A stretch of 40,390 nt of DNA from Candidatus Zixiibacteriota bacterium. GTDB lineage: Bacteria > Zixibacteria > MSB-5A5 > CAIYYT01. Positions 1 to 40,390 of this stretch are shown here, piece by piece. The DNA lies in the NCBI GenBank assembly GCA_020853795.1, contig JADYYF010000002.1:1-40390 (forward strand), given 5' to 3'. The translations under genes and the position numbers were made by a program. The first letter of the stretch is position 1; every line of letters begins with the position of its first letter. A model generated the notes under the pieces. That model was not told the origin of the DNA. It made no database searches and saw only the letters and a list, made by a program, of their open reading frames with translations.

Positions 1-608
1 AGGCGCTCGCCGACGGTCAGATCGATAGCCAAAGTTTGGAGATTGCGATTATTGACGCCGATCATCTCGGCGCCGATATCGAGAGCGATCTTGAGTTCGC
101 GCGGCGTGTGGACTTCAACCAGCGCGTCGAGGCCGCAAGCGCGGGCGGCGACGAGCAAATTCGCCAAGGCCTTCTGAGCGAGCACGGCGACGATCAGCAG
201 GACAGCCGCAGCGCCGGCAGCTTTGGCTTCGAGGATTTGCAGTTCGTCGACGATGAAGTCCTTGCGCAAAATCGGCAGCGGAATGCGCTCGGCAACCTGG
301 CGAAGATCGTCCAGCGATCCGGCGAAATGCGTGGGTTCGGTCAGGACGCTGACGGCGGCGGCACCTTCGCTCCAGTAGCGGCGCGCCAATTCAGCCGGGT
401 CGAGATCAACCTTGGTGCCGGCCGAGCTAGGAGAAGTGCGTTTGATCTCGAAGATGAATTGTTCACCAGGGCCGGAAAGCGCGGCACGGAAGGAGGGAGT
501 CGGGTGGCCGTTGCGATCGCGTAGTTGTTGCTCGATCTGGCGACGCCAGTCATCTCGCGAACGGACGGCGAGGTCGCGGCGAACGGCGGCAACAATTGAT
601 TCGAGCAT
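1..608 (-). CDS. trpC: Indole-3-glycerol phosphate synthase, C-terminal part missing at window edge
   Basis: Converts CdRP to indole-3-glycerol phosphate, the fourth step of tryptophan synthesis, in the cytoplasm. About 202 residues are visible; the family is about 255-270, so some 60 residues lie beyond the edge. The start reads MLESIVAAVRRDLAVRSRDD. The family motif EIKRTSPS (catalytic Lys) is near residue 55, VLTEPTHF near 90, RKDF with its catalytic Lys near 110, and GVNNRNL near 190. The ATG at 608 follows the trpD stop (609-611) with no gap, so translation is probably coupled. It is the last visible gene of trpE-G-D-C and should be controlled by the attenuator upstream of trpE. Identity is very secure. 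Confidence 0.95.
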   Translation of the reverse strand, partial: MLESIVAAVRRDLAVRSRDDWRRQIEQQLRDRNGHPTPSFRAALSGPGEQFIFEIKRTSPSSAGTKVDLDPAELARRYWSEGAAAVSVLTEPTHFAGSLDDLRQVAERIPLPILRKDFIVDELQILEAKAAGAAAVLLIVAVLAQKALANLLVAARACGLDALVEVHTPRELKIALDIGAEMIGVNNRNLQTLAIDLTVGER

Positions 609-1625
609 CTATTCTTCCTCCCGACTGGCGTGAATGTAGTCATCGAGAAGGCGCAAGGCGCGACCGGAACGGCGGGCATCAAGGGCCAGCTCCACGCCGA
701 CGGCCAAATTCTCGACATGGCCGGCAATGACAAGACCGAAGGCGGCGTTAAGATCGGTGGCGGACGCGAGGGGCGAGTCGGCGCCGGAGAGGATACCTCG
801 AAGCAGGCGAACGTTGTCATCTTTGTCACCACCGCGCAAGGCCGTAGCGGGAAAGCCGTTGTGAATATTGACGGGCAGTTCGATCTCGTCATCGAGGAGC
901 GCGCCGTCGAGCCAACGATAGCGGTGGTTGACACCAAGGGGGAGCAACTCATCGTAGCCGCGCGAATTGTGCAAAGTCGTGACGTTCAGTTCGGGGAGAT
1001 ATTCGCCGATGGCGGCGAGCATGGCAGCGGCCGGACGGGTGGCCGCGCCGATCATCTGATGCGTGGCGCGCGCAGGGTTGAGCAGCGGGCCGATCAGATT
1101 GAAGACGGTGCGAATGCCGAGTTCGCGCCGGACGCCGGCAACGCGCTTGGCGGCCGGATGATAGGCGGGCGCGAAGAGGAAGACGTAGCCGAGATCATCG
1201 AGCAATTGCGCAGCGCGGTCAGGGGACAGCTCGATGTCCGCGCCGGCGGCTTCGAGCAGGTCAGCCGATCCACAGGAAGAACTAACGGCACGGTTACCGT
1301 GCTTGGCGGTCGGCACGCCGCAGGCGGCTACGACCAGCGAGGCGGCGGTCGAGATGTTGAAGGTGCCGGTGCCATCGCCACCGGTGCCGCAACAATCGAA
1401 GACCAATGACTGGTGATGAGGAACGGCGAGGGCGCGACGGCGCAGGGCCGCGACGCAGCCGGCAATTTCCGCGACGGACTCGCCCTTGGCACGCAAGCCG
1501 ATCAGAAAGGCGGCGATCTGCGCCTCGGTTGCCTGGCCGTCCGCGACCGCGTCGATGAATTGCGCGGTCTCGGCGAAGGCGAGCGATTCCCGCTCGGCCA
1601 ATTTGGAGAGAACGTCTTTGATCAT
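609..1625 (-). CDS. trpD: Anthranilate phosphoribosyltransferase
   Basis: Transfers phosphoribose from PRPP to anthranilate, the second step of tryptophan synthesis. The protein is 338 residues, the usual family length. The PRPP/Mg motif CGTGGDG lies near residue 83, followed by NISTAAS, KHGNRAVSSSCGSADLLEA and TVFNLIGPLLNPA, all typical of TrpD. The start at 1625 (MIKDVLSKLAE) is chosen because the reading frame stays open upstream but that part is only the shadow of trpG. The ATG overlaps the trpG stop as ATGA, a common sign of translational coupling. It is a stand-alone TrpD, not fused to TrpG or TrpC. Confidence 0.96.
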   Translation of the reverse strand: MIKDVLSKLAERESLAFAETAQFIDAVADGQATEAQIAAFLIGLRAKGESVAEIAGCVAALRRRALAVPHHQSLVFDCCGTGGDGTGTFNISTAASLVVAACGVPTAKHGNRAVSSSCGSADLLEAAGADIELSPDRAAQLLDDLGYVFLFAPAYHPAAKRVAGVRRELGIRTVFNLIGPLLNPARATHQMIGAATRPAAAMLAAIGEYLPELNVTTLHNSRGYDELLPLGVNHRYRWLDGALLDDEIELPVNIHNGFPATALRGGDKDDNVRLLRGILSGADSPLASATDLNAAFGLVIAGHVENLAVGVELALDARRSGRALRLLDDYIHASREEE

Positions 1626-2191
1626 GCGGCCACGTCCAGGAAGTTGCTGATGATCTTCATGCCGTCGACGGTCAAGATCGACTCGGGGTGGAATTGGACG
1701 CCAAAGAGCCGCGCGGTCTTGTGCATGAGGCCCATGATTTCGCCGTCGGAGGTATAGGCGACGACTTCGAGCTGGGCGGGCAGGTTTTCCTCGGCGACGA
1801 CCAGCGAATGGTAGCGCGTCGCCTTGAAGGGGTTCGGCAGACCGGCAAAGACGCCCTTGCCGCGGTGGTAGATGTCGGAAGTTTTGCCGTGCACGAGGCG
1901 ATCGGCAGTGCGCACTTCCCCGCCAAAAGCCTCGGCGATGCACTGGTGACCGAGACAGACGCCGAGGATCGGAATCGTGGTGTGGAAGCGACGGATGACT
2001 TCCAGCGACAAGACGGCATCGCGCGGATGACCCGGCCCCGGCGAGATGACGATGCGCTCGGGCCGGAGATCGGCGATGACGGCGGGGGTGGCCGCGTCGG
2101 GGCGCACGACGGTGATGTCGCGGTCGCGTTCGCCGATGTACTGCACGAGGTTGTAGGTGAAAGAATCATAGTTGTCGATGAAGAGGATCAT
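1622..2191 (-). CDS. trpG: Anthranilate synthase component II, glutamine amidotransferase
   Basis: Releases ammonia from glutamine for anthranilate synthase; partner of TrpE. It has 189 residues, typical of a stand-alone class I amidotransferase subunit. Visible motifs are MILFIDNYDSFTYNLVQY at the N-terminus, the oxyanion motif SPGPGHP near 50, the nucleophile Cys79 in GVCLGHQ, and the His/Glu pair in FHPESI near the C-terminus. The start at 2191 has a good Shine-Dalgarno (GGAGG) and overlaps the trpE stop as ATGA. The same family also serves folate synthesis (PabA), but placement inside trpE-G-D-C makes the tryptophan role likely. Confidence 0.95.
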   Translation of the reverse strand: MILFIDNYDSFTYNLVQYIGERDRDITVVRPDAATPAVIADLRPERIVISPGPGHPRDAVLSLEVIRRFHTTIPILGVCLGHQCIAEAFGGEVRTADRLVHGKTSDIYHRGKGVFAGLPNPFKATRYHSLVVAEENLPAQLEVVAYTSDGEIMGLMHKTARLFGVQFHPESILTVDGMKIISNFLDVAA

Positions 2192-3672
2192 GTGAGTTCC
2201 TCCTCGGCGATACGGACGGCCTCGCGCAGGGCGGCGATTTTGTTGGCGGTTTCGAGGTATTCCTGCTCGGGGATGGAGTCGGCGACAATGCCGGCGCCGG
2301 CCTGCAAGCGCACGCAACCAGCTTGTTTGATGATGGTGCGGATGGTGATACACATATCGAGTTCGCCGGAGAGCGAGAAGTAGCCGACGGCGCCGGCGTA
2401 GGGGCCGCGGGCGTTGTGCTCCAATTCCGCGATGACCTCCATAGCGCGCAGTTTCGGGGCGCCGGAGACGGTTCCGGCGGGAAAGGCGGAGCGGAATAAA
2501 TCGAAGGCGGTGCAATCGGAACGGAGCGTGCCGGAGACGGTCGAAGTCAGGTGCATGACATGGGAGTACCGTTCGAGGTGCATCATGTCGGTTACGCGAA
2601 CTGAGCCGTAGTCGCAGACGCGGCCAAGGTCGTTGCGACCGAGATCGACGAGCATCACATGTTCGGCGCGTTCCTTGTCATTGTGGAGGAGTTCGTCGGC
2701 CAGGCGACGGTCATCGTCGATGGTACGGCCGCGACGACGCGTGCCGGCGATCGGGCGGACCATTGCCTGGCGTCCCTGCAATTTGACCATTGCCTCGGGG
2801 GAAGAGCCGATCAGCTCGATGTCGTCAAAGTCGAGATAGAACATGTACGGCGACGGATTCAGCATGCGCAGAGCGCGATAGATGTGAAAACCATCGGCGG
2901 CGGACGGGCGTTCTTCCCGCCGGGAAAGGACGGTTTGGAAGATATCGCCACGGAAGATGTGTTTTTGCGCAGTGCCGACCATCTGCTCGAATTGCGCCGG
3001 AGAGAAATTGGACAGGTAATCCTTCGACGGCGGCCGGGAGATCAGCGACGGTCGGGGAATCGGGCGCCGCAGCGCCGCGCGAATCTGCTCGAGTGCGACC
3101 GGCTCGGAACCGGCGGCCAGCTGCTCGCGCGCATTGTGCAGACGCAGCAAAGTCATCCGCCGCAGGAAGTGATCGAAGACCAGCAGGGTATCGACGAAGA
3201 AGAAACGACCAAGCGGCACAGCGGACGATGTGAGCAGCCCGCGCAGGCGCGGCTCAAAGAACTGAACGATTTCATAGGAGGCGAAGCCGACAAGGCCGCC
3301 AAGCAGCGGCAGGTCGCTGCGCCCGGAGCCGACAGTGAAGCGGCCCAGCAGTTGCCGGATTCCATCAAACGGCGCCGCGGCGCCATGAGGGATTGTCATC
3401 GTCTGCGCGGCCGATTTGATCACGGTGGCCTCCGCCGTCAGCTCAAGGGTGAGATGCGGATTGATACCGATGAAGGTGTAGCGACCGAGCGCAACCGGGT
3501 CTTCCGCCGATTCGAGTAGAAATCGCGCACCCAGGGGGCGGAGTTTCAAGAAGGCGGAGACCGGAGTTTCGAGGTCGCCGGGCAGATTGATTTCGTCGCA
3601 ACCCAGGTCGAGTTGGGCGGCGGCGCGAGCGTTGACAAGTGAGTCCAGGATGTTCATTTTTTTACCAGACAT
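2188..3672 (-). CDS. trpE: Anthranilate synthase component I
   Basis: Makes anthranilate from chorismate using ammonia from TrpG; the committed step of tryptophan synthesis. It has 494 residues, usual for TrpE. The N-terminal LLES motif (about 52-55) is the Trp-binding feedback site. The C-terminal chorismate-binding domain shows PIAGTRRRG, the DLGRNDLGR segment, HLTSTVSG and the signature GTVSGAPKLRAME. The chosen ATG (3672) sits one base after the U-tract of the attenuator terminator, with no separate ribosome site. An alternative ATG five codons later (3657, MNILDSLV) is possible. The retained LLES site suggests feedback inhibition in addition to attenuation. First structural gene of the operon. 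Confidence 0.95.
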   Translation of the reverse strand: MSGKKMNILDSLVNARAAAQLDLGCDEINLPGDLETPVSAFLKLRPLGARFLLESAEDPVALGRYTFIGINPHLTLELTAEATVIKSAAQTMTIPHGAAAPFDGIRQLLGRFTVGSGRSDLPLLGGLVGFASYEIVQFFEPRLRGLLTSSAVPLGRFFFVDTLLVFDHFLRRMTLLRLHNAREQLAAGSEPVALEQIRAALRRPIPRPSLISRPPSKDYLSNFSPAQFEQMVGTAQKHIFRGDIFQTVLSRREERPSAADGFHIYRALRMLNPSPYMFYLDFDDIELIGSSPEAMVKLQGRQAMVRPIAGTRRRGRTIDDDRRLADELLHNDKERAEHVMLVDLGRNDLGRVCDYGSVRVTDMMHLERYSHVMHLTSTVSGTLRSDCTAFDLFRSAFPAGTVSGAPKLRAMEVIAELEHNARGPYAGAVGYFSLSGELDMCITIRTIIKQAGCVRLQAGAGIVADSIPEQEYLETANKIAALREAVRIAEEELT

Positions 3673-3673
3673 G

Positions 3674-3706
3674 AAAAAAGCCCACCATCCTTGCGGACAG
3701 TGGGCT
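3674..3706 (-). terminator. trp attenuator: intrinsic terminator hairpin
   Basis: On the minus strand the arms AGCCCACUGUCC (3706-3695) and GGAUGGUGGGCU (3690-3679) pair over 12 bp with two G-U pairs and a GCAA (GNRA) tetraloop, followed directly by a U-tract (six U's including the last stem base). One base later the trpE ATG begins. This is a textbook intrinsic terminator inside the trp leader. Its 5' arm overlaps the antiterminator partner sequence (3703-3693), so the two structures exclude each other. Confidence 0.9.
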
Positions 3707-3758
3707 CAGTAGTCTTTCCGTCAGACTGAGGTTACACCGGTACGGCGCCACTATCCGC
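3693..3758 (-). promoter_or_regulatory. trp leader antiterminator pairing
   Basis: The RNA segment GCGGAUAGUGG (3758-3748, codons 27-30 of the leader ORF) is complementary over 11 bp, with one G-U pair, to CCACUGUCCGC (3703-3693), which contains most of the terminator 5' arm. Segment 3758-3748 begins 12 nt after the last Trp codon, where it should be just free of a ribosome stalled on the Trp codons. A ribosome that reaches the leader stop (3732) would instead mask it. A weaker competing hairpin, GCACCG with CGGUGU plus inner CGG/CCG, may form the 1:2 structure. This is read from complementarity; no folding was run. Confidence 0.85.
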
Positions 3759-3836
3759 GGTGCGGGCATACCACCACCAATAGTAGCCAAGCGTGAAGAC
3801 GCCGAAGAGAGCCGTGATCAGAGTAACTTTCATCAT
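3732..3836 (-). CDS. trpL: trp operon leader peptide
   Basis: A 34-residue ORF (ATG at 3836, second ATG at 3833, TAA at 3732) with the core YYWWWY: three consecutive TGG codons at 3779-3771 flanked by Tyr codons. Three Trp in a row in 34 residues, directly upstream of a terminator before trpE, is the hallmark of ribosome-mediated attenuation. Low charged tRNA-Trp would stall the ribosome on the Trp codons and free the antiterminator strand. The N-terminal half is hydrophobic (MKVTLITALFGVFTLG), so a small single-pass membrane protein cannot be excluded, but the RNA architecture argues for a leader. No Shine-Dalgarno is seen; the promoter lies so close that the ORF is probably leaderless. Confidence 0.88.
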   Translation of the reverse strand: MMKVTLITALFGVFTLGYYWWWYARTADSGAVPV

Positions 3837-3845
3837 GTGCAGTTG

Positions 3846-3873
3846 AATATAATCCCGTTTACGAATCTGTCAA
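3846..3873 (-). promoter_or_regulatory. Promoter of the trp operon
   Basis: On the minus strand a perfect -35 box TTGACA (3873-3868), a 16-bp spacer and a -10 box TATATT (3851-3846, 5 of 6 matches to TATAAT). The expected transcription start, 7-8 bases later, falls within a few bases of the trpL ATG at 3836. No separate TrpR operator palindrome is evident. Confidence 0.8.
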
Positions 3874-3903
3874 GTCCTCTTTTGCAGCAGCGAGGGTGCA
3901 CGG

Positions 3904-3937
3904 CAAAAGAAACGGCAGGTTCCAGAGGACCTGCCGT
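3904..3937 (-). terminator. Terminator after secG
   Basis: On the minus strand the arms ACGGCAGGT (3937-3929) and ACCTGCCGT (3920-3912) form a perfect 9-bp stem, followed by TTCTTTT. It lies 25 bp after the secG stop and 31 bp before the trp -35 box, so it separates the glycolytic operon from the trp operon. Confidence 0.8.
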
Positions 3938-3962
3938 CAATGAATTCAGATTGGGGAACGAG

Positions 3963-4331
3963 CTACTGGCCGCCACCCGCCGGAGGAGTTTGTGTGGGCT
4001 GCTGAGTTGGCTGCTGCGCCGGGGTTGTGGTCGGCATCTGCTGCCGCTCTTCGCCGACAACGCGTTCGACTGCCGATTCCGGCGTGGACGTGGTCACGCC
4101 GCCGCGTGAAGACAGCGTCAGGCCGATGCAGGTCACCATGAACAGGATCGCGAGCACCCAACTGGCCTTGGACAGGAACGTCGAAGCGCCGCGTCCACCG
4201 AAGACCGCGCCGGAAAAGGCGCCGCCGCCGAAGGCCGAGGCGAGACCGTCGCCCTTGGACGACTGCATCAGCACGACGATGATCAGGCCGAGGCAAACGA
4301 TGAGGTGAATAACAACCAGAACCGTGAACAC
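3963..4331 (-). CDS. secG: Preprotein translocase subunit SecG
   Basis: Auxiliary subunit of the SecYEG channel in the inner membrane. It has 122 residues. Two hydrophobic helices (about 3-22 and 58-76) flank the conserved cytoplasmic loop with QSSKGDGLASAFGGG, typical of SecG. After the second helix is a poorly conserved tail rich in Thr, Pro and Gln (from about residue 97). The start codon is GTG at 4331, supported by AGGAGG eight bases upstream. Last gene of the run pfp, OM barrel, gap, pgk, tpiA, secG; secG next to tpiA is a frequent arrangement in bacteria. Confidence 0.93.
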   Translation of the reverse strand: MFTVLVVIHLIVCLGLIIVVLMQSSKGDGLASAFGGGAFSGAVFGGRGASTFLSKASWVLAILFMVTCIGLTLSSRGGVTTSTPESAVERVVGEERQQMPTTTPAQQPTQQPTQTPPAGGGQ

Positions 4332-4349
4332 TCTCTATTCCTCCTGCTC

Positions 4350-5105
4350 TTAACGAGCTGCATCAATTATCCTGACAAAGGACTCCGCCTTGAGGCTTGC
4401 GCCGCCGACCAGCCCGCCGTCGATATCCGGCTGGCTGAAGAGTTCGCGCGCATTGTCCGGTTTGACTGATCCGCCGTACAGAATCCGCAGGTCATTTGCG
4501 GCAGTGCCGTGCGATGCGGCCAGCAAGTCGCGGATCAGTCGGTGGACGGCTTGCGCCTGCTCCGGCGTTGCGGTCTTGCCGGTTCCGATAGCCCAGACCG
4601 GTTCGTAAGCGACGACGGTCTTGGGCAGGTCCTCTCGAGCGATACCGCTGAAGCACCCGCTGATCTGCGTTCGGACTACCTGTTCCGTCAGGTCGGCTTC
4701 CCGTTGTTCGAGGGTTTCACCGACGCAGACGATAGGAGTCAATCCGATCGACAACGCCTTCTTGAGTTTGGAGTTGACAGTGAGGTCAGTCTCGAAGAAG
4801 TACTGCCGTCGTTCAGAATGTCCCAAGATAACGTGCGAGCAGCCGAGGGTCAACAGCATTCTGCCGGAGACCTCACCGGTATAAGCGCCTTCGTCTTCCC
4901 AATAGATATTCTGGCCGCCGACCTTGACGGCCGAGCCTCGAACCACATCCACGGCTGCTGCTATTGACGTAAACGGTGGACAGAGAACGACTTGGGGAGA
5001 CGTCGCAACGCCAAGATGTTGGGCGATCGCACCGGCAAGGGCTTTGGCCTCCGCCGGCGTGGTGTACATCTTCCAATTGCCGGCGGCGATTTTGATTCGT
5101 GTCAT
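4350..5105 (-). CDS. tpiA: Triosephosphate isomerase
   Basis: Interconverts dihydroxyacetone phosphate and glyceraldehyde 3-phosphate in glycolysis and gluconeogenesis. It has 251 residues, the standard length. Catalytic features visible are the Lys in GNWKMY (near 11), the electrophile His in LGHSERR (near 95), the base Glu in AYEPVWAIGTGK (near 167), and the phosphate-binding LYGGSVKP and GLVGGASL loops near the C-terminus. It starts 7 bases after the pgk stop, with the ribosome site (AGGTGAG) overlapping that stop, so the two genes are co-transcribed and probably coupled. Confidence 0.97.
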   Translation of the reverse strand: MTRIKIAAGNWKMYTTPAEAKALAGAIAQHLGVATSPQVVLCPPFTSIAAAVDVVRGSAVKVGGQNIYWEDEGAYTGEVSGRMLLTLGCSHVILGHSERRQYFFETDLTVNSKLKKALSIGLTPIVCVGETLEQREADLTEQVVRTQISGCFSGIAREDLPKTVVAYEPVWAIGTGKTATPEQAQAVHRLIRDLLAASHGTAANDLRILYGGSVKPDNARELFSQPDIDGGLVGGASLKAESFVRIIDAAR

Positions 5106-5112
5106 AGCGCGC

Positions 5113-6306
5113 TCACCTGTCCGTCAGGGCCGCGACGCCCGGCAGGACCTTGCCTTCAAGAAATTCCAGTGAGGCGCCACCACCGGTCGAGATATGCGAG
5201 AATTTCTTCTCGAGACCGCTTTTGGCTACCGCTGCGGCTGAGTCACCGCCACCGACGACAGTAATTGTCCCGCCGCTGGTGAGCTGGGCGAGTACCTTGG
5301 CCATCTCCATCGTCCCGACGGCGAATTTGTCGGTTTCGAAAACGCCCATGGGTCCGTTCCAGACAACGGTGCGGCAATCTGAAAGCTCTTTCGAGAAGAG
5401 CTTGACGCTTTCCGGTCCGATATCAAGTCCCTTAAGGTTGGCGGGGATCGACCCGGCGGCGTGATAGCTCACGGTGGCCTCGTTGGAGATTTCTGCAGCG
5501 CAGGCAAAATCGACCGGCAGGATCAGCTTGACGTTTTTGGCTGCGGCCTGTTTGAGCAAGTCCGCGGCCAGATCGAGCTTGTCGGCTTCGAGAAGCGATC
5601 CGCCGATTTCTTTGCCCTGAGCTTTCAAGAACGTAAATGCCATACCGCCGCCGACGAGGATTTTCTCAACCTTGCCGAGGAGGTTGGTGATGACATCGAT
5701 CTTGCCGGAAATTTTGGCGCCGCCGAGGAGAGCCGCAAACGGGTGTTTGGGGTTGTTCAGCGCGCCGCCGAGGAACTCCAGTTCTTTTTTCATCAGGTAG
5801 CCGGCGGCTGACTGATCAAAGTACTTGGTCACGCCCTCAGTTGAGGCATGAGCGCGGTGGGCAGAGCCGAAGGCGTCGTTGACGTAGACGTCGCCGAGGA
5901 AGGCGAGTTTTTGGGCAAAGTCGGAATCATTGGCTTCCTCTTCCTTGTGGAAGCGCAGATTTTCCAGCAAGAGGATTTCCCCGTTCTTGAGTTCGGCAAC
6001 AGCTTGCTCGGCTGCGGCGCCAACGCAATCAACGGCGAAGTGCACTTTCTTCCCGGCGAGCTTCTCCAGGACCGGAACTACCGGTTTGAGGCTGAATTCG
6101 GGACTGGGACCGCCCTTGGGGCGACCGAGGTGCGACATCAGGATGAGTTTGCCGCCGCCGTTCACGACTTTGTTGATCGACGGCAGTGATTCGCGGATAC
6201 GCAAGTCGTCGGTGACCCGACCGTCCTTGAGCGGGACGTTGAAATCGACCCGCATCAGGACTTTGCGCCCGCTCAATTGCAGTTCGTCAATTGAGAGTTT
6301 GTTCAT
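5113..6306 (-). CDS. pgk: Phosphoglycerate kinase
   Basis: Transfers the acyl phosphate of 1,3-bisphosphoglycerate to ADP. It has 397 residues, the usual bacterial length. Visible signatures are RVDFNVPLKDGRVTDD near residue 20, SHLGRPKGGPSPEFSLKP near 60, the hinge/nucleotide segment with WNGPMGVFE near 325, and GGGDSAAAV near 355 at the ATP site. It begins 9 bases after the gap stop, within the glycolytic operon. No fusion to TpiA is present, unlike in Thermotoga. Confidence 0.97.
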   Translation of the reverse strand: MNKLSIDELQLSGRKVLMRVDFNVPLKDGRVTDDLRIRESLPSINKVVNGGGKLILMSHLGRPKGGPSPEFSLKPVVPVLEKLAGKKVHFAVDCVGAAAEQAVAELKNGEILLLENLRFHKEEEANDSDFAQKLAFLGDVYVNDAFGSAHRAHASTEGVTKYFDQSAAGYLMKKELEFLGGALNNPKHPFAALLGGAKISGKIDVITNLLGKVEKILVGGGMAFTFLKAQGKEIGGSLLEADKLDLAADLLKQAAAKNVKLILPVDFACAAEISNEATVSYHAAGSIPANLKGLDIGPESVKLFSKELSDCRTVVWNGPMGVFETDKFAVGTMEMAKVLAQLTSGGTITVVGGGDSAAAVAKSGLEKKFSHISTGGGASLEFLEGKVLPGVAALTDR

Positions 6307-6315
6307 GGCGCACCC

Positions 6316-7308
6316 CTACATCATCTTCTCGAGCGCCTCGACCATCCGACACGAGAAGCCCCACTCGTTGTCGTACCACGAGAACACCTTGATCATGCTT
6401 CCTTTGGCCTGAGTCAGCTTGGAGTCGAGAATTGACGAGTGGTTGTTGCCGACGATATCGATAGAGACGATAGGCTCTTCGCAGTATTCGAGGATGCCCT
6501 TCATCTTGCCGTGGGCGTATTCCTTGAAGGCGGTGTTGAGTTCATCGACGGTCACTTCCTTATTCAGGATTGCCGCCAGATCGACCAGCGATCCGTCGGA
6601 AGTGGGGACGCGCACGGCCAGGCCGTCGAGTTTGCCTTTCATCTCAGGGATGACTTCGGAGATTGCCTTGGCGGCGCCGGTCGTGGTCGGAATCATTGAC
6701 ATTGAAGCGGCGCGGGCGCGGCGCAGGTCCTTATGAGGCAGATCGAGAATTTTCTGGTCGTTGGTAAAAGCGTGGATGGTCGTCATCAGTCCCTTCTCGA
6801 TGCCGAATTTGTCGTGGAGGACTTTGACCACCGGGGCCAAGCAATTGGTCGTGCAGGAGCCGATGGAGATGACATGATGTTTGGACTTGTCGTACTGGTC
6901 CCAATTGACGCCGAGCACGAAGGTGCCGTCGTGGCCCTTGGCCGGGGCGGAGATCAGGACTTTTTTGGCGCCGGCGGTGATGTGTTTGGCAGCGCCGTCG
7001 CGGTCGGTGAACTTGCCGGTGGATTCGACGACCACCTGCACGCCGTTGGCGGCATGCGGGAGTTTGGCCGGGTCGAGTTCTTTGGTAACCTTGATGGTTT
7101 TGCCGTTGATGACGAGGTTGTCGCCTTCGGTGCGCACCTCGCCATTGAATTTCTTATGAATCGAGTCGTACTTGAAGAGATGGGCCAGCGTAGCGGCATC
7201 GGTGATGTCATTGACGCTCACGAAGTCAAGTTTGCCTTCGGTGATCGCTTTCCGAACGACCAGACGTCCGATGCGTCCAAATCCATTAATCGCTACTTTA
7301 GTCGCCAT
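6316..7308 (-). CDS. gap: Glyceraldehyde-3-phosphate dehydrogenase, type I
   Basis: Oxidative phosphorylation of glyceraldehyde 3-phosphate. It has 330 residues when started at 7308 ([18 protein letters not shown]), where GGAGG lies six bases upstream; the open frame further upstream lacks homology and a ribosome site. The Rossmann motif GFGRIG is at 9-14, Asp34 in VND suggests preference for NAD+, the catalytic Cys152 is in SCTTNCLAP, and the C-terminus carries [10 protein letters not shown]. It lies 20 bp after an outer-membrane barrel gene and directly before pgk. The segment before the active site reads SIGSCTTNC rather than the common SNASCTTNC, a minor change. Confidence 0.96.
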
Positions 7309-7328
7309 GAAATCCTCCACCTTCCGTG

Positions 7329-8000
7329 CTATTTGCGCAAAAAGACGTACACTATCCCTATCGAGAATTGCCACCCGGAGTAGTTGCTAATTCCCGCGAT
7401 ATCGCCATTGAATTTGTTGTCGAGGTACTTGACCATCGTGTCGAACGAGAGGGCCTCGGTGAGTGGGATTTCGGCGCCGCCGCCGAGCCACCAGCCCCAG
7501 TCGGATTCGCTCGCGACCGAGCCGTCGGTGTAGCGCGCCCAGTAGGAGTCGTAGGGTCCGAGCGTGGCGGTTTCGCGGCCGATGATGAAGGCGCCGCCGC
7601 CTTCGAGATAAGGCCGGGCCTTGCCGGGAAACTGAGTGCTGAAGGGGGAAACCTTCAGACCAAGCTGCATTGGAAAGATCGAGGCCTGGCCGAGAAATTG
7701 ACCGTCGAAGACGCCGTTGACGTAGACATCGAAGGTGATGTCGCCCTTGGAATAAGAGCCGAGGTTCAGGACACCGGCGAGCCAGCGGGTCAGGTAGTAA
7801 TTGGCGTAGGCTTCGACGTAGAAGTTGGTGCGGTTGCCGAACAGCTTGACTTCGTCATTGGGCTGATTGAGCTCGTTGGATTTGTTGGTGAACAGCCCGA
7901 GGCGCACCCCCAGCGCGGTGGTTCCGGCAGGTTGCGAGGCCGCCGCCGCCGCGGTCAGGAGCATGGTCAGAATGAACGCCGAGACAATCGACTTAGCCAA
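7329..8000 (-). CDS. Small outer-membrane beta-barrel protein of unknown function
   Basis: About 223 residues with an N-terminal signal peptide ([20 protein letters not shown]) and then alternating, aromatic-rich strands such as [31 protein letters not shown] and [14 protein letters not shown], typical of an 8-stranded outer-membrane barrel of the OmpW/OmpX-like type. I favour a TTG start at 8000, because AGAGGA lies five bases upstream and it gives a clean signal peptide; the ATG at 8033 would overlap pfp by 41 bases and put charged residues before the signal. With TTG the overlap with pfp is 8 bases. It sits between pfp and gap in a glycolytic operon. No specific family is recognised. Confidence 0.7.
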
Positions 8001-9045
8001 TATATTCCTCTGCCATTTCGATAAGCCGCTCATCGACTTTCTTCAAGGAATATACCGCTTCCGTGAGTTCCGCACCAACAATTTCGTTGCCGCGCAAGGC
8101 GACCATTTGACCGAACTTGCCGTCGCGGATGAAGTCGACAGCAGCCGAACCGTAGCGCGTCGCCAGTACGCGATCGAAGGCGGTGGGCGCGCCACCGCGT
8201 TGGATATGGCCGAGAATTACGGCGCGGGCTTCGAATTTGGTGCGCTTCTCGATTTCGTCGGCCAGCAAGGTGCCGATGCCGCCGAGGCGGACATGGCCGA
8301 ACTGGTCGACGCCCATGTCTTTGACGATAAGCGAACCGTTGGCATCGACCTTGTTGTCGAAGGAGACCTTGGCGCCTTCGGCGACAACCACGATTGAGAA
8401 GTCTTTCCCGCGCTTGTGACGTTTGCGGATCAATTCGCAGACCTTGTCGACCAGAACGGGGCGCTCAGGGATCAAGATCACGTCGGCGCCGCCCGCGACG
8501 CCGGCGTAAAGGGCGATCCAACCGGTGTGGCGACCCATGACTTCGATCACGAGAACACGGTTGTGCGACTCGGCGGTGGTGTGCAGACGGTCGATGGCCT
8601 CCATCGCGATATTGATCGCGGTGTCGAAGCCGAAGGTAGTATCGGTGCCGGAGAGGTCGTTGTCGATGGTCTTGGGAATTCCAACGACGTTGATGCCGAG
8701 AGCGGACATCTTCTGGGCGACCCCCAGTGTATCTTCCCCGCCAACCGCCACAATGCAATCGAGTTCGAGGTCTTTGATGTTTCGCAAGACTTCCTCGATA
8801 CCGTCGCCGTTCTTGAACGGGTTGGTTCGGGAGGTCTTCAAGATGGTGCCGCCCCGGTGGAGGATACCGGAGACATCGTTGATGCCGAGGGGCTGGACGT
8901 TGGTGTCGCCCATGAGGCCTTTCCAGCCTTCGCGAATTCCGACGATTTCCCAGCCGTTCTTATTGATGCCTTTGCGGACGACGGCCCTGATGACAGCGTT
9001 GAGGCCGGGGCAATCACCGCCGCCGGTCACGATTCCTACACGCAA
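7993..9045 (-). CDS. pfp: 6-phosphofructokinase, probably pyrophosphate-dependent
   Basis: Phosphorylates fructose 6-phosphate at C1. It has 350 residues with the N-terminal GGGDCPGLNAVIR. The phosphoryl-donor loop reads GGEDTLG (Asp105) where ATP-dependent enzymes have Gly (GGDGS), and the next motif reads PKTIDNDL (Lys125) where ATP enzymes have PGTIDND. This Asp/Lys pair is the established signature of PPi-dependent enzymes. MGRHTGWIAL and the sugar-phosphate loop GHIQRGGAPTAFDR follow. It starts with TTG at 9045, supported by GGAGG seven bases upstream. First gene of the glycolytic operon. A PPi enzyme would make this step reversible and save ATP. Donor use is inferred from two residues. 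Confidence 0.87.
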   Translation of the reverse strand: MRVGIVTGGGDCPGLNAVIRAVVRKGINKNGWEIVGIREGWKGLMGDTNVQPLGINDVSGILHRGGTILKTSRTNPFKNGDGIEEVLRNIKDLELDCIVAVGGEDTLGVAQKMSALGINVVGIPKTIDNDLSGTDTTFGFDTAINIAMEAIDRLHTTAESHNRVLVIEVMGRHTGWIALYAGVAGGADVILIPERPVLVDKVCELIRKRHKRGKDFSIVVVAEGAKVSFDNKVDANGSLIVKDMGVDQFGHVRLGGIGTLLADEIEKRTKFEARAVILGHIQRGGAPTAFDRVLATRYGSAAVDFIRDGKFGQMVALRGNEIVGAELTEAVYSLKKVDERLIEMAEEYIG

Positions 9046-9101
9046 CTTATTACCTCCATGTTATTTCCATATCACATCCATTATCGGCAGGCGCGCCCAA
9101 T

Positions 9102-10934
9102 TTAGTACGCGCTGTCCAGAATCAACCTCACTTTGATAATACGTTCGCCGCGGCGAATTTTCAAATTCACAGAATCGCCCGGCGCGACGACCAACTGTTG
9201 CTCAACTTCTGCCAGCGGCGTCCCAACCGTGCTCGTCGCGTTGACGGACAGCAGTTGGTCCCCGGGCTCGATCAGGCCAGCGGCAGCCGAGCCAGTGCGG
9301 ACGGCGTCAACGAAAACGGTATCATTTTGTGAGCGCAGCGTGAGACCGGTGCGCTCAAAGCCGGACAGTGCGGGCGCGGGACCGGCCAGTGGCGCGAGGT
9401 AGAGCTTTTCGTTGGCGTAATCGAAGGTGACGCGGAAGCGTTTGAGCAAGCCGGCGCCGATGTTACCGGCCGTGTGTTCGCCGGAGAAGATCCCCGCGGA
9501 GCTGGTCGAGAAGTTGACCAGAAGGGAGTCAACGCGCCGGCCGCAGAGTTCAATCGCGGGCAGGACTCCCATCAATCCGGTCGAGCCGCCACCAATGCCG
9601 ACAGCGCGGATTTCCTGGTATTGACTGCGGTCGCCGCCGATCAGTCGGTTCCGCTGGACAAAAGGAGAGTTGAAGTCGATGGTAGAGCCGGAGCCGGTGT
9701 CGATGCGAAACAGGCCGGGGATCGAATCATTGACCTTCCCGGCGACATAGGGCAGATGAAAATCGATGGTGAGGTCGCAATAATCGCCCCACGACGCGCG
9801 CGGCGCGGTCGCGTTACTGTAAAGGACCAGGAGTTTCTTGTCGTAATCGATGCTGACGATGCAGCGGCTGAGCACATCGTAGCCGATGATGCCGTCGATG
9901 GTACGGTTGCTCGCCTGCTCAATGGCGGAGAGATCAACGGCAAAGACGGGCAGGTCGACGAACTCGAGGGTGCCGATGACCAGGCGGTCGAGTTTGTAGG
10001 CGGGTGTTTGCTGGGCGCCGCCGACGCCATGCGCTTCGATATCCGCCAATTTGGAGACATTCAGCGAATCGACAAGTCGTGCATTGATGGCCGAGCCGCC
10101 GGCGCCGCTGTCGAAGATGAAGTAGTGTTTGCGCCGGTCATCGATGTTGACTTCGACATAAGCGTGATTATTCCAGAACTCGAAGGGAACGATAACGGAG
10201 TCGCTCTTGATGGTCGTGAGCGCTTCGGTGCCAGCGCGCGGGTCGCGGAAGAGCGCATTGTCGATGGGCTGGTTAAATTTGGCGGAGAGCACTTCGTTGG
10301 AGCCTGCGACCAGGCCGGCCTCGGTGCGTTCGATGGTCCGAAACGGCACCATCACGCCGTCGACGGCGCGGTAGTCGAAGTAGGTGGAGATGATCGTGGC
10401 CAGATCCATGTCGACGACAGTCTGATAGATCAGATAGGTTTGCTTGTTGATGGCGAGCTGCGCGGCGAGGCCGCCTGTGGGAGCGATTTCGATAACGCAG
10501 CAGCGAACGGAATCGACGAGACGATCGGGCGCCACAAGTGAGACCTGCCCCACAAAGGCGGCCGGGTCGAGATAGCTGCCGGTGGTCAGGGCCAGTTGGG
10601 TGATGAGAAGCGCTTTGTACTCGGCGCCAAGGGAATGGGTGAGCCCCGATTTGTCGCTCATCCAGCAATCGTCGCCGGAGCAGGCCTGGGTATAGGCGGC
10701 GAGCGGCAGGTCAAGCTCATAACGGACGCGATCGGGGGATTTATAGTACATTTTCGCGGTGCCGGTCATCCCGCCCATCTGGTAGCTGAAATCGAATTCC
10801 GCCGTCGCAATCTGGCGCATCTTGTCCAAGCCGCCCATTGCTTCGGTGTGCTTGGCCAGGATTTCATTAAGCACTTGGGCCTGAGATGCTGCCGCCGCGA
10901 AGACGACCAGGAAAGCGAAGAAGATCTTACTCAT
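9102..10934 (-). CDS. Exported retropepsin-like aspartyl protease with two active-site motifs and C-terminal PDZ domain
   Basis: A 610-residue protein with a signal peptide (1-19, cleavage near SQA). Residues 22-230 resemble a LolA-like or outer-membrane lipoprotein-sorting beta domain (EILAKHTEAMGGLDKMRQI). Two retropepsin-like units follow: DSGAGGSAI with Asp275 and DTGSGSTID with Asp412, each followed by a Gly-rich strand (DGIIGYDVLS; GNIGAGLLKRF). Residues about 525-610 form a PDZ domain (AAAGLIEPGDQLLSVN). Two Asp motifs in one chain suggest an internal pseudo-dimer able to act as a monomer. Substrate unknown; probably periplasmic. It lies 56 bp upstream of pfp on the same strand. Confident on domains, not on proteolytic activity. 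Confidence 0.82.
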   Translation of the reverse strand: MSKIFFAFLVVFAAAASQAQVLNEILAKHTEAMGGLDKMRQIATAEFDFSYQMGGMTGTAKMYYKSPDRVRYELDLPLAAYTQACSGDDCWMSDKSGLTHSLGAEYKALLITQLALTTGSYLDPAAFVGQVSLVAPDRLVDSVRCCVIEIAPTGGLAAQLAINKQTYLIYQTVVDMDLATIISTYFDYRAVDGVMVPFRTIERTEAGLVAGSNEVLSAKFNQPIDNALFRDPRAGTEALTTIKSDSVIVPFEFWNNHAYVEVNIDDRRKHYFIFDSGAGGSAINARLVDSLNVSKLADIEAHGVGGAQQTPAYKLDRLVIGTLEFVDLPVFAVDLSAIEQASNRTIDGIIGYDVLSRCIVSIDYDKKLLVLYSNATAPRASWGDYCDLTIDFHLPYVAGKVNDSIPGLFRIDTGSGSTIDFNSPFVQRNRLIGGDRSQYQEIRAVGIGGGSTGLMGVLPAIELCGRRVDSLLVNFSTSSAGIFSGEHTAGNIGAGLLKRFRVTFDYANEKLYLAPLAGPAPALSGFERTGLTLRSQNDTVFVDAVRTGSAAAGLIEPGDQLLSVNATSTVGTPLAEVEQQLVVAPGDSVNLKIRRGERIIKVRLILDSAY

Positions 10935-11054
10935 GATTCAGCCGTTCCTTTCCGGCTTAGGAAATCAAAACGACTTCCGCAAGCCGCCCGTTGGATAATA
11001 TCGGACGACAAGAGACGAGAGAGAGGGGGCAAAGTCTAAACATGACATCTGCGG

Positions 11055-11783
11055 TCAGTTATTAACGATGAGCTTCCGATTGGCCGGATTCCCGAGAGCT
11101 TCGGGAAGATTGGAGATGATGCCGTCGACGCCTGAAGCTGCCAACTTGCCGGCAGCGGCGACGTCATCGACGGTCCAGACGGCGACGTGAAAACCGGCCT
11201 GCTTCAGCCGCCGAACGAGCGCCGGTTTGGCGATGAGCTTGGAGAGATGGACGGCGGAGCAACGGAGGTGTTGGAGGCGCTCGATGAGATATGCAGCTAA
11301 GTCCAATTTTACCTTCATGTTACGAATCGGCCCGACGATGAGTGCGGTATGAGCGCTGGGAAGCAAGGCTTTGACACGCATCAGGATTTTGGCATTGAAG
11401 CTTGAATAAATCAACCTGTGATTGGATGCATGGCGGCCCAAAATCGCAATGATTTTGCTTTCGATCCCGGGTGATTTGATGTCGAGCACGATATCGATTT
11501 GCCCGGCGAACTCCTCGACGAAACGTTCGAAGTGGAGGACATGTTGTCGCGATTCGACGCGAAGCTTATCCACGACCTTGGAGGAGGTGCGGCTGAGATA
11601 CCCGGAATAGCCGGTCATGCGGGCGAGGTGGTAGTCATGGAAGCAGTAGATGACGCCGTCCCGCGAGCAGCGCAGGTCAACTTCAAGAGCATCGGCGCCC
11701 CGCTCGCAGGCATAGCGAAAAGCGGCCAAGCTATTCTCGGGGAAGAGCTTTGACGATCCGCGGTGGGCGATGATGCGAGTCAT
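11055..11783 (-). CDS. Glycerophosphodiester phosphodiesterase
   Basis: Hydrolyses glycerophosphodiesters to glycerol 3-phosphate and an alcohol. It has 242 residues. The start IIAHRGSSKLFPENS carries the catalytic His7, followed by the metal ligands in LEVDLRCSRDG (Glu34, Asp36) and the second catalytic His49 in CFHD. The C-terminus has VAVWTVDD, the usual end of the barrel. No signal peptide, so probably cytoplasmic (UgpQ-like). It is on the minus strand, divergent from the polysaccharide cluster; 120 bp separate it from the protease gene downstream. No clear promoter of its own was found in the 138-bp divergent region. Confidence 0.9.
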   Translation of the reverse strand: MTRIIAHRGSSKLFPENSLAAFRYACERGADALEVDLRCSRDGVIYCFHDYHLARMTGYSGYLSRTSSKVVDKLRVESRQHVLHFERFVEEFAGQIDIVLDIKSPGIESKIIAILGRHASNHRLIYSSFNAKILMRVKALLPSAHTALIVGPIRNMKVKLDLAAYLIERLQHLRCSAVHLSKLIAKPALVRRLKQAGFHVAVWTVDDVAAAGKLAASGVDGIISNLPEALGNPANRKLIVNN

Positions 11784-11802
11784 GGATTAGGACGATAGGT
11801 GT

Positions 11803-11831
11803 TTGACAACGTCATTTCAACAAAAGATATT
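11803..11831 (+). promoter_or_regulatory. Putative promoter of the polysaccharide cluster
   Basis: A perfect TTGACA (11803-11808), 17-bp spacer and GATATT (11826-11831, 4 of 6). The -35 box is part of the small inverted repeat TGAC-AAC-GTCA, which could be an operator. The leader to the rfbA GTG would be about 85 nt and contains a small GACCG/CGGTC hairpin (near 11840-11855). Confidence 0.55.
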
Positions 11832-11921
11832 GACGAATCGGACCGCACTTCGGTCACAGTACTTATACCCCGTTGTGGCGGCTTTGACCAGTCGGCACGG
11901 CGAGAAGAGGAGGGATAGCAG

Positions 11922-12674
11922 GTGAAAGGCGTCGTTCTTGCCGGCGGGCTGGGAACCCGGCTGTTTCCGCTGACCAAGATCACCAACAAGCATTTGTTGC
12001 CGGTATATGACCAGCCGATGATCTACTATCCGATTCAGACGTTGGTCAAGGCGGGGATCACGGACATCATGATCGTCACTGGAGGTAATCACGCCGGAGA
12101 TTTCCTGCAGTTGCTCGGCAATGGGAAGGAATTCGGATTGAACGGACTGCGGTACGCTTACCAGGAAGGTGAAGGCGGAATTGCGGCGGCGCTGGCGCTG
12201 GCGCGGCACTTCGTGGGGGACGACAAGTTCTGCGCGATTCTGGGCGACAACATCATCATGGATGACATCGGCGCGGCAGTGCGGCAATTTGACTCGGGCG
12301 GCAACGGGGCAGAGTTGTTTTTGAAGGAAGTGGAAGATGCACATCGATTCGGAGTGGCGGTGTTTGACCAGGAGCGGCGGCTGGTGGCGGTGGAGGAAAA
12401 GCCGGCGCAGCCGAAGAGCAAATATGCGGTAACGGGCGTATACTTGTACGAGGCGAAGGCGTTCAATGTGATCGAGACGCTGCGGCCGTCGGCGCGCGGT
12501 GAGTTAGAGATCACGGACGTTTCGAATCATTTCCTGCGGTCGGGGCGCTGCGGGTTTCACATATTGGAGGGCTGGTGGACCGACGCGGGCACCTTCGAGT
12601 CGCTGCACCGGGCGCAGGGCTACGTGAGGTCGCTACGATTGAACGCGGGAATCAAGGCAGGCGAGGATGATTGA
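11922..12674 (+). CDS. rfbA: Glucose-1-phosphate thymidylyltransferase (short form)
   Basis: Makes dTDP-glucose from dTTP and glucose 1-phosphate, the first step to dTDP-rhamnose. It has 250 residues. The N-terminal nucleotide-binding motif GGLGTRLFPLT, the Lys in NKHLLPVYDQPMIYYPI, and the Asp in LGDNI are visible. Classical RmlA is about 290 residues; this is the shorter form without the C-terminal extension that carries the allosteric site. The start is GTG at 11922 with AGGAGG eight bases upstream. It overlaps rfbC by 8 bases. A related nucleotide specificity is possible, but the rfbC-B-D neighbours favour dTDP-glucose. Confidence 0.9.
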   Translation: MKGVVLAGGLGTRLFPLTKITNKHLLPVYDQPMIYYPIQTLVKAGITDIMIVTGGNHAGDFLQLLGNGKEFGLNGLRYAYQEGEGGIAAALALARHFVGDDKFCAILGDNIIMDDIGAAVRQFDSGGNGAELFLKEVEDAHRFGVAVFDQERRLVAVEEKPAQPKSKYAVTGVYLYEAKAFNVIETLRPSARGELEITDVSNHFLRSGRCGFHILEGWWTDAGTFESLHRAQGYVRSLRLNAGIKAGEDD

Positions 12675-13122
12675 CGGAGTCAAGACCAAGGAATTGAAAG
12701 TTCACTGCGATGAGCGGGGCAATCTGTTCGAGGTCCTGCGGGCGGATGAGCCGCTGTTCAAACAGTTCGGGCAGGTCTATGTCACGACGGCTTATCCGGG
12801 AGTGGTCAAGGCGTGGCACATGCACAAGAAGCAGACCGACCAGATGTGCGTGGTCAAAGGGCGCGTGAAGTTCGTGCTGTACGACGGGCGGGAACATTCG
12901 CCGACCTATGGCGAGATCAACGAATTTTTTGCGGGGGATTTCCATCGCCTGCTGATTCAAATTCCGCCGGGGATTTATCACGGATTCAAGAACATCGGCA
13001 CAGACGAGTGTTACGTGATGAACGTACCGACGCACACCTACAGTGCCGCCGAGCCGGACGAGTTTCGCGTTGACCCGCAAGATGCCAAGATTCCCTACGA
13101 TTGGTCGCGCCACGATGGCTAA
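12667..13122 (+). CDS. rfbC: dTDP-4-dehydrorhamnose 3,5-epimerase family cupin
   Basis: Epimerises dTDP-4-keto-6-deoxyglucose at C3 and C5. It has 151 residues, shorter than classical RmlC (about 180). The family core is present: the strand with KAWHMHKKQTDQ (His in place of the usual RGLHFQ segment), VVKGRVKFVLYDGREHSPTYGE, and IPPGIYHGFKN. The C-terminal VDPQDAKIPYDW matches the WNDP-L-I-W type ending of RmlC. The altered catalytic-His segment (WHMH rather than GLH) could mean a different product, for example a C3-only epimerase. Overlaps both neighbours (8 bases each side), inside a tight operon. Confidence 0.85.
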   Translation: MIDGVKTKELKVHCDERGNLFEVLRADEPLFKQFGQVYVTTAYPGVVKAWHMHKKQTDQMCVVKGRVKFVLYDGREHSPTYGEINEFFAGDFHRLLIQIPPGIYHGFKNIGTDECYVMNVPTHTYSAAEPDEFRVDPQDAKIPYDWSRHDG

Positions 13123-14122
13123 ACGCTACCTGGTGTGCGGGGGCTGCGGGTTCATCGGGTCGAATTTTGTCCGGTTGCTGACGGAGTCGGAGCCGGAAGC
13201 GCAGATTACGGTTTACGACGCGTTGACATATGCCGGCGCGCTGGAGAATCTTGGCGGATTGCAGCAGCACCGGTTCATGGAGTTTGTGCGGGGCGACATC
13301 GCCGACCCCGAAGCGGTGGCGGCGGTGATCGGCAAGGGGTACGATCTGGTTGTCAACTTCGCGGCCGAGACGCACGTCGATCGGTCGCTGTATTACACGC
13401 AGCAGTTTGTGCGCACGAATATTTGGGGGGTGGAGGTGCTGTTGTCGGCGTGCCGCGAGCGGGAGATTCCGCTGCTGCAGATTTCGACGGACGAGGTCTA
13501 CGGAGCGGCGGCCGAAGGCGAGTCATTTGATGAGACGGCGCCGCTAAATCCGAGCAGTCCGTATGCGGCGAGCAAGGCGGCGGCGGACTTGCTGGTGCTG
13601 GCAGCGATCAAGACGTTCGACCAGCGGGCGGCGATCGTGCGCACGACCAACAACTACGGACCGCGGCAGTTCCCGGAGAAGCTGATTCCCTACTTTCTGA
13701 ATCTGATCCGCGAGGGTCAGCCGCTGCCGGTTTATGGTGACGGTCAACAACGACGGTGCTGGTTGTACGTGGAGGATTTCTGCGCGGGCCTGCTGCGGTT
13801 GGTGCGTGACTTCCCCGCCGGCGAAGTAGTCAACATCGGCGCCGACGCGGATTACGCCAACTTGGAGACAATACAACTGCTGCAGAAGATCGCAGGCGCC
13901 GACAGCGCAATCAAGCATGTTGCCGACCGACCGGCGCACGATCGCGGTTATCGGATTGATTCAAGCAAATTCGAACGTCGTTACGGTACGCTCAAGCAGC
14001 GGAGTCTGGAGAGCGGGCTGGCAGCGACGGTGGCGTGGTATCGTGAGAATCCGGCGATTTTTGCGCGCTTGCGCAAGTTAGACGCCGCCGGATTTGAATC
14101 GCGGCACTACCAGGCACGCTGA
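13115..14122 (+). CDS. rfbB: dTDP-glucose 4,6-dehydratase
   Basis: NAD-dependent extended short-chain dehydrogenase that converts dTDP-glucose to dTDP-4-keto-6-deoxyglucose. It has 335 residues from the ATG at 13115, which overlaps the rfbC stop by 8 bases. The Rossmann motif GGCGFIGSNF is at residues 8-17, the catalytic STDEVYG near 125, and the YAASK dyad near 150. The downstream RTTNNYGPRQFPEKLIP segment is characteristic of RmlB. The open frame upstream of 13115 is the shadow of rfbC. Confidence 0.96.
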   Translation: MAKRYLVCGGCGFIGSNFVRLLTESEPEAQITVYDALTYAGALENLGGLQQHRFMEFVRGDIADPEAVAAVIGKGYDLVVNFAAETHVDRSLYYTQQFVRTNIWGVEVLLSACREREIPLLQISTDEVYGAAAEGESFDETAPLNPSSPYAASKAAADLLVLAAIKTFDQRAAIVRTTNNYGPRQFPEKLIPYFLNLIREGQPLPVYGDGQQRRCWLYVEDFCAGLLRLVRDFPAGEVVNIGADADYANLETIQLLQKIAGADSAIKHVADRPAHDRGYRIDSSKFERRYGTLKQRSLESGLAATVAWYRENPAIFARLRKLDAAGFESRHYQAR

Positions 14123-14127
14123 GGCGT

Positions 14128-14982
14128 ATGAAGATCCTGATCGCCGGGGGAGCAGGACTGCTGGGGAGCGAATTGGTGCGCCGCCTCGGGGGGATTCACG
14201 AAGTCACCGCTACCTATCATACTCAGTCGCCGCCAGCGGGCGTGAGTACCCTCAGGGTCGACTTAAGCAACATCGCTGAAGTTCAGTCGCTGTTTGGCGG
14301 TCAAAGGTTTGACGTGGTGATCAATGCGGCGGGGGCGGCCGCGGTTGATCGATGCGAACAAGATCATCAACACGCCGAAGTCGGCAACATCGCGATTCCA
14401 CGCTCGCTGGTGCAGGCGCTGGCCGCGAGCAAAACCCATCTCTATCATATTTCGACCGATTACGTGTTCGACGGCGAAGCCGGGCCATATGACGAGACGG
14501 CGCAAGCGCGGCCGATCAATTATTACGGCGCGACGAAGTGGCACGGGGAGCAAGTGATCGCGGCCAGCGGACAGCCGGCGACCATCGTGCGGGTCTGCTC
14601 GCTGTATTCGCTGGACCTGGGAGTGCGGTCGAATCTCTATAATTCCGTGGTAGCGGCATTGGCTCAGGGGCAGCAGTACGTGGCGGCGACGGATCTGTGG
14701 TCGAATCCGACGAATGTTGCGGACGTGGCGGATGCTTTTGCCGACCTGCTGGCGCTGGGGGCAACGCCGCCGGTGATCCATCTGGCCGGACGCGAGCATT
14801 TGTCAAGACATGCGTTTGCCTGCCGCGTGGCGCGGCACGCCGGTTATGACAGCGCCCACGTTCTGGCGGCGACAACCGCCGAACTGAAATTGAAGGCGGT
14901 GCGGCCGCGCCGGGCGGGATTGATTTCAAGACAGGCGGCCGCACTTCTCGGCCACGATTTACCTGCGTTTCCCCAAGTCTGA
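14128..14982 (+). CDS. rfbD: dTDP-4-dehydrorhamnose reductase
   Basis: Reduces dTDP-4-dehydrorhamnose to dTDP-L-rhamnose, the last step of the pathway. It has 284 residues. GGAGLLGSEL at 7-16 is the nucleotide-binding loop, STDYVFDG near 110 contains the catalytic Thr, YYGATKWHGE near 132 the Tyr/Lys pair, and the end of the family (RPRRAGLIS) is intact. It starts 5 bases after rfbB. With rfbA, C and B it gives a complete dTDP-rhamnose route in the order A-C-B-D, so the polymer made by this cluster probably contains rhamnose. Confidence 0.93.
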   Translation: MKILIAGGAGLLGSELVRRLGGIHEVTATYHTQSPPAGVSTLRVDLSNIAEVQSLFGGQRFDVVINAAGAAAVDRCEQDHQHAEVGNIAIPRSLVQALAASKTHLYHISTDYVFDGEAGPYDETAQARPINYYGATKWHGEQVIAASGQPATIVRVCSLYSLDLGVRSNLYNSVVAALAQGQQYVAATDLWSNPTNVADVADAFADLLALGATPPVIHLAGREHLSRHAFACRVARHAGYDSAHVLAATTAELKLKAVRPRRAGLISRQAAALLGHDLPAFPQV

Positions 14983-15127
14983 TCATCGCAGCCACTTCCG
15001 ATCAAAGTGTGAGGCACCGGAAAGAATTTCGGAGAGATCCGGAAGAGTCTTCCATTGGCGAGGCCGGCGCGGCAAGTTCCCACCCTGTAAGTTAGTGACT
15101 CCATATCACTTAAGAGACCGTTTCAAT

Positions 15128-15145
15128 CCGGCATAGCACTTGCAA
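15128..15145 (+). promoter_or_regulatory. Putative sigma-54 promoter
   Basis: The stretch has GG at 15130-15131 and GC at 15142-15143, exactly the -24/-12 spacing, in the context CCGGCAT-AGCAC-TTGCA compared with the consensus YTGGCAC-N5-TTGCW. It lies 45 bp before the SLBB gene in the 207-bp gap after rfbD. An imperfect inverted repeat (TTAGTGA/TCACTTAA, about 15092-15112) just upstream could bind an activator. By-eye match with two or three mismatches; no enhancer-binding protein gene is in the window. Confidence 0.45.
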
Positions 15146-15189
15146 TAGCTGACGGCGGAGGTTCACCAGCGGACCCAAGGAGTCAGAGA

Positions 15190-17457
15190 ATGAAGATCAA
15201 GTTAGCCGCGGCCATTGTCATCGGGCTGGCCGTTTCCCTTTTCGCGCAAAATTATCCGCAGCGCGATGCATTCAACTATGACGAGTTGATGCGGCAGATA
15301 CCCGCACGCGAGGTTGCCGATCCCGATCGGTACCAGTCGTCGCTATCGCTTCCCGATTCGATCAAACGGCTGGAACAGCCATTGCAACCGCAGTTTGGAG
15401 CAGCCGCAGGCGATTCGAGCAAGCTGGAATTGTTCGGCTACAATCTCTTTGCGCGGGGCGGAACGACGAACGAGATCCCGCAGAATCTGGCGCTGCCGGA
15501 GGATTACCGGCTGGGACCGGGGGACAATCTGATCGTCAATCTGTGGGGGCGGGTCGAGCAGGAATACAATCTGACAATTGACCGGCAAGGGACGGTGTTC
15601 ATCCCGAAGATCGGCGAGGTGCCGTTGTGGGGACTGACGTTGCAGCAGGCGGAGCGGCGGCTGCGCGAACGACTGGCGTCAGGGTTCAGCGAGTTTGAAC
15701 TGAGTGTCAGCATCGGTAAGCTCAAGTCGATCCAGGTATTCGTCTTCGGCGAGGTCAAGTTTCCGGGCAGTTACAGCGTCAATTCGCTGTCGACGTTGTT
15801 TTCGGCGCTGTATCTGGCGGGGGGTCCGAGTGATCGCGGCAGTTTGCGCAAGATTCGTTTGATCCGGGCCGGCAGCGATGTCGCGACGATCGACCTATAT
15901 CAATTTCTTCTCTTTGGCAAGAACGTCGCGGGGGTATCGTTGCAGTCGGGGGACGTCGTGTTTGTCGACGTGGTCGGCAAGCGGGTGACGGTGACGGGGG
16001 CAATCAAGCGGCCGGCGGTTTACGAAATTCTGGGCGCGGAGACGATCACCGACGTGATCGAGCTGGCGGGCGGAACGCTGCCGAGCGCCTATCTGGAGAA
16101 AGTGCGCGTTGATCGGGTCACGACCGAGGATGCGTACCAGGTGATCGATCTGAACCTGAAGGACTCGACAGCGACGGTGCGGGCGTTTGTCATGGAAGAC
16201 GGCGACGCGGTGGCGATCGAGTCGATTTATGATCACAAGCTCGATGTGGTCTATCTCGAAGGGCGGTTCCGCCATCCGGGGCTGTATCAGTATCGCGAAG
16301 GGTTGTCGCTGGCGACGCTGTTTCAGGAAGGCTGCGAGCTGGAGGAGCGGGCCTACCGCGGGCGGATTGACATTCTGCGCTGTGACAACGGCTACGACAC
16401 GACTTTGATCACGGTCAATCCGGAAGCAGTGCTGGCCGGGACAACGGATGTCACGCTGCGCTCGCATGACCGGTTGATTTCGTACTCGCAGGAAGAAGTG
16501 ATCGCGCCGAAGTCGGTGTCGATCTTCGGATTGGTCGCGCGACCGGGGGACTACGCCTATTACGAAGGGATGAAGGTCTCCGACCTGGTATTCCGGGCGG
16601 GCAACCTGCGTCCGTCGGCGTATCCGCTGCGGATTGAGCTGGCGCGGACGTTCATCGACGGCCGGCGCGAGGTGCTGTACGCCTCGCTGGACGATCCCGA
16701 GGGCGACCTGCCGCTGCAACGGAGTGACAAGATTTTTGTTCGACAGATTCCCGGTTGGGAAGATCGCGACATCGTCACGATTGAGGGCGAAGTCCGCTTC
16801 CCAGGGAAATATGTCATCACGCATGAAATGAATTCCCTCTACTCCTTGATCCAACGTGCCGGTGGTCTGACGGAAGATGCGTTTGCCACCGGCACGGTGT
16901 TTACGCGCGCGTCGATCATCAGCGATTTGAAGCGACGCGGGGTGGACGAGTTGATCAATCGGTCGATGGAGCGGGTCGAGGAGGATTCGGGGCAGATTCG
17001 GATCGATTCGTCGGCGGTTCTGCGCGACAACAGCATGTCGAACCGGATTGTCGTCTACATGGACGAGTTGCTCCTGTCCAGCGGCAGCCGGCACGACGTC
17101 AAGCTGGTTGACGGCGACCACATCTATATCCCGGCCAAGCCGGCGGGAATTCAAGTGCTGGGCGCGGTGCCCTCGATCAGCACGATTGCCTATCAGGACG
17201 GCAAGAAGGCGGAGTTTTATGTCAAGCGTGCGGGCGGGTTCATGCCCAATGCCGACAAGAAGCATGTGCAGCTGGTGCGTGCGGACGGGACGATCGTGTC
17301 GGGCCGGGGCGCGCTGTCGAAGCAGGTACATCTCGGCGATGCGATTTTTGTGCCGACGCGAATCTCGAAGGAGCGCGATTGGCTGAAGATTTTTTCAACG
17401 ACGGCCTCGGTGGCGGCGAGCATCGCCACAACGATATTCGTGGTTGACCGGCTGTAG
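15190..17457 (+). CDS. Polysaccharide export protein with repeated SLBB domains (Wza-like)
   Basis: A 755-residue outer-membrane export protein. It has a signal peptide (1-19, ending LFAQ) without a lipobox Cys. A Poly_export domain at about 85-165 starts with LPEDYRLGPGDNLIVNLWGRVEQEYNL in segments. Several SLBB-type repeats follow, recognisable by recurrent G-E-V-K-F-P-G-x-Y or similar strands (VFGEVKFPGSY, VTGAIKRPAVY, LEGRFRHPGLY, IFGLVARPGDY, IEGEVRFPGKY, VLGAVPSIS). A hydrophobic segment near 735-752 lies at the C-terminus. The six repeats make it longer than E. coli Wza (about 380). It should form the outer-membrane exit for the polymer. A good ribosome site, AAGGAG, lies 7 bases before the ATG. 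Confidence 0.9.
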   Translation: MKIKLAAAIVIGLAVSLFAQNYPQRDAFNYDELMRQIPAREVADPDRYQSSLSLPDSIKRLEQPLQPQFGAAAGDSSKLELFGYNLFARGGTTNEIPQNLALPEDYRLGPGDNLIVNLWGRVEQEYNLTIDRQGTVFIPKIGEVPLWGLTLQQAERRLRERLASGFSEFELSVSIGKLKSIQVFVFGEVKFPGSYSVNSLSTLFSALYLAGGPSDRGSLRKIRLIRAGSDVATIDLYQFLLFGKNVAGVSLQSGDVVFVDVVGKRVTVTGAIKRPAVYEILGAETITDVIELAGGTLPSAYLEKVRVDRVTTEDAYQVIDLNLKDSTATVRAFVMEDGDAVAIESIYDHKLDVVYLEGRFRHPGLYQYREGLSLATLFQEGCELEERAYRGRIDILRCDNGYDTTLITVNPEAVLAGTTDVTLRSHDRLISYSQEEVIAPKSVSIFGLVARPGDYAYYEGMKVSDLVFRAGNLRPSAYPLRIELARTFIDGRREVLYASLDDPEGDLPLQRSDKIFVRQIPGWEDRDIVTIEGEVRFPGKYVITHEMNSLYSLIQRAGGLTEDAFATGTVFTRASIISDLKRRGVDELINRSMERVEEDSGQIRIDSSAVLRDNSMSNRIVVYMDELLLSSGSRHDVKLVDGDHIYIPAKPAGIQVLGAVPSISTIAYQDGKKAEFYVKRAGGFMPNADKKHVQLVRADGTIVSGRGALSKQVHLGDAIFVPTRISKERDWLKIFSTTASVAASIATTIFVVDRL

Positions 17458-17472
17458 GCGTCGTGACAAGCC

Positions 17473-18699
17473 ATGAGCAAGACAACAAAAGCACGACAGC
17501 AAGAGAAACCGGCCGTTCAGACTCCGGCGGGCACGCCGCCGCGCTCACCGATTATCTGTCTCTCCACCCAGGATTACAGCGACCTGTGGACGCGCAAGCA
17601 GCGATTCATGAACTGGTTTGCCGAGCGCGGGCACAAAGTCGTTTACGTCGAGACGCAGTGGCACTGGCTGACGTGGCTGAAGCGCAATCGGGGGAATCGG
17701 CGACGGCTCTGGAAATTTCTGAACCGGCCGCGCGAGCTTCAACCGAATTTGTCGATCGCGACGCCGCCGGTGTTGTTGCCGTTTCACCAGATGTTGCTGC
17801 CGATTGCGATCGTGAACAACGTGGTCCTGGGGTTGTGGCTGCGCTGGATTGCGGCACGGGCGAAGATCAAAGACCCGATCGTCTATTCCTATGTCCCCTA
17901 CTCGCAAGTGGCGATCAGAATCTTAGGGGCGCGCAAGGTGCTGTACGAAAAGGTTGATGATCTGGCGGCGGCCAAAGGGCTGGTGCGACGCGAGACGGTC
18001 GAGCGGATGGAGAAGAGGTTTCTGGGCGCGTGCAAGTTGGTGATTGTCACCGCCGGCAGGCTGAAAGAGAAGCTGCGCGATCTTCATCCGAACGTACATG
18101 TCATTCCAAATGCCTGCGATGTACAGCATTTCCAGGGGGCGAACGAGCGTCGCGTGGCGCCGACGGCGCTGGCGGCGATTCCGACACCGCGGATCGGGTT
18201 TATGGGGATGCTGGCGTACTGGATTGATTTGGATTTGATCGATTATATCGCTGCGCACCGACCGCAATGGCAGTTGGTGTTCATCGGGCCGATCGGAGTT
18301 GATGTAGCGCGACTGCGCAAGCACTGCAACGTGCACTTTCTCGGCCGGCGCGCTTACGAAGAGTTGCCGGAGCTGATGGCGGGGATCGATGTATTCATCA
18401 ATCCCTACAAGCGCGACGATATTGCAGAGTCGTGCTCGCCGCTGAAGGTTTTCGAATACCTGGCGAGCGGACGGCCGGTGGTGAGCGTGCCGATGCCGGA
18501 GATTCAGCGGTTTACGCCGCACGTGCGGGTTGCCGAGCACTATGTCGGTTTCGTCCGCGCGATTGACGAGCTTCTGGCTCTGCCGCCGGAGGAGCGCCGG
18601 CGCCTACAAGAGACGTTGCGCGAGCTGGTGCGCGACGACACCTGGCAGAATCGGTTCGAGCAAACGCAACGACTCATCGAGGAGACGTTCGCCTCGTGA
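17473..18699 (+). CDS. Glycosyltransferase, GT-B fold (TuaH-like)
   Basis: A 408-residue cytoplasmic or peripheral glycosyltransferase. After a disordered N-terminus, residues 28-55 read PIICLSTQDYSDLWTRKQRFMNW in part, as in TuaH-type enzymes that begin with a D-x-x-W motif. The C-terminal nucleotide-sugar half contains IPNACDVQHF, PRIGFMGMLAYWIDLDLI, INPYKRDDIAESCSPLKVFEYLASGRPVVSVP (in segments), typical of GT4-like folds. Donor and acceptor are unknown. It overlaps the next gene by 4 bases (GTGA). Confidence 0.85.
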   Translation: MSKTTKARQQEKPAVQTPAGTPPRSPIICLSTQDYSDLWTRKQRFMNWFAERGHKVVYVETQWHWLTWLKRNRGNRRRLWKFLNRPRELQPNLSIATPPVLLPFHQMLLPIAIVNNVVLGLWLRWIAARAKIKDPIVYSYVPYSQVAIRILGARKVLYEKVDDLAAAKGLVRRETVERMEKRFLGACKLVIVTAGRLKEKLRDLHPNVHVIPNACDVQHFQGANERRVAPTALAAIPTPRIGFMGMLAYWIDLDLIDYIAAHRPQWQLVFIGPIGVDVARLRKHCNVHFLGRRAYEELPELMAGIDVFINPYKRDDIAESCSPLKVFEYLASGRPVVSVPMPEIQRFTPHVRVAEHYVGFVRAIDELLALPPEERRRLQETLRELVRDDTWQNRFEQTQRLIEETFAS

Positions 18700-19898
18700 A
18701 GATCTGCATCAACGCATTGTTGGTAGAACCGAATCGCACCGGCGGCGGCGAGACGTTTTTGGTGAACCTGGTGCGCCGGCTGGCGCGATTCGACCAGAAG
18801 AATGAATATCTCATGTTAGTTACCGCCGCGAATCGGGCGCTGTTCGAGACGGGCAATCCGAGGTTTGAGACACGAGTCGTGCTGAAGAGCGCCAGCCCGC
18901 AGTGGCGGCGAGTGGCGTATGAATGGCTGGCACTGCCCTTCCTGCTCTGGCATTGGGGTGTCGACGTGTTCTATGCGCCGTTCGGTGTGCTGCCGCCGTT
19001 GGTGCCGTGTCGCTCGGTCGTGACGTTTCAGAATCTGATCTACATCGATTTTCGCACGCATGTGCCGCTGCAAGGACGCGGCCGGCGCGCACGACTGCGC
19101 CTCTGGCAACAGTATCGATACAACTCGATCGCACAGCGGTGGACGCTGGCGCAGGCGGATCGGATTTGGGCGGTGTCGCGGACGACGGCGAAAGCGCTGC
19201 AGGAGCGGCTGGGGGTTGACCGGCGGAGGATCACCGTCGTCTACGAGGGCGTCGACTACGAAGCCTTCAGTCCCGACCGCCGCGAGCGTACCACGAACGT
19301 CTCACCAAGCGCGCCGTACATTGCGACGGTCGCAACATTGTATCCGAACAAGAATATCGAAAAGCTGATCGGGGCATTTGCGCGGCTCGTCGCTCAAGGA
19401 ATTCCGCACGAGTTGCTGATCATCGGGAGTGACTGGCACGGGCATCAAAGCGAGTTGGAGTTGGCAGCGCGGGAGCTTGGGATCGCGGAGCGAGTGCGCT
19501 TTCTGGGCGGTGTCGAGCACACGCGTATTCCAGAACTACTCAGTGCGGCGCAGTTGTTCGTGCTGTTCTCGAGCGTGGAGTCATTTGGTTTGCCGGTGCT
19601 GGAGGCGATGGCGGCCGGGGTACCGGTGATCATATCGGATTCGTCGGCGCTGCCGGAAATCGCGGGCGGCGCGGCGATGCTTTGTCGCGCGGGAGATGTC
19701 GACCATCTGGCTGAACGCATGCAGCAAGTTCTGGCGGATCGTGCGCTGGCAGCAACACTGCGCGAACTTGGGAAGTCGCGGGCACGACAATTCAGTTGGG
19801 ATGAGACGGCGGTGCGGGCGATAGATCTATTCAATGGAGCGGCAGCAACAAGCACGAGTCCGCAGAGCAAGACAATACAGGAAGGGAGCTGGGCGTGA
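18696..19898 (+). CDS. Glycosyltransferase family 4
   Basis: A 400-residue GT-B glycosyltransferase. The N-terminus has the acceptor-domain loop NRTGGGETFLVNLVRRLA (glycine-rich). The C-terminal donor domain shows VVYEGVDYEAF, ATLYPNKNIEKLI, LGGVEHTRIPELLSAA and the GT4 E-x7-E motif in ESFGLPVLEAMAAGVPVI. The start is GTG at 18696, overlapping the preceding stop. Probably adds one sugar (mannose- or rhamnose-type enzymes share these motifs) to the lipid-linked repeat unit; specificity cannot be read from sequence. Confidence 0.88.
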   Translation: MKICINALLVEPNRTGGGETFLVNLVRRLARFDQKNEYLMLVTAANRALFETGNPRFETRVVLKSASPQWRRVAYEWLALPFLLWHWGVDVFYAPFGVLPPLVPCRSVVTFQNLIYIDFRTHVPLQGRGRRARLRLWQQYRYNSIAQRWTLAQADRIWAVSRTTAKALQERLGVDRRRITVVYEGVDYEAFSPDRRERTTNVSPSAPYIATVATLYPNKNIEKLIGAFARLVAQGIPHELLIIGSDWHGHQSELELAARELGIAERVRFLGGVEHTRIPELLSAAQLFVLFSSVESFGLPVLEAMAAGVPVIISDSSALPEIAGGAAMLCRAGDVDHLAERMQQVLADRALAATLRELGKSRARQFSWDETAVRAIDLFNGAAATSTSPQSKTIQEGSWA

Positions 19899-22039
19899 AA
19901 CAAGTCCTGCAATATCCCAAGCGCGGCGGGTTGACAGTCGCCGATTGCCCGCATCCGGGTCTGAAGCCGGGCGGCATCATCGTTGAAAATCATTGTTCGC
20001 TCATCTCGCCGGGCACCGAGCGCGCTATCATCGATCTGGCTGAGAAGAGCCTGGTCAACAAAGCTCGATCGCGCCCCGACCTGGTGCGACAGGTGATCGA
20101 TAAGGCAAAGCGCGAGGGCATCGGCAGCACACTGGCAAAGGTGCAGGCACGGCTCAAGGCGCCGATCCCGCTGGGATACAGCGCGGCTGGTCTTGTGGTC
20201 GAGGTGGCACCGGATGTACACGAGTTCTCCGTCGGCGACCGCGTGGCGTGCGCCGGCTTTGGCTACGCGTGCCACGCCGAGCGGGTCTTTGTTCCGCACA
20301 ATCTGGCGGTAATGTTGCCGCCGAAACTGGGTTTTGACGAAGGGGCGTTTGTCACGCTGGGCGCGATCGCCTTGTGGGGGGTGCGGCAGGCGCAGGTGAG
20401 CGTCAGCGAGCGGGTAGCCGTGATCGGATTGGGGCTGTTGGGTCAGTTGACGCAACAGATTCTGAACGCGGCGGGTTGCCAGGTGATCGCCATCGATCTT
20501 GATCAACAGAGGCTGGATGAAGCCGCACGATTTGCTCCAGCACTGCTCGTCAATGCCGCCGACCCTACGGCCGCGGAAGCGGCAAAGCAATGCACCGAGG
20601 GTAGCGGCGCAGACGCTGTGATCATCACGGCAGCGACGAAGTCGAATGAGCCAATCCTGCTGGCCGCGACGATCGCGCGCGACCGGGGGCGGGTGGTGAT
20701 TGTCGGCGACGTCAAAATGGAGATTCCGCGCAAGCCGTTTTATGAGAAGGAAATGACGTTGACGATGTCGCGATCGTACGGGCCGGGACGATATGATCCG
20801 ATGTACGAAGAGCGCGGCGTTGACTATCCGATCGGCCAGGTACGTTGGACGGAGAATCGCAATATGCGCGCCTTCCTCGATCTCGTGGCTGTGGGCAAAG
20901 TCGATGTCAAGTCGCTGGTGACGGCGCAATACAGCGTTGAAGACGCGGCGACGGCATTTGAGCGTATGGAGGCGGAGAAAGTTCTGGGGCTGTTGCTGCG
21001 ATATGCTCCGGGGGAGCAGGCAGCGAGCACCGCGCGGCAGAAACGCGCCCTCGCACCAACGAGCGGCAAGATACGAGTCGGATTTCTGGGTGCGGGGATT
21101 TTCGCCAGCGGAGTGTTGCTGCCGGCGCTGACGCGAAATGCGCAGTTCGAACGGAGCTTGCTGTATTCAGCGACGCCGTACCGGGCGCGCGCCGTTGCCG
21201 AGCAGTTCAAGTTTGCCGAAACTGCCGACTCAGAAGAGGAACTGCTGACGGACTCAGCGATAGACGCGGTCATCATCGCCACGCCGCACAATTGCCACGT
21301 AGCGCAAGTGACCAGGGCGCTGGCAGCGGGCAAGCATGTGCTGGTGGAGAAGCCGCTGTGTTTGACGCTCACTGAACTGGAGGCGATCAAGGCAGCGCAG
21401 GCGGCCAGTGGTTGCGCACTGATGGTCGGGTTCAACCGGCGCTATGCGGCCGCGAGCAAAATCCTGGCGGCGGCTCTGAGCGGGCGCGCTACGCCGACGA
21501 TCGTGAACTACACGATCAATGCCGGATTCATTGATAAAGACAACTGGGTGCATGACGATACTATTGGAGGCGGACGAATTATCGGTGAAGGATGTCACTT
21601 CATCGATTTGATTTGCCACCTGCTGCAGGCGCGCGTTCGCACAGTGCGGACGGCAGCGATCGCAGGCACAAAGGGCAGGTATCAGGCGGACGACAACGTG
21701 CAGGTACAACTGGAGATGTCAGACGGATCGATCGCGGCGATCACCTATACGGCAATGGGCGAGCGCAGTTTCGCCAAGGAGACGCTGCAGGTGATCGGCG
21801 ACGGCACGGTGCTGCAGATGACCGACTACCGGCTGGTCGAGCAATTTCGCGACGGCCGCACACGACGTCTTTACAAGGGGTCGATGGACAAGGGTTTTGA
21901 CGCCGAGCTGGCGGTATTCGCCACGGCGATTCAGGATGGGCAATCACAGGATAATCTGGAAAGTTTCTATCACACGACGCGGGCAACACTGCAGGCCCGC
22001 CGGTCTTTGAGTTTGGGGAGCGCGATTGCAGTAGACTGA
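19895..22039 (+). CDS. Two-domain oxidoreductase: medium-chain dehydrogenase fused to Gfo/Idh/MocA
   Basis: A 714-residue fusion. Residues 1-375 form a medium-chain (alcohol dehydrogenase-like) unit with LISPGTERA, PLGYSAAGLVVEVAP and the Rossmann loop VIGLGLLGQL. Residues about 390-714 form a Gfo/Idh/MocA unit with VGFLGAGIFASGVLLPAL, the catalytic Lys in LVEKPLCLT, and GRIIGEGCHFIDLICH with the usual His. Such bi-domain proteins occur in surface polysaccharide clusters, and the two redox sites could act in sequence on a nucleotide sugar through a keto intermediate. The actual reaction is unknown. GTG start, GTGA overlap with the preceding gene. Confidence 0.88.
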   Translation: MKQVLQYPKRGGLTVADCPHPGLKPGGIIVENHCSLISPGTERAIIDLAEKSLVNKARSRPDLVRQVIDKAKREGIGSTLAKVQARLKAPIPLGYSAAGLVVEVAPDVHEFSVGDRVACAGFGYACHAERVFVPHNLAVMLPPKLGFDEGAFVTLGAIALWGVRQAQVSVSERVAVIGLGLLGQLTQQILNAAGCQVIAIDLDQQRLDEAARFAPALLVNAADPTAAEAAKQCTEGSGADAVIITAATKSNEPILLAATIARDRGRVVIVGDVKMEIPRKPFYEKEMTLTMSRSYGPGRYDPMYEERGVDYPIGQVRWTENRNMRAFLDLVAVGKVDVKSLVTAQYSVEDAATAFERMEAEKVLGLLLRYAPGEQAASTARQKRALAPTSGKIRVGFLGAGIFASGVLLPALTRNAQFERSLLYSATPYRARAVAEQFKFAETADSEEELLTDSAIDAVIIATPHNCHVAQVTRALAAGKHVLVEKPLCLTLTELEAIKAAQAASGCALMVGFNRRYAAASKILAAALSGRATPTIVNYTINAGFIDKDNWVHDDTIGGGRIIGEGCHFIDLICHLLQARVRTVRTAAIAGTKGRYQADDNVQVQLEMSDGSIAAITYTAMGERSFAKETLQVIGDGTVLQMTDYRLVEQFRDGRTRRLYKGSMDKGFDAELAVFATAIQDGQSQDNLESFYHTTRATLQARRSLSLGSAIAVD

Positions 22040-22046
22040 AGAAACC

Positions 22047-23300
22047 ATGACGAGCAGTGCGCAACGACAACTTCGAATCCTCTACCTGACGCACTATTTC
22101 CCGCCCGAGGTCAATGCGCCAGCGGTGCGGGTCTCGCAGTTTGCGCAGGCCTGGAGCGCGGGCGGCCACCAGGTCACGGTGGTCACCGGATTTCCGAATC
22201 ATCCAGCGGGCGTCATTCCGCCGGAGTATCGCGGTAAGATTTTTCAACGCGAGGAGACGGCCGGCGCCCAGGTATTGCGGGGGTACATCTACGCCGCACC
22301 GAACCGGGGCTTCGCGCGGCGGATCTTGAATTACCTGTCCTTCATGGTGAGCGCGATCATCATCGGCGTGCTGCGCAGCGGCAAGCAAGACCTTGTGATC
22401 GCGACTTCCCCACAGTTTTTCGTCGCGATCGCCGGTTATATCGTGAGCCGCATCAAGCGCATTCCATTTGTGTTCGAGGTGCGCGATTTGTGGCCGGAGG
22501 AGATCGTCGCCGTGGGCGCGATGAAGCGCGGCACGGTCATCCGCATGCTGGAGCGGATCGAGGCCTTTCTCTATCGGAAGGCCGCACTGATTGTCGCGGT
22601 CGCGGAGGGGACGATCGCGGTGTTGACGGCACGCGGCATACCGCGCGAGAGGCTGGCACTGATTCCAAACGCGGTGGATTTTGAGCGTTTCGCCCAGGCG
22701 CAAGACGATCATGAGATACGGAACGCACACGAGCTGAACGGGCATTTCTTGGTGTCGTACATCGGCACGTTGGGTATGGCGCACAATCTGCACACGGTGC
22801 TGGACTCGGCAGCACGGCTGCGGTGCCATGACGACATCCGATTCCTGATCGTGGGCGACGGCGCCGAACGGGAGAATCTGGTAGCCTACAGCCGCGCCCA
22901 GAAATTGGACAATGTCACGTTTGTCCCGCAACAGAGCCGCACTCGGGTGGCGGAGTATTATGCGGCATCCGATGTCTGCCTGGTCCCGCTGCGGAAGACG
23001 GAGTTGTTTACGAAGAATATTCCCTCGAAGATTTATGAGGTGATGGCGGCGGGCAAGCCGATCGTAATCGGCACCAACGGTGAATCACGCCGGCTGGTAG
23101 AGGGCGCGGAGGCAGGAATTGCGGTGGCGCCGGAGGATGCGGACGATCTGGCGGCCAAGATAGTGTATCTGGCCAAACATCGCGACGAGTCGCGGCGGCT
23201 GGGGGCTAACGGTCGCGCTTTTGCGGAGCGCTGTTGCGACTATCGGGTGCGAGCGCGGGATTACCTGGCGGTCTTGCAGCCGCTGGTAGAGCAGGAGTAA
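22047..23300 (+). CDS. Glycosyltransferase family 4, WbuB-like
   Basis: A 417-residue GT-B enzyme. The start LRILYLTHYFPPEVNAPAVR and the segments VTVVTGFPNHPAG, FEVRDLWPEEIVAVGAM and IPNAVDFERF are characteristic of the WbuB-like group, often fucosamine- or N-acetylhexosamine-transferring enzymes in O-antigen clusters. The donor domain has YIGTLGMAHNL, VPLRKTELFTKNIPSKIYEVMAAGKPI and the E-x-x-x-A-G motif. It lies 7 bases after the oxidoreductase gene. Often found next to the priming transferase, as here; the sugar transferred is not known. Confidence 0.88.
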   Translation: MTSSAQRQLRILYLTHYFPPEVNAPAVRVSQFAQAWSAGGHQVTVVTGFPNHPAGVIPPEYRGKIFQREETAGAQVLRGYIYAAPNRGFARRILNYLSFMVSAIIIGVLRSGKQDLVIATSPQFFVAIAGYIVSRIKRIPFVFEVRDLWPEEIVAVGAMKRGTVIRMLERIEAFLYRKAALIVAVAEGTIAVLTARGIPRERLALIPNAVDFERFAQAQDDHEIRNAHELNGHFLVSYIGTLGMAHNLHTVLDSAARLRCHDDIRFLIVGDGAERENLVAYSRAQKLDNVTFVPQQSRTRVAEYYAASDVCLVPLRKTELFTKNIPSKIYEVMAAGKPIVIGTNGESRRLVEGAEAGIAVAPEDADDLAAKIVYLAKHRDESRRLGANGRAFAERCCDYRVRARDYLAVLQPLVEQE

Positions 23301-23308
23301 CAGAGACG

Positions 23309-24724
23309 ATGCTGCGCGGACATGTCAGCATACTGCGGAAAGCGCATTTCCTGCTGGATCTGCTGTTGTCGGCTCTGGCGTTTGTCGCGGCGCACTGGCA
23401 GTATCTGCGGATCAGGCGTTCGACCGGCGCCTGGATTTTGCCGACGCGCGGCGAAGCGGAGATGCTGGCGGTGGCGCTGCTGGCGTTGGCGGCGTGCATC
23501 TACTTCCTCGGCGAGCGGTACGTCTATCGATTGAAGAGTGCTTCTGATTTTCTGCGCGAGGCCTTGGTGCTAACCTTGGGAGCGGCCGGAGTATTCCTGG
23601 TGGCCGCCTACTTGTTGCACCTGCCGAGTCTGCCGCGACTCCAATTTGCGACATTTGTGCTGCTACAATTCTTGACACTGTTTGTGTTGCGATTGATTCT
23701 GCTCAAAGCGTTGCAACATGCGCGAGCGCGGGGCCGAAATGTGCAAACGACCCTGGTCGTGGGAACGCGCGAACGGGTGCGCAAGACGGTTGATCTGATC
23801 CTGGACAGTCCCAAGTGGGGCCTGCGCGCCGCGGGACTGCTGTTTCTCGACGATCACAAGTTACTTTATCGCTACCGCGACATACCGCTGATCGGTCCAA
23901 TTGAACGACTGGCGGAGGTGATCAAGACGAATCACGTTGATTTCGTGTTCTTCACGGTGCCGGCACACCTGGTCGAACGCGTGCGCGGCGCGATGGTACT
24001 GTGCGAGGAAATGGGGGTGGCCAGTTGCCTGAGCGCGGATTTCATCGGGTTGAGCGCCTCGCGGCAGTATGCGGTCGATCTGGCCGGAAAACCGGCGTTG
24101 CTGTTTACCCGTGAACCAGAGCACAACTTAGGATTGATCTTGAAGGCGCTGTCGGACCGGCTGGCGGCGGCTGTGGGATTGTTGGTGCTGCTGCCGTTGA
24201 TGACGATGATTGCCGTGCTGATCAGGGCGACCTCACGCGGGCCGGTGTTTTTCAGCCAGGAGCGCTGTGGCTTGCACGGACGGCGGTTTCGGATGCTGAA
24301 GTTTCGGACGATGGTCGTTAATGCCGAGGCAGTCAGACAAGAATTGACGCACCTCAACGAGATGGACGGGCCGGTGTTCAAGATCGCCAACGATCCTCGG
24401 ATTACGCGAATGGGTAAGATTTTGCGCAAGCTGTCACTGGACGAATTGCCGCAGTTGATCAATGTTCTCAAAGGGGAGATGTCGCTGGTCGGGCCGCGGC
24501 CGCCGCTGCCGGACGAAGTGCATGATTACGATTTCTGGCAACGCCGCAAGCTCTCGATGAAGCCGGGCATCACGTGCCTGTGGCAGGTCGGCGACCGGAA
24601 TGATTCATCGTTCGAACAGTGGATGAAGCAGGATTTGGAGTACATCGACAACTGGTCGCTGATGCTCGACGCCAAGATTCTGCTGCGAACGATTCCCGCC
24701 GTCATCCACGCCACCGGGCGATAG
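23309..24724 (+). CDS. Polyprenyl-phosphate glycosyl-1-phosphate transferase (priming enzyme)
   Basis: Transfers a sugar 1-phosphate from a nucleotide sugar to undecaprenyl phosphate, starting repeat-unit assembly on the inner membrane. It has 471 residues from the ATG at 23309; the open frame before it is the shadow of the preceding gene. Four N-terminal transmembrane segments lie within residues 10-130, then a CoA-binding-like Rossmann domain (TLVVGTRERVRK near 150), then the catalytic domain with its membrane helix (LAAAVGLLVLLPLMTMIAVL), KFRTM, the DE motif in LDELPQLINVLKGEMSLVGPRPP (in segments) and KPGITCLWQV. Architecture matches WbaP/WcaJ. Last gene of the cluster. Confidence 0.93.
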   Translation: MLRGHVSILRKAHFLLDLLLSALAFVAAHWQYLRIRRSTGAWILPTRGEAEMLAVALLALAACIYFLGERYVYRLKSASDFLREALVLTLGAAGVFLVAAYLLHLPSLPRLQFATFVLLQFLTLFVLRLILLKALQHARARGRNVQTTLVVGTRERVRKTVDLILDSPKWGLRAAGLLFLDDHKLLYRYRDIPLIGPIERLAEVIKTNHVDFVFFTVPAHLVERVRGAMVLCEEMGVASCLSADFIGLSASRQYAVDLAGKPALLFTREPEHNLGLILKALSDRLAAAVGLLVLLPLMTMIAVLIRATSRGPVFFSQERCGLHGRRFRMLKFRTMVVNAEAVRQELTHLNEMDGPVFKIANDPRITRMGKILRKLSLDELPQLINVLKGEMSLVGPRPPLPDEVHDYDFWQRRKLSMKPGITCLWQVGDRNDSSFEQWMKQDLEYIDNWSLMLDAKILLRTIPAVIHATGR

Positions 24725-25422
24725 GCACAGCGCCGGCGAACGGCGGTGTGGTTCGCAATTCTAGGACAAGAGCGCGAAAATGATTCGGTGCGGTGGTGTC
24801 GCACCCTCACCCCCGACCCCTCTCCCAGGAGGAGAGGGGGGTGGCACCGTCGATCTTAGGAAGAGCGAGGTGCAGTTCGTAAGGAGAAGACACACCCCGT
24901 CTCGAGCCCGCCGGAAAGGCGACAGGAGCGGAGTCGAGACGAGAGGTGGTGCGCAGACGGCTGTGGCGCTGGTGCGGCGGGCTCGATCCACCCCTCTTGA
25001 TAGGGGGGAATGATTTTCGGGCGGTAAAGGTGTGAGTTGGGAGTCGGCGCGGAAGTCGTGGGGGTCGGAAACGATGAGTCATGGCGGTGGGACACCGGTG
25101 TTGGCGGGCGCGGACGAGCCTCGCCTTTACGGAGTGCGACTACCGTGGGGTTTCGGCGAGTCTGACTGAGGTTGGAGATACGGGGAGACGAAGGCTTCAG
25201 TGTGGAGATTGCTTCATCGCGGTGAAGGGCGGTGTGATCGGTGAGAGTAAGGGCGCTCCTCGCAATGACACTTCCCTGCGAGTTGATTGAGACATACACC
25301 ACAACGTGAGCCGACTGAAGTCGGCGCTACGGCACGGAAAGAAACTGCAGTAGGCGAGATTGCTTCGTCGCGCCCGATTGGCGCAGGGGAGATCCGAGAT
25401 TGACCAGGAAGGGGTGAGCGGT
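24725..25422. repeat. Non-coding region with clustered palindromic and direct repeats
   Basis: About 700 bp without a credible gene. Visible elements: CCCCTCTCC/GGAGAGGGG around CAGGA (24817-24839); inverted repeat CGTCTCGA/TCGAGACG (24898-24905 and 24934-24941); CCCCT/AGGGG around CTTGAT (24991-25006); perfect palindrome GCCGACT-GA-AGTCGGC (25310-25325); and a direct repeat GAGATTGCTTCATCGCG (25205-25221) / GAGATTGCTTCGTCGCG (25356-25372), 16 of 17 identical. GCGCTCCTCGCAATGACA is at 25253-25270. From memory, sequences like the first and last are dispersed in intergenic DNA of many bacteria; I could not search. It lies between convergent genes, where such repeats tend to accumulate. Confidence 0.7.
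24726..24750 (+). terminator. Possible terminator hairpin after the polysaccharide cluster
   Basis: Two bases after the stop, CACA-G-CGCCG (24726-24735) and CGGCG-G-TGTG (24741-24750) can pair over nine base pairs with one G/G mismatch around a GCGAA loop. There is no U-tract after it, so an intrinsic terminator is doubtful; it may only help factor-dependent termination. Confidence 0.35.
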
Positions 25423-26310
25423 TTAGACGGTCCAGTCGCCGTCGATGACGGTATAACTGACGCGGCCGTTCGATTCGCAGTAATCCTTCAGGACGAGCAG
25501 ATACGAGTGCCATCCCTGAGTATGGCTGCGGTTGAGTTGGTCGGGCGGGAAGCCGGAGTGGCGGAGAGTCACGCGGGTGCGTTCACCGATTCGGAGCAGC
25601 TCCCAGGTGACAAGATCGCCAGCTTTGACACCGGCTTCACTCCAGTCGTACACCAGCTTCTTGTTTTCGACGATCTCGATGATTTTCTGTGGGCCGATCG
25701 GCGACCCGTCGGGAGCCTTCCAGCCGGCTACATACTTGCCGTCGACCTGTGGTTCGACCTCGGCAGCGGTAGAGAACCAGCCGCGCACCGAGCGCTGGTC
25801 GGTCAGGGCGCGAAAGACGACGGAGGGCATCACGTCCATGAAGAGTTCGCGGCGGATGGTACCCTTATCGAGCCGCGAGTAGTCGAGCCGGTAGACCGGG
25901 CGGTTTTCGCTGAGGAACGAGCGGAGGTTGTACAGGTAGATGATCCAGGCGTCCATCATCAGCGAGTTTGCCGGTAACTTGTCGTGAGTGACGAGGAAAT
26001 CGCAGTAGCGAGTCTTGTCGTCAATCATCCAGGTGACTTCGGATGCAGAGCCGGCCATCGGCCAGGAGAATTTGAGCAGGCGATTGGGTTCGAGTTCAAG
26101 GATCGAGCCGTTGATTTCTTTCTCAGGAAAGCTGGTAGCGACGCAGTTGTCGCCGGCCAGTTTGACGCTGCCGCGAAGTTTGGGGTTGATCTCGCCTTTA
26201 TTACAGAACCAGATCGCCAGCTTGAGTGGATTGATGACCGCGTCCCAGATCTTGAGCGGATCAATGTCGAGTCGAATTTTGAGCCGGAGTCTTCTGCGCA
26301 ATGTCGCCAT
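25423..26310 (-). CDS. Tandem SRPBCC (AHSA1-like) domain protein
   Basis: A 295-residue soluble protein with two START/SRPBCC-type hydrophobic-pocket domains. The first (about 8-140) contains IDPLKIWDAVINPLKLAIWF and EINGSILELEPNRLLKFSW. The second (about 150-295) starts IRRELFMDVMPSVVFRALTDQRSVRGWFS and has PDGSPIGPQKIIEIVENKKLVYDW, ending with GWHSYLLVLKDYCES, close to activator-of-Hsp90-homologue-1-like proteins. Ligand and role are unknown. It lies 54 bp downstream of pyk and has its own promoter reading directly onto the ATG. The second domain is nearer to the family consensus than the first. Confidence 0.82.
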   Translation of the reverse strand: MATLRRRLRLKIRLDIDPLKIWDAVINPLKLAIWFCNKGEINPKLRGSVKLAGDNCVATSFPEKEINGSILELEPNRLLKFSWPMAGSASEVTWMIDDKTRYCDFLVTHDKLPANSLMMDAWIIYLYNLRSFLSENRPVYRLDYSRLDKGTIRRELFMDVMPSVVFRALTDQRSVRGWFSTAAEVEPQVDGKYVAGWKAPDGSPIGPQKIIEIVENKKLVYDWSEAGVKAGDLVTWELLRIGERTRVTLRHSGFPPDQLNRSHTQGWHSYLLVLKDYCESNGRVSYTVIDGDWTV

Positions 26311-26316
26311 GGGGCA

Positions 26317-26344
26317 AATATAGCGGATTGTGTTGCGGCGGCAA
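26317..26344 (-). promoter_or_regulatory. Promoter of the SRPBCC gene
   Basis: Minus strand: TTGCCG (26344-26339), 16-bp spacer, TATATT (26322-26317), then only six bases (TGCCCC) to the ATG at 26310. The predicted transcription start coincides with the start codon, so the mRNA is probably leaderless. TATATTTG also fits the TAnnTTTG -7 element known from Bacteroidetes. Confidence 0.6.
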
Positions 26345-26364
26345 GGGGCAAGTGGCGCAGGAGG

Positions 26365-27798
26365 TCAGGCGATGGTATGCAGTTTGAGCATGTTGGTGTC
26401 GCCGTGGATATGCACCGGCGCCGAGGCGACAATAACGACGCGGTCGCCGGTCAAAACCAGACCAAGTTTCTTGAGAATCTTTTCGACATCAATAATCATC
26501 TGATCGACCGAGCGGAAGTGCGGGACAGCCACGGGTCGAACGCCGCGCAAGAGGGTCATGCGGTTGAGGATTTCGGGGTGCGGCGTGAAAGCATACACCG
26601 GCACGGGGGACTTCTGCTTGGAAACCAGTCGCGCCGAGAGTCCGGTTTGCGTGAAGCAGGCGATCAAGGTGGCATCGATTTCGCGCGCCATATCGACGGC
26701 GGATTCCGCGATGGCGTTGGCGAATTCCACTGCCGGACGGCCGACCAGTTCGAATTTCGGCTGCAGGCGTTCGCGCATACTGGCCTCGGTGGAGCAGATG
26801 ATGCGCGACATCATGGAGACGGCCTCGACGGGATACTTGCCGGAAGCGGTTTCGGCGGAAAGCATGACGGCATCGGTGCCGTCGATGATGGCGTTCGCAA
26901 CATCGGAGACCTCCGCGCGGGTCGGAATCGGATGCTGGGTCATGGATTCAAGCATTTGCGTGGCGGTGATCACCGGTTTAAGCATTTCCGCGGCGGTAGT
27001 GATGATATTCTTTTGTAGCGTCGGCACCTGATCGATCGGGGTTTCGACGCCGAGGTCGCCGCGGGCGACCATGACGGCATCCGCCGCCTGGAGGATGTCG
27101 CCCAGTTTCTTGATCGCCTGCGGTTTTTCCAGTTTGGCGATGATCGGGATGTCCGCTTCGCGGCGGCGCATTTCTCCGCGCAGGACGGCAATGTCATTGG
27201 CGGAGCGGACGAAAGAGAGAGCGACGAAGTCAATGCCGAGGGCGATGCCGAATTCGAGATCAGCGATATCCTTGGGCGTCAGCGACGGCAACGAGAGATT
27301 GGATGTCGGCAGATTGATGCCCTTGCGTTCGCGCAGCGTGCCGCCTTTGACGATGACGGCCTCGATTTCGTGGCGACCGGCGCGGGTGACCTCGAGGCGC
27401 AGCATGCCGTCATCGATGAAGATCTGGTCACCCTTGCGCAGTTCGGGGATCAGTTCGGGCGGGCTGGCGGAGATGGTCGAGGCGTCGCCGAGGATGTCAT
27501 GGGGGACGATCTTAAGGCGGGCGCCATCGACGATTTCGACGGCTCCGTCTTTGATGCGGCCGACGCGGATCTTAGGGCCGGATAGGTCTTGAAGAATGCC
27601 TACCGGTCGCCCGACGCGCCGCGACACGCGGCGAAGGCGCTGGATCATCCGTTTGTGGAAGGCGTGGTCACCGTGGGAAAAATTGAGACGCGCTACGGCC
27701 ATGCCACTGCGCACCAGCTGTTCGATGGTGGCTTCGTCGGCACTGGCGGGGCCGAGCGTGCAGATGATCTTGGTCAGGCCATGCGGTTGATCCGGCAT
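26365..27798 (-). CDS. pyk: Pyruvate kinase
   Basis: Converts phosphoenolpyruvate and ADP to pyruvate and ATP. It has 477 residues, standard bacterial length. Motifs are KIICTLGPAS, ARLNFSHGDH with the substrate Arg/Asn, LQDLSGPKIRVG, the catalytic Lys in IIAKLEKPQAI (near 220), VMVARGDLGVETP, and TATQMLESM; the C-terminal domain runs to the end. It is not in the glycolytic operon but 17 kb away. No Shine-Dalgarno precedes the ATG; a promoter six bases upstream suggests a leaderless transcript. The presence of pyruvate kinase argues that PEP conversion to pyruvate does not rely only on PPi-linked dikinase. Confidence 0.96.
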   Translation of the reverse strand: MPDQPHGLTKIICTLGPASADEATIEQLVRSGMAVARLNFSHGDHAFHKRMIQRLRRVSRRVGRPVGILQDLSGPKIRVGRIKDGAVEIVDGARLKIVPHDILGDASTISASPPELIPELRKGDQIFIDDGMLRLEVTRAGRHEIEAVIVKGGTLRERKGINLPTSNLSLPSLTPKDIADLEFGIALGIDFVALSFVRSANDIAVLRGEMRRREADIPIIAKLEKPQAIKKLGDILQAADAVMVARGDLGVETPIDQVPTLQKNIITTAAEMLKPVITATQMLESMTQHPIPTRAEVSDVANAIIDGTDAVMLSAETASGKYPVEAVSMMSRIICSTEASMRERLQPKFELVGRPAVEFANAIAESAVDMAREIDATLIACFTQTGLSARLVSKQKSPVPVYAFTPHPEILNRMTLLRGVRPVAVPHFRSVDQMIIDVEKILKKLGLVLTGDRVVIVASAPVHIHGDTNMLKLHTIA

Positions 27799-27804
27799 GC
27801 TCGG

Positions 27805-27833
27805 AAAAGATGGAAATCGGACGAGTGAGTCAA
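27805..27833 (-). promoter_or_regulatory. Putative promoter of pyk
   Basis: Minus strand: TTGACT (27833-27828), 17-bp spacer, a weak -10 TCTTTT (27810-27805), and six bases to the ATG at 27798. The spacing to the start codon is the same as for ligA and the SRPBCC gene, which raises my trust in it despite the poor -10. Confidence 0.4.
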
Positions 27834-27856
27834 CAACAAACGCTGACTTTCACCCG

Positions 27857-29047
27857 TCAGTCGGCGCCATACCCGACCGCCAGCTGAAGTTCTGATACGC
27901 GGAGCCGTTCATTGTTGAGCCAGTGGCCGTTGAGGACAGTGGCGGCAAGATGAAAACAGCCAAAATCGGCCTCGAGTCCGGAATTGATGAAGGCTTGGGC
28001 GTCGCGCCTGCTGTAGACTTCCAGGAGGTGGCGATAGATCAGGCCGAGATTGAGGTGCAGTAAAGCATTCTCACCGCGGGTTATCAGGGAGAGATGAGCG
28101 CCGGCGCCGAGGTCGTACAAGTCGGTCGGATTGTAGTTGTCGCGGAAGTAGTACCACTTCCCTTCGCAGGTGAACAAGTCGCGATATGATGCGCCGAGGG
28201 AGAACTCCCAAGGAATTTGCGAGGACTCACCCCAGTCTCGGCTATCATCGTTCACGGCGAAGGTGAAGCGGTCGCCGCTGCGCACGGTCAGGCCCAAAGT
28301 GACATCGCCGATCCGCTGCAATGCGCCGAAGCGAAGCAAGACAGCATCGTGCGTGTCGCGGGCATTGATGCGGGTCGGGAACGAGCTGTCGGTACTGGCC
28401 TCGTCAAAGCCGAGGGTGAAGTGCTGATAGTCAACGGCGATGCCTGCAGAGAAGTTGTCGGTTGCCGCGACGGCGAGGGCGAGCGAGTACTGCAGCACAC
28501 GGAGACGGCGGTCGATGCTGTAAACGAAGAAGCGCCCGGTGCCATTGGGGAATTCGTAGGTCGTTTCTTCGTACTCCCAGCGCAGGTGTGACTCGTAGTA
28601 GCGAACATTGCTGAAGCCGGCGGCGAGGGCGATCCGATCCCCGAGGCGCATCGCGGCAGCGGCGGTAGCGCGCGGGTTGGGTTGCTTGTACGGTGTTGCG
28701 GGGAACCGAGGAGGCGCGGGGTCGAGATCATTGCGGAAGCCAGCACCGCCGAGATGTACCTGGAGGCGGTCGCCTCCAAGCAGACCAGCGGGGTTGGCGA
28801 GCGCAGAACGGGCTCCCAGCGCAAGAGCGACACCGGAACCGCCACGCGCAGCGGCGGCGCCGTCGATGAAGTTCAGTGAATAGAACGCAAAGGCGTAGTC
28901 GGTGACCGGGTCAGGCAAGGTGCCGACCTTCTGCTGTGCGAACGACGGCCAGACGAAAACTACAACGGTCAAGATTGTAAGCAACGGGCAGAGGCGGTGC
29001 GCAACGGCAAGCCTTTGGGACTCTGCGGCGGTCTCAAGTTCTTTCAT
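27857..29047 (-). CDS. Outer-membrane beta-barrel protein, PorV/FadL-like
   Basis: A 396-residue protein from the ATG at 29047, where GAGGGAT lies upstream; the longer open frame is rejected because it runs into the promoter region. The N-terminus (residues 15-37, LCPLLTILTVVVFVWPSFAQ) is a signal peptide. After it, FIDGAAAARGGSGVALALGARSALANPAGL resembles the N-terminal plug segment of PorV/PorQ and FadL-type proteins, with the N-P-A-G motif. The rest is alternating strands (IALAAGFSNVRYYES, YSLALAVAATDNFSAGIAV, LHLNLGLIYRHLLEV). No specific function. It lies 58 bp upstream of pyk on the same strand and diverges from ligA. Confidence 0.78.
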   Translation of the reverse strand: MKELETAAESQRLAVAHRLCPLLTILTVVVFVWPSFAQQKVGTLPDPVTDYAFAFYSLNFIDGAAAARGGSGVALALGARSALANPAGLLGGDRLQVHLGGAGFRNDLDPAPPRFPATPYKQPNPRATAAAAMRLGDRIALAAGFSNVRYYESHLRWEYEETTYEFPNGTGRFFVYSIDRRLRVLQYSLALAVAATDNFSAGIAVDYQHFTLGFDEASTDSSFPTRINARDTHDAVLLRFGALQRIGDVTLGLTVRSGDRFTFAVNDDSRDWGESSQIPWEFSLGASYRDLFTCEGKWYYFRDNYNPTDLYDLGAGAHLSLITRGENALLHLNLGLIYRHLLEVYSRRDAQAFINSGLEADFGCFHLAATVLNGHWLNNERLRVSELQLAVGYGAD

Positions 29048-29080
29048 GGCTGATCCCTCACTTTGACGATCGTGCAAGAA

Positions 29081-31220
<2,140 letters not shown>

Positions 31221-31221
31221 G

Positions 31222-32280
31222 ATGGCCGAACAGGCGCGGACGCTGCCGCTGAGCCAGATCACGGTGCCAATACTGGCGCTGGCGGGCTTGACCGCATTCT
31301 GCTATTTCGCGGCGGGAATCCTGGTGCCGCTGGTGACCGCGATCACGTTGGCCTATGTGCTATGGCCGGTTATCAGCCAGCTCAAGAAATGGAAGGTGCC
31401 GCACCTGGTAGCGGTGTTGTTGGTGTTGCTGCTGGCAGTGGTCGTGCTGGCGTTGATCGGACTGCTGATCTACGGGCAGGCGATGCAGTTCGCCAGCAAT
31501 GTGCCGGGCTATTGGGAGCAGTTTCAGCAGATGCGGGCGGCCAAGTTCACCAATCTGCCGCCGTGGTTGAGCGACCTGGTCAATACCAAACTGGATGAAG
31601 TACTCAGCAAGATCGATCTGGGGAGTCTTTCGACGATTCCCAAGTTCATCTTCAAAGGTGTCGGTTCGGTGTTCAGCTTTCTCGGGCAAGCGGTGCTGGT
31701 GTTCCTATTGACGTTGTTCGTGCTGATTGAGCAGCCGGCCTACAATCGGCGGCTCAAGTCGCTGTTCGGGCAGGAGCAGACCGAGGCAACGGCGGCGATC
31801 ATCGGCGATGTTTCGAATCGGATTGCGGGCTATATCTGGCAACGGTTCGTGATCACGGTGGCGCTGGCGATCGTGTTCACGGTGGGTCTGCTCATTGGCG
31901 GCGTGGATTACGCCTACATTTGGGGACCGCTGGCGGCGCTGCTGAATCTGGTGCCGTACGTCGGTGCGTATGTCGGCGCGGTGCCGCCGGCGATTATGGC
32001 CTATATTCAGTTCAATTCGATTGTAGCGGTGGTGCTGGTGGTTGCCTTTTTCATGGCGGTGCAGTTCGTCGAGTCGAACATCATCACGCCGCGGATGTTG
32101 CAGGGCTCGTTGAATATCAGCCTGCTGGCGCAGTTGGTGTCGACCTTGTACTGGGGCTGGCTGTGGGGAGCGATCGGGATTATCCTGGCGGTTCCGATCA
32201 CGGCTGCGCTCAAGGTTTTCTGCGACAACATTGACTCGTTGCGACCGATCGGGATTATGCTGTCGGGAGATGACTCGTGA
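31222..32280 (+). CDS. AI-2E family (PF01594-type) membrane permease
   Basis: A 352-residue inner-membrane protein with about eight transmembrane segments and a soluble loop near 85-135. Family signatures are FYFAAGILVPLVTAITLAYVLWPV-like N-terminal helices, VFLLTLFVLIEQP, YIWGPLAALLNLVPYVGAYVGAVPPAI in segments and QFVESNIITPRMLQGSLNISLL, all typical of the AI-2E/TqsA/PerM family. Members export signals or act as Na/H-linked transporters; the substrate here is unknown. The ATG at 31222 is chosen because GGAGGG overlapping the ligA stop is its ribosome site. It overlaps the next gene by GTGA. Confidence 0.87.
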   Translation: MAEQARTLPLSQITVPILALAGLTAFCYFAAGILVPLVTAITLAYVLWPVISQLKKWKVPHLVAVLLVLLLAVVVLALIGLLIYGQAMQFASNVPGYWEQFQQMRAAKFTNLPPWLSDLVNTKLDEVLSKIDLGSLSTIPKFIFKGVGSVFSFLGQAVLVFLLTLFVLIEQPAYNRRLKSLFGQEQTEATAAIIGDVSNRIAGYIWQRFVITVALAIVFTVGLLIGGVDYAYIWGPLAALLNLVPYVGAYVGAVPPAIMAYIQFNSIVAVVLVVAFFMAVQFVESNIITPRMLQGSLNISLLAQLVSTLYWGWLWGAIGIILAVPITAALKVFCDNIDSLRPIGIMLSGDDS

Positions 32281-33119
32281 GGCAGCAGTTGTGGCGCATT
32301 TTCGTCCTGCTGTTGCGACGGACATTTGTCATCGACAATATCTCGACCCTGGCGGCCGCGATCTCGTTCTATGCCCTGCTCTCGTTCGTTCCCTTCCTGC
32401 TCCTGGCGGCTTCGGTGATGGGGTTCTTTCTGGCCTCGTCGGACCAGGCGTTGCATGATATCGTGAATTTCGTGTCGGGCAACTTCCCCGGCGCGGCGAC
32501 CGGGGCACTGAAGCTGTTTTCCGAGACGGTCCAGAACAAGACGCTTTACGGGCTGCTGGGCTTGATCGGCATGCTGTGGGGCAGCACGCGCGTCTTCGCC
32601 GTACTGGAGGAAGCGATGAGCCGCATCTGGCGGACACGGGGCGGGCGCAGTTTCTGGAAGTCGCGGCTGGTAGCATATATCTGCGTACCGATCATGATGC
32701 TGTTTGTGACGGTCTCGTTGGCGCTAACGACGATTTTGCAGGCACTGAAGGACAACCAACTGCCGCTGCTGCAGATTTCGATCATCGACATCCCGGTGCT
32801 GGGTACGATCATCTCCTACGGCGTGCCGCTGCTGATTTCGGTGATGCTGTTCACCTGGATCTACTACCTGCTGCCGAGCCGCTGGCATCACCTGAAGAGC
32901 GCCTTTATCGGCGCGCTGTTGGCGGGCGTGTTGTGGGAACTGGCCAAGCTGGTCTTCGACTACTACGTGCGCAGCTTTGGTGGAGGTTTCACCATCTATG
33001 GATCGTTCACATCGTTAGCCCTGCTCTTTCTCTGGGTCTACTATTCGGCGACGGTGGTCCTGCTGGGCGCGGAGTTTGGCTCGATGGTGCAACTGCTAAA
33101 AGAGCGACACCACCAATAG
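32277..33119 (+). CDS. YihY/virulence factor BrkB family membrane protein
   Basis: A 280-residue inner-membrane protein with about six transmembrane segments. The N-terminal half shows TLAAAISFYALLSFVPFLLLAAS, the core has STRVFAVLEEAMSRIWRTR, and the end has FTIYGSFTSLALLFLWVYYSATVVLLGAEF (in segments), all conserved in the family (PF03631). Function is not settled; the old label RNase BN is wrong for this family. GTG start overlapping the previous stop by four bases. Last gene of the ligA operon. Confidence 0.88.
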   Translation: MRQQLWRIFVLLLRRTFVIDNISTLAAAISFYALLSFVPFLLLAASVMGFFLASSDQALHDIVNFVSGNFPGAATGALKLFSETVQNKTLYGLLGLIGMLWGSTRVFAVLEEAMSRIWRTRGGRSFWKSRLVAYICVPIMMLFVTVSLALTTILQALKDNQLPLLQISIIDIPVLGTIISYGVPLLISVMLFTWIYYLLPSRWHHLKSAFIGALLAGVLWELAKLVFDYYVRSFGGGFTIYGSFTSLALLFLWVYYSATVVLLGAEFGSMVQLLKERHHQ

Positions 33120-33126
33120 GGCGGGC

Positions 33127-33156
33127 AAAAAAAGACGGGCGCGACGAGCGCGCCCG
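33127..33156 (-). terminator. Terminator after the dehydrogenase gene
   Basis: Between convergent genes. The arms CGGGCGCG (33136-33143) and CGCGCCCG (33149-33156) form a perfect 8-bp stem around five bases. On the minus strand it is followed by TCTTTTTTT (down to 33127), so it ends the minus-strand operon 24 bp after its stop. On the plus strand no T-run follows. Confidence 0.85.
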
Positions 33157-33179
33157 CGATAATCAACAAATGCGAAGAA

Positions 33180-34298
33180 TCAGAGTTTAGCGGCAACGGC
33201 ATTAGCCATGTCGATGGTCGAGGACTTGCCGCCCATGTCGTAGGTGCGGACCTTGCCTTCCTTGATAACAGCAGCGATAGCGCTTTCGAGGCGATCGGCT
33301 GCCTTAGTCTCACCCAACCATTCGAGCATTAATTTGGCGGCGAGGAAGGTCGCCATCGGGTTGACCTTGTACTGGCCGGCGTATTTGGGCGCGGAACCGT
33401 GCGTCGGTTCGAAGACGGCGTACTTGTCGCCGATGTTGCCGGAGGAGGCGAAGCCGAGGCCGCCGACGAGTTGGGCGCAGAGGTCAGAGATGATATCGCC
33501 GAACATGTTGCTCGTGACGAGAATCGAATAGTCGAGCGGATTCTTGATCAGCCACATGCACATTGCGTCGATATTGGTTTCCCAGCACTCGATGCCGGGG
33601 TAGTCCTTGGCGACTTCGCGGCCGACGCGGGTAAACAAGCCGGACGTTTCGCGCAGGACATTGGGTTTCTCGACGATCGTCACCGACTTCTTGCCAGTTT
33701 TCTTTGCCTCTTCAAAGGCGTCCTTAACGATGTTGCGGGAGCCGAGGCGCGTGATGAGGCGGCACGACATCGCAACATCTTCCGGCGGCAGTTCGGCGAA
33801 GCGCTTCATCTTCTTATTGAGGGTTGTCATCTGGGCGGAGAGTTCCTTGGGCAGCGGGTAAAACTCCACGCCAGCGTACAAGTCTTCGGTATTCTCACGG
33901 AAGACCGTGATATCGACGCCCTCTTTGTAATTGAGCGGGTTGCCGTCGTAAGCTTTGCAGGGGCGCTTGTTAGTGCGCAGGTTGAATTCCTGACGCAGGC
34001 GGACGATCGGCGAGGAATAGACGAGCTTCTTTCCGCGCAGTTCCGGCACCAGTTCCGCTTCGGCCTCTTCCTTGGGCTTGGAGGTGATAGCACCGAACAG
34101 GGCGCAGTCGGTCTCATTGAGAAGCTTGATGGTACGGTCGGGGAGTGGATTGGCCTCCCGGCACCAGAATTCCCAACCGATGTCGCCGTGCACATATTCC
34201 GCATCCAGTTTCATTCTGTCCAGGACGATGCGCGTTGCCTCCATCACATCCACACCAACGCCGTCACCGGGTAACCACGCGATCCGATACTTTGCCAT
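33180..34298 (-). CDS. Isocitrate/isopropylmalate dehydrogenase family enzyme
   Basis: A 372-residue NAD(P)-dependent beta-decarboxylating dehydrogenase. Visible: WLPGDGVGVDVMEATR, the substrate-binding segment SSPIVRLRQEFNLRTNKRP, FRENTEDLYAGVEF, the metal-binding GDIISDLCAQLVGG, and the cofactor segment THGSAPKYAGQYKVNPMATFLAAKLMLEWLG in pieces. The RENTEDLY and VEF features and no leu genes nearby favour isocitrate dehydrogenase (NAD type), but the Ser-x-Asn motif of classical enzymes is replaced by SSP, so 3-isopropylmalate, homoisocitrate or tartrate use is not excluded. It starts 9 bases after a PorV gene, an unusual partner. Confidence 0.85.
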   Translation of the reverse strand: MAKYRIAWLPGDGVGVDVMEATRIVLDRMKLDAEYVHGDIGWEFWCREANPLPDRTIKLLNETDCALFGAITSKPKEEAEAELVPELRGKKLVYSSPIVRLRQEFNLRTNKRPCKAYDGNPLNYKEGVDITVFRENTEDLYAGVEFYPLPKELSAQMTTLNKKMKRFAELPPEDVAMSCRLITRLGSRNIVKDAFEEAKKTGKKSVTIVEKPNVLRETSGLFTRVGREVAKDYPGIECWETNIDAMCMWLIKNPLDYSILVTSNMFGDIISDLCAQLVGGLGFASSGNIGDKYAVFEPTHGSAPKYAGQYKVNPMATFLAAKLMLEWLGETKAADRLESAIAAVIKEGKVRTYDMGGKSSTIDMANAVAAKL

Positions 34299-34307
34299 TA
34301 CGAATTC

Positions 34308-35198
34308 CTATGCTTTGAAATTAATTGTGAGTGCAAAACTATGGGTCGAGCCGAGGCCCGACTTAAAGGGGACGAAAGCATAGTCAATCTGCCAGATCGA
34401 CTTGCGAAAGCCGGCGCCCGCGGAGAAATTCTCTTCGTCATAGCCGATTTTGTAGCCGGCGCGGAGGGCGAAGATTTCGGCGAGAACCTTTTCGGCGCCG
34501 AGATTTACGCGCAGGTCGGACTCTTTGGGCGCGGCGAGTTCGAGCGCGGCAGTCAAACCGTGGACCGCGAGGCTAACGCCGCCGGCGACGGTAACGGGTA
34601 TGTCGATTTCCTCAGCGCTGAATTTGGGTTTGCTGCCGACATTGCGCAAGGCCAGGCCGAGGGTCGCGGCGGGCGTCGGATGAAACTGCAGGCCGGCATC
34701 AAAGAGAACGGCGTCCGCCGTGCGGGATTCGATTTTCTCGGCTGCGTACTTGCCGGTTAGGCCGGCCGAAAACTTGGCGCCAACGGGCCGGGCATAACTG
34801 AGAGCGAGCAGCCAATCCTGTGAGTCAAACAGGCCGATAGGTTCTTCGGTCGGAGCATCGCGGGCTTCGAGGTCGCCAACTTTGAAATAGTCAAAGCCCA
34901 GGGCCAGCGCACCGCCGAAGGCGTTGGTCGCCGCACCGAGGAATTCCCGCCGCGTATCGAAGATGCCTTCAAGGTGCATGAAGCTGACGCTGGACTGGGG
35001 GATTCCGACGATTCCGGCCGGATTGAAATAGACGCCGTAGAGGTCAGCCGGCAGGGACGCCCCGATCTCACCCATGGCGGCATTTCGCGCGCCAGGAGAG
35101 ACTTTGAGGAAGTTGAAACCGACCGAACCGGGGTCGGCAGCCGACAGCTGTCCGGCCGCGACGATCACCAGAACCAGCAGGAGGATATTATAGCGCAC
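34308..35198 (-). CDS. PorV/PorQ family outer-membrane protein (first)
   Basis: A 296-residue protein with signal peptide (1-20, ending LSAAD). The N-terminal FNFLKVSPGARNAAMGEIGASLPADLYGVYFNPAGI (in segments) is the classic PorV/PorQ start, with the GARxAAMG and NPAG motifs. The remainder is barrel strands (ALALGFDYFKVGDL, WLLALSYARPVGAKFSAGLTGKY), ending GLGSTHSFALTINFKA. In Bacteroidetes PorV shuttles T9SS cargo at the outer membrane. It lies 14 bp after a second PorV/PorQ-like gene, both downstream of a T9SS-like cargo candidate, which supports a joint function. Confidence 0.87.
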   Translation of the reverse strand: MRYNILLLVLVIVAAGQLSAADPGSVGFNFLKVSPGARNAAMGEIGASLPADLYGVYFNPAGIVGIPQSSVSFMHLEGIFDTRREFLGAATNAFGGALALGFDYFKVGDLEARDAPTEEPIGLFDSQDWLLALSYARPVGAKFSAGLTGKYAAEKIESRTADAVLFDAGLQFHPTPAATLGLALRNVGSKPKFSAEEIDIPVTVAGGVSLAVHGLTAALELAAPKESDLRVNLGAEKVLAEIFALRAGYKIGYDEENFSAGAGFRKSIWQIDYAFVPFKSGLGSTHSFALTINFKA

Positions 35199-35212
35199 GC
35201 ACCGCCTCGAGA

Positions 35213-36184
35213 TTAAAGACCAACTGAAAAACCAAAGATTGACTCCCAGCCGCCGACATTGCGAGCCTGTTCGACGGCGATGTCAACTTTGGCCAACACC
35301 GTTTTTATCGGCAAAGTGAAGCCGACGCCGAAGGCCGGTTCGCCGGCAGCAACGCCGGCGCGCAGGGCCAGTTGCGGGACAATCTTGAACTCGCCTCCGG
35401 CATATAGTTTGGGCGAAAACTCTTCGTGCTTCTCTCCATCGACTGCCAGCAGCAGGCGTTCTTTCAACAGCAGTACGGAAGCGCCGGCCTTAACAACAAA
35501 CGGTACCTTGTCGGTGACATCGGTTCCCAGTTCCCCGCGCTGACTCCAGTATTCGCCGGTATTCCATGGATACTTGGCCGCCAGATTGCGCACGACCGCG
35601 CCGAAGCGCACGAGGTCGATCGGCCCGTCGAGCGGCAAGATGCTTTCACGGTCAAGATGGATCATGCCGCCGACATCGAACCCGGCCGAGTAGGCCGAGA
35701 TGGATTCCAGTTTCTGGTAGTAGTAGCGGATATCGCCGCCGAGGGTCAGATAGCGCGAGAAACGGCGGGAGAAGGCGATGGCGATGACGCCATCGAGGTT
35801 GTCGAGTTCACCGGTGTCGACGCCGCGTTCGTCACGGCCAATAACGCCGCCGGTGGAAGCCATCTCCCCGGAGAAAGCGATGGCGGCCTCACCGCGCACC
35901 GGAAAGAGCACGGCGAACTGCTGAAGCGAGCGTTGCAGCGACATGTCGCGGTAGGCACCGCCAATGGTCAGGCGTTGCAACTGGGCAACAGCGCCGGGGT
36001 TGAAGAAGATGCCGGCGATATCATCCGAGACGGCGGTGTAGGCGTTGCCCATGCCGACCGCGCGCGGAGTTACCGACATCTGGAGAAAGGCGCCGCCGTA
36101 GCCGCCGTAATCATCGCCGGCAGCGGCGGTCGCCGCCAGCAGCAGCGACGCAAGGAGCGCCAGGAAAAATCGTCTTAGCATCAT
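35213..36184 (-). CDS. PorV/PorQ family outer-membrane protein (second)
   Basis: A 323-residue protein with signal peptide (1-22, LLASLLLAATAAAG). FLQMSVTPRAVGMGNAYTAVSDDIAGIFFNPGAVAQL (in segments) matches the PorV/PorQ N-terminus, with the NPG motif. Barrel strands follow, and it ends IFGFSVGL. Its ATG overlaps the stop of the upstream propeller gene as ATGA, so the two are translationally coupled. It differs enough from the neighbouring PorV protein to suggest distinct roles rather than recent duplication. Confidence 0.85.
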   Translation of the reverse strand: MMLRRFFLALLASLLLAATAAAGDDYGGYGGAFLQMSVTPRAVGMGNAYTAVSDDIAGIFFNPGAVAQLQRLTIGGAYRDMSLQRSLQQFAVLFPVRGEAAIAFSGEMASTGGVIGRDERGVDTGELDNLDGVIAIAFSRRFSRYLTLGGDIRYYYQKLESISAYSAGFDVGGMIHLDRESILPLDGPIDLVRFGAVVRNLAAKYPWNTGEYWSQRGELGTDVTDKVPFVVKAGASVLLLKERLLLAVDGEKHEEFSPKLYAGGEFKIVPQLALRAGVAAGEPAFGVGFTLPIKTVLAKVDIAVEQARNVGGWESIFGFSVGL

Positions 36185-38706
36185 GGTATCACCATCAACT
36201 TGCCCCAGTATTCTTCGCCACTGGTGGTTTCGAGTAAATAGAAGTAGACGCCGGCGGCAACTTTCTCGCCGTTGCCGTTGGTGCCGTCCCAGGTATCGAT
36301 ATCGTCGTACTGCACATTGGCCAGCCGCTCAACGCCGTCCACGACTTTCTTCACGATGTTGTTGGCGAAGTCGTAGACGGTGATGGTCACCTTGCCATTC
36401 TGCTTCAGTTTGTAGTGGAACTTCAAATCGCCGATGCCGAGGTAGGGCGAGAAGGGATTCGGCGTCACGAACGTGCGGTCGTCGTCGCCGGCCGTTGCAG
36501 GGATATCAACGAAGGTGCGGATGATCGTCCAGTTCTCGAAGTCCTGGGTGTGTGCGAGGCCGTCTTCGGTGCCAACCCAGAGGCGATCGCCGATCATGCG
36601 CACGGCGTAGACGGGTACATCGTCGGCGATACTGCGGCCGGTGGCGGGGTCGTAGATGGTCGGCACCGTCCAGTTGGCGCCGAAATCAGTCGACATGTAG
36701 AGTCCCTGGTCGGCGGCGAAGAAGACGGTATCGCCGTTGAAGGCGATGTTCCAGGCCATGACGTCGGCGATGGTCTCGACCCAGGATGTGCCTTGATCGG
36801 TCGAGTAGCACACGGAGGGGTGGCCGAGGTCCTCACCGCGCCTGGTGGCGGCCCAGACGAGACTGCTGTCCCCGCTTTGCTGAAGGGCTAAGGAGACGAC
36901 AAAATTGCCGGGGAGGCTATCCTCCTTGGGAACCGCACCGACGCCGTTATATGACCGCCAGATGAAGTCAAATTGATCCGGATCGAGATTCGGCTGATAA
37001 ACGCGGAAATTGAAAAGGAACTGCGAGCCAATCTGGGCGAGGTACATCTGTCCGAGCCCGGAACCGGCGGAGCCAACATGAACCTCGTACTGGCTCATTT
37101 CAACGGCGTTGAACTGAGTGCCGATAGGAATACTCGTCGGTGAGAAGAAGTCGGCAACGGTGAGAACGTCGAAGTGCGCGCCGTAGTCCTGCGAGCGCCG
37201 CATGCCGCCGGAGGTGGCAGCGAAGATGACCGTATCGCCGTAGTACTCGCCAATTTCGATGTCATAACAGGTTACAGCGGGCGGACCGACGAGGTAGTGT
37301 TCCCAAGTGAAGCCGTTGTTGGTGGTTCGAAGGGTTGCCGGGTGGCTACCGAATTGGTCTTTGAACGATTCGACACCCGCCCAGAACTCTTCGCCGTGCC
37401 GGGTCTTCATCGTCGCCAGGGTAATGACTTTCTGTCCCCAGGTCGCATTGTCGAACAGGTTGAGATAGGCAGTGGAGTCGAGATCGCCGCCCGGATTGAA
37501 ATAGAAGGCCACCACCCCGGAGTCGGTGCCGGCCGAGATGCGGACGAAGTCCTCACGCGGGGAGATATCGAGACAATGGAAGCGATTGCGCAGATTGTCT
37601 TCGCTCTGGTTGCCGTTGTCGAAGTAGAAGTTGGACCAGGTGTCGCCGAGATCGGTGGATCGGATTAGCCCGCCGTGATCGCAGGCGGCCCAGATTTCGT
37701 CGCCCCAGAAGCCAAGCTCTTCCACCCGGCGGTTTGTTCCGGCGGCCTGCGGGGTCGATTTGGATTCCCAGGTGGCGCCGCGATCGGTGGTGACGACGAA
37801 GCCCTGGCCGGAGTGGCTGAGCGTATCGAAAACACCGGCGATCACGGTGTCGCCATTGGCAGCGATCGCGCTGAACAGATAGCCCGGCAGTCCGTTGTCG
37901 ATGTCCCAGGAGCGCATGGCGAAGACGGTGTCGTTGACGTTCGTAATGCCGCGATCGGTGGCATACCACCATTCGGAACCGGTATTGGCGATGTCGATGA
38001 TGTTTTTCGAAATCAGCTTGACGTGCTTGCTGACGTAGTAGAATAGCTGAACGCCTTCAGCGCTTCCCGTCCAGACGATCTTGGCATTTTCATGGGTCGG
38101 ATCAACCAGCGCGGAGAACATCAGGCCGCGAAGATGACCCGCTTCGTTGATCAGGCTGTCACCCTCGAAGTCGTCGGCGATCTCGGTGGACGGAAACACC
38201 GGCGACCAACTGCTTCCCCCGTCCAGACTCCGCAAGAGTCCGGCGCCGAAAACGGGGGCGTAAATGACGCTATCGTAGACGGCGAGGTCATAGGCCAGCC
38301 GGTTGGGAAGGCCGAAAAGTCGGTTTTCGACGTATTGCCAGGAATCGCCGCCGTTGTCGGTGAGATAGAGCCCGGCACCAGTCTGGTTGAGAGTGGTGCT
38401 GGCGGTGGCGGCGAGCACACGCGATCCGGAAGCGCCGATGGCCCCAATCGCATCATCTTCGAACGACTCGGGGGCGTTGAAGGTCATCCAGGTGATGCCG
38501 CCGTCGGTGGTTCGGGCAATGCCGTTGCCGGTGGCGATCCAGATCGCATTTCCCACCGTGATGATATCGACAACAGAATTGTCGAGTAGCGTGGGTGTGC
38601 CGTCGTGCGCCTTGGAGAACGTCGGCAACGCCCCGGTGGCGGCCGAGAGGCTCACTGCCAGCAGCAGCGCGAGACCGAGGCAGCTTATGCAAAGTCCTTT
38701 GATCAT
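36181..38706 (-). CDS. Exported BNR/sortilin-like beta-propeller protein with C-terminal T9SS-type sorting domain
   Basis: An 841-residue secreted or surface protein. Signal peptide at 1-24. About ten Asp-box/BNR repeats run through residues 60-740, recognised by T-D-x-G-x-x-W blocks (ARTTDGGITWMTF, YLTDNGGDSWQYV, RSLDGGSSWSPVF, STDLGDTWSNFYF, YSTDQGTSWVET, MSTDFGANWTVP and others). The last 90 residues (TPNPFSPYLGIGDLKFHYKL ... WDGTNGNGEKVAAGVYFYLL) have the layout of T9SS type A sorting or FlgD-like Ig domains. Likely a T9SS cargo or surface-attached protein; ligand unknown. Two PorV proteins follow directly. A terminator-like hairpin lies in its leader. Confidence 0.85.
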   Translation of the reverse strand: MIKGLCISCLGLALLLAVSLSAATGALPTFSKAHDGTPTLLDNSVVDIITVGNAIWIATGNGIARTTDGGITWMTFNAPESFEDDAIGAIGASGSRVLAATASTTLNQTGAGLYLTDNGGDSWQYVENRLFGLPNRLAYDLAVYDSVIYAPVFGAGLLRSLDGGSSWSPVFPSTEIADDFEGDSLINEAGHLRGLMFSALVDPTHENAKIVWTGSAEGVQLFYYVSKHVKLISKNIIDIANTGSEWWYATDRGITNVNDTVFAMRSWDIDNGLPGYLFSAIAANGDTVIAGVFDTLSHSGQGFVVTTDRGATWESKSTPQAAGTNRRVEELGFWGDEIWAACDHGGLIRSTDLGDTWSNFYFDNGNQSEDNLRNRFHCLDISPREDFVRISAGTDSGVVAFYFNPGGDLDSTAYLNLFDNATWGQKVITLATMKTRHGEEFWAGVESFKDQFGSHPATLRTTNNGFTWEHYLVGPPAVTCYDIEIGEYYGDTVIFAATSGGMRRSQDYGAHFDVLTVADFFSPTSIPIGTQFNAVEMSQYEVHVGSAGSGLGQMYLAQIGSQFLFNFRVYQPNLDPDQFDFIWRSYNGVGAVPKEDSLPGNFVVSLALQQSGDSSLVWAATRRGEDLGHPSVCYSTDQGTSWVETIADVMAWNIAFNGDTVFFAADQGLYMSTDFGANWTVPTIYDPATGRSIADDVPVYAVRMIGDRLWVGTEDGLAHTQDFENWTIIRTFVDIPATAGDDDRTFVTPNPFSPYLGIGDLKFHYKLKQNGKVTITVYDFANNIVKKVVDGVERLANVQYDDIDTWDGTNGNGEKVAAGVYFYLLETTSGEEYWGKLMVIP

Positions 38707-38880
38707 TAGCCTACCTTCCCAAAAACGAAAAAACCGAAGCCGTGCTTAAGTGCAGGAGTTTCGGTCTGGTGTAAGTCAACTTCAAACTGATAGATCCGAA
38801 TCGGCTAAGTTCTTCTCGATGACGATCTTTCGATAGCGATTCCTCCTGCGGGAAGGTAGCAATTTGGGAAGTGCCGTCAA
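38707..38880 (-). promoter_or_regulatory. Promoter and structured leader of the propeller operon
   Basis: Putative promoter TTGACG (38880-38875), 16-bp spacer, TACCTT (38858-38853). The leader would be about 140 nt. RNA segment UUCGG (38800-38796) can pair with CCGAA (38764-38760), competing with the terminator stem. Upstream CUACCUUCCC (38859-38850) is perfectly complementary to GGGAAGGUAG (38720-38711), which includes the ribosome site, and CUUCCCAAA (38871-38863) is complementary to UUUGGGAAG (38723-38715). Whether those segments are transcribed depends on the real start site. Read by eye. Confidence 0.45.
38721..38765 (-). terminator. Terminator-like hairpin directly before the propeller gene
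   Basis: Minus strand: ACCGAA (38765-38760) pairs with TTCGGT (38738-38733) around a 21-nt loop with some internal pairing, followed by TTTTT-CG-TTTTT. It ends 15 bases before the ATG at 38706. It either ends the ppx/etfA transcript or acts as an attenuator of the propeller operon. The outer stem is only six pairs, so strength is uncertain. Confidence 0.55.
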
Positions 38881-38921
38881 GCTGTTTTACAGACGAACCG
38901 AGACATGCGACTGTTTAATCC

Positions 38922-39854
38922 TCAACCGATGCGGGCAGCCAAGGCGGCCAGAATCAGCCCCCAGCGCAGTCCGCGGTTGGAGACCGTGAGTTTCTCGAAG
39001 GCGAACTGCCGCAACAGGTAGTGGAGGATCAGCGCCCCGCCGACGATGATTTCGGCGCGGTCGGGGTCGAAAGGCATGTACTTGGAGCGTCCGAGGCTGC
39101 TGATGGCGCCAAGGTGGGCGATTTGCTCTTCGATCCAGACGCGGCTGAGCATCGTGCCGTGGACGCGGTCGGGATCGAATTCGGTCAGATTCAGGCTCAT
39201 CGCGCCTAACGTCGTGGCGGTGCCGCCCACAGCGATGACTTGGGCGTTGAACGCCGGCCGACCCATGCGGTCCAGGCCGGTGAAAGCATCGGCCATGTGT
39301 TCCAGTGCGGAGGCTCGCTTGGCTTCGGTCAGCAGAGTGTCAAGTCCGCATGATTCGGTAAGATTCACGGCGCCGATCGCGAAGCTTTTGCTGCGTTCGA
39401 TGCGGTCGCGCGCGCCGAAGATCACCTCGCTGGAGCCGCCGCCGACATCGAGAACAATGCGGCGTTCGGGCACGTTGGTCAGTCCGGTCGCCGCGGCGCG
39501 GTACGACAATTCCGCTTCATGGGCACCGCTGATGATCTCCATCGTCCAGTCGTATTGTTTGGCGATCAGCGTGGCCAGCACCGGGCCATTGGTTGCTGAG
39601 CGGAAGACCTGGGTGCCGCAGGCATGAACCTCGGAGACTTCAAAGTCTTTGATGATTGCGGCAAACTTGTCAAGGACGGCAATTTGTCGCGCGAGGGCTT
39701 CCGGTGTTATGACGCCGCCGGCCGCGGCACCGGCGGACAGTCGAGTCGAGGCTTTGGTATCGACCAGAACGCGCAGTTGCCCGCTATCGTTGCGCTCAAC
39801 GATGAGCAAGAGCGAGGAATTGGAGCCGATATCGACTGCGGCCAGACGAAGCAA
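38922..39854 (-). CDS. Ppx/GppA family phosphatase
   Basis: A 310-residue actin-fold enzyme. Phosphate-binding motifs are VDIGSNSSLLLIVE at the N-terminus and VLDVGGGSSEVIFG near 140, with ACGTQVFRSATN and GGTATTLGAMSLNL between and after. The short length (E. coli Ppx and GppA are about 500) is that of the core domain pair without the C-terminal HD extension, common in many phyla. Members hydrolyse polyphosphate or pppGpp; which is not decidable from sequence. It starts 21 bp after etfA on the same strand. Confidence 0.9.
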   Translation of the reverse strand: MLRLAAVDIGSNSSLLLIVERNDSGQLRVLVDTKASTRLSAGAAAGGVITPEALARQIAVLDKFAAIIKDFEVSEVHACGTQVFRSATNGPVLATLIAKQYDWTMEIISGAHEAELSYRAAATGLTNVPERRIVLDVGGGSSEVIFGARDRIERSKSFAIGAVNLTESCGLDTLLTEAKRASALEHMADAFTGLDRMGRPAFNAQVIAVGGTATTLGAMSLNLTEFDPDRVHGTMLSRVWIEEQIAHLGAISSLGRSKYMPFDPDRAEIIVGGALILHYLLRQFAFEKLTVSNRGLRWGLILAALAARIG

Positions 39855-39875
39855 TGAACGGGGCCTTTCCGCCTG

Positions 39876-40390
39876 CTACTTATGCAGTTCTTTCTTGAAT
39901 TTCTCGGTCAAGGCCGGAACGATCTCGAAGAGGTCGCCGACGATTCCGTAGGTGGCGACGTTGAAAATCGGCGCGTCGGCATCGCGATTGACGGCGACGA
40001 TCGTCCCGGAGGATTGCATACCGACGAGATGCTGGATGGCACCGGAGACGCCAATGGCGAAGTAGAGTTTGGGATTTACCGTACGGCCGGTCTGACCGAC
40101 CTGATACTTGTACTGAATCCACCCGGCATCGACGACGGCACGGGAGGCGCCGACGGCGCCGCCGACAGCATCGGCCAATTCGCGGATCAGGTGGAAATTG
40201 GCAGGTTCGCGCAGACCGCGACCGCCGGCCACGATGATGTCGGCCTCGGCGAGTGTGATTTCCCCGCCGCCGCCGGCAGCACCGGTTTCGACCTGAAGCT
40301 TGGATGATGCGGAAGATGCAAACGGCTCGATGGCTCCACTGCGGGCGGTGTCGAGCTTGGCTTCGGCAAAGACTTTGGGACGCAACGTGG
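39876..40390 (-). CDS. etfA: Electron transfer flavoprotein alpha subunit, C-terminal part (5' end beyond window)
   Basis: Carries electrons from acyl-CoA and other dehydrogenases to the quinone pool together with EtfB. About 170 residues are visible; the family is about 310-330, so the N-terminal half lies beyond the edge, and the Met near the start ([12 protein letters not shown]) is internal. The FAD-binding C-terminal domain is unmistakable: [28 protein letters not shown] (in segments), the [10 protein letters not shown] loop, [11 protein letters not shown] and [12 protein letters not shown]. Followed by the Ppx/GppA gene. Confidence 0.94.

Follow-up and report, generated by a model that had tools for sequence, protein, structure and literature searches.

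A predicted ribosome-mediated attenuator with tryptophan and tyrosine leader codons before trpE of a Zixibacteria genome, and its relatives across the phylum

Introduction

The E. coli trp leader, trpL (RF00513), unites tandem Trp codons, alternative 1:2, 2:3 and 3:4 hairpins and a U-tracted terminator before trpE, all of which are also present at the locus described here, whose leader, however, is longer, has no Shine-Dalgarno sequence, would be translated from a leaderless start and carries Tyr codons on both sides of its Trp run. Leaders with codons for several products of their own operon are familiar from thrL (Thr, Ile) and ilvL (Ile, Val, Leu), which belong to the Thr and branched-chain pathways and do not combine Trp with Tyr. 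The trp attenuators of Corynebacterium and Streptomyces, which come from a different phylum than that of our locus, likewise place double or triple UGG codons, a terminator and an antiterminator before the trp operon, and no conserved structures were seen before tyrosine operons in Actinobacteria (PMC1262725). A known leaderless start, such as the one that we infer here, is that of S. meliloti trpL, the leader mRNA of which begins with the trpL ATG, although this leader has 14 residues, contains no Tyr block and heads trpE(G) only (PMC7298713).

More than one kind of aromatic codon is found, as at our locus, in the C. glutamicum aroR leader, in which Phe-Tyr-Phe precedes the DAHP synthase gene aroF; this leader, however, heads another operon, has no reported Trp codons and responds to Phe (PMC4046766, PMC11802643), while Tyr supply is without effect despite the Tyr codon (PMC11802643). 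Attenuators have also been proposed before tyrA-containing aromatic supraoperons, one of which adjoins the Desulfovibrio vulgaris trp operon; these differ from the present case in being database predictions, with no leader codons given in the text consulted (PMC1173090). A survey published in 2010 considered leader-peptide attenuators to be known only in Proteobacteria and Actinobacteria, and itself added his leaders of Firmicutes (PMC2965389).

An earlier description of such leaders (in Zixibacteria or Acidobacteria, with Tyr codons, or before supraoperons) was not found in the open-access literature, and older or closed work may exist. The class of mechanism is already known; what is new, as far as searched, is its occurrence in these phyla and the correspondence of leader codons to operon content. 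Leader-peptide attenuators thereby appear as conserved across an uncultured phylum and present in others too, and their natural variants (a fused operon under a Tyr+Trp leader, split operons under leaders of single specificity, and a leader that seemingly lost its Trp codons along with the trp genes) offer a ready means of testing how the codons of a leader track the genes of its operon. Should Tyr indeed be sensed, a single attenuator would balance two branches of chorismate metabolism.

Results and Discussion

Anatomy of the locus

The window, i.e., the whole stretch of DNA analysed (40,390 nt), is the entire contig C2 of a Zixibacteria MAG (G000), which bears out the candidate-phylum origin assumed in the initial annotation of this DNA. 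All the elements of the switch are on the minus strand (the strand had been left out of that annotation), between secG (4331-3963, minus), the terminator of which (3938-3911, minus) precedes the attenuator promoter, and trpE, encoding anthranilate synthase component I (2188..3672, minus; Pfam PF00425 and PF04715). Downstream, also on the minus strand, follow trpG (glutamine amidotransferase, 1592..2191) and trpD (anthranilate phosphoribosyltransferase, 618..1625), both with approximate ends as delimited by tblastn, and trpC (indole-3-glycerol phosphate synthase, 3..608; PF00218), which is cut by the contig end. In relatives, trpE begins with GTG, TTG or ATG at the position that corresponds to the window's in-frame ATG at 3657, and not to the ATG at 3672, so that trpE probably starts at 3657.

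The promoter had been given as TTGACA-N16-TATATT and is indeed there, at 3873-3846 of the minus strand (TTGACA at 3873-3868, a 16 nt spacer, TATATT at 3851-3846), with 11 of 12 positions agreeing with the consensus; judging by its position, transcription is expected to start near 3839, 1-3 nt before the leader AUG. The leader peptide ORF (MMKVTLITALFGVFTLGYYWWWYARTADSGAVPV; 3836-3732, minus) is short and contains, as originally described, 34 codons and three tandem TGG codons for a product of the operon, which form part of a regulatory codon block, Tyr-Tyr-Trp-Trp-Trp-Tyr (codons 18-23; 3768..3785, minus).

Three mutually exclusive hairpins are available to the leader RNA, with helix energies of -24.8 (1:2), -28.8 (2:3) and -22.8 (3:4) kcal/mol, and the fold of the entire leader is 4.7 SD better than that of dinucleotide shuffles. 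Region 1 (3779..3787, minus) is the outer 5' arm of hairpin 1:2 and pairs with 3755-3747, while the inner stem joins 3777-3772 with 3762-3757; this hairpin, which was absent from the initial annotation, competes with the other pairings and sequesters the Tyr/Trp codons. Region 2 (GCGGAUAGUGG; 3758-3748, minus) can pair with either region 1 or region 3 and encodes A-D-S-G, the D-S-G of which resembles a protein motif and is in fact RNA region 2 (GAUAGUGG). Region 3 (CCACUGUCCGC; 3703-3693, minus) is the 3' arm of the antiterminator and is shared with the 5' arm of the terminator. The antiterminator (11 bp, GCGGAUAGUGG with CCACUGUCCGC) begins exactly 12 nt past the last Trp codon, precisely as had been claimed, and its pairing was matched by only 2 of 300 spacer shuffles. 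The intrinsic terminator 3:4 (stem 3707-3678, U-tract to 3674, minus), which precedes the first structural gene, itself a trp gene, has the GNRA-type cap (GCAA) and the U-tract ascribed to it, the stem, however, being of 13 pairs and not 12; its placement one base before trpE holds for the ATG at 3672, and not for the likelier start at 3657.

The effect of ribosome position was modelled by letting a stalled ribosome hide 14 nt counted from the first base of the A-site codon. With stalls at codons 18, 20, 22 and 23, region 2 is free and the antiterminator is predicted to form before region 4 exists (-24.7 to -30.3 kcal/mol), and with a stall at codon 25 or later it is lost (-13.2 kcal/mol or weaker), so that, in this model, the Tyr-Tyr-Trp-Trp-Trp-Tyr block sits where stalling should switch the operon on. 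Once region 4 has been made, most stalled states of the model favour the terminator at equilibrium, and the stall model thus depends on the order of folding.

Based on this anatomy and its alternative helices, as well as on the conservation, covariation and match between leader codons and gene content described below, the locus is very probably a ribosome-mediated transcription attenuator heading the trp operon, as had been proposed, with Trp as its main signal. RNA polymerase starting at the predicted site would leave the AUG so close to the 5' end that a ribosome could load there without a Shine-Dalgarno sequence. With ample charged tRNA, the ribosome would reach the stop codon, either it or hairpin 1:2 would occupy region 2, and the terminator (3:4) would form ahead of trpE; a ribosome stalled on codons 18-23 would instead mask region 1, whereupon region 2 would pair with region 3 and transcription would continue. 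Tyr is the probable second signal, for reasons that lie in the operons of the relatives.

Conservation and covariation across the phylum

Across 133 genomes of the phylum, a search for trpE returned two kinds of this gene. Where the window's type was found with upstream DNA, a W-rich leader and a terminator were present at 18 of 18 loci (G030 is cut by a contig end), and the RNA model located further attenuators in two genomes (G110 and G119), so that the arrangement is present in all 20 of the Zixibacteria genomes that have this trpE type with DNA visible upstream of it. Such recurrence before trpE in every one of these relatives makes the arrangement more than a product of chance. None of the 42 loci with the other trpE type has a clear attenuator, and three genomes (G041, G103 and G104) carry both kinds. 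At one locus of the other type (L024, in G014), a WSWRW frame and a terminator are seen ~310 to 180 nt upstream of trpE, which is possibly an independent attenuator; as a W-rich ORF with a terminator about 30 nt on, it was counted as no clear case.

The initial annotation had suggested aligning the DNA upstream of trpE among related genomes. The Trp codons are conserved in relatives, and in an alignment of 22 attenuators (20 from Zixibacteria and 2 from outside) both the terminator and the antiterminator covary: 5 of 9 antiterminator pairs and 10 of 13 terminator pairs have changed on both sides, and neither covariation score was reached by any of 500 shuffles, a control that can be passed through relatedness alone. 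Sliding the partners, however, lowers the share of paired cells from 92% to at most 58% in the one helix and from 90% to at most 52% in the other.

Two genomes of one family (G111 and G109) have a tandem arrangement, in which two complete trp attenuators stand in series before trpE (L061:1079-1480 and L064:1038-1440). Two leader ORFs in series on one operon are also a feature of Salmonella mgtCBR, where the ORFs sense other signals, whereas both leaders of each Zixibacteria pair carry Trp codons (PMC3641672). G106 also has a WWW leader (MSSIAHNSIFTVSNQWWWCTCHWRWVITPSCP) with a terminator (L119, G106:C468:15817-15933), here preceding a trpB-like gene that is not part of the trp operon.

Tyrosine codons and operon content

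Besides trpE leaders, the RNA model matches leaders of free-standing operons that comprise aroH (for chorismate mutase), aroF (for DAHP synthase) and tyrA. The Tyr leaders of the aroH operons are MNMYAHHIGFQPGYGSRYYRYYYYYNRQNDGGLAEFSSMR in G105, MMLHSRSYYYYCIYTRSHRAEGGSAAS in G102 (where no aroF was seen between aroH and tyrA) and MNNPVYMAALTFLLSYVLYYYSYRRTRESGLVPV in G077; further model-matched leaders precede aroH-operon genes in G022 and in G087, the latter with one, early, Trp codon, and Tyr-rich leader ORFs are found in G055 and G068 too. The antiterminator pairing of five Tyr leaders was matched by at most 11 of 500 shuffles.

In fused operons, aroH-aroF-tyrA directly follows trpEGDCFBA and lacks a separate leader, and the trp leader that heads the whole has 2-5 Tyr codons; a leader thus carries codons for two amino acids, both of which are made by genes of the operon. 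In trp operons without aroH and tyrA, the leader has a total of 0-3 Tyr codons, of which 0-2 lie close to the Trp run. The association of Tyr-codon number with operon content gave p=0.0007 (Mann-Whitney, all Tyr codons) and p=0.0023 with one value per genus, both from small and related samples, and in the two families that hold both operon kinds the observed split was the best of 100. Two Tyr-rich leaders from outside the phylum (L034 and L036), collected before their operons were known, both turned out to head trpEGDCFBA-aroH-aroF-tyrA.

The split operons of G077 illustrate how such a leader might change: Tyr is absent from its trp leader (CNWWRWPMD), and Trp from its aroH leader. The latter aligns without gaps over about 140 nt with the Tyr+Trp leader of G018 (z=13.8; YYYSYRR vs YFWWYRR) and does not align with the trp leader of G077 itself (z=0.6), and the G077 aroF is 80% identical to the aroF of the fused operon in G018. 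The simplest reading of these similarities is that the aroH operon of G077 descends from a fused operon, from which the trp genes and the Trp codons of the leader were lost together.

What follows trpC in the window's own operon has to be judged from relatives, as the contig ends within that gene. G004, a member of the window's family, has the gene order trpB-trpA-aroH-aroF-tyrA, and the window's trp operon is likewise expected to be fused with aroH-aroF-tyrA. The absence of aroH from both G000 and G001 was considered as a counterexample and dropped, since trpB, too, was not found in either of these bins, and the rest of the operon would therefore be on unbinned DNA.

Because the operon runs into aroH-aroF-tyrA in relatives, we consider it reasonably probable that Tyr is a second signal besides Trp in the window's leader. 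The suggestion that its Tyr codons could modulate stalling has thus gained comparative support, while still being unproven. A tentative and less probable alternative is that Trp alone is sensed and that the Tyr codons, which in the window also form the region 1 arm of hairpin 1:2, are kept as bases of this 5' arm. Tyr codons do pair with region 2 in G000, G001, G067, G111b and G120, YWWWY is present in G041 and G104, where no aroH was found, and Tyr elicits no response from the aroR leader of C. glutamicum, despite a Tyr codon in it (PMC11802643). G105, however, builds the same arm from R-N-W, so Tyr is not needed for the pairing, and sensing of Trp alone explains neither the Tyr codon that follows the Trp run, nor the association of Tyr codons with operon content, nor the occurrence of Tyr leaders before aroH operons.

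That leader codons follow operon content suggests that one switch of this kind can read two amino acids. We lean, with some confidence, towards a joint reading in which the Zixibacteria leaders are one phylum-wide family, many of them leaderless, with leader codons rewritten as operons fuse or split (Tyr+Trp over the fused operon, a single specificity over its parts, tandem doubling in some genomes, and relatives in Aminicenantes and other phyla), and in which the YYWWWY of the window would be a true two-amino-acid sensor.

Translation start and the nature of the leader peptide

TTGACA and a 16-nt spacer were found in all the leaders compared, save the second of each tandem pair. The ATG of the window's leader lies 9 nt past the -10 box, and in 11 leaders altogether (G000, G001, G018, G010, G008, G067, G120, G119 and G077, plus the Tyr leaders of G077 and G022) this distance is 6-9 nt, without a Shine-Dalgarno sequence. 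In nine other leaders, the ATG is 20-27 nt from the -10 box and a Shine-Dalgarno-like sequence is present; one genus (G041, G103 and G104) has distances of 52-72 nt, and the Tyr leader of G102 one of 36 nt, both without a Shine-Dalgarno-like sequence. Given the promoter positions, the simplest reading is that the short-distance leaders are leaderless, with translation beginning at the 5' end of the transcript, and a near-zero 5' UTR would account for the missing Shine-Dalgarno sequence of the window's leader, which had been remarked upon before and is confirmed here.

The N-terminal half of the leader (3783-3836 in the window) is hydrophobic, as it also is in G001, G018, G010 and G067, and this, together with S. 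meliloti peTrpL, which acts in trans (PMC7298713), might be taken to mean that the ORF encodes a small membrane protein acting in trans, with the hairpins merely terminating its own transcript. Such an explanation is very unlikely: the leaders of other families are not hydrophobic and yet come with the same RNA, the Trp/Tyr content of the leaders tracks the downstream genes, and the peptide has no Pfam or NCBIfam match. Moreover, between G000 and G001, which belong to the same genus, no base differs in codons 17-23 (G-YYWWWY) and 28-29, whereas the remainder of the leader has drifted (12 amino-acid-changing and 9 silent codon differences). By this comparison, the conserved part of the leader is the codon block plus region 2, not the peptide overall. 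A protein kept while the pairing is lost, which had been named as the outcome that would speak against attenuation, is the reverse of what G001 displays, with its codon block held, its peptide drifting and its hairpins kept. The leader peptide may have an additional role in trans, besides attenuation.

The Rfam scan of the window gave no family, riboswitch or T-box at the gathering cut-off, with the Trp_leader model (RF00513) scoring 14.8 bits (gathering cut-off 41) at exactly 3759-3672, and the scan of 12 loci of the other trpE type likewise gave no family at cut-off. TrpR (PF01371) is encoded in 12 of the 133 genomes, among which are neither G000 nor any other attenuator genome. In other bacteria, TRAP, T-box and TnaC-like systems control terminators that precede trp-related genes, and it is most improbable that one of these, including an arrest peptide sensing free tryptophan, governs the terminator here, since no Rfam T-box is present in the window, tandem cognate codons and the 1:2, 2:3, 3:4 geometry are what the sensing of tRNA charge requires, and the peptide outside the codon block drifts, unlike arrest peptides.

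Related leaders beyond the Zixibacteria

Two further phyla have trpE leaders that the RNA model matches: a small one, and the one to which an Aminicenantes genome belongs, where the leaders contain FNRYYWWYR and RYAWWWYASL. Weak matches at L124, L126, L128, L129 and L216 were set aside, none having a Trp/Tyr leader of the window's kind. In a Spirochaetes MAG (L048), a leader ending in ILWWWFGR, accompanied by hairpins and T-runs, lies 243 to 73 nt upstream of trpE; it was left out of the count, as the sole RNA-model match in that genome lies elsewhere. At four archaea-labelled trpE loci (L040, L041, L043 and L045), a shared short frame, MSIPWSW, lies ~100 nt upstream of trpE, without a terminator at any of the four.

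Two further leaders carry other codons. L219 (G276:C148:31079-31229) has the leader MTTYYWCRYWCCGYDMSCRC and a strong terminator before the gene of a pyridoxal-phosphate enzyme resembling cysteine synthase, and is possibly a cysteine attenuator. L220 (G297:C50:5513-5635), in a genome that shares its phylum with the Aminicenantes genome, also looks like a cysteine attenuator: its leader has six Cys codons in a row (MPCCCCCCRPTRPAGG) and is followed by a terminator and a PAPS reductase gene.
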